From: Leuconostoc palmae
GTDB taxonomy: Bacteria; Bacillota; Bacilli; Lactobacillales; Lactobacillaceae
Direction of reading: 5' to 3'
Length of the DNA stretch: 64,000 nt
Assembly (NCBI RefSeq): GCF_019656075.1
Contig: NZ_BPKZ01000005.1
Span: 1 to 64,000 of the forward strand
In this document: in pieces, positions 1 through 64,000 of the stretch
Numbering within the stretch: the stretch's first letter is position 1
Layout of the letters: every line of letters begins with the position of its first letter
Notes under the pieces: generated by a model
What the model was told of the DNA's origin: nothing
Seen by the model: only the letters and a program-made list of their open reading frames with translations
Database searches by the model: none
Made by a program: the position numbers and the translations under genes

Positions 1-72
1 AAGCTCTATCACGCCGAAAGTAGTTGCCGGATCGCTGGCTGCGAGGATAGGAAGATGCGGTGCCGTACATAG
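1..72 (+). CDS. C-terminal tail of a truncated CDS, possibly Spx
   Basis: Frame 1 is open from the window edge to a TAG at 70-72, just before a terminator, so this is the 3' end of a gene that starts outside the window. The visible 23 residues are rich in charged residues and contain three cysteines; they end in RKMRCRT. In many Firmicutes spx lies directly upstream of mecA, and a VR-x-LYHAES-like tail could follow the usual Spx C-terminal motif. That assignment rests on gene order only; no diagnostic Spx motif is visible. Confidence 0.4.
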   Translation, partial: KLYHAESSCRIAGCEDRKMRCRT

Positions 73-73
73 G

Positions 74-99
74 AAGTACTCTGAGAAGAGTGCTTTTTT
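74..99 (+). terminator. Rho-independent terminator
   Basis: An 8-bp stem (AAGTACTC with GAGTGCTT, one G-U pair) with a 6-nt loop is followed by a run of six T. It ends the transcript entering from the left and isolates mecA. Confidence 0.85.
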
Positions 100-183
100 G
101 TTTTATACCATTGAATATAAAATTTTAAATTTTGCTTTTATCTTTAAATATAGCTAAAATAGTTATGAAAGGTGGTGTCAATA

Positions 184-903
184 ATGGAAATGGAACGCAT
201 TAATGATAATACAATCCGTGTCATGATTGAGAATACAGACCTTAAAGAAAGAGGTATTTCCATTGCAGAACTTTTAGGAAATCATGAAAAAATAGAATCT
301 TTTTTCTATAGTATTCTTTCTGAAGTCGATGTTGAACATGATTTTGGTGATGATGATCAAGTGACTTTTCAGATATTACCTAATAGAAATGGTCTAGAAT
401 TATTCATATCAAGGATATCCGAAGATGATCAAGTCGGTGATATTATCAATAATATAATATCTCACGCGAAGAAGAGTACATCAGATTTAGATGATATTTC
501 GGATAAGCGCCGTACAGAATTACAACAGTCAGATAATGGCGATAAAGTCGAAATAAATCAATCAACAAGTATTAGGGAATCTAAAAATTTAAATAAACCT
601 GCCTTAATAAATAATGTAATTGCATTAAAAATATTAGATTTTGAAAATCTTATTGTAATTTCTGATTTGTTGCAAGATTATTCATTATCATCAGATCTAT
701 TTAAATATGATGATAACTTTTATTTGGTTTTGAGATTTTTAGATAAATCTTTGAGTCAAGATGATATTGATAACCTAAAATCTTTTGCTATTGAGTTTTT
801 ACAATTAAGTGACAAAGATAGTGATGTTCTGAATGAACATGGACAATTAGTTTATAAAGAAACTGCATTAGCTAGTATACGTAAAATTTTTAAACACAAT
901 TAA
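184..903 (+). CDS. mecA: Adaptor protein MecA
   Basis: MecA is the cytosolic adaptor that delivers unfolded or specific regulatory proteins to the ClpC-ClpP protease. The N-terminus MEMERINDNTIRV, the LKERGI segment and the VTFQILPNRNGLELFIS stretch are hallmarks of the family. The C-terminal part (about 150-239) matches the ClpC-binding domain in length, after an acidic, low-complexity linker near residues 95-145. The start is taken at ATG 184, not at GTG 172, because AAAGGTGG lies about 8 nt upstream and family members begin MEMERI. It stands alone between a terminator and a weak promoter for the next gene. The length of 239 aa is normal. Confidence 0.95.
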   Translation: MEMERINDNTIRVMIENTDLKERGISIAELLGNHEKIESFFYSILSEVDVEHDFGDDDQVTFQILPNRNGLELFISRISEDDQVGDIINNIISHAKKSTSDLDDISDKRRTELQQSDNGDKVEINQSTSIRESKNLNKPALINNVIALKILDFENLIVISDLLQDYSLSSDLFKYDDNFYLVLRFLDKSLSQDDIDNLKSFAIEFLQLSDKDSDVLNEHGQLVYKETALASIRKIFKHN

Positions 904-916
904 GCATAAATTTTGA

Positions 917-959
917 TATAATGGAGGAATTGATGCTAATTGGAAGAGGTTTGACATGA
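917..959 (+). promoter_or_regulatory. -10 box and 8-codon upstream ORF before the rhodanese gene
   Basis: A TATAAT sits at 917-922. TGGAGG just after it serves an ATG at 933 that reads MLIGRGLT and stops with TGA at 957-959, overlapping the ATG (956) of the next gene. The downstream gene also has its own GGAAGAGG at 942-949, so coupling is possible but not required. The small ORF may be chance. Confidence 0.35.
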
Positions 960-1360
960 ACATATTTGTAACTGTTGCTATGGTTCTTATTCTATGGCTT
1001 TTAATGACATTCTTTAGTTGGTTGTGGGTTATAATCAGTGCAAAATCAACTGGTACTATACTGACTTCTGATCAATTTTCGCAAAAAATTGAGGAAACAC
1101 ACTCAGCTCAAATAATTGATGTAAGAGAAACAAGTACTTATAAGCGATCACATATTATGGGTGCCAGAAACATACCTAGTATGAATTTTTCTCAAGGTAA
1201 GTCTGGACTACGAAAAGACAGAGATATATTTTTATACGATGATAGTTTAAGAAATGTTTTACGAGCTAGCAAGGCACTAAAAAAACAATCATATGACAAG
1301 CAACATATTTTTTTGCTACGGGGTGGGTTTAAAAATTATCCTGGGAAAAAAACAAACTAA
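956..1360 (+). CDS. Membrane-anchored rhodanese-like protein without catalytic Cys
   Basis: This 134-aa protein has one N-terminal membrane segment (about residues 4-27) followed by a cytosolic rhodanese fold (about 38-130). IIDVRE and HIMGARNIP are the typical rhodanese CH2A region and substrate-loop neighbourhood. At the place of the active-site loop the sequence reads LYDDSLRN, so the sulfur-accepting cysteine is missing and sulfurtransferase activity is unlikely. It resembles the YqhL-type small proteins of Firmicutes that have an N-terminal anchor. The role is unknown; a binding or scaffold function is an inference. It is monocistronic, with a strong terminator right after the stop. Confidence 0.8.
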   Translation: MNIFVTVAMVLILWLLMTFFSWLWVIISAKSTGTILTSDQFSQKIEETHSAQIIDVRETSTYKRSHIMGARNIPSMNFSQGKSGLRKDRDIFLYDDSLRNVLRASKALKKQSYDKQHIFLLRGGFKNYPGKKTN

Positions 1361-1396
1361 AAGCAATAACTAAGATAGCTTAGTTATTGCTTTTTT
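1361..1396 (+). terminator. Rho-independent terminator
   Basis: A perfect 14-bp stem (AAGCAATAACTAAG and its complement) with loop ATAG is followed by T residues. It starts directly at the stop codon of the rhodanese-like gene. Confidence 0.92.
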
Positions 1397-1453
1397 GTTT
1401 CTGAAATAAAAACCTTTTTTTTCATGAAAAGAGCAGTATACTTAATGTATAAA

Positions 1454-1467
1454 TGTAAGCGGTTACA
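1454..1467 (+). promoter_or_regulatory. cre site (CcpA operator)
   Basis: TGTAAGCGGTTACA fits the catabolite-response consensus TGWAANCGNTNWCA at every position. It lies just after possible -10 hexamers (TATACT 1437-1442 or TATAAA 1448-1453) and before the ribosome binding site of the lplA remnant, a place where bound CcpA would block transcription. ccpA itself is in this window at 28334. The site now controls only a decayed locus. Confidence 0.75.
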
Positions 1468-1484
1468 ATAAAGGTGGGGTATTG

Positions 1485-1979
1485 ATGCAATACATAAATT
1501 ATTTTAACCAAGATGCGTATACTAATATTGCTATGGATTCATGGTTATTGAAAAACCTAAAAAACGATAAGCCAGTGTTTTCATTGTGGCAAAATAAAAG
1601 AGCTGTTATTGTTGGCGAGAATCAGAATACGTTTTCAGAAGTCAACGCTGACTATGTTAAAGATTATGATGTGCAAGTGGTGAGACGTGTTTCAGGAGGA
1701 GGTGCAGTTTATCACGATTTAGGAAATATTTGTTTTACGTTTTTTGTTCCAGTGTCTAGTAGTGCAAAAGTCGACTTTAAGCAATTCGTTAAACCTATGG
1801 CAGATGCACTCGAATCTTTAGGTATAAATGTAAAAATTTCAGGGAGAAATGATTTAGAGATAGCAGGCAAAAAAGTCTCTGGAAATGCACAGCGTTATTC
1901 TGGGGGATATCTAATGCATCACGGAACTTTACTTTGGGATACGGATGTTGATGCAATGGTTAGGGCACTAAATGTAGCG
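1485..1979 (+). pseudogene. lplA: lplA 5' fragment (lipoate-protein ligase A)
   Basis: The first about 165 codons encode the N-terminal half of lipoate-protein ligase: NIAMDSWLL, the RRVSGGGAVYHD lipoyl-AMP loop, GRNDLEIAGKKVSGNAQ and HGTLLWDTD are all present. Intact homologues are about 330 aa. Similarity ends abruptly after ALNVA, and three codons later a TAG (1989-1991) stops translation. The DNA from about 1979 onward belongs to a dihydrolipoamide dehydrogenase gene. The start is ATG 1485, behind AAAGGTGGGG, rather than TTG 1482. The enzyme would lack the rest of its catalytic core and its C-terminal domain, so I call it non-functional. Confidence 0.9.
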
Positions 1980-2777
1980 TTGAAGGATTAGATCATACGC
2001 TTAATGGTTTTGATGCTGAAATGACGAAACCAGTATTAGCCGATTTTGAACAACATGGTGGTCATATCGTGACATCTGCCATGGCAAAATCAGCACAACA
2101 AACTGACCAGGATGTTAGTTTGACGTATGAAGTTGATGGAGAAGAACACACTATAACTGGCGATTATTTGCTAGTTGCTGTTGGCCGTCGGGCTAATACA
2201 GATGGATTAGGTTTAAATAATACGGATATCAAGCTAAGTGACCGAGGTTTAATTGAAATTGCGGATACCATGCAAACAAATGTGTCACATATTTATGCAA
2301 TCGGGGATGTGACAATTGGCCCTCAGTTAGCACATAAGGCGAGCTTTCAGGGTAAAATAGCTGCTGCTGCCATCGCTGGTGAAGCTCAAGCACGTACGTG
2401 ACTTGCACTATTCTCTGCCTGGCGTGGCGTATACACAGTTTGAGTTAGCGACAACTGGCGAAACGCCAGAGTCTGCTAAGGCAAAACAACTAGATGTTAA
2501 GATTGCTAAATTCCCATTTGCCGCTAATGGGCGTGCTATCTCGATGGATGAGACAACCGGATTTATTCGACTAATTAGTGATACAGCAACACATGGCTTG
2601 TTAGGTGCGCAAATCGTTGGTCCCAGTGCTTCTGATTTGATATCAGAGTTATCATTGGCGATTGAAAATGGTTTGACCACCAATGATATTTCACTCACAA
2701 TTCATCCACATCCAACATTAGGCGAAGCCATCATGGATACAGCTGAATTAGCGGATGGTTTACCAATTCATATTTAA
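1979..2777 (+). pseudogene. pdhD: pdhD/lpdA 3' fragment (dihydrolipoamide dehydrogenase)
   Basis: From 1979 the frame reads VEGLDHTLNGFDAEM and continues through the NAD-domain end, the FAD motif IYAIGDVT (near 2290) and AHKASFQGK, all typical of E3 of the pyruvate dehydrogenase complex. About the first 200 residues, including the FAD-binding GxGxxG and the redox-active Cys pair, are missing. The frame is also broken at about 2388-2400: one frame ends EAQART-stop, while the natural continuation HVRDLHYSLPGVAYTQFE is in another frame. The dimer-interface motif TIHPHPTLGEA is still legible before the end at 2777. Two separate lesions make this clearly dead. Confidence 0.92.
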
Positions 2778-2805
2778 CAGATTTTCTGAATTTAAAAGGA
2801 GTAAC

Positions 2806-3609
2806 ATGGCAAAACTGACAACAAATGATCATGTGATGTTAGACTATCATATCTATGATTCTGGACAACCAATCATATTAGTGGCCGGTTATTCAGGTAA
2901 TCAGGCGACGTGGTCTGGACAGATTGATCATCTGGTCGCAAATGGGTTACAAGTGATTACCTATGATAGACGTAATCATGGTGATAGTGACAATGTTGAC
3001 TATGGCATGCGTTTATCACGTCATGGGCAAGACTTAGCTGAATTAATTGCAAGTCTTAAGTTAAAACAACCTATATTATTGGGACATTCAATGGGGGCTA
3101 GCACGATTTGGGCCTACTTGTCATTACATGGAGATGATAACGTTTTGGGCATCATTACAGAAGATCAAGTCCCGGTTATGGTTAAGCAAAAAGACTGGCA
3201 ATTTGGTTTATTTCAAGCCGATTTTGAGCATGTCACCGAAGCAATGAGCAAACTTCCTAGTACGAAATTAACCAATATTAAGCTATCAGAACAAATGAAA
3301 CGTCAAATTAGTCTGCACTATAAACCATTTGATTTTCAATATAATGCACCGCTATTATTTAATAGCCTATTGCAAGATTGGCGTGACGTCGTTGCGCGTG
3401 AAAAAGTCCCCCATCTCTTTATTGCGGGTGATAAATCGCCCCTTTGGTCAGCCCAACATGCGGTGGTGACAAGCCAATTAACAACTAAAGGCGAATATAT
3501 TATTATCAAAGATGCCGGTCATATACCACATATTGAAGCACCAGACACCTTTAATCAAATTGTTAGCAATTTTATACAGAAAATAATCTCAATAAAAAAC
3601 GCCACCTGA
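2806..3609 (+). CDS. Alpha/beta-hydrolase
   Basis: This is a 267-aa soluble serine hydrolase of the alpha/beta-fold superfamily. GHSMGAS is the nucleophile elbow (catalytic Ser), YDRRNHGDS is the strand/loop before it, and GHIPHIEAPD carries the catalytic His; the acid is probably the Asp in IAGDKSPL. The substrate cannot be told from sequence; esterase, lactonase and haloperoxidase-like members share these motifs. The start is ATG 2806 with AAAAGGAG upstream; the open frame extends further back only through the pdhD remnant. It lies 28 nt after the pdhD fragment, so it may once have been expressed from that operon. Confidence 0.85.
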   Translation: MAKLTTNDHVMLDYHIYDSGQPIILVAGYSGNQATWSGQIDHLVANGLQVITYDRRNHGDSDNVDYGMRLSRHGQDLAELIASLKLKQPILLGHSMGASTIWAYLSLHGDDNVLGIITEDQVPVMVKQKDWQFGLFQADFEHVTEAMSKLPSTKLTNIKLSEQMKRQISLHYKPFDFQYNAPLLFNSLLQDWRDVVAREKVPHLFIAGDKSPLWSAQHAVVTSQLTTKGEYIIIKDAGHIPHIEAPDTFNQIVSNFIQKIISIKNAT

Positions 3610-3627
3610 GTTGTGTGGCGTTTTTTT
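3594..3627. terminator. Bidirectional terminator
   Basis: AAACGCCAC pairs with GTGGCGTTT around a 9-nt loop, with A and T runs on both sides. It separates two convergent genes whose stops are only 20 nt apart (hydrolase and permuted ahpF). Confidence 0.9.
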
Positions 3628-3629
3628 AT

Positions 3630-5312
3630 TTATGCATTTACATTTTCAATTGCTGTCACGATATCTGACATCGTTTGACTGCCAAAAATAATATCTGGTT
3701 GATCATCAATCATCATCGCTGGCACACTCATAATGTGATGCGAATTTCTAATGTCAGGGAAAAGCTGTAAGTCAATCATTTCAGCTGAGACATGTGGATT
3801 CAGGGCTGCGATGTGCTGACAGGCAGCAACAACATCTGGACAAAAATGACAGGTTAGTGACACACCAATTTTAATATTAGTTGGTGGTAAAGCCTTGATA
3901 CGTGATTGAAGTTGCGTATCAAGGCTTTGTCCTGGACCAGCAACGTTGTATAGTGCAAGTACTAACGAGTTTAATTCATGACCAGTGGGAATACCACTAA
4001 ATGCAATACCTGTGGCTGCATTATTTTCATTGAGTAATGTAAAATGTGGTAATAATGGCATGTCGGCAGCTTTTGCTTCGGTGATACGCAATGTTAAATG
4101 TTGACTTAATGAAGCTAATTCGGTTAAAAATGACGATAATTCATGACTTTTATCACTATTATCTGTGATTTGAGACAGAATAACTGTTTTGGATAGTTGG
4201 TCAAAAATAGGTTGGAGTTGCTTGATTAAATTTTGATCGAACCATTGTCCTTGATGTTGGGTTGCAATATGTGGTTCATCTCCCAGTTGCGATTGTTGTC
4301 GCATATTGTCAGGTTGCTGGTGTTTTTTTGTAATCTGTGTGCGTTGAATAGGAATATGCAATGCTTTCTTAAGATTTGTGACATAAACTTCGGCACTTGT
4401 TGCAGCATTTGCACCATCAGCCGCCGCAGTGACAATCTGACGTAGTGGCTTAGCAATCACATCGCCAGCAGCAAAGACACCGGAAATATTAGTTTGACAT
4501 TTATTGTCAGCGATAATGTATTTATCATCGTCGAGTGTTAACTCTTCTGTGAATAAATCAGTTTGCGGGTCGGTCCCGACATAAATAAACATGCCAAAAG
4601 TGTTGTCACCTTGAGCAACATGATAGACTTTCTTTTCATGTGTTTGATTATTAACAAAGACAGCTTCAGTTAAATAATCTTTACCCGAAACAGATTGCAC
4701 TTCAGTGTTTGGCCAAACCGTAATATTGTCATTAAGTCGCGCGCGATCGGCTGTTAGTGGCGGACAAGTAAAATCATCGGAGCGCATCACAACAGTCACA
4801 TGTCTAGCAAAACGTGTTAAATATTCAGCTTCTTCAGCTGCGGCGTAACCACCACCGATGACAAAAACTTCCAAACCGCTAAATAATTCGCCATCACAAG
4901 TTGAACAATAGGCAATACCACGGCCACGAAATTCTTTTTCACCTGTAAAACCAACTTGATGAGGTTGGGCGCCGGTTGCGATAATAATGCTGCGAGCTTG
5001 ATAAGTATTTTGCTTGCCTGAAACTGTTTTAACTGCTGGTTGACTAAAGTCAACTGATGTAATGGTATCGGATACAAAATTAACACCAAACGCATCAGCT
5101 TGTTGCTTCATGTTATTCACCAATTGAGTACCCTCAATGGTATCTACCGCTGGATAATTGGCGACACTTGATGTGGTTGTAACTTGTCCACCGATTTGGT
5201 TGCCTTCGATAATCAATGTGTCCATCGTGGCACGGCCAGCATAAATACCAGCAGAAAGTCCGGCTGGACCACCACCAATAATCAAAGTGTCATAAATGTG
5301 GGGGTTTGTCAT
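3630..5312 (-). CDS. ahpF: AhpF-like peroxiredoxin reductase, domain-permuted
   Basis: This 560-aa flavoprotein is expected to pass electrons from NAD(P)H through FAD and disulfides to AhpC. Residues 1 to about 315 are a thioredoxin-reductase-type core: GGGPAGLSAGIYAGR (FAD), CSTCDG with the redox pair Cys136/Cys139, the NAD motif VIGGGYAAAEEA, and the second FAD motif GVFAAGDV. After a Gln/His-rich linker (about 320-360) comes a region that aligns by eye with the N-terminal tandem thioredoxin domain of enteric AhpF, ending in SLTCHFCPDVV (Cys488/Cys491). In classical AhpF this domain comes first, so the order here is reversed. The start is ATG 5312, with AGAGG about 9 nt upstream, 13 nt after ahpC's stop. 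Cotranscribed with ahpC. Confidence 0.9.
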   Translation of the reverse strand: MTNPHIYDTLIIGGGPAGLSAGIYAGRATMDTLIIEGNQIGGQVTTTSSVANYPAVDTIEGTQLVNNMKQQADAFGVNFVSDTITSVDFSQPAVKTVSGKQNTYQARSIIIATGAQPHQVGFTGEKEFRGRGIAYCSTCDGELFSGLEVFVIGGGYAAAEEAEYLTRFARHVTVVMRSDDFTCPPLTADRARLNDNITVWPNTEVQSVSGKDYLTEAVFVNNQTHEKKVYHVAQGDNTFGMFIYVGTDPQTDLFTEELTLDDDKYIIADNKCQTNISGVFAAGDVIAKPLRQIVTAAADGANAATSAEVYVTNLKKALHIPIQRTQITKKHQQPDNMRQQSQLGDEPHIATQHQGQWFDQNLIKQLQPIFDQLSKTVILSQITDNSDKSHELSSFLTELASLSQHLTLRITEAKAADMPLLPHFTLLNENNAATGIAFSGIPTGHELNSLVLALYNVAGPGQSLDTQLQSRIKALPPTNIKIGVSLTCHFCPDVVAACQHIAALNPHVSAEMIDLQLFPDIRNSHHIMSVPAMMIDDQPDIIFGSQTMSDIVTAIENVNA

Positions 5313-5325
5313 GAATTTAAGCCTC

Positions 5326-5892
5326 TTAAATTTTACCAACTAGATCTAAGCTAGGCGCAATGGTGTCTTCGCCTGGATGCCAATTTGCTGGGCAAACACG
5401 ATCGCCGTGTTCAGCCACAAATTGTGCGGCTTCTAGTGTACGGAGAATTTCTTCGGCATTACGACCAATACCCATATTATTGATTGTATAAGACTGAATT
5501 TTCCCTTCAGGATCGACGATAAAGACAGCTCGGAATGCTAAACCGGCGTCTTCATCTAAGACATTGAAGAAACGTGCTAATTTGCCAGCGGGATCAGCAA
5601 GCATTGGATACTTTACTTTAGCGATGGTATCTGTTGCTTCGGCCCAGGCTTTATGAACAAATTCGCTATCTTCTGAAACCGAATAAATTTCAGCATTAGC
5701 CTTTTGGAAATCAGCATAATGGTCAGCTAAGTCACCTAGCTCTGTAGGGCAAACAAATGAAAAGTCAGCGGGATAAAAGAAATACACGCCCCATTTTCCT
5801 AGGGTATCTTGCTTAGTAACTTGTGTGACGTCGCCGTCGTGATAGGCGTTGACAGAAAAGTCTGCGATTTCTTGGTCAATAAAGTTAGTCAT
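5326..5892 (-). CDS. ahpC: Alkyl hydroperoxide reductase subunit C (2-Cys peroxiredoxin)
   Basis: AhpC reduces H2O2, organic hydroperoxides and peroxynitrite in the cytosol. The 188-aa length is typical. DFSFVCPTEL holds the peroxidatic cysteine (Cys48) and RVCPANWHPG the resolving cysteine (Cys167), as in typical 2-Cys peroxiredoxins. The start has an excellent AAAGGAGG site. It is the first gene of the ahpC-ahpF unit. A PerR-like box overlaps its -10 region, suggesting induction by peroxide. A TetR-type gene is divergent from it. Confidence 0.97.
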   Translation of the reverse strand: MTNFIDQEIADFSVNAYHDGDVTQVTKQDTLGKWGVYFFYPADFSFVCPTELGDLADHYADFQKANAEIYSVSEDSEFVHKAWAEATDTIAKVKYPMLADPAGKLARFFNVLDEDAGLAFRAVFIVDPEGKIQSYTINNMGIGRNAEEILRTLEAAQFVAEHGDRVCPANWHPGEDTIAPSLDLVGKI

Positions 5893-5913
5893 AATGATTT
5901 TCCTCCTTTTAAA

Positions 5914-5928
5914 TTATAATCATTCTAA
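5914..5928 (-). promoter_or_regulatory. PerR-like box over the ahpC -10
   Basis: TTATAATCATTCTAA matches the PerR consensus TTATAATNATTATAA at 13 of 14 defined positions. On the minus strand it contains the TATAAT that fits as the ahpC -10, just upstream of the AAAGGAGG site. PerR or Fur-family repression is therefore likely. The regulator gene itself is not in this window. Confidence 0.7.
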
Positions 5929-5995
5929 ACTAACTTCAGTATACAACGCAATTAATAAAAAAATCAAGGGGATATTAAATTAATTATTATTTTAC

Positions 5996-6024
5996 TTGAC
6001 CGATCAGTCAAATAAAACTATACT
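5996..6024 (+). promoter_or_regulatory. Promoter with TetR-type operator for the 6031 gene
   Basis: TTGACC (5996-6001) and TATACT (6019-6024) are 17 bp apart. The inverted repeat TTGACCGATCAGTCAA (5996-6011), with one mismatched pair, covers the -35 and part of the spacer, a classic autorepression layout for TetR regulators. The predicted transcript would begin at about 6031, which is the start codon itself. Confidence 0.75.
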
Positions 6025-6030
6025 AAGGGC

Positions 6031-6426
6031 ATGGGTAGAAAAAAAAGTTTTGATCAACATATCGTCGTTGCACAAATGAGTACAGTGTTTGTGCAGCGTG
6101 GTTTTGAAGGGACATCTTTAGATGATTTAGTCACAGCGACAGGATTATTACGTGGCAGCCTTTATAGTGAATTTGGTAGTAAACAGGGCATGTTTATGGC
6201 GTGTTTAAAAGCAAATTTGAAGAAGCAACCATTAGATGATGTCACATGGTTTTTGTTGCTTGTGGCAATGCTAGAATTGACGTCAAATAGCCAAGCTGTG
6301 AATGAAATCGTCAGTCAGTGGTACGCCAAACAGAATAGTCCTAATATTGCAACGCAATTAGGACAACAGTTGCTGAAGTATAGTCATATTTTATCGGGGG
6401 ATAACGACAATGGAAAACGTAGTTAA
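6031..6426 (+). CDS. Short TetR/AcrR-family regulator
   Basis: Residues about 6-52 form the TetR DNA-binding domain (GFEGTSLDDLVTATGLLRGSLYSEFGSKQGMF, with the Y-x-x-F-x-S-K-x-x-M/L helix signature). The whole protein is only 131 aa, whereas most family members are about 190, so the ligand-binding half is abbreviated. There is no natural Shine-Dalgarno at a useful distance; AAGGG ends only 1-2 nt before the ATG. It overlaps the next gene by 17 nt and is divergent from ahpC. The ligand is unknown; control of its own operon is inferred from the operator in its promoter. Confidence 0.85.
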   Translation: MGRKKSFDQHIVVAQMSTVFVQRGFEGTSLDDLVTATGLLRGSLYSEFGSKQGMFMACLKANLKKQPLDDVTWFLLLVAMLELTSNSQAVNEIVSQWYAKQNSPNIATQLGQQLLKYSHILSGDNDNGKRS

Positions 6427-6763
6427 TATACAAAATGAGCAATTAGTGATTGAACCAATCGGATTGACTAAAATTGCAGCACTTAAAGAGCGTATTGCGA
6501 TACCATTGACGCACGTTGTTGGTGCTTCAATCGATACTGGCATAATCAATGAAAGTAAGGGATTCAGAATGCCGGGAACAGCCATACCCGGTTACTGGGC
6601 AGGTACGTTTCGAAAAAATGATGAAATGACCTTTTTTAACATTAAACACACGAGCTTACCAGTTGTTATTCAACTTAAAGATGAAAAATATACGCGTTTG
6701 GTACTAGGCGTTGATAAGCCACGTGAGTTAGTGACTTTGATTAATAATCATGTGCTATCATGA
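6410..6763 (+). CDS. PH-like domain protein
   Basis: This 117-aa soluble protein has an all-beta pattern and a region reading IPLTHVVGASID then GFRMPGTAIPGYWAGTF and DKPRELVTLIN, which resembles bacterial pleckstrin-homology-like domains (DUF-type, often next to membrane or regulator genes). It starts inside the tetR-type gene (17-nt overlap), which argues for translational coupling and a shared function. No catalytic motif is visible and no function can be assigned. Confidence 0.65.
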   Translation: MENVVNIQNEQLVIEPIGLTKIAALKERIAIPLTHVVGASIDTGIINESKGFRMPGTAIPGYWAGTFRKNDEMTFFNIKHTSLPVVIQLKDEKYTRLVLGVDKPRELVTLINNHVLS

Positions 6764-6840
6764 TATTTTTGGCAATTTTTGGTGGTAGGCATAAAATAGA
6801 GAAAATAAATAATAATCAGTAAACATCATGGAGGCTTGAA

Positions 6841-7611
6841 ATGACGACGATTCCTGAATTATTTGATTTAACAGGTCGAGCTGCAATTGTCACTGGTGGG
6901 GCATCCGGACTTGGTCAATACTATGCGCAGGCTTTGATTGGTGCTGGCGCCGATGTTTTTGTGGTTAGCCGTTCCGAAAAAGGTTGGCAGGAACTCCGAC
7001 AGTTTGCAGCATAACATGGGCGACAAGTTGTGTTTATGACACAAGATTTAACTGCTGAACAAGCCGCTATTAATGTCATTACTGAATTTAAAAAGCATTT
7101 TGAATCGTTAGACATTTTGATTAATAATGCAGGTGTTCAAATTCGTAACGATATCGTGAGTTATCGTGATGAAGATTGGCAAAAAGTAATTGATATTAAT
7201 CTTAATGCACTGTATTATTTGTCACATGAAGCCGCTAAAGTGATGATTACACAAAAATCTGGGAAAATTATCAACATTGGCTCCATGCAATCGTTTCGAG
7301 CTGGAAAATATATTTATCCCTAGGCAGCTAGCAAACATGCTGTCGTTGGTTTGACCAAAGCGTATGCAGATGCGCTGGCGCCTTATGGTATACAGGTCAA
7401 TGCGTTAGCACCAGGTTATATCGACACAGATATGACGAAAGCTTTGCAGGCAGATGAAACACGCAATACAGAGATTCTTAATCATATTCCAGCTGAACAC
7501 TGGGCACAACCGTCGGAACTAATGGGGACGATAGTCTATCTCGCTAGTTCAGCTTCTAATTATGTCATTGGCGCAACGATTCCTGTTGATGGCGGCTACT
7601 TATTACGTTAA
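6841..7611 (+). pseudogene. kduD-type short-chain dehydrogenase with two in-frame stops
   Basis: One continuous frame of 256 sense-equivalent codons matches the KduD/gluconate-5-dehydrogenase group of SDR enzymes: AAIVTGGASGLGQ (NAD(P) motif), LDILINNAG, SGKIINIGSM (catalytic Ser region), ASKHAVVGLTK, LAPGYIDTDMTKAL and VDGGYLLR at the end. TAA at 7012-7014 and TAG at 7321-7323 interrupt it. The second stop is at the position four residues before the Lys of ASK, exactly where the catalytic Tyr of YxxxK should be. A good ribosome site (GGAGG) remains before ATG 6841. The gene is dead unless both stops are sequencing errors. Confidence 0.92.
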
Positions 7612-7644
7612 AAAAAGAGACCACCTGTTGAGGGTCTCTTTTTT
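7612..7644. terminator. Terminator after the kduD pseudogene
   Basis: AAAGAGACC pairs with GGTCTCTTT (9-nt loop) and is flanked by A and T runs, so it could serve both strands. Confidence 0.88.
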
Positions 7645-7657
7645 AGTGACGTCATGG

Positions 7658-7741
7658 TTAACGTTTAGGCTGCACTTTTAATACAAACAAGAGTAATAAC
7701 GATAAGATTGGGACAATAATCATGACTTGGTAAACAGACAT
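7658..7741 (-). pseudogene. Possible C-terminal remnant of a membrane transporter
   Basis: The minus strand encodes 27 residues: a single hydrophobic helix (VMIIVPILSLLLLLFVLK, with one Leu run approximated) followed by a basic tail ending in KR. No ribosome site precedes its ATG, and an in-frame stop lies just upstream. This looks like the last transmembrane helix of an MFS-type permease left behind by deletion; kduD-like genes often sit next to such transporters. A chance ORF cannot be excluded. Confidence 0.3.
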
Positions 7742-7847
7742 AAAGGCTCATCTTGATTCATAGTTATGCTAAAACAAGTAATCGAAACACTGCTTTTTAT
7801 TAGGGATCTCAATTACTTTACAGTTTATATAAATCAAGAGTAAATAA

Positions 7848-7882
7848 AAAACTTTCCCGTACAGTGTGGAAAAGTTTTTAAA
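7848..7882 (-). terminator. Terminator of the DUF3042 gene
   Basis: On the minus strand a stem AAAACTTTTCC with GGAAAGTTTT (one bulge) is followed by a T-rich stretch, right after the gene that ends at 7893. Confidence 0.7.
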
Positions 7883-7892
7883 AAATTAAACG

Positions 7893-8075
7893 TTAAAAGC
7901 GTGATTGGTGTGCAGAAATACTACGGCGAATAGCTTGCTTAGAAACTTCATCATGGTGCTCCTCAGCTTTTTGAGCTGGCTTCACAATTGTTTGGCGATA
8001 GCCAATAGCTGAAGCAGCAGCGACAAAAGCAGAAGCAATAATGCCAACGAAAACGCCTGATTTAAATGATTTCAT
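7893..8075 (-). CDS. DUF3042 family small membrane protein
   Basis: This is a 60-aa protein beginning MKSFKSGVFVGI, with one hydrophobic segment (about residues 6-26, Ala/Ile rich) and a basic, His-containing tail ending SISAHQSRF. It fits the DUF3042 family, which is conserved in Lactobacillales and has no known function. The start is ATG 8075, preceded by AAAAGAG; the longer open frame upstream is rejected. It is monocistronic and divergent from the GDPD gene. Confidence 0.8.
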   Translation of the reverse strand: MKSFKSGVFVGIIASAFVAAASAIGYRQTIVKPAQKAEEHHDEVSKQAIRRSISAHQSRF

Positions 8076-8147
8076 AATATTCGCTCTTTTCTTAAGTTTC
8101 TTAAGTCCTATTATCAACTATTTTAGTCTATTTGTAAATGAGTTTAG

Positions 8148-8153
8148 TATAAT
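8148..8153 (+). promoter_or_regulatory. -10 box of the GDPD gene, leaderless geometry
   Basis: TATAAT at 8148-8153 is 6 nt from the ATG at 8160, so transcription should start on or next to the start codon. No good -35 is seen (AGTCTA at the 17-bp position). There is no Shine-Dalgarno sequence. Confidence 0.6.
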
Positions 8154-8159
8154 TGAACT

Positions 8160-8909
8160 ATGAATAAAAAAACAGAAATTATTGCACACCGAGGTTATCG
8201 CATTGTTGCACCCGAAAATACAATTCCTGCTTTTGAAGCAGCGCTGGCTTATAATCCAGATATGTTAGAAATGGACGTACATCGTACTCAAGACGGTCAT
8301 TTAGTTGTTATTCATGATGAAAAGGTTGATCGAACAACCAATGGCAGTGGCTATGTTAAAGATTTAACATTAGATGCAATTAAGCAATTAGATGCGGGAA
8401 GTTATAAAGAACCTCGCATGATAGGCATTAAAATTCCAACACTTGAGGAATTTTTGACCTTTTTAAAAGAGAAAAATTATGATAAAACATTACTATTAGA
8501 AATTAAGACAGATCATGTAGCATACCCTAATATTGAAAAAGAAATCGTTGACATGATAGGTTTATTTCAGCCAACATATCGGGTAATTTATCAAAGTTTT
8601 AATCTCGAGACATTAAAAATTGTACGTCAGTTATTACCTCAAGCCGAAATTGCGGCGTTAGTTTTTTCAACAACGCCTAAGGTGTATTGGCTTAAATTTT
8701 GTGGTGTTTTTGACTATATTCATACTGACATTCGGATATTAAAACATAAACCCAAATTTTTGTGGACTTTTAATCAACATATTCGAACATGGACAGTTGA
8801 TAGCGAAGATGATATGCGTATAGTTTTTAAATCACAATTACCTGGTTTAATAACTAACCAAGTTGCTTTAGCAGTTAAAATTCGTGCAGAGATTCAAGGT
8901 GAAAAATGA
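8160..8909 (+). CDS. Glycerophosphodiester phosphodiesterase
   Basis: This enzyme hydrolyses glycerophosphodiesters to glycerol-3-phosphate and an alcohol. The 249-aa protein has the GDPD signature: IAHRGYRIVAPENT at the N-terminus (catalytic His plus Arg and Glu), LEMDVHRTQDGHLVVIHD (metal-binding Glu/Asp and second His), and LLEIKT. No signal peptide is present, so it acts in the cytosol like UgpQ. Its last codons overlap miaA by 4 nt, so the two form an operon. Confidence 0.93.
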   Translation: MNKKTEIIAHRGYRIVAPENTIPAFEAALAYNPDMLEMDVHRTQDGHLVVIHDEKVDRTTNGSGYVKDLTLDAIKQLDAGSYKEPRMIGIKIPTLEEFLTFLKEKNYDKTLLLEIKTDHVAYPNIEKEIVDMIGLFQPTYRVIYQSFNLETLKIVRQLLPQAEIAALVFSTTPKVYWLKFCGVFDYIHTDIRILKHKPKFLWTFNQHIRTWTVDSEDDMRIVFKSQLPGLITNQVALAVKIRAEIQGEK

Positions 8910-9808
8910 ATAAAATACTTATAATTACTGGGCCAACGGCATCTGGGAAAAGTGATTTAGCCATTCAGATGGCAGAAAAATATAATGGAGAAATTGTATC
9001 TGCAGATGCTATGCAAATATATCGCAAGTTAAATGTCGGCACTGCAAAAGTAACAGTAAGTGAACAAAAAAAAGTACCCCATCACTTAATTGATATTGTA
9101 GATATGACAGCACAATTTTCAGTTGCTGAATTTTTGGAAAAAGCTGATGAAGTTGTCCTTGATATTATTTCGCGCGGAAAATTACCTATTATGGTTGGCG
9201 GAACAGGATTCTATGTTAAGGCTTTTATTGGTGAAGCAACTCTTGATTTTGTTGCTAGCAATTCAGATGAAGTTAAGCTGTTAAATAAAGAGCCTATTGA
9301 CACTCTTGTTGCACAATTAAAGCAATTAGATAATGATTTAGCTCATCGTGTTGATTTAAAAAATAAGCAGCGTGTTGTTCGTGCAATACAAATTGCACGT
9401 CATGGTAAACATTCTGATATACAAAAACGGCCGGATTATGATTCGCTAATTATTGCTATTGATTGGGAAAGAGAACTTCTTTATCAACGTATCAATTCGC
9501 GTGTTTACAATATGATTGATAACGGGTTGATTGATGAAGCCAAATTAATTTTAGAAGCTGGTGGAGAAACTATTCAAGCAGGAAAGGCAATTGGATACAA
9601 AGAATTATTTCCATATCTGGAACATAATATGTCACTAGAGACGTCAATTAGTCAGATTCAACAAGATTCTAGAAGATATGCGAAACGCCAATTGACATAT
9701 TTGCGTCATCAAATTCCTGGATTAGTCTGGATTGATGGTTATCATGCCAAAGCAGTATTATCAAATAAAATAAATAACTGGTTAAATAAAAAAACACATG
9801 TCAATTGA
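8906..9808 (+). CDS. miaA: tRNA dimethylallyltransferase MiaA
   Basis: MiaA transfers a dimethylallyl group to A37 of tRNAs reading codons that start with U. GPTASGKSDLA (residues 9-19) is the P-loop, followed by VSADAMQIYRKLNVGTAK and GGTGFYVKAF, all diagnostic. The length of 300 aa is normal. It starts within the GDPD stop (ATGA overlap). The last codons are part of a 34-nt palindrome and overlap the convergent antiporter gene by 8 nt. Confidence 0.97.
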   Translation: MNKILIITGPTASGKSDLAIQMAEKYNGEIVSADAMQIYRKLNVGTAKVTVSEQKKVPHHLIDIVDMTAQFSVAEFLEKADEVVLDIISRGKLPIMVGGTGFYVKAFIGEATLDFVASNSDEVKLLNKEPIDTLVAQLKQLDNDLAHRVDLKNKQRVVRAIQIARHGKHSDIQKRPDYDSLIIAIDWERELLYQRINSRVYNMIDNGLIDEAKLILEAGGETIQAGKAIGYKELFPYLEHNMSLETSISQIQQDSRRYAKRQLTYLRHQIPGLVWIDGYHAKAVLSNKINNWLNKKTHVN

Positions 9809-9821
9809 CATGTGTTTTTTT
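9788..9821. terminator. Perfect palindromic bidirectional terminator inside two coding ends
   Basis: A 34-nt perfect palindrome (A-run, ACACATGTCAATTGACATGTGT, T-run; the core is 22 nt and is given here only by its two symmetric halves ACACATGTCAA/TTGACATGTGT) is centred between 9804 and 9805. It encodes the final residues and stop of both miaA and the antiporter, so both proteins end KKTHVN. Confidence 0.93.
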
Positions 9822-11912
9822 ATCAGTTACTAAACTGTCCAAAGTTTCGTTTTGTTGTAATTGAAGTGATTGCGCTTGATTAATTTCAGTATAGAGTACG
9901 GTTGCCATCGCATTTGGAATCATATTTTGGTCTAGTTGTTGCTGTACGTAGTTATATTCTTCCTGAAAAGCGCGGATAAATAGTGTGTTATCCACTTTGA
10001 CTGTACTAGTACTATAATCACGTCTAATTAGAGAGAAATAGTGATCGAATTCTTTTCTTACCATATTAATGTCTTGATTACTTGTAAGATGCTTTTTAAT
10101 CCTAGAATCAAGTAGAGAATCCAAATACTTATCTACTTGATTAATGACTTGAGTATTTAAATCCAATAACCTATTTCTTATATCTAACCAATCTTGTTTT
10201 TTATCTTGGTGGTCTTGTAGCCATTTTTGTCGACTAGATAATTTTTGTTTCTTTGTGTATTGACCGTTTACGATATGCCATTTGAAATGATTTACTGTGT
10301 ACTTGATACGTCGATAAATTTGTTTTAAAATTCTATTTTTGGTATTCAATAGCTGGATTTGTTTACTAGTAAATCTATTAATAATCTTTTCATAAGCAGC
10401 TATCACATTATCATCATATTGTTCTGTAATAGTTTGACTATGTAAATAATCTAAAATAAATTGTTGTGTTTCGTTTCTCACAGTTTGGTAACTATCTTCA
10501 AGGGCTTGCCTATCAGATGATTGATAAAATCCTTTTTGAGATTGTAATTGGGATGTTAATTGTTCTCGTTCGTCATGTTGAGGAATAATGCGACGCATCT
10601 GGATAGTAGCATAATCTACCATTGCATCTCTCGTTTCGTTTAATTGAGCAAGTGTATATGACGCAATTTTCTTTGGTAACAACACTGGCAAGGCAATCGC
10701 ACTGATAATCATACTAATTATGATTACTGTTGTTGCAACAATAATTAATTCTTCTCGATAAGGGAAAGTATGTCCAGCAATAGTTTTTGGTAGTGAAAAA
10801 GCCATCGCTAATGTAACTGTACCGTGAACACCACTAATCGCAAAAATTCGAGCATTAAAACTATGCTGTGGCGCATTATGTTCTTCAAATAACGTTTCGA
10901 AAGTTGGATTATCCTCTTGCCGAGCCCAAACGAATCTAACTAAAGAAGTTGTAATATAAATCAGGATAGCCAAGCCAATTAATTGTAATGTCATCATTGT
11001 GCCATATGATGACATGACATGCCAAACAGTTGGTAAAGAAATACCTAGAATAATAAAGACGACAGAATTTAACACATTTGCAATAGTTTCCCATACTGTA
11101 TTTTGTGTGAGTTGAACATTTGTAGACGTTAATTTAAGTTTGCTAGATTCCCAATTATGAACAATTCCTGTTGCAACAACAGCTAAGATACCAGAAGTAT
11201 GACAATATTCGGCTAACATATAGACGACAAAAGGTGTTAATAAGCTAATGGGGATGATGGTAGTTTCCGGTTTAGTTGTTCGAAAGCTAATGTTAGTACG
11301 TAACCAAACAATAAAAAAACCAGTTAAAATTCCGACAATAACACCACCGATTGAAACAAATAAAAACTTAGATAGACCGCTGAAAAAAGAAATGGAGCCA
11401 CTTTGTAGAACGGATAAAGCTAAATCTAGCATAACCAAACCCGTTGCATCGTTAAATAACGACTCTAGTTCCAATGCTTCATTGACACCTTCTGGCATTT
11501 TTGTAGTGGCTGTTAAAGATTTAACGGCTACAGCATCAGTGGGGACAACAATAGCTGCTAATGCGATTGCTAAAGGCAAAGTCCACTTTGATTCAAACCA
11601 GTTAGCTAATAAACCAACGGCTGCCGCAGAAACTATGGCTAAAACAACTGAAAGTATAAAAATAATACTAAATCTTTGTCGTATTTTCGAAAAAGATTGT
11701 TGCTGCCCATCTAAAAACATTAATGGTGCAATAACAACAAGCATAAAAAATTCCGGTTCTAACTCAAAATCATGGAAAATATTTGTAAATGATAAACATA
11801 CCCCCACAATAATAAGAATAAACGCATCAGGTATTTTCGGTATAAATTGTTTGATGATATTAGTGCCGATGACGCCAATAATTAATAAAAAAATGGTATA
11901 TAGAGTATTCAT
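9801..11912 (-). CDS. CPA1-type Na+/H+ antiporter (NhaP-like)
   Basis: This 703-aa protein exchanges Na+ (or K+) for H+ across the plasma membrane. The N-terminal about 410 residues form 12 or so hydrophobic segments. They include LALAAIVVPTDAVAV and LESLFNDATGLV, the conserved transport-site region of NhaP/NHE proteins (ND motif). The C-terminal about 290 residues are a hydrophilic, Gln- and Lys-rich cytoplasmic domain, likely helical. The start is ATG 11912 behind TAGGATT. It is monocistronic and convergent with miaA. Confidence 0.9.
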   Translation of the reverse strand: MNTLYTIFLLIIGVIGTNIIKQFIPKIPDAFILIIVGVCLSFTNIFHDFELEPEFFMLVVIAPLMFLDGQQQSFSKIRQRFSIIFILSVVLAIVSAAAVGLLANWFESKWTLPLAIALAAIVVPTDAVAVKSLTATTKMPEGVNEALELESLFNDATGLVMLDLALSVLQSGSISFFSGLSKFLFVSIGGVIVGILTGFFIVWLRTNISFRTTKPETTIIPISLLTPFVVYMLAEYCHTSGILAVVATGIVHNWESSKLKLTSTNVQLTQNTVWETIANVLNSVVFIILGISLPTVWHVMSSYGTMMTLQLIGLAILIYITTSLVRFVWARQEDNPTFETLFEEHNAPQHSFNARIFAISGVHGTVTLAMAFSLPKTIAGHTFPYREELIIVATTVIIISMIISAIALPVLLPKKIASYTLAQLNETRDAMVDYATIQMRRIIPQHDEREQLTSQLQSQKGFYQSSDRQALEDSYQTVRNETQQFILDYLHSQTITEQYDDNVIAAYEKIINRFTSKQIQLLNTKNRILKQIYRRIKYTVNHFKWHIVNGQYTKKQKLSSRQKWLQDHQDKKQDWLDIRNRLLDLNTQVINQVDKYLDSLLDSRIKKHLTSNQDINMVRKEFDHYFSLIRRDYSTSTVKVDNTLFIRAFQEEYNYVQQQLDQNMIPNAMATVLYTEINQAQSLQLQQNETLDSLVTDKKTHVN

Positions 11913-11995
11913 GAAAATAATCCTAACGTTTTAATGGCTTTTGATTACACCACGTATTATAACAAAATCATTTAATACATTACATTATGAAGAAA

Positions 11996-12024
11996 TGAAC
12001 ATCGTTTACCTAAAAGTGTATAAT
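11996..12024 (+). promoter_or_regulatory. Promoter of pepN
   Basis: TGAACA (11996-12001) and TATAAT (12019-12024) are 17 bp apart, about 33 nt before the pepN ATG. Confidence 0.6.
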
Positions 12025-12056
12025 GAAGATATTCTAATCATTTAGTTGAGGTAAAC

Positions 12057-14603
12057 ATGGCAGAATTCACACAATTTTACAATTTTTTTAAACCCAGTCA
12101 TTACGATGTATTTATAGATATTAATAGGGATACTAAAACTTTTTTTGGTCAGACTGTTATCTTTGGTGAGGCGATGGCGAAAGAGATATTTCTGCATCAG
12201 AAAGACTTAACAATTACCTCTGTAAAAATAAACAATCTATTGACTAACTATCAAGTGATAAATAATCAAGATGCCGTATTAATTGATTTACCAGATGTGG
12301 GCGATGATGTTATCACAATTAATTATTCCGGTGACTTAACGGACACGATGATGGGTATATATCCATCATATTATGAAATAGATGGCGAAAAGAAACAAAT
12401 TATAGGAACACAGTTTGAAACTAATTTTGCACGTCAAGCTTTTCCTTGTATTGATGAGCCAGAGGCCAAGGCAACATTTAGTCTTTCATTGAAATTTGAT
12501 GAACAACCAAATGAAATAGTGCTTGCAAATATGCCTGAAATACGAGTTGAAGATGGCATACATTATTTTGATAAGACCAAACGTATGTCAACCTATTTGT
12601 TAGCTTTTGCTTTTGGAGAACTGCAATCAAAGCATACTAGAACTAAAAGTGGTGTCAATGTTGGTGTATATGCTACTCGAAATCATGATCATAAAACATT
12701 AGATTTTGCTTTGGATATTGCGAAATCTTCGATTGAATTCTTTGAAGATTATTATCAAACACCATACCCATTACCACAGTCAAATCAATTGGCATTACCA
12801 GATTTTTCGGCAGGTGCAATGGAAAATTGGGGATTAGTCACTTATCGTGAAGCTTATCTTTTGATAGACCCTGAAAATACTGCTATTTCAACTCAAAAAA
12901 CTGTAGCTACTGTGATTGCTCATGAACTGGCACATCAATGGTTTGGAGATTTAGTCACAATGAAGTGGTGGGATGATTTATGGTTAAATGAAAGTTTTGC
13001 TAATATGATGGAGTATGTTGCAATTGATGCAATTAAACCAGAATGGCACATCTGGGAAACTTTTCAAACATCTGACGTACCAATCGCCTTGAAACGTGAT
13101 GCCACTTTTGGTGTACAACCTGTTCATGTTGATGTGAAACATCCAGATGAAATAGATGCGCTATTTGATCCAGCCATAGTTTATGCTAAAGGTGCTCGAT
13201 TATTAGTAATGGTTAGAGGATTGATTGGCGATAATGCTATGAGATTGGGGTTGAAAAATTATTTTGCAAAACATCAATATGCAAATGCAACAGGAAATGA
13301 TTTGTGGCAAGCGTTAGGTGAATCCTCAAATGAAAATATCGCTGAAATAATGCATGCATGGCTGGAAAAGCCTGGGTATCCAGTAGTCAAGGCTGAAGTT
13401 AAGGAGGGTAATTTAGTCCTCACACAATCGCAATTTTTAATCGATGAAAGCCATAAAACTGATCAACAGTGGTTTATACCTCTGAATAGTAATTACAAAA
13501 ATGTGCCTAAAATAATGGATCAGAAAACTATCGTATTGGGTGAGTATCAGAGTTTAAGAAATCAAGAGAAAAAGGCTTTTAGGATCAACATAGGGAATGA
13601 TTCACATTTTATTGTTCACTATGATACAACATTATTGCAAGATATCATACAAAATATTGAAAAATTAAATGCCATTGACAAATTACAATTACTGCAAGAT
13701 CTGCGCTTGTTATCAGAAGGACATCAGACTTCATATACAGAGATAATACCTTTATTATCAAGGCTTTCGTCTGATAAATCTGCGATTGTTAATAATGCAC
13801 TGTACCGTATTGCTAATAATTTAAAGCAATTTGTCGAAGCTGATTCAAAAGAAGAAAAAGATTTGCAACAATTTTTTGGACAACTAAGTGATGAGCAATT
13901 TAATCGGTTAGGCTGGCAACAAAAGCCACAAGACACTATAAATGATAAGTTAACAAGACCTTATATTATCTCGGCATCTCTATATTCTAAAAACAAATAT
14001 GTCATCAATAAAGGACATGAATTGTTTCAGAAATATAGCGGTGCATTAAACACATTACCAGCAGATATTCGTGCGCTTGTCTTGAAGAATGAAATGATTC
14101 ATTTCAATAATAATCAAACGCTATTCAATCAATTAATATCAGAATATACTAAAACAAATGATGCCAACTATAAAAGGGATATCAGATCTGCTATCTCTAG
14201 CACAACAGATATATTAGAGTTGCAACAGTTGATTAAGTTATTTCAAAATAACGCAGTAATAAAACCACAAGATTTGAGAGGTTGGTTTGGGGGTGTTTTA
14301 AATAATCCCAAAGGCGAGTCTTATGCATGGGATTGGGTGCGTCAGGAGTGGCCTTGGCTTGAAAAAACAGTTGGCGGTGATATGGAATTTACCTCATATA
14401 TTACAGTAATTGCTAGCATATTAAAAAACGAACAACGTTTGTTAGAATTTAAAACGTTCTTTCATACTAAACTGGATCAACCAGCAATCAAAAGAGAGAT
14501 TATAATGGATACTAACGAAATTGAAAGTCGAGTCGCATTAATTAATAAGTATGCTAGTACAGTTAATCATGCTGTTTGTCAGAATCTCAAAAGAGAGCTT
14601 TAG
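12057..14603 (+). CDS. pepN: Aminopeptidase N (M1 family)
   Basis: PepN is a cytosolic zinc aminopeptidase that degrades casein-derived and other peptides in lactic acid bacteria. The 848-aa protein has GAMENWG at about residues 253-259 (exopeptidase motif), HELAHQW from residue 289 (zinc ligands His289, His293, with Glu290 as base) and NESFA about 19 residues later (third zinc ligand). The C-terminal half is the ERAP1-like helical domain. It is monocistronic. Confidence 0.97.
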   Translation: MAEFTQFYNFFKPSHYDVFIDINRDTKTFFGQTVIFGEAMAKEIFLHQKDLTITSVKINNLLTNYQVINNQDAVLIDLPDVGDDVITINYSGDLTDTMMGIYPSYYEIDGEKKQIIGTQFETNFARQAFPCIDEPEAKATFSLSLKFDEQPNEIVLANMPEIRVEDGIHYFDKTKRMSTYLLAFAFGELQSKHTRTKSGVNVGVYATRNHDHKTLDFALDIAKSSIEFFEDYYQTPYPLPQSNQLALPDFSAGAMENWGLVTYREAYLLIDPENTAISTQKTVATVIAHELAHQWFGDLVTMKWWDDLWLNESFANMMEYVAIDAIKPEWHIWETFQTSDVPIALKRDATFGVQPVHVDVKHPDEIDALFDPAIVYAKGARLLVMVRGLIGDNAMRLGLKNYFAKHQYANATGNDLWQALGESSNENIAEIMHAWLEKPGYPVVKAEVKEGNLVLTQSQFLIDESHKTDQQWFIPLNSNYKNVPKIMDQKTIVLGEYQSLRNQEKKAFRINIGNDSHFIVHYDTTLLQDIIQNIEKLNAIDKLQLLQDLRLLSEGHQTSYTEIIPLLSRLSSDKSAIVNNALYRIANNLKQFVEADSKEEKDLQQFFGQLSDEQFNRLGWQQKPQDTINDKLTRPYIISASLYSKNKYVINKGHELFQKYSGALNTLPADIRALVLKNEMIHFNNNQTLFNQLISEYTKTNDANYKRDIRSAISSTTDILELQQLIKLFQNNAVIKPQDLRGWFGGVLNNPKGESYAWDWVRQEWPWLEKTVGGDMEFTSYITVIASILKNEQRLLEFKTFFHTKLDQPAIKREIIMDTNEIESRVALINKYASTVNHAVCQNLKREL

Positions 14604-14620
14604 TAAAAGCACTCTTTTTT
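14589..14620 (+). terminator. Terminator of pepN
   Basis: AAAGAG-A-GCTTT pairs with AAAGC-A-CTCTTT around loop AGTA, followed by T residues; the stop TAG lies in the hairpin. Confidence 0.8.
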
Positions 14621-14698
14621 ATTTATTATAAAAGTTTTATTTTATAGAGATAATCGCTATTAACCAATTTAATATACGGATATAATTTTTAAAAAATG

Positions 14699-14739
14699 TT
14701 AAACGTTTAATTGTTATTTGAAGTTAGTTGTGGTTTAAT
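14699..14739 (+). promoter_or_regulatory. Promoter and palindrome of the MFS gene
   Basis: TTGTTA (14711-14716) and TTTAAT (14734-14739) are 17 bp apart. Directly upstream, TTAAACGTTTAA (14699-14710) is a perfect palindrome with a central CG, similar to LacI/GalR-type operators or a degenerate cre. The protein that binds it is unknown. Confidence 0.5.
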
Positions 14740-14794
14740 AGTTAACGGACAAAATAACGGTTGTCAGTGAACAGCCATTTTGGAGGAAAATTTA

Positions 14795-16057
14795 ATGTCG
14801 TTAAGTCAAGTCAGTGCCGTTGCCAAAGAGGCTACGTCTAATAAAATGACTTCAGAACAAAAAGTTGTGCTTGGATCAACTACGCTTGGTTTTACACTTG
14901 ATCATATGGATGCAACTTTTCTGTCGTTTGCTTTAGCACCAATGATTGCTGAACTACATATCAGTGGTACACAAGGTGGTATTATTGCAGCAATGTCAAA
15001 CTGGGGTGCTTTAGTTGGTAGTGTATTATTTGGCATCTTAGCTGACCGTATTGGTCGAGTACGTGTGTTATCTTACACTATCATATTGGTAACATTTGCT
15101 ACAGTAATCTTGGCATTCTTAGATAATGCTTATACTATATATGCTTCACGTTTCTTACTCGGCATGGGAACAGGTGGTGAATACGGCGTTAGTATGGCTT
15201 TGATTGCTGAGAGCTTTAAGGCTAATAAAGTCGGTCGTGTGAGCTCTATTACTGCAATAGGCGGTCAGGTAGGTGCAATATTAGCAGCTATATTAGCTAC
15301 TATGATTATGCCTGCATTTGGATGGCGTGGATTGTTTATGATTGGTTTTTTGCCATTAATTGTGGTATATATTGTGCGCCGTCATATGAAAGAAACACCT
15401 GAATTTGAAAAGTTACAAGCCGATTATAAGTCAGGGAACAAAAAGTTTAGTTTTGCTTATATTGCTAACACACCAAAAAGAGCTTATACTTCCTTCGTGT
15501 TAATCATTATGTTGACAATACAAACAGCAGGTTACTACGGTTTGATGAATTGGCTTCCAACAATTATGCGTAAACAACTTGGTATTACAGCTACTGTAAC
15601 AGCAGGGTATGTTAATTTAGGTATGATTCCGATTATTATTGGCATGGCAGTGGGAATGATGACATTTGGCACGATTTTGGATAAAATTGGACCAAGACCA
15701 GCATTTGCAATATTCTTAATTGCTTCGGCATTAATGATATTTGCCTTTACTTTTGCCTTTAACATGTGGACATTGACTATTCTTGGCGCAATTGTTGGCT
15801 TCTTTTCCAATGGTATGTATGGTGGATTTGGAGCAGTCATTAGCCGATTATATCCAGCTGAAATCAGGGCAACTGCTGCTAATACATTGATGGGATCTGG
15901 GCGTGCTATTGGTGCTTTCTCATCTGTTGCTATTGGCTGGGTTATGGATAATTATAGTGTGTCAGCAGTATTATTAAGTTTAGCTACAATGTATATTGTT
16001 AGTTTAGTCTTTATGTTAACCATTCCTGATTTTAAGAAATTAGGACGTCAAAGTTAA
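14795..16057 (+). CDS. MFS transporter, aromatic/organic acid:H+ symporter type
   Basis: This 420-aa protein has 12 predicted membrane helices. FGILADRIGRVRVL is the MFS loop 2-3 signature, GGEYGVSMALIAE is typical of the AAHS and sialate/nicotinate-like groups, and YPAEIRATAANTLMGSGR lies in the second half. LDHMDATFLSFALAP near the N-terminus resembles the D-x-D region of AAHS symporters. The substrate is uncertain. The start is ATG 14795 behind TTGGAGGA; the frame also contains an earlier TTG that overlaps that ribosome site and is rejected. It is monocistronic with its own promoter. Confidence 0.85.
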   Translation: MSLSQVSAVAKEATSNKMTSEQKVVLGSTTLGFTLDHMDATFLSFALAPMIAELHISGTQGGIIAAMSNWGALVGSVLFGILADRIGRVRVLSYTIILVTFATVILAFLDNAYTIYASRFLLGMGTGGEYGVSMALIAESFKANKVGRVSSITAIGGQVGAILAAILATMIMPAFGWRGLFMIGFLPLIVVYIVRRHMKETPEFEKLQADYKSGNKKFSFAYIANTPKRAYTSFVLIIMLTIQTAGYYGLMNWLPTIMRKQLGITATVTAGYVNLGMIPIIIGMAVGMMTFGTILDKIGPRPAFAIFLIASALMIFAFTFAFNMWTLTILGAIVGFFSNGMYGGFGAVISRLYPAEIRATAANTLMGSGRAIGAFSSVAIGWVMDNYSVSAVLLSLATMYIVSLVFMLTIPDFKKLGRQS

Positions 16058-16095
16058 AAAAAAACACATGATGATATCATCATGTGTTTTTTTTT
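16056..16095. terminator. 40-nt perfect palindromic bidirectional terminator
   Basis: Nine A, then ACACATGATGAT mirrored by ATCATCATGTGT, then nine T (minor overlap at the ends of the runs). It is centred at 16075/16076 and shared by the convergent MFS and HD-phosphohydrolase genes. Confidence 0.93.
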
Positions 16096-17449
16096 AACTT
16101 TCTGGATTCGGTGTGGTTAGTGCATTATTGTGAATATAACTTCGAAATTCTTTAAAAGTATCTGCAAAAAGTTCATCAGGTTCTATACTTAACATGTCTT
16201 TAGGAAAAAAGAATCGTTTATCAAAAGAAACTTGACCTTTGATAGCGGCTACTAAAGGTGAAAGTTTTGATAATTCTCGATGTGTACCATCACCAAGTAA
16301 AAAGTCAATTTGTGTACGTGGCTTAGCTACATTTGGGTTATAGTCATCATATGGTAAATCAAAGGCTTTATTACGTGCTGTATAGTAATGGGGGTTATAT
16401 CCTGTATAAGCAACTAATTTTTCTAGATTATCGATAAGAGGTTCAGTATTATCGTCCATAACAATTGACTTTAATGGCTTACGATTTAAAAATCGTTGCG
16501 ATAAATCGGACAGTATGGCATCAGGGTGTTCGCGCCACATTGAAATATAAGTCATGAAAACATTATCGTCCAATTTAAGATAATCGCCAACACTGAGAGT
16601 TTGACCACTAAATAGTGGTTGGAGAAGTGGTCCAACGAAATTTCTTTCATTTGTATGGCTATCTAAGTATAATACTTTAGCACGATGTAATAAATGTTCG
16701 AGTAGGACTTCCATACCACGTGAGACAGGGTGAAAATATACCTGTAAATACATCTGATAACGGCTGACCACATAATCTTCAACAGCGTGCATGCCTGCAA
16801 TATCAAATGCAATACCACTGTGTGTTGGTCGCATGGTGCGTAGAATGCGATCAATGTCAAATTCACCATATTTAGTACCTGTATAATAAGCATCTCGAAG
16901 CAAATAGTCCATACGATCAACATCGAGTTGACTCGAAATAAGTTGAACAACCTGTTGATTAGGATATGTTTTAGCAATAACGCTAGCTACTTTATTTGGG
17001 AAATCAGGAGATACTTTTGATAACACAGCATTGATTTCTGTTGGTCCGGTAATAATAGCTCGTGTCATTGCTTCATGATCAGTGTTAAACAGATGTTCAA
17101 ACGTATGTGAAAATGCACCATGTCCAATATCGTGTAACAATGCTGCGGTTAACGTTAATAATCGTTCATCTGTTTGCCAAAGACCATCATCTAATTTTTT
17201 TGAAGCATAATATTGTCCAAAGTGTTCGGTTATACGTCTAGCAATTTCATAGGCTCCCACAGAATGCCCGAATCGAGAATGTTCAGCACCGTGAAAGACA
17301 GTTGCACTGATACCTAATTGCTGAACACGTCGTAATCGCTGAAATTCGGATGTATTAATCAAATCTAATATAACGCGATCTTGAACATGAATAAAATTAT
17401 GTATTGGGTCGCGTAACACTTTTTCGTTTTGTAATTTTTCTAGAATCAT
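16094..17449 (-). CDS. HD-domain phosphohydrolase (dGTPase-like, YwfO type)
   Basis: This is a 451-aa cytosolic metal-dependent phosphohydrolase. RLRRVQQLG, HSRFGHSVGAYEIARR and LLHDIGHGAFSHTFEH give the H...HD...D pattern of the HD superfamily; LDVDRMDYLLRDAYYTG carries the last Asp. The length and motifs fit the YwfO/SAMHD1-like group, which hydrolyses (d)NTPs. The exact substrate is not visible. The start is ATG 17449. It converges on the MFS gene. Confidence 0.9.
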   Translation of the reverse strand: MILEKLQNEKVLRDPIHNFIHVQDRVILDLINTSEFQRLRRVQQLGISATVFHGAEHSRFGHSVGAYEIARRITEHFGQYYASKKLDDGLWQTDERLLTLTAALLHDIGHGAFSHTFEHLFNTDHEAMTRAIITGPTEINAVLSKVSPDFPNKVASVIAKTYPNQQVVQLISSQLDVDRMDYLLRDAYYTGTKYGEFDIDRILRTMRPTHSGIAFDIAGMHAVEDYVVSRYQMYLQVYFHPVSRGMEVLLEHLLHRAKVLYLDSHTNERNFVGPLLQPLFSGQTLSVGDYLKLDDNVFMTYISMWREHPDAILSDLSQRFLNRKPLKSIVMDDNTEPLIDNLEKLVAYTGYNPHYYTARNKAFDLPYDDYNPNVAKPRTQIDFLLGDGTHRELSKLSPLVAAIKGQVSFDKRFFFPKDMLSIEPDELFADTFKEFRSYIHNNALTTPNPES

Positions 17450-17566
17450 GATTTACCCTCTACTTGATTAAGTATATTATAATAGAAAAAGAATTAAATT
17501 AATAATAAAAGTTTAATTATGCTTATTCTTATAGGGATATGTAAGCATTATTGATGGAGAATTTAC

Positions 17567-18016
17567 ATGACAGATGTTGACCAAAGACCAATTGATGTTT
17601 TACTAAAAACGACTATTAGGCAAGAAAATGAATTTGAAGAATTTCAATTACATGCTGATGGACTCATGTATCGAAAAAACAACAATTTATTTATCAAATA
17701 TAGTGAGCATTTGGAAGGACAAAACGATACACAGGTGCTTTTTAAAATTAAAAATAAAACAGTCCGACTAAATCGTAGTGGCGATAGTAACACAAAATTA
17801 ATTTTCACACAAAATGAGTTATTATCTGCAACATATCAGACTGCGGCTGGACAGATGCAATTAGAAACAAAAACAGAGCTACTAGATGTCTCACTTAGTG
17901 AAGATTATTCTCATGGTACGATTAAAATTAACTATCAACTGTTTGCTCAAAATGCTCTAATTGGTCAGTATGAGGTTTTCTTGCAATTTACTGATAAATC
18001 TAGTAAACTTAATTAG
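17567..18016 (+). CDS. DUF1934 beta-barrel protein (YwiB-like)
   Basis: This 149-aa protein is rich in beta strands. It has the features of DUF1934/YwiB: an N-terminal IDVLLKTTIRQ strand, RLNRSGDSNTKLIFTQNE in the middle, and a GTIKINYQLFAQNALIGQYEV C-terminal strand pair resembling calycin folds. The function is unknown. It is followed after 25 nt by rpoE; in Bacillus ywiB is also close to rpoE, with argS between, which supports the assignment. Confidence 0.8.
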   Translation: MTDVDQRPIDVLLKTTIRQENEFEEFQLHADGLMYRKNNNLFIKYSEHLEGQNDTQVLFKIKNKTVRLNRSGDSNTKLIFTQNELLSATYQTAAGQMQLETKTELLDVSLSEDYSHGTIKINYQLFAQNALIGQYEVFLQFTDKSSKLN

Positions 18017-18041
18017 TTAGAAACTCGAAAGGACGTGCACT

Positions 18042-18623
18042 ATGGCACTCAAACAATTAGGCAATCACCCAAAAGAAGAATTAGCATTGGTTGAAATTGC
18101 AACTGCAATTTTGGAAGAACATAGGGCGGTCATGCCATTTAGCTCTTTAGTTCAAGAAATTCAGGACTTTTTGGAAATCGATGCAGAGACGTTCAAGTCA
18201 CGTCTCTCACAATTTTATACAGAACTTAATACAGATGGTTCATTTATCTCGTTGGGTAATAACGAGTGGGGACTGCGCTCATGGTATCCTGTAGATGCTA
18301 TTGATGAATCAATTCATGAGATGGATGATGATGACGATACACCAAAACGTAAAAAATCTGCTAAAAAGGTCAATGTCTTTGCCGATTCATCTGCCGATGA
18401 TGATGTAATTGATTATAACGATGACGATCCTGAAGATGAAGAATTTGGTGAAGTAGCTGAAGAAGAAACTGAAGTTGATACTGATGACACTGATGTGGAA
18501 GTAGAAGACAGTGAAGAAGATGACATCGTAGTTGGTGATGATGAAAACATTGATGATAATTTATCAGAACTGGCTGGCACAAATGATTTAGATGATCTGA
18601 GTGACGGAGATATAGAAAAGTAA
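18042..18623 (+). CDS. rpoE: DNA-directed RNA polymerase delta subunit
   Basis: RpoE (delta) is an accessory RNA polymerase subunit of Firmicutes that promotes recycling and promoter selectivity. Residues about 1-90 are the HARE-type folded domain (ELALVEIATAILEE, FSSLVQEIQDFLEID, NNEWGLRSWYP). The rest (about 95-193) is an unstructured, extremely acidic Asp/Glu tail, preceded by the basic patch KRKKSAKK. The length of 193 aa is in the family range. A terminator follows at once. Confidence 0.96.
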   Translation: MALKQLGNHPKEELALVEIATAILEEHRAVMPFSSLVQEIQDFLEIDAETFKSRLSQFYTELNTDGSFISLGNNEWGLRSWYPVDAIDESIHEMDDDDDTPKRKKSAKKVNVFADSSADDDVIDYNDDDPEDEEFGEVAEEETEVDTDDTDVEVEDSEEDDIVVGDDENIDDNLSELAGTNDLDDLSDGDIEK

Positions 18624-18649
18624 AAACCATGTTTTCATGGTTTTTTTTT
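18622..18649 (+). terminator. Terminator of rpoE
   Basis: AAAAACCATG, loop TTTT, CATGGTTTTT and further T residues directly after the stop codon. Confidence 0.92.
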
Positions 18650-18720
18650 GTTATAAACGTTGATATTAAAGTGTTTTCTGTTGTAATTACAAATGTAATA
18701 AAAAAAGTTAGAAAAAAGGG

Positions 18721-18749
18721 TTGCTTTTTTTATGGAATGTCTGTAATAT
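18721..18749 (+). promoter_or_regulatory. Probable promoter of the tRNA gene
   Basis: TTGCTT (18721-18726) and TAATAT (18744-18749) are 17 bp apart, about 25 nt before the tRNA. Confidence 0.45.
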
Positions 18750-18773
18750 ATATAAATGTGCTAAGGCATGTTT

Positions 18774-18847
18774 GCTCCTTTAACTCAGTTGGTTAGAGTA
18801 GGGGATTTTTAATCCCAAGGTCCTCGGTTCGAGTCCGAGAGGGAGCA
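18774..18847 (+). tRNA. tRNA-Lys(TTT), atypical
   Basis: A full cloverleaf can be drawn by hand: acceptor GCTCCTT with AGGGAGC (one G-U), D arm ACTC/GAGT with loop AGTTGGTTA, anticodon arm GGGGA/TCCCA with loop TTTTTAA (anticodon TTT at 18808-18810), T arm CTCGG TTCGAGT CCGAG, and discriminator A. Pair 27-43 is G-A, a mismatch. No CCA is encoded; the DNA continues CTG after the discriminator. It is a single gene with its own promoter and terminator. It may be a second, divergent tRNA-Lys. Confidence 0.8.
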
Positions 18848-18882
18848 CTGATATAACTGTCAGGAGACCTTTGGGATATTCC

Positions 18883-18920
18883 AAAAAAAGCAAGTAACTT
18901 CAAGTTACTTGCTTTTTTTT
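18883..18920 (+). terminator. Terminator after the tRNA
   Basis: GCAAGTAACTT (18890-18900) and AAGTTACTTGC (18902-18912) form a long stem flanked by A and T runs. Between it and the next promoter (18921-19050) I see nothing recognisable. Confidence 0.9.
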
Positions 18921-19050
18921 TATAAAAATAAAGAACAATATTGTAATACATTACAGCTTCCAACAGAATCGATAATCTAAAATCTATTTTTGGCATTCAA
19001 ACAGTAATCAGTTATCGGATTATATGTTCTATTTGTAATAAAAATATCAG

Positions 19051-19345
19051 TTGCAAATTTAATTGAAGCATAGTATCATTGTTTAGAAGCATTGAGACGG
19101 ACACGTAGTTATAATTCTTTTATAGAGACATCACGTTTGGTGGAAGTGGTGATAGTATATAACGAAAAACTACCGTTGATGCATAATATGATTAAGTATT
19201 AATCTGAAAGTATTGTCGGAGTAATTAGCCGTTATCCTAATTTTTTCAAGAAGCTTTGCTTAAGTAAGAGCATTGCTAAAAATTGGGTGGTACCGCGCAA
19301 AAGCGCCCCTGTGGTAAATTAGTTTTTATCACAGGGGCGCTTTTT
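19051..19345 (+). promoter_or_regulatory. T-box leader of an amino-acid permease gene
   Basis: Promoter TTGCAA (19051-19056), 17 bp, TATCAT (19074-19079). The leader has a long Stem I (apical loop GTTTGGTGGAAG near 19134-19145). It then has the T-box core TTGGGTGGTACCGCG (19283-19297), which pairs with uncharged tRNA, and a strong terminator AGCGCCCCTGTG/CACAGGGGCGCT (19302-19313 / 19330-19341) plus five T. A plausible specifier loop (GAAAAACTACCG near 19164-19175) does not give one clear codon: AAC, ACT and CTA all fit, so the sensed amino acid is left open. Confidence 0.92.
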
Positions 19346-19392
19346 GTTGCAATCACTTGACTATTGTCACAAAGTATAATAAAGGAAAAAAT

Positions 19393-20769
19393 ATGGCAAA
19401 AAAAGTTAGTGGCGAACTAAATAGAGATTTATCATCAAATCAAATGCAAATGATTGCTTTGGGTGGCACAATAGGTGTTGGGTTATTTATGGGTTCTTCA
19501 TCCACAATTAAGTGGACAGGTATATCTGTTATATTAGCATATGCTCTAGCTGGTGTTGTGCTCTATTTGGTCATGCGTGCACTTGGTGAAATGCTTTACG
19601 TTGATCCTACAGTGGGTTCTTTTGCAAATTATGCCACAAAATATATCCATCCACTTGCTGGATATCTAACAGTATGGTCTAATGTATTTCAATGGTTAAC
19701 TGTAGGTGTTTCGGAAACCATTGCTGTTGGTCTGTATTTAAGATATTGGTTCCCAGGAATTCCTGATTGGATAACTGGTATTGTTGTTTTGTTGATACTC
19801 ACATTAGCTAACTTATCAACAGTTAAAGCATACGGCAATATGGAAACATGGTTTTCAATGGTAAAAGTTATAACAATCATTTTGATGATTATACTTGGAT
19901 TTTTAGTTATTTTATTGGGATTTGGGAATGGATGGCATCCGATCGGATTTTCAAACTTATGGCGACATGGTCCATTTTTTGCTGATGGATTTAATGGGTT
20001 TATGTTTGCCCTTGCAATAGTCATGACATCATATCAAGGGATAGAGATTATAGGAATTACGGCTGGTGAAACTGAAAATCCGAAACATGCTATTGTTGCT
20101 GCAATACGATCTATTGTTGCCCGAATTTTAATTTTTTATATAGGTGCGATTTTCGTTATTGTAACCATCTACCCTTGGAACAAGCTTGATCAATTAGGAT
20201 CACCTTTCGTGGAGACATTTTCACGTGTTGGTGTGACAGCTGCAGCTGGTATTATTAATTTTGTGATGCTAACAGCAGCGATGTCTGCTTTAAATTCAGG
20301 TATTTTCAGTTCTAGTCGTATGTTGTATACTCTAGCTCTAAACAAGGAACTGTCTCCTAAATTTTTAAAGTTGTCAAAACATCGTGTGCCTACATTGCCT
20401 GTGTTAGCAATGTCTACTGGTATTTTGCTTGGTATTATCTTGAACGCCATATTGCCATTGTTTTGGAATGGTAGTGCCAATATATTTGTTATAGTCTATT
20501 CAGCAAGTACGCTTCCAGGAATGATTCCATGGTTTGTTATACTTTTGAGTCAAATTAAATTTAGGCATGAAAACAAAGCGCATATGGCAGAACATCCTTT
20601 CAAAATGCCATTTGCACCCTATACAAATTATTTTGCCATTATTATGTTATTGGTAACGTTAGCCTATATGTTAGTTAATCCAGATACCAGAATACCTTTA
20701 TTGGTAGGTTTGACATTCTTGATCATTATGTCTATAGTTTTCTTCCTAACACGAAAAAGACACTCATAA
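19393..20769 (+). CDS. Amino-acid permease, AAT family (APC superfamily)
   Basis: This 458-aa integral membrane protein has 12 helices. RDLSSNQMQMIALGGTIGVGLFMGSS is the hallmark TM1 of the AAT family, and GEMLYVDPTVGSFANYA follows in TM2-3. TSYQGIEIIGITAGETENP and SGIFSSSRMLYTLA are also family motifs. The substrate cannot be read from sequence; close relatives carry amino acids such as proline, histidine or GABA. The start is ATG 19393 behind AAAGGAAA, not the earlier ATT/ATA codons in frame. Control by the T-box leader means it is made when one amino acid is scarce. Confidence 0.9.
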   Translation: MAKKVSGELNRDLSSNQMQMIALGGTIGVGLFMGSSSTIKWTGISVILAYALAGVVLYLVMRALGEMLYVDPTVGSFANYATKYIHPLAGYLTVWSNVFQWLTVGVSETIAVGLYLRYWFPGIPDWITGIVVLLILTLANLSTVKAYGNMETWFSMVKVITIILMIILGFLVILLGFGNGWHPIGFSNLWRHGPFFADGFNGFMFALAIVMTSYQGIEIIGITAGETENPKHAIVAAIRSIVARILIFYIGAIFVIVTIYPWNKLDQLGSPFVETFSRVGVTAAAGIINFVMLTAAMSALNSGIFSSSRMLYTLALNKELSPKFLKLSKHRVPTLPVLAMSTGILLGIILNAILPLFWNGSANIFVIVYSASTLPGMIPWFVILLSQIKFRHENKAHMAEHPFKMPFAPYTNYFAIIMLLVTLAYMLVNPDTRIPLLVGLTFLIIMSIVFFLTRKRHS

Positions 20770-20870
20770 AAATATAGCTTGTCTCGACTTGTAGATGGCA
20801 TAAATGATAAAATAATACGAGAATAATGACTTGGAGGGAATAACCTTAGATTTTTAAGGGTTTTTATAAA

Positions 20871-21917
20871 ATGAAAATAGCAATAGATGCAATGGGCGGT
20901 GATTTTGCACCACTTGAAATCGTTAAAGGTGTCGAGATGGCTCGAGATCGTTATATGGATATCGAGTTTCAACTATATGGTACTCAATCTGCAGTTGAGC
21001 CATTAATCAAAAATTTAGAGAGAATTGAATTCATTCCAACAACAGAAGTAATTGAAATGGGCGATGAACCTGTAAAAGCCATGCGTCATAAAAAGGATTC
21101 TTCTATGGTTCGAGCTGCACTAGCAGTAAAAGAAGGACGAGCAGATGCATTGTTTAGTGCCGGAAATACTGGTGCGCTTTTATCAAGTGCAATTTTTTTG
21201 GTAGGTCGTATTAAAGGGGTTGATAGGCCAGCATTAGCAACGGCATTACCTAGCTTTGGCGGAACACATGATCAGTTTGTTTTTATGGATTTAGGTGCTA
21301 ATGCTGAGAGTAAAGCAGCACATTTATATCAATATGGTATTTTAGGTAGCTTCTATGCTTCACATGTTTTAAACATAAACAACCCCTCTGTTCGTTTATT
21401 AAATAACGGTGCAGAAGAAGATAAAGGGGATGAAGTGCATAAGTCAGCACATCAGCTGATGAAGCATTCACCTGCTTTTAATTTTCTTGGTAATATTGAA
21501 GCAAGAGAATTATTAGAAGGAACTGCAGATGTTGTAGTTGCAGATGGTTTCTCAGGAAATGCAGCTTTAAAAGCTACGGAAGGAACTGCCTTGATGATGC
21601 TTAAGCAAATTAAACAAGCTATACTATCTTCAGGTCTAAAAGGAAAAATTGGTGGACTTTTACTTAAGCCAGCATTCAAGTCAATTCAGAAAAAATTAGA
21701 TTATAACGAAGCCGGTGGCGCTGTTATTTTAGGTGTTAAAGCACCAGTGGTTAAGACCCATGGGTCAGCAAAAGCAAACGCTGTTGCCAATACAATGGGA
21801 CAAATAAAAACCATGATAGACAATCAATTAATTTTGGATATTCAAAACTATATCAGTGAACACAGTGAAGAACTGAAAGCTGGGAAAGAGATGATCACTT
21901 CAGAAATGAATCGTTAA
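20871..21917 (+). CDS. plsX: Phosphate acyltransferase PlsX
   Basis: PlsX converts acyl-ACP to acyl-phosphate, the first step of phospholipid synthesis with PlsY. The 348-aa protein starts MKIAIDAMGGDFAPLEIVKG, contains SMVRAALAVKEGRADALFSAGNTGALL, GANAE and VVADGFSGN, and ends with the usual GGAVILGVKAPVVKTHGSA region. An AAGGG lies 10 nt upstream of ATG 20871. It is followed after 43 nt by an acyl-carrier-protein gene, a common pairing. Confidence 0.97.
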   Translation: MKIAIDAMGGDFAPLEIVKGVEMARDRYMDIEFQLYGTQSAVEPLIKNLERIEFIPTTEVIEMGDEPVKAMRHKKDSSMVRAALAVKEGRADALFSAGNTGALLSSAIFLVGRIKGVDRPALATALPSFGGTHDQFVFMDLGANAESKAAHLYQYGILGSFYASHVLNINNPSVRLLNNGAEEDKGDEVHKSAHQLMKHSPAFNFLGNIEARELLEGTADVVVADGFSGNAALKATEGTALMMLKQIKQAILSSGLKGKIGGLLLKPAFKSIQKKLDYNEAGGAVILGVKAPVVKTHGSAKANAVANTMGQIKTMIDNQLILDIQNYISEHSEELKAGKEMITSEMNR

Positions 21918-21960
21918 TGTATTTTTGATTTATGGTTATCATTATTGGAGGTTATTTTAC

Positions 21961-22209
21961 ATGATTATGGAGAGAGAGGCTGTCTATAATATGATGGCTG
22001 ATGAAATTGCAACAAGATTTAATGTGAAACGTGAGTCAATTACACCAAAATTAAATTTTCTCACAGACGTAGATGCAGATTCAATTGATTTTGTGGAACT
22101 TGTTTTAGAAGTTGAAGATATGTTTAACGTCAGTATTTCCGATGATGACGCAGAAAATTTGACAACTTTGGAACAAACAGTTGATTATATTGTGAACCAT
22201 CAAAAATAG
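21961..22209 (+). CDS. acpP: Acyl carrier protein
   Basis: ACP carries growing fatty acyl chains on a phosphopantetheine arm. The 82-aa acidic protein has DADSIDFVELVLEVEDMF, where the Ser of DSI is the attachment site. The start is ATG 21961 with TTGGAGG 9 nt upstream; an in-frame ATG at 21967 is a less likely alternative. It is cotranscribed with plsX. This may be a second ACP, since the fab cluster is not in the window. Confidence 0.93.
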   Translation: MIMEREAVYNMMADEIATRFNVKRESITPKLNFLTDVDADSIDFVELVLEVEDMFNVSISDDDAENLTTLEQTVDYIVNHQK

Positions 22210-22210
22210 A

Positions 22211-22515
22211 TTGACACTTACTATATATCAGTATATAATCATCATCAAGTTAATCAAATTAAGTGGTGAGTAGAGTAGTATTTTAAGATTTGTCAAGAGA
22301 GCTGTGTATGGTGAAAACAGTCAAATCTATGTATGAAAATGTAACACATGAGCTAGTAAAAGCTAGTGATTCGGATGGAATCGATACATTCCAATAGTTT
22401 ATATAACTATAGACTCTAGAGGTGGCCGTTCCATTGGGCTATAAAGACGGGTGGTACCACGCTTAGCGTCCCGACAAGAATTTATTGAATTCTTGTCGGG
22501 ATGTTTTATTTTTGA
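22211..22515 (+). promoter_or_regulatory. T-box leader of the fRMsr gene, probably methionine
   Basis: A perfect promoter, TTGACA (22211-22216), 17 bp, TATAAT (22234-22239), precedes a T-box RNA. Stem I includes AGATTTG/CAAATCT and apical loop GTATGGTGAAAA. The T-box core is ACGGGTGGTACCACG (about 22447-22461). The terminator stem is 13 bp (22470-22482 / 22488-22500) with a T-rich tail. The likely specifier side reads ATGTATGAAAATG after CAAATCT, so ATG (Met) is the best candidate; this agrees with the downstream gene but is not proven. Confidence 0.9.
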
Positions 22516-22542
22516 TTAATAAAAAATGTATTGGAGAAGAAG

Positions 22543-23016
22543 ATGTCAGGAACAAAGCATACACCGTTATTATCACAATTATTATCAACTTGGATTGAGG
22601 GAGAAAAAAGTGAAGAATATCCTTTAGCAAACCTATCCAATGCTATTGGCATTATTTATCAAAACATATCAGATATTAATTGGGTAGGATTTTATTTATT
22701 CAATCAAAAAAATAATGAACTAGTATTAGGACCCTTTATAGGAAAACCTGCTGTGGCTATTATAGCGCCTGGATCAGGTGTGGTAGGAAAGTCTTTTGTC
22801 GCATCTAAAACGATTGTGGTAGACGATGTACACAAATTTTCAGGGCATATTACCTGTGATGTAGACTCTAATTCGGAGATTGTGGTACCAATTATAGATA
22901 AAAATGGAAATAAGATTGGTGTACTGGATATTGATTCACCATTACTAGCAAGATTTAAAAATGAAGAACAGTCTGAACTGGAACATTTTGTTCAAACGTT
23001 ACTCGAATATATTTAA
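22543..23016 (+). CDS. GAF-domain free methionine-(R)-sulfoxide reductase
   Basis: fRMsr reduces free L-methionine-(R)-sulfoxide to methionine with thioredoxin. The 157-aa protein is a single GAF domain with NWVGFYLF, VADVH-like VDDVHKFSGHITCD, SEIVVPI and IGVLDIDSP, all characteristic. It has only one cysteine, the one in HITCD; the two other cysteines usual in this family (in the PACV and GVCG positions) are valines (PAVAI, GVVG). It should therefore work without the normal resolving disulfide, if it works at all. The start is ATG 22543 behind GGAGAAG. Confidence 0.88.
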   Translation: MSGTKHTPLLSQLLSTWIEGEKSEEYPLANLSNAIGIIYQNISDINWVGFYLFNQKNNELVLGPFIGKPAVAIIAPGSGVVGKSFVASKTIVVDDVHKFSGHITCDVDSNSEIVVPIIDKNGNKIGVLDIDSPLLARFKNEEQSELEHFVQTLLEYI

Positions 23017-23209
23017 TTTAATTACTAGTGGTATGTGAGTTCACATAATAAATAGAAAACAATATAACCTAGAGAATTATTGGTGGTTGACTGTCTGTTA
23101 CTATTTCTAATGTCGATGTGCCTTATTTAACTAAGGTTAATTTTTGCGATAAGTTGTCCATATCTGTACAATTAACATTAAAATAGCTTTTAGAAAAAGG
23201 TGAATTACG

Positions 23210-24724
23210 ATGTGGCATACATTTATTGTGCGATATCCACAGTTTATAGCAGCGTTGTGGCAGCATATACAGTTGACAGTTATAGCGATTATTATTGCAT
23301 CATTGGTTGCAATACCATTAGCTATATGGTGTGAAAGACACCGACGGTATGCGGAATATTTTTTACAAATTACTGGCATCTTTCAAACACTACCCTCGCT
23401 TGCCATACTTGGACTGCTAATACCGCTTGTTGGTATTGGCAAACCTACTGCATTGATTGCTTTGATTATATATTCACTATTACCAATTTTTCAAAATACT
23501 TATTTAGGTTTGGCCAGTGTATCCCAAGGTGTTTTAGATGCTGGAAGAGCATTGGGATTATCGCAATCAAAAATTTTGAAAAAAATACAAATACCATTAG
23601 CTATGCCAAGTATTGTAGCTGGTATTAGAACAGCTACTGTACTCGTTATTGGAACAGCTACATTGGCTTCATTAATTGGTGCTGGAGGTTTAGGCGATTT
23701 TATTTTACTCGGCATTGACCGTAACAATACTGATTTAATTGTAATTGGAGCAATTGCTTCTGCTGTATTAGCTATTTTAGGTGGCTTACTAATTAATTTA
23801 TTGTCTCGCTTGAGAGGGTGGTTAAAAAACAGTATACTGATGTTTTTAACATTATTTTTTATAGGAGCAAGTGTCTTACCATATATTAGGACTGATAATA
23901 CATCTCAAACTATTACTATTGCAGGGAAATTAGGATCAGAACCAGAAATATTGATTAATATGTACGCTGACCTGATAAAACAAGATCAGCCCAAGACAAA
24001 AATTGTTTTAAAACCAAGCTTTGGTGTCACTTCATTTTTATATAAAGCATTAGAAAGTGATAGGATTGATATTTATCCAGAATTTACTGGAACAGTCACT
24101 GAATCTTTAGGGAAAAGTCCAGTTAAACTATCTCAGGGTGCTAATGCACAAATAACTTATGATGCAGCTAGAAAATTGGCGAATTCTCAAGGGATGACAT
24201 TAACAAAACCTATGAAATTTAATGATACATATGCGATTGCAGTAACTCAAATAAATGCTAAAAAATACCAGTTAGCCAATATTAGTGATTTATCTAAGTT
24301 ACCCAATTCAAAAGCGGGTATGACTGCAGAATTTCTTGATCGAGCTGATGGTATGCCTGGTATTGAAAAAAGTTATGGTTTGAAAATACTAACAGTTAGC
24401 TTGGATCCAGCGTTAAGGTATCAAGCTATTAAGCAAAACCAGGTTAATATTATTGATGCCTATTCAACAGATTCACAACTTGTGCAATATCATTTAAAGG
24501 TGTTAAATGATGATCGCCATTTTTTCCCAGTTTATCAAGGTGCTGGATTAATGAAAAGTACATTTGCAAAAGCAAATCCAAAAGTTGTTAAAGCCATCAA
24601 TAAGTTAGCTAATAAAATATCTAATACGGACATGCAAAAGATGAATTATGATGTCAATGTCAATCATCAAAATCCCGCCAAAGTTGCCAAAGAATATCTT
24701 GACAAGCAAGGATTAACTAAATAA
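23210..24724 (+). CDS. OpuC/EgtU-like ABC permease fused to substrate-binding domain
   Basis: Residues about 1-200 are an ABC permease domain with five or six helices and the EAA-type loop GVLDAGRALGLSQSKILKKIQIPLAMP. Residues about 230-504 are a ProX/OpuBC-type binding domain (DIYPEFTGTVTESL, NIIDAYSTDSQL, LNDDRHFFPVYQGAG). This fused layout is known from osmoprotectant and ergothioneine importers of Firmicutes. The ABC ATPase normally encoded next to it is absent on both sides. The ligand may be betaine, carnitine, choline or ergothioneine; aromatic-cage residues cannot be assigned by eye. Confidence 0.88.
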   Translation: MWHTFIVRYPQFIAALWQHIQLTVIAIIIASLVAIPLAIWCERHRRYAEYFLQITGIFQTLPSLAILGLLIPLVGIGKPTALIALIIYSLLPIFQNTYLGLASVSQGVLDAGRALGLSQSKILKKIQIPLAMPSIVAGIRTATVLVIGTATLASLIGAGGLGDFILLGIDRNNTDLIVIGAIASAVLAILGGLLINLLSRLRGWLKNSILMFLTLFFIGASVLPYIRTDNTSQTITIAGKLGSEPEILINMYADLIKQDQPKTKIVLKPSFGVTSFLYKALESDRIDIYPEFTGTVTESLGKSPVKLSQGANAQITYDAARKLANSQGMTLTKPMKFNDTYAIAVTQINAKKYQLANISDLSKLPNSKAGMTAEFLDRADGMPGIEKSYGLKILTVSLDPALRYQAIKQNQVNIIDAYSTDSQLVQYHLKVLNDDRHFFPVYQGAGLMKSTFAKANPKVVKAINKLANKISNTDMQKMNYDVNVNHQNPAKVAKEYLDKQGLTK

Positions 24725-25174
24725 ATGCTATCTCAAAAACAGTTACAATTATTAGTCCAAAAAATATCAGTTCAAAATTTTGGCATGCCGTTTGAACATA
24801 CTGCTGTTTTTAATAAACGTTTAAAAACAACTGGTGGTCGTTATTTGTTAAATACGCATGACATTGAATTTAATCCAAAGATGGTTGATTTATCAGAATT
24901 TATAGGTATCATTAAACATGAATTAGTTCATTATCATTTACACCAACAACAAAAAGGGTATCGGCATTGCGATAAAGAATTCAAACAACTACTCGCAGAT
25001 GTAAAAGGATTAAGATATGCGCCTAATATAGCTACAGCAGACTCTTCAATTTTACGTTATATTTGTGAAAACGGACATATTATTATTAGAAAACGCCGAT
25101 TTGATATTTCAAAATATCGATGTGCAAAATGTGGTTCAAAAATTTTGTTTGACGGTATGCATATAGAAGGTTAA
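24725..25174 (+). CDS. SprT-like zinc protease-fold protein
   Basis: This 149-aa protein of the SprT/SprT-like family has HELVHYHLHQ (HExxH plus a third His) and a C-terminal zinc ribbon built from C-E-N-G-H, then CAKCGS. The family includes eukaryotic Spartan proteases; bacterial members have no proven role. It starts directly after the permease stop with no clear ribosome site, so it is probably translated by coupling. Confidence 0.85.
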   Translation: MLSQKQLQLLVQKISVQNFGMPFEHTAVFNKRLKTTGGRYLLNTHDIEFNPKMVDLSEFIGIIKHELVHYHLHQQQKGYRHCDKEFKQLLADVKGLRYAPNIATADSSILRYICENGHIIIRKRRFDISKYRCAKCGSKILFDGMHIEG

Positions 25175-25231
25175 TTTCTATTAAGAATATGTCATGTTAA
25201 AAGTAAAACATACTAGGAAGGTTTTAAATTT

Positions 25232-26068
25232 ATGATTCAATTACTTTTATCTGATTTAGATGAAACATTATTAAACGATGATGGCACAATAAATGACGAA
25301 AACATCTCAGCAATCAAAAAATTTACAGACAAGGGTGGATTTTTTGTACCCAATACGGGACGATCGTATAGATCAGTCTATCCTACCTTAAAAACTTTAG
25401 GACTTGACCAGAAAAAACAATTTGTTATTTCCTATAATGGTGGTGCAATTGCGGAAGTAGAGCCTAATGGCGAAACAAAGATTATTGTTCAGCATGGCAT
25501 GCAACTGGATTTGGCAAAAACAATTTTTAAATTAGGGCAAGTACAAGAAGATGTCGATACACATATTTATACCTTAGATAAGCTATTTATTCACAATATT
25601 TCTGAATCAGATAAAAAATATATGTCAGAAAGACAGGTACCATATTCTGAGCAGTTGACGGATAGTTTAGATTTTTTAAATCAAGAAAAACCGGTGATGA
25701 AAGTTATTTTTGAGCATAACGACCCAATAGTTCGTCAAAAGATTGCTGATGCGGTTACGAGCCAAGTATCGCAAGATGTGTCACTAACTTTTAGTTCTAA
25801 TCGATATGTTGAGTTTAATCCTAAAGGTGTAGACAAAGGATCAACAGGTTTAGAATTAGCTAAGTTACTAGGTATCGATAAGCAAAATGTAGCAGCTATT
25901 GGGGATAGTTTAAATGATTTAGCACAAATTGAAAAAGCAGGCGTTGGTGTTGCGGTCGCAAATGCTAAAGAAGAAATAAAGCTATTGGCAGATATTGTCT
26001 TAAAAACAACTAATAATCAAGCAGCTGTAGCAGACTTTATTTTAAACTATAGTGGCATTTCTTTATGA
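25232..26068 (+). CDS. HAD-superfamily phosphatase, Cof type
   Basis: This 278-aa cytosolic phosphatase of the Cof/YidA subfamily (HAD IIB cap) has motif I LLSDLDETLL, motif II NTGRS, the conserved Lys in KGVDKGSTGLELAKLLGI and motif III GDSLNDLAQIEKAGVGVAVANA. The likely substrates are sugar phosphates or nucleotides, but this family is promiscuous. Its ATG has AGGAAGG upstream. It overlaps the next small gene by 4 nt (ATGA) and so leads a three-gene unit. Confidence 0.92.
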   Translation: MIQLLLSDLDETLLNDDGTINDENISAIKKFTDKGGFFVPNTGRSYRSVYPTLKTLGLDQKKQFVISYNGGAIAEVEPNGETKIIVQHGMQLDLAKTIFKLGQVQEDVDTHIYTLDKLFIHNISESDKKYMSERQVPYSEQLTDSLDFLNQEKPVMKVIFEHNDPIVRQKIADAVTSQVSQDVSLTFSSNRYVEFNPKGVDKGSTGLELAKLLGIDKQNVAAIGDSLNDLAQIEKAGVGVAVANAKEEIKLLADIVLKTTNNQAAVADFILNYSGISL

Positions 26069-26280
26069 AACATTACATTAGTCAAATTGTTATCGCTATC
26101 GTGTCAGTTTTTATATTTATATCGCTATTTATTTTATCGGCACAACATTTGATTTCCAATATTCTGCTCATTATTCTTGTTGTCATTTTATTTATTATAA
26201 TTAATGTAGCCTATATTTTAATTTCTTGGCAAAAAAAGAAAAAGGAACTAAAAGAGGAAGAACAACGTGATAAATTTTAA
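26065..26280 (+). CDS. Small membrane protein, two helices
   Basis: This 71-aa protein has two hydrophobic segments (about residues 5-27 and 31-54) and a highly charged Lys/Glu tail. It overlaps the HAD gene by 4 nt and the CPBP protease gene by 14 nt, so it is almost certainly translated and coexpressed. I do not recognise a family. Confidence 0.65.
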   Translation: MKHYISQIVIAIVSVFIFISLFILSAQHLISNILLIILVVILFIIINVAYILISWQKKKKELKEEEQRDKF

Positions 26281-26998
26281 CACCGATCCTAATCCGAAGC
26301 TTTTGTGGCAAAGGATTTTTAATTTCTTTATCGTTACGATTCTGCTAATTTTTATACCAGTTTTTATTCAACTCGCAGCGATCCAAAAAACAATCGTATT
26401 ACAACTTGTTTTTATTGTTATGATGTTTGTTAGTTATAGTGGACTTGGTTACTATGCTTATACACTGTTGAAAAAAACATCGATTGACAAAGTTTTTCAC
26501 AAACCAAATATACGTAACTGGCCTCATATCTGGTTTATTCTAAGATTATTTTTTATCATGATGATTTTGGAAGTTACAATAAATACTATCCGTGTTGCGT
26601 TAACGGGTGTAGCTACAACTGATAATCAAGAAGTTATTACTAACTTAATGTCACATATGAATGTTACAATGGTCGCTATGCTTATATACGCAGTGATTAT
26701 GGCGCCGGTAGTAGAAGAAATTATCTTTCGTGGATTAGTGATTAATTATTTTTTTCGGAAATCTTGGTGGTGGGCTAGTATCATACTATCGGGCATTTTA
26801 TTTGCTTTTCCTCATATGGGTTTAATTCCAACTAATTTAGTTGATGGGCTAAGCTACTTATTATATGCGTCAATGGGTATGGTCTTGGCCTATACTTACA
26901 AACGAACAGGTAATATACAAGATAGTATAGCTATTCATTTTATTAATAATTTTATTACAATGATTCCAATACTAGTGATAGCAGTGAAACATTCGTAG
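26267..26998 (+). CDS. CPBP-family intramembrane metalloprotease
   Basis: This 243-aa integral membrane protein has six or more helices and the CPBP (Abi/Rce1-like) motifs: PVVEEIIFRGLVINYFF (motif 1, catalytic Glu pair and Arg), FAFPHMG (motif 2 His) and SIAIHFINN (motif 3 His, Asn). Family members process or protect against small peptides, including bacteriocins, or act in membrane-protein maturation. No bacteriocin gene is nearby. It is the third gene of the HAD unit. Confidence 0.88.
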   Translation: MINFNTDPNPKLLWQRIFNFFIVTILLIFIPVFIQLAAIQKTIVLQLVFIVMMFVSYSGLGYYAYTLLKKTSIDKVFHKPNIRNWPHIWFILRLFFIMMILEVTINTIRVALTGVATTDNQEVITNLMSHMNVTMVAMLIYAVIMAPVVEEIIFRGLVINYFFRKSWWWASIILSGILFAFPHMGLIPTNLVDGLSYLLYASMGMVLAYTYKRTGNIQDSIAIHFINNFITMIPILVIAVKHS

Positions 26999-27000
26999 TA

Positions 27001-27058
27001 ATCAACATTAAAAAGCATCGTTAATATCATAAAATTAACGATGCTTTTTAATGTTGAT
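27001..27058. terminator. Bidirectional terminator with 25-bp stem
   Basis: A perfect inverted repeat (27001-27025 with 27034-27058) with an 8-nt loop contains A and T runs in its arms and covers the last codons of pepQ. It serves the convergent CPBP and pepQ genes. Confidence 0.9.
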
Positions 27059-28145
27059 AAAGTGATTTCGATGTTTCTGTAAATGGTATAAAACCATTTT
27101 TGCTCATATAACCAGAGTCTTCAATCCTAACACCAGCCATATTAGGGATGTAAATTCCAGGTTCAATTGAAAATGCCATGCCTTCTTTTAAAATTAAATC
27201 ATTCCCAGCAACTATTGAAGGGAATTCATGAACAGACGTGCCTAAACCATGACCCAAACGATGAACAAAGTTAGGACCAAAGCCAGCTTTAGTAATCACT
27301 TTTCTGGCAATGTTGTCTAGTTCATTAGCTGTCATACCAATTTTAGCCTTGCTTTGAGCAGTGAGTTGTGCTTCTAAAACTACTGCATGTATTTTTTCGG
27401 ATAAGTCATCTACTTTACCATAAGCAATAGTGCGAGTAGCATCAGATGCATAACCATCGTGGATTGTACCTAAATCAAATAATACCATTTCATGTGACTT
27501 TAAAGGGATTAATGATGAAGTACCATGAGGGTTAGCAGCATGAGCACCAAACTGAACTAAAGTTTCAAAACTCATATTTGAAATACCTAATTTTTTGAGT
27601 TGATATTCTATATCAGATGCTAAACTAATTTCAGAGATACCATTTTCCATAAGGTTAAACCCAATTTCAAAAGCTTTATCTGCCTCTTGACCAGCAACTT
27701 TCATTTTTTGCAATTCATCTTTGCTTTTAATGAGTCTCATTTGATTAATTTGTCCTGTAGCATCTTTTAAAAAAGAGACATTTGGTAAGGCTTTTTTTAA
27801 AGCGTTATAACGTGACAAAGTAATTTGATCGAATTGAATAGCGAATTGGGTGCCAGAAGTAAGTGATTTTAGTTTACTTGCAATCATTTTCCAGGGGTTT
27901 TGATTGTCTTCGTAGCCAACTGTATCAAATTGCCAACCACTGACTACCATACTATTAACTTCTAAAGCAGGACCGAAAAGAAAAGGTTCATAATTAGCAA
28001 ATAAAACCAATGCTAAAACACGCTCAATTGGATCTGAATTAAATCCTGTTAAATAAGCGATGTCATGATAATCTGTTAATATCACACCATCAAGATGTTC
28101 TTTGTTAAGCCAATTCGTCATTTCATGTAGTTTATTAATATTCAT
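27048..28145 (-). CDS. pepQ: Xaa-Pro dipeptidase (prolidase)
   Basis: PepQ cleaves X-Pro dipeptides in the cytosol. The 365-aa protein is an M24 pita-bread metallopeptidase: DLGTIHDGYASDATRT supplies two metal Asp residues, HRLGHGLGTSVHE the His ligand, and SIEPGIYI and GVRIEDSG the Glu ligands. It is divergent from ccpA, a gene order conserved in lactic acid bacteria, with a cre site between them. Confidence 0.95.
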   Translation of the reverse strand: MNINKLHEMTNWLNKEHLDGVILTDYHDIAYLTGFNSDPIERVLALVLFANYEPFLFGPALEVNSMVVSGWQFDTVGYEDNQNPWKMIASKLKSLTSGTQFAIQFDQITLSRYNALKKALPNVSFLKDATGQINQMRLIKSKDELQKMKVAGQEADKAFEIGFNLMENGISEISLASDIEYQLKKLGISNMSFETLVQFGAHAANPHGTSSLIPLKSHEMVLFDLGTIHDGYASDATRTIAYGKVDDLSEKIHAVVLEAQLTAQSKAKIGMTANELDNIARKVITKAGFGPNFVHRLGHGLGTSVHEFPSIVAGNDLILKEGMAFSIEPGIYIPNMAGVRIEDSGYMSKNGFIPFTETSKSLYQH

Positions 28146-28236
28146 AATAGCCTCCGTTTATTTATAGTTTAACACTTCATATTGAATATTTTTTGTAACA
28201 AACTGAAACAGTAATGAAAACTTGTAAAAATAGCGT

Positions 28237-28273
28237 TGTAAGCGTTTGCAATTAGTTACCTTTTTGCTATAAT
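28237..28273 (+). promoter_or_regulatory. ccpA promoter with overlapping cre
   Basis: TTTGCA (28245-28250), 17 bp, then TATAAT (28268-28273) with an extended TGC in front. TGTAAGCGTTTGCA (28237-28250) matches the cre consensus with one deviation and contains the -35. CcpA should therefore dampen its own gene and may affect pepQ. Confidence 0.8.
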
Positions 28274-28333
28274 GGAATGTGAAGAATTAACTACTATTTT
28301 AAAATGGAAGCGAAAAATAAAAGAAGGTTAACT

Positions 28334-29341
28334 ATGCAAAAAAAAGGTTCGGCAACAATATATGATGTAGCAAATCGAGTTGGTGTCTCATTGGCAACGG
28401 TGTCCCGTGTCGTTAATGGTAATAGCAATGTTCGTGATTCAACTAAGCGTAAGGTTTTAGATGCAATTGAGGAATTGGGATATCACCCAAATGCTGTGGC
28501 GCGTGGATTGGCTTCAAAAAAGACCACGACAATTGGTGTGGTCATGCCTGATATGACAGATATGTATTATTCTGAACTAGCACGTGGTATTGATGATGTG
28601 GCTAATATGTATCATTATGATGTTTTATTGACTAATACTGACGAAGATCCAGTTCGTGAAACAATGGCTATTAATAATCTTGCAAGTAAGCAAGTAGATG
28701 GTATTATCTTTATGGGAAATGAACTTGATCGTGAAGTGTTAAACAAGATTACTAGTGCTGATGCACCAGTAGTTTTGGCAGGATCAGTGGATGCCGAAGG
28801 ACGACTACCAAGTGTGAATATTAACTACGTTGATGCCGTTGATGAAGCGGTGACCATGATGATCAAGAATGGTCATGAACGTGTGGCTTTAGTTACTGGT
28901 CCTATGTCTCACGCTATTAATAAGTTACATCGTTTGGAAGGGTATAAAAGTGCGTTAGAAAAGGCAAATATCCCATATGACGAGTCATTATTATTTGTTG
29001 CACATCAAGACTACGATGCTGGACTGAAGATTGCAGAAAAAATATTAGACTCAAGTGCTAATGCTGTGGTTGCTTACGATGATGAAGTAGCGTTAGGTAT
29101 TATGAATTATATGATAGATCAAGGTAAAAATATACCTGAGGATTTTGAAATTATAACAGCAAACAACACAAAATTTGCGATTGTTACTAGGCCCCAATTG
29201 ACATCAATTAGACAACCAAAATATGATATTGGAGCAGTTTCAATGAGAATGTTAACAAAGTTGATGAACAATGAGATGATTGATGAAACACAGGTTCAAT
29301 TGCCTCATACGATTGAACGTCGAGGCACAACAATCAATTAA
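28334..29341 (+). CDS. ccpA: Catabolite control protein A
   Basis: CcpA is the LacI/GalR-type master regulator of carbon catabolite control, binding cre sites with HPr-Ser-P. The 335-aa protein starts with the helix-turn-helix ATIYDVANRVGVSLATVSRVVNGN and hinge helix YHPNAVARGLASKKT, followed by the periplasmic-binding-protein-like core. ATG 28334 (MQKKGSATIYDVA) has AGAAGG upstream and matches family N-termini; the earlier in-frame codon is rejected. The partner gene pepQ is divergent. Confidence 0.95.
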   Translation: MQKKGSATIYDVANRVGVSLATVSRVVNGNSNVRDSTKRKVLDAIEELGYHPNAVARGLASKKTTTIGVVMPDMTDMYYSELARGIDDVANMYHYDVLLTNTDEDPVRETMAINNLASKQVDGIIFMGNELDREVLNKITSADAPVVLAGSVDAEGRLPSVNINYVDAVDEAVTMMIKNGHERVALVTGPMSHAINKLHRLEGYKSALEKANIPYDESLLFVAHQDYDAGLKIAEKILDSSANAVVAYDDEVALGIMNYMIDQGKNIPEDFEIITANNTKFAIVTRPQLTSIRQPKYDIGAVSMRMLTKLMNNEMIDETQVQLPHTIERRGTTIN

Positions 29342-29457
29342 CGTTAAAATCATTTTAAAGAAATGAAATAGTAATATTTGATATTTTTTCGTAAAAAAAG
29401 TAAACTGTTATAAGTGTTTTATTTCTTATAATTTAAACGAGAAGGGTCACATTTTAA

Positions 29458-31308
29458 ATGGTTAAAAAGCGCTATATCAGAGGTTTTGATGGGTTAAGAG
29501 CAATAGCTGTAATTGGCGTTATTGCATTTCATTTATTACCTAATAAAGTTTCTGGTGGCTGGTTGGGTGTGCCCCTTTTTTTTGTGTTATCTGGTTATTT
29601 AATTACGGATATATTAATTCAAGAATTTGATAAACATCAATATATAGCTGTTTTAAAATTTTATTTGCGACGACTCAAAAGATTGTATCCAGCGTTAGTA
29701 GTGATGTTATTTTTGACAGTAAGTGTTATTTTACTATTTGACCAGCAGTTAATCTATAACTTAAGACAAATAGTTTTAACAAATTTGCTATATGTGCATA
29801 ATTTTTGGGCTATTAATCATGGACAATCATATTTTCAACAGTTTGGTGGTGCATCACCATTTACACACTTATGGTCTCTTTCAATTGAAGGACAATTTTA
29901 TTGCATTTGGCCATTTGTGGTTTGGGTATTATTAAAAGAAAAGTTGAAAAGACCACTAATTGCGAGTGGCTTAATAGTTATGTCGGTTGTCAGTGCTATA
30001 CTAATGGCTATTTTATATCATCCAGACACAATTAATCGTGTTTATTATGGTACAGATACACGTTTATTTGCAATATTAATTGGGACGGCTCTGGCTTTTG
30101 TTTGGCCATCAACAAGGCTTAATCCAGCTGTGAACCCTAAAACAAGAAATATTCTTAACTTAACAGGCGCTTTTTCTTTTGTGATTACTTTGATAGGGAT
30201 GTTTTGGTTAAGTGGGCAACAGAGTGCAACTTACTATGGGGTGATGTATCTTTTTACAATTGTTGTAGCTATTTTGATTGCTGTAACAGCCCATCCTGCA
30301 TCAGTTTTTAATCAACTATTAGACCAACGTGTGTTGAATTATTTAGGCACGCGTAGCTACAGTATCTATTTATACCAATTGCCAGTTTTTGTATTTTATG
30401 AAAAGTTTTTGCCAAATTATCAACCGAACTTAATCAATATTATTATTGAAGTTTTGATTGTATTAGCGTTGAGTGAATTGAGTTATAGATATGTAGAAAA
30501 TACTTTTAGACACAATGGCTTTTTTGGTCAAACAATCAAAAAAATCGTCAGTTCTCGTAATTTATTTTTTTCTGTTATTATTGTGATAAGCTGTTTTATA
30601 CTATTCATTGGACATGGATTGGCCAGTACAAAAGCTGGAATGGCCCAACCAGAAACAAAATTACAAAAAGAGCTTAAAGCAAACCAAAGCGAAATTACAA
30701 AGCGAAATAAACAAGCAGCTAAGAGTACAAAAGGTGGCGCAGTCACAACTAACAAGTTGACTAATGACCAACAAGCAATTATAAAAAAATATAGTTTAAA
30801 TAAGGCGCAATATATTGCGTTTAAAGATTTACCATTTACTGCTATTGGTGATTCAGTTATGTTAGATGCTGCACCATATCTTCAAGAAGTGAACAGTAAT
30901 ATGGTTGTTGATGCTGAAGTTGGTAGACAATCTTATCAAACACCATCAATTGTTTCTCAAATGGCATCACAGGGTAAATTGTCTCAAAATATTTTAATTG
31001 GATTAGGGACAAATGGTGAAATTAAGCGTCAAGACTTAGATGAGATGATGAAAACATTTGGGTCTAAGCGTCAAGTATATTGGTTTAATAATTTTGTGCA
31101 AAGTCGTTCTTGGCAAAATGATAATAATCAAATGCTTAATGATGCTGCAAAAAAATATAAAAATTTACACATTGTTAATTGGCACGATTTGGCTAAGCAA
31201 CACATTGATTGGTTCGCTGATGATGGTGTGCACCAAGGTCCTGAAGGTGATAGGAATTATGTGAGATTACTTGTTGAAGCAGTTGGCAAAGTCCAAAAAA
31301 TCAAATAA
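29458..31308 (+). CDS. oatA: OatA-like acyltransferase with SGNH domain
   Basis: This 616-aa membrane protein probably O-acetylates peptidoglycan or another surface polymer. Residues about 1-370 are the acyltransferase-3 domain (IRGFDGLRAIAVIGVIAFHLLP with the catalytic-region His, FFVLSGYLITD, SLSIEGQFYCIWP). After a Lys/Gln-rich linker the extracellular SGNH esterase-like domain (about 450-616) has AIGDSVML (Ser), GLGTNG (Gly/Asn) and WFADDGVHQGPEG (Asp-x-x-His). The domain pair is typical of Gram-positive OatA. It is monocistronic. Confidence 0.88.
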   Translation: MVKKRYIRGFDGLRAIAVIGVIAFHLLPNKVSGGWLGVPLFFVLSGYLITDILIQEFDKHQYIAVLKFYLRRLKRLYPALVVMLFLTVSVILLFDQQLIYNLRQIVLTNLLYVHNFWAINHGQSYFQQFGGASPFTHLWSLSIEGQFYCIWPFVVWVLLKEKLKRPLIASGLIVMSVVSAILMAILYHPDTINRVYYGTDTRLFAILIGTALAFVWPSTRLNPAVNPKTRNILNLTGAFSFVITLIGMFWLSGQQSATYYGVMYLFTIVVAILIAVTAHPASVFNQLLDQRVLNYLGTRSYSIYLYQLPVFVFYEKFLPNYQPNLINIIIEVLIVLALSELSYRYVENTFRHNGFFGQTIKKIVSSRNLFFSVIIVISCFILFIGHGLASTKAGMAQPETKLQKELKANQSEITKRNKQAAKSTKGGAVTTNKLTNDQQAIIKKYSLNKAQYIAFKDLPFTAIGDSVMLDAAPYLQEVNSNMVVDAEVGRQSYQTPSIVSQMASQGKLSQNILIGLGTNGEIKRQDLDEMMKTFGSKRQVYWFNNFVQSRSWQNDNNQMLNDAAKKYKNLHIVNWHDLAKQHIDWFADDGVHQGPEGDRNYVRLLVEAVGKVQKIK

Positions 31309-31336
31309 AAAAAGCTACCTTTTGGTAGCTTTTTTT
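31307..31336 (+). terminator. Terminator of the oatA-like gene
   Basis: AAAAAAGCTACC, loop TTTT, GGTAGC and a run of seven T. Confidence 0.92.
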
Positions 31337-31376
31337 ATTTGATTTTGATAACATCAGCTAATTCCTAACAAAAAGG

Positions 31377-31467
31377 TTTACAGTCCTTTTTTATTCGCTT
31401 AAAATAAAGAGAAAATGAATGATATGGAGGAAGTGCATAATCATCAATCTTATGCACAAACAAAATA
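31377..31467 (+). promoter_or_regulatory. aldB promoter and structured 5' leader
   Basis: Promoter TTTACA (31377-31382), 17 bp, TAAAAT (31400-31405). The leader has GGAGG at 31426-31430, then a perfect 8-bp hairpin GTGCATAA (31433-31440), 9-nt loop, TTATGCAC (31450-31457), and the aldB ATG at 31468. So the only Shine-Dalgarno is 37 nt from the start unless the hairpin folds. A 17-codon ORF (ATG 31415, stop 31466-31468) spans the hairpin and ends TAATG on the aldB start. Confidence 0.7.
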
Positions 31468-32181
31468 ATGAGTAGTTTATACGAACATGGGACACTTGCA
31501 ATGCTTATGGGAAAGCAAATGCAAGGAACAATTACAGTTAAAGATTTACTTACTCATGGGGATACAGGTATTGGCACATTAGATGGTTTGAATGGTGAGG
31601 TCATTATTTTAAATGGTGAAGTATATCAAGCGCAAAGTGATGGGCGCGTTAATTTAATTACTGATGAATCAGTTGTAATGCCCTTTGCCTCGGTACATTT
31701 TGATAAACCAACAAGTACTCTTAATTTTTCAGAAGTTACCGCTAACACACTTAGTCAACAATTGAGAGATGAGAAATTAGCTAATGTGTTTGCTGCTGTT
31801 AAATTTCATGGTGATTTCACTAAAATTCATGTTCGTATTGCACCAAAGCAAAATAAGCCATATCCAAGCTTACTTGAGGTTGCTTCAAATCAGCCTGAGT
31901 TTGAAGCCAAGCAAATTTCTGGCACAATAATGGGATACTTTGCACCGCAAATTTTTAACGGACCTACTGCAGCTGGTTGGCATTTACATTTTCTATCAGA
32001 TGATAAAAAATTTGCAGGTCATATGTTAGACTTTGAGGCTGAAAATATATCAGGAACACTACAAATATTTGACTCATTTATTCAGCACTTACCAATTGAA
32101 AATCCAGAATTTAGAGATATGCAATTAGAATTAGAAGGTTTGAATGCTGGTATTGAAGCTAGCGAAGGAGGAAAGCAATAA
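31468..32181 (+). CDS. aldB: Alpha-acetolactate decarboxylase
   Basis: AldB converts 2-acetolactate to acetoin, diverting pyruvate and relieving acid and branched-chain amino-acid imbalance. The 237-aa protein has the family core: HGDTGIGTLDGLNGEVIILNGEVYQ, VKFHGDFTKIHVR, GTIMGYFAP and GWHLHFLSDDKKFAGHML, the last supplying zinc-binding His residues. There is no Shine-Dalgarno directly before the ATG. Its stop overlaps the udk start by one base (TAATG), so udk is translated with it. Confidence 0.93.
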   Translation: MSSLYEHGTLAMLMGKQMQGTITVKDLLTHGDTGIGTLDGLNGEVIILNGEVYQAQSDGRVNLITDESVVMPFASVHFDKPTSTLNFSEVTANTLSQQLRDEKLANVFAAVKFHGDFTKIHVRIAPKQNKPYPSLLEVASNQPEFEAKQISGTIMGYFAPQIFNGPTAAGWHLHFLSDDKKFAGHMLDFEAENISGTLQIFDSFIQHLPIENPEFRDMQLELEGLNAGIEASEGGKQ

Positions 32182-32816
32182 TGGTCGGGAAGCCATTAGT
32201 AATTGGAATTACAGGTGGATCGGGATCAGGGAAGACGACAGTTAGTCGTGAATTAGTTAGACGTTTAGCTAATGAAGAATCTTCTGCAATTTTATTACAG
32301 CAAGATTCATACTATAAAGATCAATCCGAAAAGCCAATGTCTGAACGTATTCAGACAAATTACGATCATCCTGACTCATTTGAGACTGATTTATTTGTGT
32401 CTGATTTAAGACGATTAATGCGCCATGAAGCAATAGATAAACCAATTTATGATTATGCAAATCATACTAGATCTAAAGAATATGAGCGTGTTGAACCCAG
32501 TGATGTTATTATTGTTGATGGCGTTTTACTTTTCAATGATGAACGGGTTCGAGGATTGTTGGATATGAAGATATTCGTTGATACTGATGATGATATCAGA
32601 TTTTTACGTAGATTAGAGCGTGATATTGAAGAACGTGGCCGTACAGTACGTGGCGTTATTGATCAATATCTTGCGACAGTAAAGCCCATGTATCACCAGT
32701 TTGTTGAGCCAACGAAGCGATATGCTAATATTATTGTGCCAGAAGGTGGAGAAAATTTGGTGGCAATTGATATGTTAACTAATCAAGCAAAAGCAATTTT
32801 GAAAGAAAATCACTAA
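32181..32816 (+). CDS. udk: Uridine kinase
   Basis: Udk phosphorylates uridine and cytidine for pyrimidine salvage. The 211-aa protein has the P-loop GITGGSGSGKTTVSREL, QQDSYYKDQ, the YDHPDSFETDL motif and IVDGVLLF. The length is standard. It is coupled to aldB by a 1-nt overlap (TAATG); the two functions are unrelated, so the pairing looks like simple operon sharing. Confidence 0.96.
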   Translation: MVGKPLVIGITGGSGSGKTTVSRELVRRLANEESSAILLQQDSYYKDQSEKPMSERIQTNYDHPDSFETDLFVSDLRRLMRHEAIDKPIYDYANHTRSKEYERVEPSDVIIVDGVLLFNDERVRGLLDMKIFVDTDDDIRFLRRLERDIEERGRTVRGVIDQYLATVKPMYHQFVEPTKRYANIIVPEGGENLVAIDMLTNQAKAILKENH

Positions 32817-32848
32817 AAAGCGTCCGTATATACGGACGCTTTTTAGTG
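32811..32848. terminator. 38-nt perfect palindromic bidirectional terminator
   Basis: CACTAAAAAGCGTCCGTAT mirrors ATACGGACGCTTTTTAGTG. It contains the last His codon and the TAA of both udk and the convergent RpiR-family gene. Confidence 0.94.
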
Positions 32849-33694
32849 TGAACGTGTTTCTTCAATAACATTTCTCATTGTATCAACAACATTTTGAGTT
32901 GGGGCTGATAATTGTGAACCAACTAACGTAAAGAGCGTGTCGATGATGGTTATTTGTGCAATCAAAGAACTCATAGATTCGCTTCTAAAATTAATTTCTT
33001 CAGCAAGTGATAACAAAACTAAATCAGCATTTTTAGCAAGAAGTGAGTCTGAAAAAGCGGTAATTGCAATAACTTTGACACCATTTTCTTTTAATTTTTG
33101 TGCAATCAGTAAAGTATCTTTGTTACGACCAGAATGTGAAATGACAACAGCAGCATCTTTTTTACCAAGTTTGACTGCTTGCATGAGTTGAATATCATAG
33201 TCAGGATGTGCAATAACATCAAGCGGTGTACGTAAAAATTTGTGATAGGCATTAAAGGCAACAATCGATGAACCACCAATACCAAAAAATCCTACACGAT
33301 GAGCTGTTACTAAAAATTGACTGGCAGTGTCTAGGACAGATGCACTTAAATGATTTATTGTTGCATTTAAAGCATTACTTGCACCAGCAAACACTTTGTG
33401 AGCAATTGCAGCTGTGTCATCTTCATCAGTGATTTCACCAAAAAAATCTGACTGATTGGGGTTAACAGCGTCTTTACTTAATGCCATGGAAAATTCTCGA
33501 AAAGAATCAAAACCAATTTTTTTTGCAAATCGAGAAATTGTCGCTGTCGAAACTCCTGAACCGTTTGATAATTCTTGTATCGTTGCATCTGCAGAGCTTG
33601 AGATATCTTTAAGGATATAGTCAATTAGTTTATTTTCAGTTGTATTATATTGTTTTTTTTGTGCACGTAGTTGCGAAACGATTGTTTGTGCCAT
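32843..33694 (-). CDS. RpiR-family regulator, probably of the gluconate genes
   Basis: This 283-aa protein has an N-terminal RpiR helix-turn-helix (ATIQELSNGSGVSTATISRFAKKIGFDSFREF) and a C-terminal SIS sugar-phosphate-binding domain (VGFFGIGGSSIVAFNAYHKFLR, AAVVISHSGRNKDTLLIAQKLKENG). It is divergent from gnd, with symmetric 14-bp arms covering both promoters, so control of gnd and itself is very likely. The effector is probably 6-phosphogluconate or a related sugar phosphate (inferred). ATG 33694 has TGGAG upstream. Confidence 0.88.
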   Translation of the reverse strand: MAQTIVSQLRAQKKQYNTTENKLIDYILKDISSSADATIQELSNGSGVSTATISRFAKKIGFDSFREFSMALSKDAVNPNQSDFFGEITDEDDTAAIAHKVFAGASNALNATINHLSASVLDTASQFLVTAHRVGFFGIGGSSIVAFNAYHKFLRTPLDVIAHPDYDIQLMQAVKLGKKDAAVVISHSGRNKDTLLIAQKLKENGVKVIAITAFSDSLLAKNADLVLLSLAEEINFRSESMSSLIAQITIIDTLFTLVGSQLSAPTQNVVDTMRNVIEETRSH

Positions 33695-33721
33695 AGATAG
33701 ACTCCATTTAATGTATAATTA

Positions 33722-33787
33722 ACTATACAAGAAAAGAAAATAATTTACAATATCAGGGTTGATTTATGTAAATTATTTTCATATAAT
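33722..33787. promoter_or_regulatory. Divergent rpiR-gnd promoters with twin operator arms
   Basis: For gnd: TTGATT (33759-33764), 17 bp, TATAAT (33782-33787). For the regulator (minus strand): TTGTAA (33750-33745), 17 bp, TATAGT (33727-33722). GAAAATAATTTACA (33736-33749) and its exact complement TGTAAATTATTTTC (33767-33780) are 17 nt apart; centres are 31 bp apart, about three helical turns. Each arm lies in one promoter's spacer/-35 region. Probable RpiR-type binding half-sites. Confidence 0.78.
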
Positions 33788-33829
33788 AACAGTGTAGTAA
33801 AAATACAAAATACAAGAGGTAAAGAAACC

Positions 33830-34738
33830 ATGAAGTTTGCGATGATCGGCCTTGGTAAGATGGGCTTGAACTTAGTAAAAAACGCCGTTGATAACGGTCA
33901 TGAAGTTGTTGCATTTGATTTGAATGAGGACTTTGTTAAGGAAGCAACAGACTACTCATCAGCAATTGAAGGTGCATCAGACATCGACGATATGTTGGCA
34001 AAGTTGCCTTCACCAAAGGCTGTTTGGGTTATGGTGCCAGCTGGTGTACCAACTAATTCAACAATTGATACATTGATTGAAAAGATGGATAAGGGTGACA
34101 TCATCATTGATGGTGGTAACTCAAATTATAAAGACAACTTGGAACAAAACAAGCGTACAACTGCTGCAGGTATTAAGTTCTTCGACGCCGGTACTTCAGG
34201 TGGTATGAATGGTGCCCGCAATGGTGGTAACTTCATGATTGGTGGCGATGATGCCGAAGCTTGGAAGGTTATCGAACCACTATTCAAGTCAATTGCTGAA
34301 GAAGATGGCTACTTGTACACAGGTCGTTTGGGTTCAGGACACTATTTGAAGATGGTTCACAACGGTATTGAATATGGTATGATGCAAGCAATTGCTGAAG
34401 GATTCGAAGTCTTGGAAGCTTCTCAATTCGATTACGACTATGAAGCAGTTTCAAAGTTGTGGAATCATGGTTCAGTTATCCGCTCATGGTTGATGGAATT
34501 GGCTGAAGAACAATTCGCAAAGGATCCTAAGTTGGATGCCATTGCTGGCCGTATGCACTCATCTGGTGAAGGTAAGTGGACAGTTCAAGAATCATTGGAT
34601 CTTGATGTGCCAGCACCTGTAATCTATTTGTCACTTGCCATGCGTTACCGCTCATTGCAAGATGATACATTTACAGGTAAAGTTGTTTCAGCTTTGCGTA
34701 ACGGCTTTGGTGGTCACGCAATGGATTCAGCTAAGTAA
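33830..34738 (+). CDS. gnd: 6-phosphogluconate dehydrogenase (decarboxylating), short form
   Basis: Gnd oxidises 6-phosphogluconate to ribulose-5-phosphate and CO2, the CO2-releasing step of heterolactic fermentation. The 302-aa protein belongs to the short, often NAD-preferring type. It has GLGKMGLNLV (dinucleotide motif), IDGGNSNYKD, GTSGGMNGA and HYLKMVHNGIEYG (substrate binding, catalytic Lys). Codon use is more biased towards C- and G-ending codons than in the neighbours, as expected for a highly expressed gene. It has its own promoter and terminator, so gntK is transcribed separately or by read-through. Confidence 0.95.
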   Translation: MKFAMIGLGKMGLNLVKNAVDNGHEVVAFDLNEDFVKEATDYSSAIEGASDIDDMLAKLPSPKAVWVMVPAGVPTNSTIDTLIEKMDKGDIIIDGGNSNYKDNLEQNKRTTAAGIKFFDAGTSGGMNGARNGGNFMIGGDDAEAWKVIEPLFKSIAEEDGYLYTGRLGSGHYLKMVHNGIEYGMMQAIAEGFEVLEASQFDYDYEAVSKLWNHGSVIRSWLMELAEEQFAKDPKLDAIAGRMHSSGEGKWTVQESLDLDVPAPVIYLSLAMRYRSLQDDTFTGKVVSALRNGFGGHAMDSAK

Positions 34739-34753
34739 TGTTATTGTATAATT

Positions 34754-34794
34754 CTCAACTCAGTTGAGTATTAGCTCCCGATTGGGAGCTTTTT
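34754..34794 (+). terminator. Terminator of gnd
   Basis: A small hairpin CTCAAC-TCA-GTTGAG (34754-34768) is followed by AGCTCCC, GATT, GGGAGCT and T residues (34773-34794). Confidence 0.88.
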
Positions 34795-34842
34795 CTGTTT
34801 AAATTTTATTTTGGTTGACGTTTATCAAAAAGAGGTGATCTT

Positions 34843-36381
34843 ATGAATTACATGATTGGTGTTGATTTAGGCACAACATCTACAAAAGCAGTCCTATTTG
34901 ATGAAAAAAATCAAGTAGTTTCTAGTTCAAACAATGGTTACAAGTTGTATCGAGATATACCAGATATGGCAGAAGAGGATTTAGACGAGATATTCGAAGC
35001 ATTACTTGAATCACTTCGTGAAGTTGTCCAAGGAGCTAAGTTAACAACTGATGATAAAATCGAAGCTGTTTCATTTTCATCAGCCATGCATTCGTTAATT
35101 GCTTTTGATAAGAATTGGCAGCCATTAACACGTGTCATTACCTGGGCAGATACTCGTGCTGTTAATTTTACAGAGGAGTTAAAAAAATCTGGCTTAGGTC
35201 AAGAAATCTATCAAAAAACCGGAACACCCATTCATCCAATGGCACCTTTGTCAAAAATTCTATGGTTGAAGTCGGAACATGAAGATATTTATAATAATGC
35301 CGCTCACTATCTAGGTATCAAAGAGTATCTATTTCATAGATTATTTGGGTCGAATAAAATGGATATTTCTTTAGCTTCTGGTACGGGATTGTTTAATATT
35401 TTTAACCTAGATTGGGATGAACAAGCGCTTGCAGTAACAGGGTTAACAAAAGAACAGTTACCGGAAACGGTACAACCTTATGATTATGAAAATAGTATGA
35501 ATGAAGAATATGCCAATGTTATTGGCATTCCTTCTGATACGCCATTTGTTTATGGTGCTGGAGATGGACCACTATCAAATTTGGGTGTTAATGCTATTCA
35601 ACCTGGTGTTGCAGCAATCACTATTGGTACGTCTGGCGCTATTCGTGTTGTATCTGATAAACCAGTAATCGACCTTAAAGGACGTACATTCACTTATGCA
35701 CTTGATAGAGAGCATTGGGTCATAGGCGGACCAGTTAATAATGGTGGCGATGTCTTTAGATGGGCACGTGATAATATGTTTGATGCTGAAAAGTCTACTG
35801 CTGCACTTTTGGGAACAGATGCTTATGATCTTATGACTAAAATTGCAGCAAGAGTGCCTGCAGGATCAGAAGGATTAATTTTCCACCCATACTTAGGCGG
35901 AGAGCGTGCGCCAATCTGGGATGCCAATGCCCGAGGCTCATTCTTCGGATTAAATCATGGTCATACACGTGCACATATGTTACGTTCGGTTTTGGAAGGT
36001 ATTACGTTTAACGTCTATATGGTCAGTTTAGCACTAGAAGAAGTTGTTGGGGATCTTAAATCAATTCAAGCAACTGGTGGTTTTGCACGATCACCTTTAT
36101 GGCGACAAATGTTTGCAGATATATTTGAACAACCTGTAACAGTGCCGGAAGCTTTTGAATCTGGGGCATTAGCTGCAGTTATTATGGCTCAAAAAGCACT
36201 TGGTAAAATTGAAAAAATTGAAACTATAGAAAAATATGTTGGGAATGCTAATACTTATCAGCCATTACCTGAAAATTTTGAAGCTTATCGAGAATTAGCA
36301 CCTATTTTTATTCGTTTATCGCGTCAATTACAAACAGAATATGAGAATATTGCTAATTATCAACGAAAGCACTCCAAATAG
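34843..36381 (+). CDS. gntK: Gluconate kinase (FGGY family)
   Basis: This is a 512-aa carbohydrate kinase of the FGGY family. GVDLGTTSTKAVLFDEK is the N-terminal phosphate motif; FSSAMHSLIAFD and ITWADTRA form the sugar-binding region. GAGDGPLSNLGVNAIQPG and QATGGFARSPLWRQMFADIF are FGGY signatures. Gluconate as substrate is inferred from the rpiR-gnd-gntK-gntP neighbourhood and from the known Gram-positive FGGY-type gluconokinases. The start has AAAGAGGTG upstream. Confidence 0.9.
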   Translation: MNYMIGVDLGTTSTKAVLFDEKNQVVSSSNNGYKLYRDIPDMAEEDLDEIFEALLESLREVVQGAKLTTDDKIEAVSFSSAMHSLIAFDKNWQPLTRVITWADTRAVNFTEELKKSGLGQEIYQKTGTPIHPMAPLSKILWLKSEHEDIYNNAAHYLGIKEYLFHRLFGSNKMDISLASGTGLFNIFNLDWDEQALAVTGLTKEQLPETVQPYDYENSMNEEYANVIGIPSDTPFVYGAGDGPLSNLGVNAIQPGVAAITIGTSGAIRVVSDKPVIDLKGRTFTYALDREHWVIGGPVNNGGDVFRWARDNMFDAEKSTAALLGTDAYDLMTKIAARVPAGSEGLIFHPYLGGERAPIWDANARGSFFGLNHGHTRAHMLRSVLEGITFNVYMVSLALEEVVGDLKSIQATGGFARSPLWRQMFADIFEQPVTVPEAFESGALAAVIMAQKALGKIEKIETIEKYVGNANTYQPLPENFEAYRELAPIFIRLSRQLQTEYENIANYQRKHSK

Positions 36382-36453
36382 AACACATTAGATCACTTTA
36401 AAATATATAGGAATTAGGAGATAACACGTTAAATTGCTTGTTAAATATTGAAC

Positions 36454-37759
36454 ATGGAATTTGTCATGTTAATCATTTCAATTTTAATATTACTTGTATT
36501 AATTGCAAAATTGAAATTAAATACGTTTGTTTCATTAATTATTACTGCTTTTATTTTGGCACTACTACTTGGTATGTCACCAATGAAAATTCCAGAAGCT
36601 GTTTTGGGATCACAAGGTGTAGGGAATATTCTAGGACCAAATTCTGTTATCTTTATATTTGGTGGGATGATTGGTCGATTAGTTACCGATGTAGGTGGTT
36701 CGTATCGAATTGCCAAAACATTAATAGATTGGTTTGGTGTTATTGATACCAATTGTATTTGCAGTAGGTATTGAAGCTGGTGTACCTTTGCTTTACCTTG
36801 GGATCTCCATGACAGCCGCTTTATCTTCTGCACAGGGATTTTTACCACCTCAGCCTGCTCCAACCGCTGCTGCTTCAGCATTAGGAGCTAACATCGGCAT
36901 GATGTTAATTTTTGGATTGATTGTTTCTGTCATCACAGCTGTAGTAGCTCGTCCACTATTCACAAAATTAGCACAAAAGTATGCGCCTGATGCATTTCAA
37001 TTTAAAACAGAAATCGAGTCAGTTGGCCCAGTAAAAGAATACGATTTAAACACGACACCAAACTTTGGGTTATCTGTTTTGACATGAGTATTTCCTTTAG
37101 TCTTTATGATTATTGCAACTGTCTATAAATTAATTTACACAGGCGGTGTAACACCAAAAAATCCAACATTCATAGATCAAATCGTTGAATTTGTGGCTAA
37201 TCCAGCTGTAGCTATGACAATTGCTTTAATATTTGCTATTTTTACAATGGGTATTTGGCAACATAAAACGATGAGTGAAGTTGGTAAGTCATTAAATGCA
37301 GGGATGTCAGCAGTGGTCGGCATTCTTCTTATTGTTGGTGGCGGTGGTGCACTTAGAGGCGTATTAGTATCTTCTGGTCTTTCTAATAAAATTGCTTCAA
37401 TATTTCAGGCAGGCGGTGCAATGAGTCCAATTGCAATCGTATTGTTTGCTTGGGCAGTGGCAGCGATATTACGTATTTCTGTTGGGTCTGCAACAGTTGC
37501 TGGCATGACTGCAGCGGGAATTGTGACAGGAATTTTAGCTGCTAATCCAGGTAATACATTACTACCTGTCTTTGTTGCGTTAGCCATTGGGGCAGGATCA
37601 TTAATCGCTTCACATGTTAATGATGCTGGTTTTTGGATTTTTAAAGAATTTTTTGATTTGTCAGTGAAACAAACCTTTCAAATTTGGACAGTATTAGAGA
37701 CAATTATTTCAATAACAGGTCTCATTGTTATCCTTATATTAACAACGATTTTTGGATAA
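36454..37759 (+). pseudogene. gntP: gntP gluconate permease, broken by deletion and a nonsense codon
   Basis: GntP-family sequence is spread over two frames. The first segment (36454 to about 36740) carries FGGMIGRLVTDVGGSYRIAKTLIDWFG. The second resumes in another frame with VLLIPIVFAVGIEAGVPLLYLG and GFLPPQPAPTAAA. In intact homologues some 20 residues of a membrane helix lie between these two blocks, so about 60 nt plus a frame-changing remainder are gone. A TGA at 37085-37087 then interrupts the second segment; the same frame continues to GSATVAGMTAAG, SHVNDAGFWIFKEFF and the end at 37759. The nearest GGAG is more than 30 nt before ATG 36454, so translation initiation may also be damaged. 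Confidence 0.93.
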
Positions 37760-37761
37760 AT

Positions 37762-37790
37762 AAAAACAGAATCTTAGATTCTGTTTTTTT
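37762..37790 (+). terminator. Terminator after gntP
   Basis: AAAAACAGAATC, loop TTA, GATTCTGTTTTTTT. Confidence 0.92.
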
Positions 37791-37791
37791 G

Positions 37792-37820
37792 TTGACAACA
37801 TTATTAGAAAATGTTAATAT
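37792..37820 (+). promoter_or_regulatory. Promoter of the 37858 permease
   Basis: TTGACA (37792-37797), 17 bp, TAATAT (37815-37820), about 30 nt before the ribosome site TTTGGAGGG. Confidence 0.7.
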
Positions 37821-37857
37821 TATCAAGTAACTTTTGTAACCTTTGGAGGGATGAGAT

Positions 37858-39288
37858 ATGTCAGAGTCAAAAGAAAGGACGGGATGGTTCCATAAAGCTA
37901 GCCCGTCAAGCTTTGAATTAAGTGATTCACATTTACAAAAAAATCTTGGTGTTAAGGAAATGCTTGCACTCGGTATCGGAACAATTGTTTCTACAGCAAT
38001 TTTTACTTTACCTGGAATAGTAGCTGCTGATCATGCCGGTCCAGCAGTTGCAATTTCATTTATTATTGCAGCTGTTGTTTCAGGATTAGCAGCATTCGCA
38101 TACGCAGAATTTGCATCTGCACTACCATTTGCTGGTTCAGCATATTCATGGGCTAATGTTGTGTTTGGTGAGGTTTTTGGTTGGATTGCCGGATGGGCAT
38201 TATTGGCTGAATACTTTATTGCAGTTGCCTTTGTTGCTTCTGGTTGGTCAGCTAATTTCAAGTTGTTTTTAGCCTCACATCAACTTGTATTACCACCAGC
38301 ATTGGCCGGATCTTTTGCTGCAGGTCATGGTGGTATTATTGACATTTCATCATTGTTTGCTGTTTTGATTATTACAGTACTATTGTGGCGCGGCACAAAT
38401 ACAACTGCACGTGTGGAAAATATTTTAGTTATCGGTAAAGTACTTGTTATTTTAATTTTTATTGGTGTTGGCTTGACAGCAATTCATCCAGGAAATTATG
38501 TACCATTTATTCCTGAACATAAGTCAGGAACTTCTTTTGGTGGGTGGCAAGGTATTTTTGCTGGTGCAGCTCAAATATTCTTAGCCTATATCGGATTTGA
38601 TTCAATTGCAGCAAACTCTGCTGAAGCCAAAAATCCAAAGAAAACAATGCCAAGAGGTATTATTGGATCACTAATAATTGCAACAGTATTGTTCGTAACA
38701 GTTGCATTGGTATTGGTTGGTATGTTCCATTATTCAAAATACGAAAACAATGCCGCTCCTGCTGCTTGGGCTTTGTTAAACTCTGGACATGAATTCACCT
38801 CTAACTTATTATCTGTTGTAGCCTTAGTAGGTATGTTCACTGCTATTATTGGGATGATGTTGGCTGGATCACGTTTGTTATATGCATTTGGTCGTGATGG
38901 CTTATTACCTAATTTCCTTGGAAAAGTTAATGATAAAGGATTGCCTAACAATGCTTTGTTAGTACTATCATTAATTGCTATTTTAATTGGGTCAGTATTT
39001 AGTTTTACTGAACTTGCAGGATTAATCTCTGCTGGTACATTAATTGCTTTTATTATCGTTTCGATTGGCATTTATGCCTTGAGGCCTCGTGAAGGAAAAG
39101 ATATTCCTATGCCAGGATTTAAGATGCCGTTGTATCCAGTTTTGCCGGCATTGGCAGCTCTTGGATCGGGTTTCATCTTTTACCAATTAGACAACCAAGC
39201 AAAAATATATGCTTTTGGATGGTTTGTTCTTGGGTTAATTATTTATGCAGTGTACGGTTCACGTCACAGTAAAATATCACGTAAATAA
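37858..39288 (+). CDS. Amino-acid permease, CAT/YfnA-like (APC superfamily)
   Basis: This 476-aa protein has 12-13 helices. It has HLQKNLGVKEMLALGIGTIVSTAIFTLPGIVAADHAGPA, the TM1 region of cationic/branched amino-acid transporters, AYAEFASALPFAGSAYSWA and FLAYIGFDSIAANSAEAKNPKKTMPRGI. Substrate choice among these (cationic, branched or broad) cannot be read from the sequence. It has its own promoter; a terminator follows, so it is transcribed apart from the epimerase-like gene, although the two may be functionally linked. Confidence 0.9.
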   Translation: MSESKERTGWFHKASPSSFELSDSHLQKNLGVKEMLALGIGTIVSTAIFTLPGIVAADHAGPAVAISFIIAAVVSGLAAFAYAEFASALPFAGSAYSWANVVFGEVFGWIAGWALLAEYFIAVAFVASGWSANFKLFLASHQLVLPPALAGSFAAGHGGIIDISSLFAVLIITVLLWRGTNTTARVENILVIGKVLVILIFIGVGLTAIHPGNYVPFIPEHKSGTSFGGWQGIFAGAAQIFLAYIGFDSIAANSAEAKNPKKTMPRGIIGSLIIATVLFVTVALVLVGMFHYSKYENNAAPAAWALLNSGHEFTSNLLSVVALVGMFTAIIGMMLAGSRLLYAFGRDGLLPNFLGKVNDKGLPNNALLVLSLIAILIGSVFSFTELAGLISAGTLIAFIIVSIGIYALRPREGKDIPMPGFKMPLYPVLPALAALGSGFIFYQLDNQAKIYAFGWFVLGLIIYAVYGSRHSKISRK

Positions 39289-39294
39289 TTATTT

Positions 39295-39328
39295 AAACAA
39301 AAGTCCTGACATGTCAGGACTTTTGTTT
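39295..39328. terminator. Palindromic terminator
   Basis: AAACAAAAGTCCTGACA is mirrored by TGTCAGGACTTTTGTTT, a 34-nt perfect palindrome. Confidence 0.9.
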
Positions 39329-39356
39329 TACAAAAATAACAAAAAGGGGAGAAATA

Positions 39357-40691
39357 ATGTCGAAAAATAAAGAAATTTTGAACGAGGAGAAAAAGTATTT
39401 AGCTGATGCTTCTCGTGTTAAATATTTTGATGTTGTCATTGATCATGGAAAAGGTGCGATTATTACTGATGCTGACGGTAATGATTACATTGATTTGCTT
39501 GCAAGTGCAAGTGCGACAAATACAGGTCATTCACACCCACATGTTGTTGAAGCCATTACGCAACAGGCACAAAAACTGATTCAATATACACCAGCCTATT
39601 TTGCAAATACGACAACAGCAAAGTTAACTAAGCGATTGGCATCAATGGCGCCAGGTAATTTTGAAAAACAGGTTGTTTTCGGCAATTCAGGTTCGGATGC
39701 TAATGATGCTATTATTAAGTATGCTCGTGCCTATACTCATCGCCAATATATTGTTAGTTTTACAGGTGCCTATCATGGTTCAACTTATGGTTCAATATCA
39801 ATTTCTGGGGTGAGCTTAAATATGACACGTCATATCGGTCCTTTATTACCAGACATTGTTAAAGTACCTTTTCCAGATCAACATCAACGTTTAGATAATG
39901 AGACCGATGAGGCTTTTTCTGATAGATTGTTTAAACAGTTTTTGTTACCTTTTGAAACTTATTTACCCGCAGATGAGGTAGCACTGGTTATTATAGAACC
40001 AATACAAGGTGATGGTGGTATTGTTAAGGCGCCAAAAAAATATATGGACCTTGTTTACCAGTTTACTAGAAAGCATGGTATTGTATTTGCGGTTGATGAG
40101 GTAAATCAAGGATTGGGTCGTACAGGAAAAATGTGGTCTATAGACCACTTTGATATTGCACCAGATCTAATGAGTATCGGCAAATCCATTGCTAGTGGAT
40201 TACCACTAAGTGCAGTAATTGGCAGAGAAGAAATTATGTCTAGCTTATCAGCACCTGCAAATGTTTATACAACGGCTGGAAATCCCGTAACTGCAGCAGC
40301 TGCACTCGCAACGCTAGATGTTATTGAGGCAGAAAAATTAGTATTACGGTCAAAAATACTAGGGCATAAAGCAGAAAATTTCTTCAAAAAATGTTCGCAA
40401 ATGTATCAATTTATTGGAGATGTTCGATTCTATGGTTTAAATGGTGGCATTGATATTGTTGATAAATATGGAAAACCTGATAATGAATCAACAACTAAAT
40501 TAATATATAGGATGTATGAACTTGGTGTCATTATGATTAGTTTGCGTGGGAATACTTTACGATTTCAGCCACCTCTAGTCATCACTGAACAGCAACTTGA
40601 TCAAGCTTTTGCAATTATGGCACAGGCGTTTTCAGATCTTTCCTTTGGTAAATTAAAATTACCAGATACAGATAATCATATTGGTTGGTAA
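39357..40691 (+). CDS. Class III aminotransferase-fold enzyme, isoleucine 2-epimerase-like
   Basis: This 444-aa PLP enzyme has FGNSGSDANDAIIKYARAYT (phosphate binding), FTGAYHGSTYGS, IIEPIQGDGG, FAVDEVNQGLGRTGKM (Asp to PLP nitrogen) and DLMSIGKSIASGLPLSAVIG, where the Lys forms the Schiff base. From memory it follows the Lactobacillus buchneri isoleucine 2-epimerase closely, including IDLLASASA, the LRFQPPLVI region and a C-terminus ending in IGW. That enzyme interconverts L-isoleucine and D-allo-isoleucine. A GABA- or acetylornithine-type transaminase role is the alternative. It follows an amino-acid permease gene. Confidence 0.85.
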   Translation: MSKNKEILNEEKKYLADASRVKYFDVVIDHGKGAIITDADGNDYIDLLASASATNTGHSHPHVVEAITQQAQKLIQYTPAYFANTTTAKLTKRLASMAPGNFEKQVVFGNSGSDANDAIIKYARAYTHRQYIVSFTGAYHGSTYGSISISGVSLNMTRHIGPLLPDIVKVPFPDQHQRLDNETDEAFSDRLFKQFLLPFETYLPADEVALVIIEPIQGDGGIVKAPKKYMDLVYQFTRKHGIVFAVDEVNQGLGRTGKMWSIDHFDIAPDLMSIGKSIASGLPLSAVIGREEIMSSLSAPANVYTTAGNPVTAAAALATLDVIEAEKLVLRSKILGHKAENFFKKCSQMYQFIGDVRFYGLNGGIDIVDKYGKPDNESTTKLIYRMYELGVIMISLRGNTLRFQPPLVITEQQLDQAFAIMAQAFSDLSFGKLKLPDTDNHIGW

Positions 40692-40696
40692 TATGC

Positions 40697-40930
40697 TATA
40701 ATTATCTCAGTGTTATGGATATGCAAAATTTATAGTTTGGTCATTAGAAATGTGTTGGTTGATGAAAAACACACGTCGTAAATTTTGTGCTCCCATATAA
40801 ATGCATTTTAAAAGATGCCGCGACTCAGCGTTATGAGCTCATAAAGGTAAAGATGATAGATCATTACAAAATGCGGTGGTACCACGGTCACGCGTCCGCA
40901 ATTTGTTTTGGTCTTTTTATATTTAAATAG
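40697..40930 (+). promoter_or_regulatory. T-box leader of alaS (alanine, specifier GCT)
   Basis: An extended -10 TGCTATAAT (TATAAT 40697-40702) overlaps the previous gene's stop. Stem I pairs CAAAATTTA with TAAATTTTG; below it a loop bounded by TATGG/CCATA contains TGCTC, so the specifier is GCT (40789-40791), an alanine codon. The T-box core GCGGTGGTACCACGG lies at about 40873-40887, and an ACAAAATGCGG/CCGCAATTTGT terminator stem with a T-rich end follows. alaS begins 15 nt later. Confidence 0.93.
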
Positions 40931-40944
40931 TCAGGGAGAAGAAA

Positions 40945-43635
40945 ATGAAAGAATTAAAATCATCAGAAGTACGTCAAATGTTCTTAGATTTTTTTGCATC
41001 AAAAGAGCATGAAATTGTTCCGTCAAAAAACTTAATTCCACAAGATGATCCTACTTTACTTTGGGTAAACTCTGGTGTGGCTACGCTAAAAAAATATTTT
41101 GATGGTTCTGTTGTACCAAAAAATCCAAGAATCACTAATGCCCAAAAAGCTATTCGAACAAATGATATCGAAAACGTCGGTAAAACAGCACGACATCATA
41201 CTTTGTTTGAGATGATGGGTAACTTTTCAATTGGCGACTACTTTAAAGAGAGTGCGATTCCATGGGCTTGGGAACTATTAACTAGTCCTGAATGGTATGG
41301 GTTAGACAAGAACCTACTTTACGTTACAGTTTATCCAAGAGATAAAGAAGCAAAGAAAATCTGGGAAGAACAAACAGATCTACCTGATGGACATATATAT
41401 GAGGTAGAAGATAACTTTTGGGATATTGGAGAAGGACCTTCAGGACCTGATTCTGAAATTTTCTTTGACCGTGGTGTTGATTTTCAAGATTTACCAGATG
41501 GCGATCCAGAAATGTATCCAGGTGGTGAAAACGAACGCTATCTTGAAATTTGGAACATTGTTTTTTCACAATTTAATCATTTACCAGGTTTAACTGATAA
41601 CTCTCAGTATCCTGAATTACCACATAAAAATATTGATACAGGTATGGGATTAGAGCGTGTAGTATCTGTTTTTCAAAATGGCCGAACTAATTTTGATACT
41701 GATTTATTTTTACCAATTATTAGGAAAACTGAATCAATTTCTGGTAGATATCACTATGATGGCTCTGATTCTGAAGTGAATACAAGTTTTAAAGTGATTG
41801 CGGACCATATTCGTGCGATTACATTTGCAATTGGGGACGGGGCCTTGCCAACAAATGAAGGGCGTGGTTATGTTATTCGTCGACTTCTAAGACGCGCCGT
41901 ATTGCATGGGCAAAAACTTGGTATTGAGGGTGAATTTTTAACACAACTTGTCCCTGTTGTTGCTGAAATTATGTCAAGTTATTATCCAGAGCTGGCTGAG
42001 AATACATCTAAAATCCAAAAGACTATTGCGGCTGAAGAAAAACGTTTTAATGCTACCTTAGCTGGTGGGCTGTCTTTGCTAAATACTATCATTGATGATG
42101 CTAAAAAATCAGAGTCAAATATCATTTCGGGTCAAGATGCATTTAAGTTATCAGATACTTATGGTTTCCCACTTGAATTAACCCAAGAACAGGCAGAAGA
42201 TGCTGGATTAACAGTAGATACTGTTGGTTTTGATAAAGCACTTCAGGCTCAAAGAGATAGAGCTAGATCAGCAAGATCAAATGATAAATCAATGGGTGTT
42301 CAAAATGCCGTCTTAACCGATTTGAAAGTGGAATCAAATTATGTTGGTTGGTCGGAGACACAAGTCGAAAATGCTAAAATAGTTGCGATTATTGGTCAAA
42401 ATGAACAACAAATTGATGATTTATTAACGAGTGCTGATTCAAATCAGGTTGTTGGATTAGTCTTCAATAAGACACCATTTTATGCTGAAATGGGTGGACA
42501 AGTTCCTGATTTCGGTGAAGTTTTAAACAAAAAAGGGCAAATTATTGGTGAAGTTACTAATACACAAAAAGCGCCAAATGGTCAACACGTTCATACTGTT
42601 AAGCTGCAGCAATCAATTCAAATAGATGAGGTTGTTGACTTGAAAGTTGATATGGCTAGACATATCGCAGTTTCAAGAAATCATACAGCGACGCATATGC
42701 TTGATCAAACTTTGCGAAACATTATTGGTGGTGATGTTCATCAAGCAGGTTCATTAGTCGAGCCTAACTATTTAAGATTTGATTTTACACATGAAGGACC
42801 TGTATCAAATGAAATATTGGATCAAATCGAGCTAATGTTAAATCAAGAAATTGCTAAGAATTTACCAGTGTCTTGGATTGAAACTGATATTGACACAGCT
42901 AAATCAATGGGAGCGGTTGCCGTTTTCGGAGAAAAGTACGGGGATGTCGTCCGTGTTGTTTCAATTGGAGAGTTTAATAAAGAATTTGACGGTGGTACTC
43001 ACGTTAACAATACTTCAGAATTAGGATTATTTAAAATAGTTTCTGAATCTGGTATTGGTGCGGGTATTCGACGAATAGAAGCAGTTACTGGTTTAGAGGC
43101 AATTACGCAATACAAATCAGAAGAGAAGACACTACAATCAATTGCTACTAATCTAAAGGTGCAACAACTAAAAGATGTGCCAACCAAGGTCATTGAATTA
43201 CAATCTGATTTGAAAGCAACTCAGAAATTAGTAGAGTCACTAGAAGCACAACTTGCAAATGCTGCTGCGACAGATCTACTTTCAAAAGTCAAAACAGTTA
43301 ATGGGTACACTTATATTGCGGCCCAACTTAAGGTTTCTGGTATGGATGGCTTGCGTAAGGTTGTGGACACTTGGCGTGAAAAGTATCCTTCAAATTTGAT
43401 AGTCTTGGCTGCAAATATAGAAGGAAAAGTGAATTTAATTGTAGCTGCTTCACCTGAAGCAAATGAATCTGGTATTAAAGCAGGTAATTTGATCAAAGTT
43501 ATTGCACCTAAAATTGGTGGCGGTGGTGGTGGTAAAGCGGATATGGCGCAAGCAGGTGGTAAAAACCCAGCTGGCATCAATGATGCATTTACTGAAGTTT
43601 CAGTATTCTTGGAACAAATGCCTACTAAGAAATAA
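40945..43635 (+). CDS. alaS: Alanyl-tRNA synthetase
   Basis: AlaS charges tRNA-Ala and edits Ser- and Gly-tRNA-Ala. The 896-aa protein has the class II aminoacylation domain ([33 protein letters not shown]), the tRNA-recognition region, the editing domain ([15 protein letters not shown] with HxxxH, plus [14 protein letters not shown] with the zinc/editing His) and a C-terminal C-Ala domain with [15 protein letters not shown]. The start is ATG 40945 behind CAGGGAGAA. It is regulated by its T-box leader. Confidence 0.97.
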
Positions 43636-43748
43636 TTTACTTTTTTGTCATATAATTGTCATAATTTTTATGTAAAATAAAAGATAAGCTAGATCAGATT
43701 GGTACTCATTGACTAGTACAAAAATAATATCAGAAAGGAGCGTGTACA

Positions 43749-44000
43749 ATGCCAGTAGGAGATGAAACAACAATATTTGATTTTGGTAACGAAATGCCAA
43801 AAGATATTCATGAGTCACTAGAAATTGTTTACAATGCGTTAGAGGAAAAAGGATATAATCCAATCAACCAAATAGTCGGATATCTTATGTCTGGAGATCC
43901 TGCATTTATTCCCCGTTTGAATGATGCACGTAATTTAATTAAACGTCATGAACGTGATGAAATTATTGAAGAACTTGTACGCGTCTATCTAAAAAAATAA
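43749..44000 (+). CDS. ireB: IreB family regulatory phosphoprotein (UPF0297)
   Basis: This 83-aa protein starts [24 protein letters not shown] and contains [38 protein letters not shown], the diagnostic block of YrzL/IreB. In Enterococcus IreB is a substrate of the Ser/Thr kinase IreK, on a conserved N-terminal threonine. The order alaS-ireB-ruvX-DUF1292 is conserved in Firmicutes. The ribosome site is GAAAGGAG. Its stop overlaps the ruvX start (TAATG). Confidence 0.95.
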
Positions 44001-44431
44001 TGCGAATTTTAGGATTGGATGTTGGTAGTAGAACAGTTGGGGTTGCTATTAGTGATCCAATGGGATGGACTGCACAAGGTGTTGAGATTATCAGAATTAA
44101 TGAAGATGAAGGTGAATTTGGCTTGTTAAGACTTGCTGAAATCATTAAAGATAAACAAGCTAAGAGTGTAGTTATTGGGTTACCAAAGAACATGAATAAT
44201 TCCGAAGGACCACGCGCAGAAGCTGCTAGAAATTATGCTAAACTTGTGGAAACAACGTTTGGTTTGCCAACAGATTTTCAAGATGAGCGATTAACAACAG
44301 TTCAAGCTGAACGCATGTTAGTCGAGGAAGCAGATGTTTCTAGAAAAAAGAGAAAACAAGTAATTGATAAAATTGCGGCTGAATTCATCTTGCAAAATTA
44401 CTTAGATGCTCATGGTAAGTTAACAAGATAG
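44000..44431 (+). CDS. ruvX: Putative pre-16S rRNA nuclease / Holliday junction resolvase YqgF
   Basis: YqgF-family proteins have an RNase H-like fold and have been proposed to process the 16S rRNA 5' end. The 143-aa protein starts [22 protein letters not shown] (first Asp) and contains [36 protein letters not shown] (Glu) and [14 protein letters not shown] (last Asp). It shares a TAATG with ireB. Confidence 0.95.
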
Positions 44432-44468
44432 TAAAAATAACATTTCTACACGAAGTGTTGCTTTTACG

Positions 44469-44549
44469 TTATAATGTAAGTATCAATTTGAAGGGAATAT
44501 ACTAGTTAATTAATAGTGTTAATAATTAAATTAGTATTTTGATAAACTT
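44469..44549 (+). promoter_or_regulatory. Promoter and hairpin leader of the DUF1292 gene
   Basis: TATAAT lies near 44470-44475. AAGGG at 44491-44495 is followed by a near-perfect AT-rich inverted repeat (44501-44512 with 44523-44535). The ATG is at 44550 and has no Shine-Dalgarno within 15 nt. The hairpin again lies between the AAGGG and the start. Confidence 0.4.
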
Positions 44550-44846
44550 ATGACAAGTAATGATGAAGTTCAAAAAATTACACTCGTCGATGAAAATGGT
44601 GATGAAGCTTTATATGAAATATTATTCACATTCCATTCAGAAGAATATGGTAAAGATTATATTTTACTAGTACCAGAGGGTGTGGAAGAAGACGAAGAAG
44701 TTGATATTCAAGCGTACATCTTTAATCCTGACGAAAATGGTGATGCTACTGAAGAAGACTTGATTCAAATTGAAGATGATAAAGAATGGGACATGGTTGA
44801 GGAAGTATTGAATACTTTCCTTGAAGATGACTCTAACTTTGCTTAA
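44550..44846 (+). CDS. DUF1292 family protein (YrzB-like)
   Basis: This 98-aa, very acidic protein has [33 protein letters not shown], the DUF1292 core, and an Asp/Glu-rich C-terminus. The function is unknown, but it belongs to the conserved alaS-ireB-ruvX-yrzB block. A separate promoter appears to lie between ruvX and this gene. Confidence 0.9.
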
Positions 44847-44847
44847 T

Positions 44848-44870
44848 AAAAAACGCCTAGGCGTTTTTTT
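44848..44870 (+). terminator. Terminator of the DUF1292 gene
   Basis: AAAAAACGCC, loop TA, GGCG and seven T. Confidence 0.9.
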
Positions 44871-44928
44871 ATTATAAAAATTTAACAGATTTTTTTCTTA
44901 TCAAGTGATAAAATAAATATTAGAGAAT

Positions 44929-44949
44929 AAAAGTTTGTAACACACTTTT
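44929..44949. promoter_or_regulatory. Inverted repeat upstream of cydA
   Basis: AAAAGTTTG-TAA-CACACTTTT is a 9-bp-arm inverted repeat with one mismatch in the cyd promoter region. It does not fit the Rex consensus well. A small GCTAT/ATAGC hairpin follows at 44968-44983. The regulator is unknown. Confidence 0.35.
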
Positions 44950-45032
44950 ATTTATTATTTAACGTACGCTATTGCGGCATAGCATCAATAATGATTTGAT
45001 TATGGTGAGTGAAACGTACTTGGGAGGAACAT

Positions 45033-46505
45033 ATGGTTACATTAGTAGGGATCTTAGATCTCGCCCGTTTTCAGTTTGCCATGACAACAATATTCCATTT
45101 TTTCTTTGTGCCAATGTCAATTGGGCTTGGAGTTGTTGTATCGGTTATGGAAACAATATATGTCATCAAAAAAGATGAGATGTATAAAAAAATGGCACAG
45201 TTCTGGGGTAAAATATTCATTCTGAGTTTTGCTGTTGGTGTCGTTACTGGATTGATTCAAGAATTTCAATTTGGTATGAACTGGTCTGAATACTCACGTT
45301 ATGTTGGTGACATATTTGGCTCACTATTGGCTATTGAGGCGTTGGTTGCATTTTTCGCTGAATCAACTTTCATTGGTTTGTGGTCATTTACTTGGGATCG
45401 ATTCAAACCTGGAGTGCACGTGTTATTCATTTGGATAACGACTATCGGGTCAGCTATCTCATCATTATGGATTTTGGCAGCTAATTCCTTTATGCAAAAT
45501 CCAGTTGGTTATGCAATAGATAACCATATGGGAAGAGCTGAATTAAAAAGTTTTGGCGCGTTGTTGTCTAATAGACAGTTATGGGTTGAATTTCCACACG
45601 TTGTGATCGGAACTTTTGTTACTGCAGGTTTTTTGGTAGCAGGTATGTCAGCTTTTAAATTGTTAAAGTTGAAGAAAGCACATCCGGAAATTAAATTTTT
45701 CCGTCGATCTATGAATGTTGCTTTAATTATCGGATTAATTGGTGTCGCTGGGGCTTTAGTTACTGGTGATCAGCATGCTTTTGATTTACAGTCTATGCAA
45801 CCAATGAAGTATGCTGCGATGGAGGGTGTTGATAAAAGCATCACTTCATCTGAAAGAAAAGACAAAGCGCAGCCTTGGTCACTGATTTCTGTTACTAATC
45901 CTGATACACACAAAGTCATTGCTCATATTGAAATTCCGTATGTATTATCTATTTTAGGGAACCACTCATTAACAGGTGGAAATACAGTTGGAACCACTGA
46001 GCTAGAAAAAGAATTTCAACAAAAATACGGGAAAACACATAGTGACATAAAAGATTATTATGTTCCTGAAAACACATTATTCTATTCATTCCGTGTCATG
46101 GCAATGGGCGCAGGTGGTTTACTAATGCTTGGTGTTGTCGCTCTTTGGATGAATAGACGTAAGTCTAAGTTGATTTTGACACAACGATGGTTTTTATGGA
46201 TACTAGGTGTTGCAACTTTCGTACCATTTATTATTAACACAGCAGGATGGTTAGTAACTGAATTGGGACGTTATCCTTGGGTAGTGTATGGGTTAATGCC
46301 AATTAGTTCTGCCGTATCACCAAATGTTTCAGCAATGTCTTTGTTAATTTCAAATATTGTGTACTTCTTAACGTTCGCAACTTTAGGTGGTGTTATGGTA
46401 TGGATCTCACGTCGAGCACTCCATGCGGGACCTTATGCTGAAGAAGAAGAAGTTGAGTCACCTAGTGACCCTTATGATCATTTAGCAAAGGGGGTTGAAG
46501 CTTAA
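45033..46505 (+). CDS. cydA: Cytochrome bd quinol oxidase subunit I
   Basis: CydA is the haem-bearing subunit of the bd oxidase in the plasma membrane. The 490-aa protein has LARFQFAMTTIFHFFFVPMSIGLG with the b595/d His region, GLIQEFQFGMNWSEYSRYVGDIFG, FFAESTFIGLWSF and LVTGDQHAF, and it carries the Q-loop between helices 6 and 7. The start is ATG 45033 behind TGGGAGGA. It heads cydABCD. Lactic acid bacteria generally need external haem (and often menaquinone) to use this oxidase. Confidence 0.97.
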   Translation: MVTLVGILDLARFQFAMTTIFHFFFVPMSIGLGVVVSVMETIYVIKKDEMYKKMAQFWGKIFILSFAVGVVTGLIQEFQFGMNWSEYSRYVGDIFGSLLAIEALVAFFAESTFIGLWSFTWDRFKPGVHVLFIWITTIGSAISSLWILAANSFMQNPVGYAIDNHMGRAELKSFGALLSNRQLWVEFPHVVIGTFVTAGFLVAGMSAFKLLKLKKAHPEIKFFRRSMNVALIIGLIGVAGALVTGDQHAFDLQSMQPMKYAAMEGVDKSITSSERKDKAQPWSLISVTNPDTHKVIAHIEIPYVLSILGNHSLTGGNTVGTTELEKEFQQKYGKTHSDIKDYYVPENTLFYSFRVMAMGAGGLLMLGVVALWMNRRKSKLILTQRWFLWILGVATFVPFIINTAGWLVTELGRYPWVVYGLMPISSAVSPNVSAMSLLISNIVYFLTFATLGGVMVWISRRALHAGPYAEEEEVESPSDPYDHLAKGVEA

Positions 46506-47518
46506 TGACTATTTTAGAAATTTTATGGTTTACCCTAATTGGTATTCTTTGGGCAGGTTTCTTCTTTTTGGAAGGTTTTGATTTTGGTGTTGGAATGCAA
46601 TTCGCATTCAATGCAAGAGATCAAAAAGATCGTGAAGCACTGTACCAAGCTATTGGGCCAAACTGGGATGCAAATGAAGTGTGGCTAGTTACCGCTGGCG
46701 GTGCAACGTTTGCTGCTTTTCCAGCATGGTATGCCTCACTATTCTCTGGCTTTTACCTAATGCTATTCATCGTATTGTTAGGTTTGATTTATCGTGGTGT
46801 ATCATTTGAGTTTCGTGAACACATGCCTACGATACAAGGCACACATATTTGGGAACGTCTTATTGCGTTGACGTCATTTTTAGTACCATTTTTCTTAGGT
46901 ATGATATTTACGGCGATGGTGTCTGGAACACCAATTGATGCACATGGTAATTTATCAGCTGGATTCTTTGATTATGTCACACCATTTACTTTGGTTGGTG
47001 GTATTGCTGTGACACTAATGAGCTATATCCACGGACTCAACTATTCACGTTTACGTATTGATGGCAATGTACGTGTAAGAGCATCTAGTCAATTAAAATA
47101 TCTGTATCCTGTATTGTTAGCAGGTGAAGCACTATTTGCTATTTTGCTATTTTTCTACACAGACTTTTTGCAGACAAAAACGCTATTAACTTTAATAATA
47201 CTTGTTGTTATTGTATTGACAACAGTCATTGGTTGGTTCTTGACAGTGAAAAAACAACTTGAAGCGTTACCATTTGTTCTTTCAGGCCTAACTTTAGTTG
47301 AAGTTGTTGTGCTGTTGTTTGTAGGATTGTTCCCACGAGTAATGGTAGCAAATAATCCATTGTACAACTTAGATATAATGAATACGTCTTCATCTCCATA
47401 TACCTTGAAATTAATGACAATTGTTGTTATTACAGCATTGCCAGTGACATTAGGTTATCAAATTTGGAGTTTTTGGGTTTTCCGAAAGCGCATTGTGTCT
47501 CACAAAGTGGTTGAATAA
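46505..47518 (+). CDS. cydB: Cytochrome bd quinol oxidase subunit II
   Basis: This 337-aa membrane protein with about eight to nine helices starts TILEILWFTLIGILWAGFFFLEGFDFGVGM and has the conserved NWDANEVWLVTAGGATFAAFPAWYA block of CydB. It overlaps cydA by one base (TAATG). A partial terminator follows it, so cydDC may be made at a lower level. Confidence 0.97.
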   Translation: MTILEILWFTLIGILWAGFFFLEGFDFGVGMQFAFNARDQKDREALYQAIGPNWDANEVWLVTAGGATFAAFPAWYASLFSGFYLMLFIVLLGLIYRGVSFEFREHMPTIQGTHIWERLIALTSFLVPFFLGMIFTAMVSGTPIDAHGNLSAGFFDYVTPFTLVGGIAVTLMSYIHGLNYSRLRIDGNVRVRASSQLKYLYPVLLAGEALFAILLFFYTDFLQTKTLLTLIILVVIVLTTVIGWFLTVKKQLEALPFVLSGLTLVEVVVLLFVGLFPRVMVANNPLYNLDIMNTSSSPYTLKLMTIVVITALPVTLGYQIWSFWVFRKRIVSHKVVE

Positions 47519-47526
47519 GACAAAGC

Positions 47527-47556
47527 AAAACGTTTACAATTAGGTAAGCGTTTTTT
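47527..47556 (+). terminator. Weak internal terminator between cydB and cydD
   Basis: AAAACGTTTAC and GTAAGCGTTTT form an 11-bp stem (one G-U) with a 6-nt loop and a T run, within the 67-nt cydB-cydD gap. Confidence 0.7.
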
Positions 47557-47585
47557 GTTATAAGAAAAAATCTAATAAGGTAAAC

Positions 47586-49307
47586 ATGATAGATAAAAGA
47601 CTTTTTAAACTTAATGGTATTATCAGTAGGTTATTTACTTTGACCATAATGACTGGTATTCAAGGACTAGCAATTCTGATTCAAGGGATTACTTTAGCAT
47701 CTGCTATTGTAAATTGTTGGCAGGGAAAACCAATTAAAAATGCGTTAATAGCAATCTGTATCTTTGCAATTGCATTCATCATACGGCAACTATTGGTTGT
47801 TATAAAAAATCAATTTATGTCAGCTTATGCTGACAATGCTGTTGAAATATTTCGTCGACAATTATTAGCAAAATACACAGCACTAGGATCAACACTGACA
47901 GTTGAACAAGGGACAGGAAATGCTGTAACAATGCTTGGTGTCGGTTTGGATAACGTTAAAAATTACTTTCAATTATTATTGATTAAACTTTTTGATTTGG
48001 CAATCATACCTTGGATAATTTTACTGTATATATTTTATATTAAGTGGGAACAAGGTTTATTTCTATTACTCATTTTTCCAGTTATCATTATGTTTTTTAT
48101 TATTTTAGGATTAGCTGCACAAAGTAAAGCTGATGCAGAATTTGCTAATTTTAAAAATTTGAATAATCGTTTTGTCGATGCCCTAAGAGGACTACCAACA
48201 TTAAAACAACTGGGATTAGCAGACATCTATGGCGGTGAAATTTATAATATTTCTGAGGATTATCGTAAAACGACCATGCGAACACTCAGAATTGCGATGA
48301 CATCGACATTTGCACTTGATTTTTTTACGACTTTATCTATTGCTGTTGTAGCCGTGTTTTTAGGTTTTGACTTATTAGATGGTCACATGACACTTTTTCC
48401 AGCACTGGCAACACTTATTTTAGCACCAGAATATTTTTTACCATTGAGAAATTTTTCAGATGACTATCATGCAACTTTGAACGGTAAAAATGCGTTGACT
48501 GATGTGCTAGAAATGATTGATCAACCAGAAATGATAAATAAAAACAGTTTGAATTTAGAGTCTTGGTCTCCAAATAGCCAATTATCTTTCAAAAATATTA
48601 ATTTTAGTTATGATACTCAAAATGTTTTAAAAGATATCACTACTAGTATTCATGGTTATCAAAAAATTGCTATTGTTGGCGAAAGTGGTTCAGGAAAGTC
48701 CACTTTATTAAATTTGATAGCTGGATTTCTACAACCTACGAGTGGTAGTATTCGTATAAACGAACAATCACTTGATCATTTAGCACAGAAAGATTGGCAA
48801 AAACAATTCTTTTATATGCCACAACAGCCATATATTTTCCATGATACGTTGAAACATAATATTTCTTTTTATGCGCCTGATGCTACAGATGAAGCTATTA
48901 AAAAAGCAGTTATACAAGCTGGATTAAGTGATTTAGTATCTGAACTAAAATTAGGCTTAGAGACAGTCATTGGTGAAAGCGGTCGGCAAGTTTCCGGTGG
49001 TCAAGCACAACGCATTGCATTAGCACGTTTATTATTAGATAGTAAAAGAAAGATACTATTATTTGATGAACCTACTGCACATTTGGATATCGAAACAGAA
49101 TATGATTTAAAGCAAACAATGACACCAATCATGTCTTCAAGATTAGTCTTTTTTGCAACGCACCGATTACATTGGTTAGATCAAATGGACTATGTTTTGG
49201 TCATGCAGAAAGGGGAAATTGTAGAAGTAGGTGAGCCTAGAACATTAATATCAAACAAAAATAGTAGATTAAATCAATTGCGTTATCATTTAAGGGGTGA
49301 AAAGTGA
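47586..49307 (+). CDS. cydD: ABC exporter CydD
   Basis: CydDC exports thiols (cysteine, glutathione in E. coli) or haem-related cargo and is needed for assembly of bd oxidase. The 573-aa half-transporter has six N-terminal helices and a C-terminal ATPase: VGESGSGKSTLLNLIAG (Walker A), SGGQAQRIALARLL (signature), ILLFDEPTAHLD (Walker B). It follows cydB and overlaps cydC by 4 nt. Confidence 0.94.
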   Translation: MIDKRLFKLNGIISRLFTLTIMTGIQGLAILIQGITLASAIVNCWQGKPIKNALIAICIFAIAFIIRQLLVVIKNQFMSAYADNAVEIFRRQLLAKYTALGSTLTVEQGTGNAVTMLGVGLDNVKNYFQLLLIKLFDLAIIPWIILLYIFYIKWEQGLFLLLIFPVIIMFFIILGLAAQSKADAEFANFKNLNNRFVDALRGLPTLKQLGLADIYGGEIYNISEDYRKTTMRTLRIAMTSTFALDFFTTLSIAVVAVFLGFDLLDGHMTLFPALATLILAPEYFLPLRNFSDDYHATLNGKNALTDVLEMIDQPEMINKNSLNLESWSPNSQLSFKNINFSYDTQNVLKDITTSIHGYQKIAIVGESGSGKSTLLNLIAGFLQPTSGSIRINEQSLDHLAQKDWQKQFFYMPQQPYIFHDTLKHNISFYAPDATDEAIKKAVIQAGLSDLVSELKLGLETVIGESGRQVSGGQAQRIALARLLLDSKRKILLFDEPTAHLDIETEYDLKQTMTPIMSSRLVFFATHRLHWLDQMDYVLVMQKGEIVEVGEPRTLISNKNSRLNQLRYHLRGEK

Positions 49308-51031
49308 CTAATTTAAAAGCATTACTAAAAAACGATCGCTGGATAGTCCCTTTTTTAAAAAATCAACATAAAGGATTATTGTGGTCAATTATACTGAGTT
49401 TCATGACAATATTTGCTGCAGCAGGATTAATGTTTATATCAGGTTATTTAATTTCAAGAGCTGCTCAAAGACCAGATAATATCCTTTTAATATACGTACC
49501 GATAGTGTTAACACGTGGTTTTGGTATTGCCCGACCAATTTTTAGATATGCTCAAAGACTTGTATCACACAATTGGGTATTACAGTTTGTTTCTGAATCA
49601 CGTCGTAGGTTATACGAACGCGTTGCTAGTTCTGCAAGTAAAATCAGAAGTAAACTACAGACTGGAGAAGTGCTTAGCTTACTAGCGGATGATTTAGATC
49701 AGTTACAAAATCTATATTTAAGAACTTTGTTCCCATTGGGTGCAGGGCTGGTATTATACTTGGTTGTTATAATAGGGATTGGTATATTTAGCTGGCAGTT
49801 CGCCATCTGGTGGCTTATTATGCTAACAGTCATTATGATAATCGTGCCGGTGATTAGTCTTTTAACAAACAGATCGCGCATACAGAGACAAAAACACTTA
49901 CAAGCAAAATTGTATGCTGATGCAACCGATGCTATTTTAGGTTTGCAAGACTGGATATCTTCAGGAAGACAAGATGATTTGGTTGCACATCAAGGACGTG
50001 CAATGAAAGAGTTGGCTCGTGTTAAGAACAAGTCTATGCAGTTTGGATGGTGGCGTGACTTTCTGATACAGTTGTTGGCACTATTATTAGTTATCACAAC
50101 TTTATTTTGGGCTAATAGTGTATTTAAAAATAATCAAATGGCGATTAACTATATTGCGGCTTTTACATTGGCTATTTTACCATTAGTTGAAAGCTTCACA
50201 GCGGTCAATCAAGGGGTTAGTGAAGCTTCATTTTATGAAGATAGTATTACCAGGTTAAATGCTTTACCAGAATTGGTGGATAAAGAGCCACTCGAGCAAC
50301 AGATTAACGGTACCGATTTAAAATTAATAAATGTAACATTTAGTTATGATCATAAAACAGTCATTGATAACTTAAGTTTAACTGTTCAAAAAGGAGAAAA
50401 AATCGCGTTACTTGGTCGTTCTGGATCAGGCAAAACAACACTACTTAAATTAATAACTGGCGATATAAAACCTGATTTAGGGAGCATAACAATTGGTGAA
50501 CAACCTATTAATAAATTACAAAATCAATTATCGAAAATAGTTGCTATCTTAGATCAACAATCTTATTTATTTGATACCACTATTTTAAATAATGTTAAGA
50601 TGGGAAATATAAATGCATCTGATGATCAAGTTAAACAAGCTATTAATCAAGCAGGGCTGCAACCACTAATTGATTCATTACCCATGGGATATCAAACACA
50701 AATGCAAGAAGCCGGCAAACGTTTCTCTGGGGGAGAACAGCAACGTTTTGCACTTGCTAGAGTGTTGTTACAAGATTCACCAATTGTGATATTGGACGAA
50801 CCCACTGTTAGCTTAGATCCTAAAACCGAACACGAAGTGTTATCGAAAATATTTGAAGTATTAAAAAACAGGACAATAATATGGGTGACACACCATCTTA
50901 CTGGTATTGAGTCTGTCGATCATGTCTATTTTTTGAAGAATGGGCAATTTTCGTTAGCTGATACTCCCAAACAGTTAAAACAAAATTCAGAACACTTTAA
51001 ACAACTACTAGCAATGGATGACTTTCAGTAA
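49304..51031 (+). CDS. cydC: ABC exporter CydC
   Basis: The partner of CydD, 575 aa, has a membrane domain (about 1-320) and an ATPase domain with LGRSGSGKTTLLKLITG, FSGGEQQRFALARVLL and IVILDEPTVSLD. Translation begins with GTG 49304 behind AAGGGGTG, inside the cydD stop (GTGA overlap). Confidence 0.94.
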   Translation: MTNLKALLKNDRWIVPFLKNQHKGLLWSIILSFMTIFAAAGLMFISGYLISRAAQRPDNILLIYVPIVLTRGFGIARPIFRYAQRLVSHNWVLQFVSESRRRLYERVASSASKIRSKLQTGEVLSLLADDLDQLQNLYLRTLFPLGAGLVLYLVVIIGIGIFSWQFAIWWLIMLTVIMIIVPVISLLTNRSRIQRQKHLQAKLYADATDAILGLQDWISSGRQDDLVAHQGRAMKELARVKNKSMQFGWWRDFLIQLLALLLVITTLFWANSVFKNNQMAINYIAAFTLAILPLVESFTAVNQGVSEASFYEDSITRLNALPELVDKEPLEQQINGTDLKLINVTFSYDHKTVIDNLSLTVQKGEKIALLGRSGSGKTTLLKLITGDIKPDLGSITIGEQPINKLQNQLSKIVAILDQQSYLFDTTILNNVKMGNINASDDQVKQAINQAGLQPLIDSLPMGYQTQMQEAGKRFSGGEQQRFALARVLLQDSPIVILDEPTVSLDPKTEHEVLSKIFEVLKNRTIIWVTHHLTGIESVDHVYFLKNGQFSLADTPKQLKQNSEHFKQLLAMDDFQ

Positions 51032-51664
51032 ATGGTAAAAAGAAAAAAAAGACGTCGTAAGAAAAAAGGATTTCGTCTCAATCTTGGGATGTGGATTAGT
51101 ACTATCGTTATTTTAGCCATTATAGCTACCTTTTGGTCTAAAACAATAATATATGACAAGCAATCAAATCAGTCACAAGATGAAGTCTATCAACAAAAAA
51201 TTGCTTGGATTAATGAACTGGCTCCGTATGCAAGAAAAATGCAAGAAAAATATGGTGTAGTTGCTTCAATTAGCATTGCTCAAGCCATTCTTGAATCAGA
51301 TTGGCATACGTCTACCTTATCAACGCAATATAATAATCTTTATGGTATAAAAGCAGATGCTGGTCAGAAAAGTATTGTACTGCCAACACAAGAATTTCAA
51401 AATGGTGAATGGATAACTATCCAAGGCAGATTTGCAGCTTATGATTCATGGCAAGAAAGTATGCGGGCGCATGCTAAACTTTTGTATCACGGAACAAGTT
51501 GGAACGCAGCTCAATACCAACATGTATTAGAATCCAAAGATTATCAAACGGCTGCAAAAGCTTTAACAGAAGACGGGTATGCGACTGATCCAACTTATGC
51601 ACAAAAGTTAATATCGATAATTGAAACTTGGCACTTATCTCGTTTTGATTTACAACAAAAATAG
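51032..51664 (+). CDS. Membrane-anchored glucosaminidase (GH73)
   Basis: This 210-aa protein hydrolyses peptidoglycan. A very basic N-terminus (KRKKRRRKKKG) precedes one membrane helix (about 18-40), giving an N-in, domain-out topology. The GH73 domain has ASISIAQAILESDWHTSTLS (the catalytic Glu in AILESDW), NNLYGIKA and FAAYDSWQESMRAHAKLL. It starts immediately after cydC, with no own ribosome site apparent, so it may be coupled to the cyd operon. Confidence 0.88.
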   Translation: MVKRKKRRRKKKGFRLNLGMWISTIVILAIIATFWSKTIIYDKQSNQSQDEVYQQKIAWINELAPYARKMQEKYGVVASISIAQAILESDWHTSTLSTQYNNLYGIKADAGQKSIVLPTQEFQNGEWITIQGRFAAYDSWQESMRAHAKLLYHGTSWNAAQYQHVLESKDYQTAAKALTEDGYATDPTYAQKLISIIETWHLSRFDLQQK

Positions 51665-51694
51665 AGCGTTTTTATACGCTCTATTTTTGTTGTA
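51651..51694. terminator. Terminator with 19-bp stem
   Basis: A perfect inverted repeat (51651-51669 with 51676-51694) with a 6-nt loop contains the GH73 stop codon and ends in a T run. Confidence 0.92.
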
Positions 51695-51758
51695 CGAACA
51701 TTTGTTCACTAGAAATCTGGTATAATAGTAGAAGTTAATTAACAGCTTAGGAGCAAAT

Positions 51759-54005
51759 ATGTCAGTAGAACAACTTATTAATGGTATGAACGATAAACAA
51801 TCAGAGGCGGTCCAAACAACACAAGGACCACTTCTGATTATGGCAGGTGCTGGATCTGGAAAAACAAGGGTTTTAACGCATCGTATTGCTCATCTGGTAC
51901 AAGATTTAAATGTTATGCCGTGGCGTATTTTGGCTATTACTTTTACAAATAAAGCTGCTCGTGAAATGCGCGAGAGAATTGCTAAACTGTTATCAGAAGA
52001 CGTTGCTAGAGATATTTGGGTATCTACTTTTCATGCGCTGGCAGTTCGTATTTTACGTCGAGATGGGGAATCTATTGGATTAGCCAAGAATTTCACAATC
52101 ATTGATACTAGTGCACAACGTACGTTGATGAAACGTGTTATTAATGATCTTAATCTAGACACTAATCAATATGATCCAAAATCAGTATTAGGGATGATTT
52201 CTAATGCTAAAAACGATATGTTACGGCCAAAAGATTATGCTAAATCAGCTGATAATCAATTTCAAGAAGTAGTTGCAGAAATTTATACGGCTTATCAGGC
52301 TGAATTAAAACGCGCACAAAGTGTTGATTTTGATGATTTAATTATGCTAACTATTGATCTTTTTCAATCTACACCAGAAGTGTTAGAACGTTATCAACAA
52401 CAATTTGAATATTTACATGTTGATGAGTATCAAGACACAAATGATGCTCAATACACAATTGTTAATTTATTAGCGCAACGTTCTAAAAATTTGGCGGTTG
52501 TTGGTGATGCTGATCAATCGATTTATGGTTGGCGTGGTGCAAACATGAATAACATTTTGAATTTTGAAAAAGATTATCCTAATGCCCATACTGTGATGTT
52601 AGAACAAAACTATCGTTCAACTCAAAATATTTTAGATGCTGCTAATGCGGTCATCAATAATAATAATGAAAGAGTACCTAAAAATCTATGGACACAAAAT
52701 GGTAAAGGAGAAAAAATTATTTATTATCGTGCTCAAAGTGAGCATGATGAGGCTAATTTTGTATTAGCTAACATTCAAAAACTTCGTAAAGAACAACAAC
52801 TGGCCTATAGCGATTTTGCTGTTCTTTACCGAACAAATGCACAATCACGTAATATCGAAGAATCTTTAGTTAAAGCAAATATGCCCTATACAATGGTTGG
52901 TGGGCATAAATTTTATGAACGCAAAGAAATATTAGATATTATGTCTTATATGAGTTTAATTACTAATCCTAATGATAATGCCGCTTTTGAACGTGTTGTT
53001 AATGAACCTAAAAGAGGATTAGGAGCAACTTCGTTGAATCGTTTACGTGATTTGTCAAATCGTTTAAATGTGTCATATATGACCGCAATTGAGAGCATTG
53101 AACTAGCACCTGCAATTAGCACTAAAGCAACTTCAAAATTCTTGGAGTTTGCTGATATGATGCATAATTTAAAACAGCAGTCTGAGTTTTTAAATGTTAC
53201 AGAACTAGCAGAAATCGCTATGGTCAAATCAGGATATCGGCAAATGTTAACTGAGAAAAACGATCCTGATAGTCAAGCACGACTTGAAAACTTAGAAGAA
53301 TTTTTATCTGTTACAAAAGAGTTTGACGATAAATATCAACATAATGATCCTGATACCATTGATCCAGTGACAGATTTCCTGAGTACAACTGCGTTGATGA
53401 GTGATTTAGATAATTTTGAAGAAGATGATGGCGCAGTGACTCTAATGACGTTGCATGCTGCAAAAGGTTTAGAGTTTCCTATTGTTTTTTTGATTGGCAT
53501 GGAAGAAAACATTTTCCCCCTATCTAGATCATTAATGGACGAAGATTTATTAGAAGAAGAGAGACGATTGGCTTATGTTGGCATTACACGCGCCATGAAA
53601 CGCTTGTTCTTAACAAACGCATTTTCACGTTTACTTTATGGTAGAACCCAAGCAAATGAAGCATCACGTTTTATTGATGAAATTTCTCCTGAATTGTTGG
53701 ACAACCAGTTTAGTAGTCGACAAAATGAATCAGCGTCGCGTTTGTTTCCATTTGACCGCAAGACTCAAATGGCGACAGCAACTACTTATCGCGCAACACC
53801 AGTTACTAAAACAACGAATGGTGTAACGGGTGCAGATCAAACAGCTTGGAGATCTGGAGATAAAGTTTCACATAAAAAGTGGGGAATAGGTACAGTTATC
53901 TCTGTTTCAGGACAGTCTGATGATCAAGAACTTAAAGTAGCCTTTCCATCGGAAGGTGTTAAGCAGCTATTAGCAGCATTTGCACCAATTAAAAAGATTG
54001 ATTAA
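51759..54005 (+). CDS. pcrA: ATP-dependent DNA helicase PcrA (UvrD family)
   Basis: PcrA is a 3'-5' SF1 helicase for repair and replication restart. The 748-aa protein has MNDKQSEAVQTTQGPLLIMAGAGSGKTRVL (motif I), TFTNKAAREM (Ia), HVDEYQDTN (II), VGDADQSIYGWRGA (III), NYRST (IV), TLMTLHAAKGLEFPIVFLIG (V) and YVGITRA (VI), and the C-terminal Tudor-like KVSHKKWGIGTVI. An extended -10 (TGGTATAAT, TATAAT at 51721-51726) drives a pcrA-ligA-camS operon. Confidence 0.97.
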   Translation: MSVEQLINGMNDKQSEAVQTTQGPLLIMAGAGSGKTRVLTHRIAHLVQDLNVMPWRILAITFTNKAAREMRERIAKLLSEDVARDIWVSTFHALAVRILRRDGESIGLAKNFTIIDTSAQRTLMKRVINDLNLDTNQYDPKSVLGMISNAKNDMLRPKDYAKSADNQFQEVVAEIYTAYQAELKRAQSVDFDDLIMLTIDLFQSTPEVLERYQQQFEYLHVDEYQDTNDAQYTIVNLLAQRSKNLAVVGDADQSIYGWRGANMNNILNFEKDYPNAHTVMLEQNYRSTQNILDAANAVINNNNERVPKNLWTQNGKGEKIIYYRAQSEHDEANFVLANIQKLRKEQQLAYSDFAVLYRTNAQSRNIEESLVKANMPYTMVGGHKFYERKEILDIMSYMSLITNPNDNAAFERVVNEPKRGLGATSLNRLRDLSNRLNVSYMTAIESIELAPAISTKATSKFLEFADMMHNLKQQSEFLNVTELAEIAMVKSGYRQMLTEKNDPDSQARLENLEEFLSVTKEFDDKYQHNDPDTIDPVTDFLSTTALMSDLDNFEEDDGAVTLMTLHAAKGLEFPIVFLIGMEENIFPLSRSLMDEDLLEEERRLAYVGITRAMKRLFLTNAFSRLLYGRTQANEASRFIDEISPELLDNQFSSRQNESASRLFPFDRKTQMATATTYRATPVTKTTNGVTGADQTAWRSGDKVSHKKWGIGTVISVSGQSDDQELKVAFPSEGVKQLLAAFAPIKKID

Positions 54006-54029
54006 AAATAAAAGTGAGAAGAAGACTAA

Positions 54030-57212
<3,183 letters not shown>

Positions 57213-57214
<2 letters not shown>

Positions 57215-57237
57215 GCATAGGGCACCTATGCTTTTTT
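57213..57237 (+). terminator. Terminator of the pcrA-ligA-camS operon
   Basis: AAGCATAGG, loop GCA, CCTATGCTT and T residues, starting at the camS stop. Confidence 0.9.
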
Positions 57238-57264
57238 GTTTTTTGTATATATGCATGAAAATGG

Positions 57265-57270
57265 TATAAT
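57265..57270 (+). promoter_or_regulatory. Extended -10 of xseA, leaderless geometry
   Basis: TGGTATAAT with TATAAT at 57265-57270, 6 nt before ATG 57277; no Shine-Dalgarno in TTTACCT before the ATG. The -35 at the 17-bp position is poor (TTTGTA). Confidence 0.6.
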
Positions 57271-57276
57271 TTACCT

Positions 57277-58563
57277 ATGAGTGAAAACCAAAAATATCTA
57301 TCAATCAGTGCTTTGACGGCGTATTTAAAGCGTAAATTCGATGTCGATCCCTATTTATCAAAAATTTATATAACGGGTGAAATTTCTAATATGGGTCGAC
57401 GCCGTGGACGTCATTTGTATTTCTCTATTAAAGACCCAAACGGTCAAGCAGTAATTTCTGCTGCTATGTTTTCTTATGCCAATCGTTTAAAATTTGAACC
57501 TGAAGAAGGGATGAAAATTAATGCGATTGGGCGGGTTCAGCTTTATGAACCAAATGGGACATATGCCATTATTTTGGAACAAATGACCCCAGATGGTATA
57601 GGGGATCTTTTTTTGGCCTATGAGCAATTAAAAAAGAAGTTGTCCGCCGAGGGCCTATTTAATTTACCAAAGAAAGTATTACCTCTGTTTCCAAAGAAAA
57701 TAGCAGTGATAACTTCCCCAACAGGTGCCGTTATTGAAGATATTGCTAAAACAGTCCAACGCCGTTTTCCAACTGCGCAAGTTGTACTCTTTCCGGCAGT
57801 TGTGCAAGGTGAAAAATCTGCAGAGTCTATTATCAAGCAACTGATAAGAGTTGATCAGTCTAATGATTTCGATACATTGATTGTTGGCCGTGGTGGCGGA
57901 TCAATTGAAGATTTGTGGTCTTTTAATGATGAACAATTAGCTCGAAGCATAGCAGCAGTTAAGGTTCCAGTCATTAGTTCTGTTGGACATGAGACGGATA
58001 ATACACTAGTTGATTTGGTTGCTGATCATCGAGCAGCTACCCCTACTGCCGCTGCTGAGCTAGCAACACCAATAACGTTGAATCAATTACTTTCACGATT
58101 AAATGAATTACAAGTTAGGTTAAACTTAATCATGAAAAAAAGAATTGATGTTCAAAGAGATCGGGTTAATCGAGTAGCAAATCACATTATTTTTCAACAA
58201 CCAGACCGTTTATACATCGGATATAATCAAAAACTTGATCAGTTGAATTATGGTTTAAGTCAAAGCATTCAAAGATATATTGTGGATGCCAGTCATCATC
58301 TAGATGTATTAACTCAAAGGCACAAACAAATTGGGGTGCATTTGTTACAGCAACCAAAAGAAAAACTATACATATTAGCAGCTAAATTAGATACAATGAG
58401 TCCATTAAAAATTTTAGATCGTGGTTTTGTTATGATGGAAAAATCAAATAAGATTGTGAAACAAATAAGTGATATTGAAATTGGTGATCAAGTTGAATTG
58501 CGTTTGAGTGATGGAAAAGCAACAGCAAAAATTATGGAAAAGAGTGAGATAATTAATGAGTGA
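57277..58563 (+). CDS. xseA: Exonuclease VII large subunit
   Basis: ExoVII degrades single-stranded DNA from both ends. The 428-aa protein begins with the OB fold ([29 protein letters not shown]) and has [22 protein letters not shown], the catalytic-domain motifs [17 protein letters not shown] and [30 protein letters not shown], and a long coiled coil. It heads the xseA-xseB-ispA-tlyA-argR-recN operon, a conserved Firmicute cluster. Confidence 0.97.
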
Positions 58564-58780
58564 ATCACAAACATTTGAAGAGAAGCTAGAGAAACTAGAA
58601 ACAATTGTTAGCGAATTAGAAAAAGGCAATCGACCTTTGGAAAGTGCTTTAAATGATTTTAAAGATGGGGTAAGTCTTGTTAAGGATTTACAAAAAACAC
58701 TAAAAGATGCCGAATCTACTTTAGCCAAAGTCATGAGTGATGATAATCATATGACAGATCTGGAATTAACAAATGACTAA
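58556..58780 (+). CDS. xseB: Exonuclease VII small subunit
   Basis: This 74-aa helical subunit has [36 protein letters not shown], the entire XseB signature. It overlaps xseA by 8 nt and ispA by 8 nt, so the three are translationally coupled. Confidence 0.96.
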
Positions 58781-59681
58781 AATGGAACAGTTTCAAGAAA
58801 AATGGCATACGCTAATTGATAATCAACTAAATCGAGATATTTCAGTAATTGCTAACGATCAAAAATTTACTGATATGTTATCTTATGCCGTATTAAATGG
58901 CGGAAAACGTTTAAGACCGATACTAACATTGGCAGTCTTGGATAGTTTTGGCGTGCATATTTCGCCACAGCTACTAAAATTGACAACAGCCGTCGAGTGG
59001 ATACACTCATATTCCTTGGTTCATGATGATTTGCCGGCTATGGATAATGATTTATTGCGTCGTGGTAAGCCAAGTCTGCATGCTAAATTTGGCGAAGATA
59101 TGGCCATATTAGCTGGGGATGCTTTACTAACTGGTGCTTTTCAGATTATTGCCGAGTCCAATGATATAGGTCAAAAAGATTTAAATATTAGTGATCAATT
59201 GTTGATCACAGTAACTCAACAGTTATCACTATTTTCAGGTGGTAAGGGAATGGTCATTGGTCAGGTACATGATATGCAAAATCATGGACAACGAGACAAA
59301 ATATTAAAAAATTGGCTGTTAGATGAGGTTTATGTACCAAAGACTGCTGCACTATTAAGTTTTTCAGCAGGAATTGGTGGATTATTACTAAAACAGTTCG
59401 TTGAAAATTTAACGTCGTATGCAAATACAAGCCATGATTTATTTGAATTTGGCAAAAATTTTGGGTTAGCTTTTCAAATTCAAGATGATTTAGATGATTA
59501 TGAACAAGATAATCAAGAAGATGTTGCCTCATTGCCACATATCATAGGACTAGATGCTGCACGTGATTTAAGGAATCAGTTTATCAGTCAAGCTAAACAG
59601 TGCTTAGATTTAATTGCTAAACGTGAGACGTGTTTCAATCGTGACTTGTTAGATAGTTTTCTGAACATTATTGGAGATTAA
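58773..59681 (+). CDS. ispA: Polyprenyl synthase (geranyl/farnesyl diphosphate synthase)
   Basis: This 302-aa enzyme joins isopentenyl diphosphate to allylic substrates. It has [11 protein letters not shown], the first aspartate-rich motif [35 protein letters not shown] and the second motif [15 protein letters not shown] 58773 and 58782 are both possible starts. It supplies precursors for undecaprenyl phosphate and quinone side chains. Confidence 0.93.
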
Positions 59682-59683
59682 TT

Positions 59684-60526
59684 ATGAGTGGTGTAGAAAA
59701 AGAACGTGTTGACGTTTTATTAGTTCAGCAAGGATTATTTGAATCCCGCGAACAAGCTAAGCGAGCAGTTATGGCTGGCGAAATTTTGGGTGAAAATGAA
59801 GAGCGTCTAGACAAGGCAGGACAAAAAATTCCAGTCACCACTGAATTACATTTCAAAGGTGAGAAGTTGAAATATGTTTCCCGTGGTGGTCTGAAACTTG
59901 AAAAGGCGTTAAATGATTTCGATATTTCTGTCACTGATAAAGTTGTCTTAGATATTGGTTCATCAACCGGTGGTTTCACAGATGTGGCTTTACAAAACGG
60001 TGCAAAATTGGTTTATGCATTAGATGTTGGGACTAACCAACTTGCTTGGAAATTGAGATCTGATAGCCGTGTAAAAGTCATGGAAAATACTAATTTTAGA
60101 TATGCGCAATTAGGAGATTTTGTTTTTGGACAACCTTCATTTGCAACCATTGATGTGTCATTTATCTCTTTGGGATTAATTCTGCCACCATTATCAGATA
60201 TCATTAGTATGGGTGGGCAAGTAGTTGCCCTCATTAAACCTCAGTTTGAAGCAGGGCGTCAACATGTTGGCAAGAATGGCATCATCAAAGATCCCGCAGT
60301 TCATAAGCAAGTTTTACAAAAAATGATACAAGTTATGTTGCATGATGGATTTTCAGTTAAAGCATTGACATACTCACCAATTAAAGGTGGTCAAGGGAAT
60401 ATTGAATTTTTGGCAGTTCTGCAACGCGATGAGCTTGCTAGTATTGAAGAACATATTAGCATTGATCATTTGTTACAACAAACATATGCGCAATTAAATC
60501 ACACAGGTAGTAAAGATGATGAATAA
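59684..60526 (+). CDS. tlyA: TlyA-type rRNA 2'-O-methyltransferase (hemolysin-like)
   Basis: This 280-aa protein has an N-terminal S4 RNA-binding domain (VDVLLVQQGLFESREQAKRAVMAGEI) and a SAM-dependent FtsJ-type methyltransferase domain (YVSRGGLKLEKAL, VLDIGSSTGGFTDVALQNGA, ATIDVSFISLGLILP, ALIKPQFEAGR). It is known as YqxC in Bacillus. The ribosome site is TTGGAGAT. It overlaps argR by 11 nt. Confidence 0.93.
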   Translation: MSGVEKERVDVLLVQQGLFESREQAKRAVMAGEILGENEERLDKAGQKIPVTTELHFKGEKLKYVSRGGLKLEKALNDFDISVTDKVVLDIGSSTGGFTDVALQNGAKLVYALDVGTNQLAWKLRSDSRVKVMENTNFRYAQLGDFVFGQPSFATIDVSFISLGLILPPLSDIISMGGQVVALIKPQFEAGRQHVGKNGIIKDPAVHKQVLQKMIQVMLHDGFSVKALTYSPIKGGQGNIEFLAVLQRDELASIEEHISIDHLLQQTYAQLNHTGSKDDE

Positions 60527-60974
60527 AAAAATACGTCAAAAAAATTTAATGGCGTTGATTCAAAATCAACAACTGGGTAGACAAGAAGATATTGTCGCTT
60601 ATTTTGAAACGCTTGGTGAGAGTGTCACACAGGCAACAATTTCACGTGATATTAATGAACTAGGATTAATTAAGGTACCAACAAGTTATGGTAGTTTTCA
60701 ATACCATTTACCTAAGCAAGATGACCGCCCACATCTGCAACGTTTAAAAAAGGCAATGCAGCAATCTTTTTTGAGTCAGCGTTCGCAACGTGGACAAATC
60801 ATGATAAAAGTTCAACCTGGTAACGGACAGCTTGTAGCAAATTTGTTTGAACAAGTTAATTTTCCAGAAGTATTTGGTACACTGAGTGATGATGGTACAG
60901 TACTCGTATTATTAAAAGAAGGTGTGGCGACTTTACAGATGACAAATATTATTCAAAAATTGCTTGAAAAATAA
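60516..60974 (+). CDS. argR: Arginine repressor
   Basis: ArgR/AhrC binds ARG boxes as an arginine-dependent hexamer. The 152-aa protein has the winged helix-turn-helix RQEDIVAYFETLGESVTQATISRDINELGLIKV and the C-terminal oligomerisation/arginine domain, with FGTLSDDGTVLVLLKE in place of the usual GTIAGDDTIL-type loop. The start may be ATG 60516 or 60519. It sits in the xseA-recN operon, as in Bacillus. Confidence 0.94.
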   Translation: MMNKKIRQKNLMALIQNQQLGRQEDIVAYFETLGESVTQATISRDINELGLIKVPTSYGSFQYHLPKQDDRPHLQRLKKAMQQSFLSQRSQRGQIMIKVQPGNGQLVANLFEQVNFPEVFGTLSDDGTVLVLLKEGVATLQMTNIIQKLLEK

Positions 60975-60999
60975 TTGTTATTGAAAGAGTAGGTTAAAT

Positions 61000-62679
61000 A
61001 TGTTAGAAAATCTTATCATTGAAAATTTTGCTATTATAGAAAAAATTTCACTTCAATTTGATGAAGGCATGACAGTCTTAACTGGTGAAACTGGTGCCGG
61101 AAAATCAATTATTATAGGTGCATTACTTTTATTAACAGGTGGTCGTGCTAATTCTGATATGATTCGCCATGGTAGCAAAAAAGCCATATTGCAAGCTATT
61201 TTTAATGTGAAAAATAATCAGGTTATTATGGCACAACTATCTGATCAAGGGATTGATGTTGAAGACAACCAACTCATTATTTATCGTGAACTGAACCAAA
61301 ATGGGCGTAGCGTGATTCGCATCAATGGTGTGTTAGTCAACCTTAAATTCTTAGCATTAATTGGTCGTCAACTAGTTGATATTCAAGGACAAAATGACAC
61401 GCAACAGTTACTTAATTCAGATGAGCATTTAATGTTATTAGATGCATTTGGTGGAGAGCAATTACAAAAAGTTAAATCACTTTATTTAAATGAATTTTTA
61501 GACTTTAAAGCGGTAACTCAGCGTATTAGACAAATACAGAGTTCCCAGCAAGAGATGACTCAGCGACTGGACTTATTGCAATTTCAACAGCAAGAGTTAA
61601 TAGATGCAGATTTGAAGCCAAATGAAGAAGATGATTTAGTTGACGCTAGGGGTAAACTGATTAACTATAAGAAGATAGCTGATAGATTAAATAATACACA
61701 ATTGGCATTAAATAGTGATCAAGGTGGTGCAATTGATTTATTGGCTGAAGCAATGCATGAATTACAAGAAATTGCTGAATATGATGATGCCTATGCAGAA
61801 TTAGCAAAAACAATAGCAGATAGCTATTATACAGCGCAAGAAGTAGGTAGAGATATTGATGAACAAATCAGTGAGTTAACATATGATGAAGAACAATTAA
61901 TAAGGATTGATGAACGACTCCAGTTAATTCACAGTTTAGAACGTAAATATGGATCAACAGTTAACGATGTATTAATGTTTAAACAAAAAGTTGATGCAGA
62001 ACTAGCTGTGTTAAATGACGATACTTTTAATATTGAACAATTGCAGATTAAACAAAATAACTTAAGACAGTCTTTACGTCAGAAAGCTATGAGATTACGT
62101 GAAAATCGTCAACAAGTTGCTCGAGAATTAGAGCAAAACGTTAATGCTCAGTTGTCTGAATTGTTAATGTCAGGAGCACAATTTGCTGTTGAATTCGAAT
62201 CAATAGAAGGATTTACCTCGTCTGGCTCTGAAAAAGTGCAGTTTTACGTACAAACTAACGTCGGGGAAGGTATGTTGCCTCTTTCAAAAATTGCTTCTGG
62301 TGGTGAGACATCTAGACTGATGTTAGCATTAAAAACAACTTTTGCTAAACAACAACAAATTATTTCTATTGTTTTTGATGAAGCTGATACTGGTGTTTCG
62401 GGTCGTGTTGCGCAAGCCATTGCAAGAAAAATGTTGACAATTGCATCGACTTCACAAGTTTTTGCGATTACTCATCTACCACAAGTTGCAGCAGCAGCAA
62501 ATCATCATTTCTTAATTGCTAAAACGACTGATAGTGATCGAACAGTAACGCATGTTACACCACTAGATGAATCTGGAAAGGCACATGCTATTGCAATGAT
62601 GTTATCTGGTGATGATGTCACTGAAATGGCTTTGGCAAATGCAAAAGAATTACGTGCAAAAATTGGTAACTTGACGTAA
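61000..62679 (+). CDS. recN: DNA repair protein RecN
   Basis: RecN is an SMC-like ATPase acting early in double-strand-break repair. The 559-aa protein has NLIIENFAIIEKISLQFDEGMTVLTGETGAGKSIIIGAL (Walker A), coiled coils in the middle, and SKIASGGETSRLMLALK (signature) plus IIVFDEADTGVSG-like IVFDEADTGVSGRVAQAIA (Walker B). It is the last gene of the operon. Confidence 0.97.
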   Translation: MLENLIIENFAIIEKISLQFDEGMTVLTGETGAGKSIIIGALLLLTGGRANSDMIRHGSKKAILQAIFNVKNNQVIMAQLSDQGIDVEDNQLIIYRELNQNGRSVIRINGVLVNLKFLALIGRQLVDIQGQNDTQQLLNSDEHLMLLDAFGGEQLQKVKSLYLNEFLDFKAVTQRIRQIQSSQQEMTQRLDLLQFQQQELIDADLKPNEEDDLVDARGKLINYKKIADRLNNTQLALNSDQGGAIDLLAEAMHELQEIAEYDDAYAELAKTIADSYYTAQEVGRDIDEQISELTYDEEQLIRIDERLQLIHSLERKYGSTVNDVLMFKQKVDAELAVLNDDTFNIEQLQIKQNNLRQSLRQKAMRLRENRQQVARELEQNVNAQLSELLMSGAQFAVEFESIEGFTSSGSEKVQFYVQTNVGEGMLPLSKIASGGETSRLMLALKTTFAKQQQIISIVFDEADTGVSGRVAQAIARKMLTIASTSQVFAITHLPQVAAAANHHFLIAKTTDSDRTVTHVTPLDESGKAHAIAMMLSGDDVTEMALANAKELRAKIGNLT

Positions 62680-62681
62680 GT

Positions 62682-62714
62682 AAAAAAGACTGAGCAGCCA
62701 GCTCAGTCTTTTTT
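62682..62714. terminator. Bidirectional terminator of recN and the purine permease
   Basis: AAAAAAGACTGAGC (62682-62695) pairs with GCTCAGTCTTTTTT (62701-62714), with a 5-nt loop. Confidence 0.92.
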
Positions 62715-64000
62715 AATGTGCAACAATTACAAGGAATAGTATAAATAGTACGGCAAGTCCGTACATCAGTGGATGAACTTTTTTGCCACGACCTGTAGCA
62801 ATCATTGTAATAGGATATAGAATAAATCCTAAAGCGATACCATCTGAAATAGAATATGTAAGTGGCATACCAATGACAATTAAGAAAGCAGGGGCAGCAA
62901 CAGCAAAATCATCCCATTCAATGTGACGTAAACTTTTTGCCATAAGCACACCTACAACAACCAAAGCAGGTGCGGTTACTTGAGAAGTAACTACTGTTAG
63001 TAGTGGTGAGAAAAATAAAGCAAGTAGAAAGAAAATACCAGTAAAGACACTGGTTAAACCAGAACGACCACCAACAGCAATACCAGAAGATGACTCAACA
63101 TAAGCAGATGTAGGAGATGTACCAATAACAGCTCCTACAGTCATACCTACCGCATCGGCCATCAAGGCGCGTCCAGCACGTGGCATTTCATTATTTTTCA
63201 TGAAACCTGCTTGTGTAGCGAGACCAATCATTGTTCCTGCGGTATCAAAGAAAGTTACCAGTAAAAAGGTAATAACAACTGTTACCATTTGTAAGGAATT
63301 AATATCTCCAATATGCATCACACCTTGTCCAAATGTTGGTGAGAGTGAAGGAGCTGATGACACAAAACTATTAGGTAATTTTATGAGTCCAAAAATAACA
63401 CCGGCAATTGAAGTAAGTACCATACCAATAAAAATAGCAGCAGGTATTTGACGAGTTAATAAGACAAATGTAACGATAATGCCAAAAATAGCAAGCAAAG
63501 AAGTAGGTGTTGTCAAATGACCAAGAGATACCATTGTATCCTTGTTAGCCACAATTAAACCGGCATCGTGTAATCCAATAAATGCAATAAACAAACCTAT
63601 ACCAGAAGCAATAGCCAATTTCAAATTATGAGGAATAATATTTATAATTTTCTCACGGATTTTGAAAAAGGTTAAAATTAAAAAGATGATGGCAGCGACA
63701 AATACCCCTGCTAGAGCTGTTTGCCACTTGACACCCATGCCAATAACAACAGAGTAAGCAAAGAAAGCATTCACACCTAATCCAGGTGCAATAGCAATTG
63801 GATATAGAGCAACAATGCCCATAAATAATGTTGCGACAGCTGATGCGACAGCAGTTGCCGTGAAAACTGCGCCTTTGTCCATACCAGCAGCACCTAAAAC
63901 TGTTGGATTAACAAATAAAATGTATGCCATTGAAGCGAAAGTTGTTAAACCAGCAATAAATTCTGTACGAATCGATGTGTTTAACTCGTTCAGTTTAAAA
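62713..64000 (-). CDS. NCS2-family purine permease (AzgA/PbuG-like), 5' end outside window
   Basis: This membrane protein probably imports guanine, hypoxanthine or adenine with protons. It has SMAYILFVNPTVLGAAGMDKGAVFTATA, APGLGVNAFFAYSVVIGMG (the NCS2 Q/E-helix region), FFDTAGTMIGLATQAG and GTSPTSAYVESSSGIAVGGRSGLT, all AzgA-type motifs. The frame stays open past the first visible ATG (63930): FKLNELNTSIRTEFIAGLTTF runs to the window edge, so the true start lies beyond position 64000. It converges on recN. Confidence 0.93.
   Translation of the reverse strand, partial: FKLNELNTSIRTEFIAGLTTFASMAYILFVNPTVLGAAGMDKGAVFTATAVASAVATLFMGIVALYPIAIAPGLGVNAFFAYSVVIGMGVKWQTALAGVFVAAIIFLILTFFKIREKIINIIPHNLKLAIASGIGLFIAFIGLHDAGLIVANKDTMVSLGHLTTPTSLLAIFGIIVTFVLLTRQIPAAIFIGMVLTSIAGVIFGLIKLPNSFVSSAPSLSPTFGQGVMHIGDINSLQMVTVVITFLLVTFFDTAGTMIGLATQAGFMKNNEMPRAGRALMADAVGMTVGAVIGTSPTSAYVESSSGIAVGGRSGLTSVFTGIFFLLALFFSPLLTVVTSQVTAPALVVVGVLMAKSLRHIEWDDFAVAAPAFLIVIGMPLTYSISDGIALGFILYPITMIATGRGKKVHPLMYGLAVLFILFLVIVAH

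Follow-up and report, generated by a model that had tools for sequence, protein, structure and literature searches.

Scar joining lplA and pdhD remnants in a Leuconostoc genome borders an L. citreum-like tract and accompanies loss of the pyruvate dehydrogenase genes

In the window analysed here, the whole 64-kb stretch of DNA at the start of contig C5, the 5′ part of lplA is joined to the 3′ part of pdhD, and the join coincides with the left border of a 5.8-kb tract that closely resembles Leuconostoc citreum. We propose, with a probability of about 0.6, that DNA from an L. citreum-like donor was imported by homologous recombination and that deletions across both borders followed, with loss of the pyruvate dehydrogenase (PDH) complex. 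The scar indicates that PDH was lost within or next to sequence obtained from another species. It further illustrates that a gene-fusion scar can mark the border between the DNA of two species rather than a plain deletion.

Structure of the locus

A profile search of the window translations showed that lplA similarity ends at about 1976 (TIGR00545 positions 1-165 of 328; also PF21948) and that dihydrolipoyl dehydrogenase similarity starts at 1979 in a different frame, from position 199 of 461 of TIGR01350. Past the junction, the lplA frame runs through out-of-frame codons to a stop at 1991. When nine Leuconostoc loci were aligned, the left block stopped at 1961-1979 and the right block began at 1979-1982 in all nine, with about 4.5 kb between both break points in those loci. 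In L. citreum this interval holds the remaining lplA, pdhA, pdhB, pdhC and the first half of pdhD. The original prediction, that lplA stops and half of pdhD begins at about 1976-1982, was confirmed by the profiles and the nine-locus alignment, which place the out-of-frame join at 1978/1979. Within the pdhD remnant, a 4-bp tandem duplication at 2392-2395 shifts the frame relative to the L. citreum alignment, and the remnant matches TIGR01350 positions 199-334 and 341-461 in two frames. The features of the locus are as follows.

172..903, + strand: mecA-like gene, recipient DNA (PF05389); marks the ancestral neighbourhood mecA-rhodanese-lplA
956..1360, + strand: rhodanese-domain protein gene, recipient DNA (PF00581)
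1485..1991, + strand: 5′ remnant of lplA (lipoate-protein ligase), recipient DNA to 1978 (TIGR00545 1-165/328)
1978..1979, no strand: left junction, recipient lplA to donor pdhD, 0-1 bp in common
1979..7760, no strand: imported stretch, 97.3% identical to L. citreum G002:C6:727600-721819, GC 40.0%
1979..2777, + strand: 3′ remnant of pdhD, donor type, frameshifted (TIGR01350 in two frames; L. citreum alignment)
2806..3609, + strand: alpha/beta hydrolase gene, imported (PF00561); open, of L. citreum length
3630..5339, - strand: AhpF-like gene, imported (TIGR03143, 683.1 bits, just below the cut-off of 687.65); open, of L. citreum length
5326..5892, - strand: ahpC-like (peroxiredoxin) gene, imported (TIGR03137, 269.6 bits, just below the cut-off of 272; PF00578); open, of L. 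citreum length
6031..6426, + strand: TetR-type regulator gene, 131 aa, imported (PF00440); length equal to L. citreum
6410..6763, + strand: 117-aa gene, imported; length equal to L. citreum, without NCBIfam or Pfam match
6841..7611, + strand: SDR (KduD-like) pseudogene, imported; in-frame stops at codon 58 (7012) and codon 161 (7321)
7655..7760, - strand: MFS transporter gene, last ~106 bp only, aligned to the L. citreum gene G002:C6 720176-721924 (PF07690)
7760..7761, no strand: right junction, donor MFS tail to recipient non-coding sequence; ~2.3 kb of the L. citreum order absent
7893..8117, - strand: DUF3042 gene, 74 aa, recipient DNA (PF11240); syntenic blocks in relatives
8160..8909, + strand: glycerophosphoryl diester phosphodiesterase gene, recipient DNA (PF03009)

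The imported ahpF/ahpC pair (3630-5892) is open, whereas three imported neighbours, namely pdhD, the SDR gene and the MFS gene, are broken. The mecA-like product shares 51-60% amino acid identity with its relatives in 15 matches, and one further, partial match reaches 32%. Upstream of mecA, window positions 1-99 form the start of the contig and are 94-100% identical to six relatives; this is presumably the end of a ribosomal RNA operon.

Ancestral gene order in the genus

The genus set included nine named Leuconostoc species found through LplA similarity. Across the 18 other genomes of the genus, lplA (PF21948), E1-alpha (PF00676), E1-beta (PF02779) and E2 (PF00198) were adjacent in that order on one contig in 17, adjacency of these genes and of mecA being taken from match coordinates. 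The remaining genome is split into 890 contigs, where the E1 and E2 matches lay together at a contig end, E1 being partial, and lplA was not found. A MecA match was present in 16 of the other genomes; in 10 of these mecA was directly upstream of lplA, as here, and in six it was elsewhere. The order in L. citreum is mecA-rhodanese-lplA-pdhA-pdhB-pdhC-pdhD-hydrolase-ahpF/ahpC-TetR-117 aa-SDR, then an MFS transporter gene (PF07690) and a second regulator-like gene; the names pdhA, pdhB, pdhC and that of the second regulator-like gene are ones that we take to apply. The relatives, therefore, carry lplA-pdhABC(D) at the locus, which bears out the view that the ancestor had lplA-pdhABC-pdhD here. 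This conserved order is also compatible with a single deletion from lplA to pdhD in vertically inherited DNA, which had been the explanation offered for the scar.

Origin of the right-hand side of the scar

The two sides of the scar differ in their relationship to L. citreum, a feature that the original prediction had not included. Blocks of window 131-1979 were 66.5-77.5% identical to the nine Leuconostoc loci, L. citreum itself reaching 76.5% in block 131-542 and 69.5% in block 907-1978, and the identity to L. citreum leaps to 97.3% at the junction. From 1979 to 7420, where the compared locus ends, identity to L. citreum ATCC 49370 was 97.35%; comparison with a longer part of the L. citreum contig extended the tract to 1979-7760, at 97.30% over 5786 columns. 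Against the eight other Leuconostoc species, the blocks containing pdhD were 68-71% identical, and identity in the remaining tract blocks did not exceed 76%. To the right, the collinear blocks of 7815-64876 drop to 70-83% relative to L. citreum, with 70.8% in block 7815-9723. The tract displays a feature expected of interspecies replacement, namely 97.3% identity between syntenic flanks at 69-83%. The GC content was 31.8% to the left of the tract, 40.0% within it and 35.0% in the remaining window, while that of L. citreum was 39.2% (340 kb compared). Taken together, the shifts in identity and GC content at the junction indicate that the scar is the border of a 5.8-kb import at a homologous locus.

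These observations leave the simple deletion very improbable indeed, as both identity and GC content shift at the junction. In vertically inherited DNA, pdhD, the hydrolase gene, AhpCF, intergenic DNA and pseudogenes would not be expected to be 97% identical to L. citreum beside neighbours at about 75%. A simple deletion would imply about 97% identity to L. citreum throughout the remaining genome, and the mean is 75% in the parts compared. The claim of one deletion within a single ancestral sequence, therefore, does not hold; the lplA part is recipient DNA and the pdhD half belongs to the L. citreum-like import.

The distribution of identity to L. citreum was further examined in 659 windows of 500 bp within 334,740 bases. 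Of these, 340 with under 300 aligned positions were dropped and 13 overlapped the tract, which left 306 outside it for comparison. All 11 windows wholly in the tract were 94.2-98.4% identical, and the two straddling its ends showed 77.0 and 89.0%. The 306 outside windows had a mean of 75.1% (sd 6.0, maximum 98.2); nine of them reached at least 90% and four at least 95%. These nine all fell in or over four genes that such bacteria generally express at high levels, namely an SDR gene, adhE, the phosphoketolase gene and a 6-phosphogluconate-dehydrogenase-like gene. The high identity in these four outside genes may reflect ordinary conservation or further short exchange, and we do not claim them as imports. 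Because of these nine windows, high identity to L. citreum does not by itself single out the tract; what distinguishes it is its length and GC content, together with its non-coding and decayed portions.

In the phosphoketolase gene (C7, about 60044-60800), the first ~750 bp were 98% identical to L. citreum and the remainder 88-94%; this first part could be a second, short exchange. The adhE gene was 88.9% identical to L. citreum vs 83.3-83.7% for two other species. Sampled stretches of C2 and C7 alignable to L. citreum had mean identities of 69.5-80.7%, which gives no sign of contaminating L. citreum contigs among these samples, and samples of C1, C3, C4, C9 and C10 had no counterpart of at least 300 bp in the L. 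citreum stretches compared.

Ends of the tract

The right end of the tract is also cut. The MFS tail meets recipient non-coding DNA, and the remainder of the MFS gene and the regulator-like gene, about 2.3 kb of the L. citreum order, are absent. Neither end shows a homologous crossover, both being joins of non-homologous sequence; the original crossovers may have been deleted later. At the left break, the check for direct repeats that accompanied the original prediction yielded none, and only 0-1 bp is shared, given a recipient sequence reconstructed from relatives. An end with so few shared bases is characteristic of illegitimate recombination, although 0-1 bp is below the 3-10 bp of PMC6382021. 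No transposase was found among the NCBIfam matches listed (up to 25 per piece) for 12 window pieces between 172 and 7608, nor via Pfam in eight of those pieces and in two searched separately.

Words spanning a junction and recurring on either strand of the 80-kb L. citreum locus (type strain only) were at most 8 nt long at the left and 10 nt at the right. These lengths bear on whether the joins at 1979 and 7760 are a chimeric assembly, or contamination by L. citreum reads, in a genome that truly keeps pdhABCD. A co-cultured contaminant would be expected to bring in L. citreum-like DNA, and the comparison covered the assembled sequence. However, the shared words are too short for an assembler jump, the tract occupies its syntenic position, flanked on either side by recipient DNA, and the contamination estimate is 0.12%. 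Furthermore, the genes of the tract carry stops and a frameshift that are not in the L. citreum type strain, and E1 and E2 were found nowhere else in the assembly. We consequently consider an artefact improbable.

Proposed sequence of events

In the proposed sequence, the recipient would have been a Leuconostoc species about 75% identical to L. citreum at the DNA level. A stretch of L. citreum-like chromosome would first have entered by homologous recombination at mecA-lplA-pdhABCD-hydrolase. On the left, a deletion from the middle of the recipient lplA to the middle of the donor pdhD would then have removed half of lplA, pdhABC and half of pdhD, and on the right a deletion running out of the donor MFS gene into non-coding DNA of the recipient would have taken away the bulk of that gene along with the regulator-like gene. 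The outcome would be the remaining 5.8-kb tract, with the PDH complex and the only lipoate ligase found both gone. The genome encodes a ComEC-like protein (PF03772, 771-aa frame), as do 18 of 18 relatives, which makes uptake by transformation possible, and the donor DNA may have entered in this way. Neither junction shows the homologous crossover itself, so the order, import first and deletion second, is one that we infer. A point against it is that two deletions each needed to span a crossover. One genome of the species was examined.

The same end state could have arisen in one step, if an L. citreum fragment had paired via internal homology and both its ends had been joined without homology, replacing the stretch from the 3′ part of lplA to pdhD (homology-facilitated or double illegitimate recombination). 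This agrees with the position of both junctions inside donor genes (pdhD and MFS) and with the 0-1 bp that the left junction shares with the reconstructed recipient. It would, however, need two non-homologous ends at a syntenic place, and according to the extract of PMC6382021 such events occur at 10^-2 to 10^-3 of the rate seen for homologous transformation and involve segments of 3-10 bp, against the 0-1 bp here. In addition, the tract is already decaying (two stops and one frameshift), so that later deletions are unsurprising. We therefore regard the one-step route as a tentative possibility. That a single interspecies event replaced lplA-pdhABCD by a donor fragment without pdhABC while importing ahpCF, foreign DNA being the instrument of the loss, is in our judgement doubtful; if true, peroxide-defence genes (ahpCF) were gained and a central metabolic complex was deleted in the same step.

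Timing of import and loss

Relative to L. citreum, the pdhD remnant showed 16 synonymous and two nonsynonymous differences (pN/pS 0.04), and the SDR pseudogene showed 12 synonymous and three nonsynonymous differences, of which two were stops. Inactivating changes are thus in odd excess among the nonsynonymous changes of the SDR gene. The five open imported genes had pN/pS values of 0.07-0.21 against L. citreum, the hydrolase gene being the most diverged of them at synonymous sites (26 synonymous, 10 nonsynonymous). The low nonsynonymous share suggests that most of the divergence arose under selection on pdhD and the SDR gene in the donor lineage. As the pdhD remnant still shows purifying selection, both import and loss were probably recent.

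The LplA remnant was 85.8-89.5% identical to six relatives at the amino acid level, in a comparison of 162 residues, the last one beyond the junction, from which three of nine relatives were dropped as the anchor motif was not found. By the same measure, L. citreum LplA was 84.6-88.9% identical to the five others. The remnant is therefore as conserved as full-length LplA, which suggests that lplA was working until about the time of import. From these sequence comparisons, the lplA and pdhD remnants were probably both under selection until recently.

Loss of pyruvate dehydrogenase and acetyl-CoA metabolism

The assembly comprises 1.386 Mb in 28 contigs and is 99.6% complete and not closed. It contained no match to E1-alpha (PF00676) or to E2 (PF00198), vs matches to each in 18 of 18 others. 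For E1-beta (PF02779) there was none above the cut-off, the single weak match (20.3 bits) lying in the phosphoketolase gene. An intact PDH elsewhere in the assembly was thus sought with E1-alpha, E1-beta and E2, and none was found, in agreement with the prediction that the E1 and E2 genes had been lost. The lplA remnant was the only match to PF21948 (LplA) in this genome. A second candidate for dihydrolipoyl dehydrogenase, a 451-aa frame at C2:99935-101245, scored 315.5 bits with TIGR01350, below the cut-off of 408.8, followed by 285.7 for glutathione reductase, and was not counted as pdhD.

PF02779 catches both E1-beta and transketolase. All 18 other genomes had an E1-beta-type match beside E1-alpha and a stronger second match, in frames mostly of 647-670 aa; we infer these second matches to be transketolase. 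Whereas each of the 18 relatives had a transketolase-type match above the cut-off, this genome had none, and it is smaller than all 18 (1.6-2.3 Mb). The reduction, therefore, seems to extend beyond PDH.

The genes of the remaining route are in place. Phosphotransacetylase (Pta) is encoded at full length at C5:118803-119759 (334-aa frame), the phosphoketolase gene is present, and AdhE is full length on C7, with the Aldedh and Fe-ADH domains in one protein of a 930-aa open frame. Pyruvate formate-lyase was found in none of the 19 genomes. From this gene content, acetyl-CoA would be formed from acetyl-phosphate through Pta. The prediction that acetyl-CoA supply was left to the phosphoketolase/phosphotransacetylase route agrees with this, as it was the only route seen in a search that covered neither acetyl-CoA synthetase nor pyruvate oxidase nor ferredoxin oxidoreductase.

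Comparison with known systems

Interspecies homologous replacement, which produces mosaic alleles, is known in bacteria. The present locus resembles it in having a syntenic tract at 97% in a 75% background, and differs in that the border of the tract coincides with the loss of an operon. We consider it highly probable that PDH was lost in connection with interspecies gene exchange rather than by simple deletion. This makes the locus a concrete example, open to testing, of genome reduction to which gene exchange contributed. Literature titles on Leuconostoc competence or homologous recombination, on L. citreum gene transfer or pdhA, and on Leuconostoc genome reduction included none on this scar among the matches listed. 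A search for a Leuconostoc lipoate-protein ligase pseudogene or interspecies recombination, with subscription journals mostly outside its scope, found nothing. The kinds of event involved, namely interspecies recombination, illegitimate joining and reductive gene loss, are all known; their combination at one readable scar is a new case.

With regard to the joins, the extract of PMC6382021 describes events with non-homologous ends in transformable bacteria, and double illegitimate recombination events are the topic of work cited in the extract of PMC13344027. As far as these extracts go, the present locus is alike in combining foreign DNA, partial homology and a non-homologous join. Unlike homology-facilitated recombination, it is a natural interspecies scar of which the end state alone is seen, and both of its ends are non-homologous, which later deletion can explain.

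With regard to the loss itself, the extract of PMC4696137 states that PDH genes were not detected in Fructobacillus, that their lack was also reported for Lactobacillus kunkeei and that they are found in Leuconostoc; in Fructobacillus and Lactobacillus kunkeei, reductive evolution is reported to be marked by a lack of PDH. According to that extract, the likeness is that these lactic acid bacteria have small genomes and that their PDH subunits were not found, just as E1-alpha, E1-beta and E2 were not found here. Fructobacillus, as described there, is also without adhE, whereas this genome keeps the gene. A second difference from Fructobacillus and Lactobacillus kunkeei is that all 18 relatives examined have PDH genes, which makes this genome an exception within its genus, and that the scar is still readable. 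The loss of PDH looks recent here, in a genus whose 18 other genomes examined keep PDH. The comparisons with Fructobacillus and Lactobacillus kunkeei show the end state of PDH loss, and this genome retains the scar.
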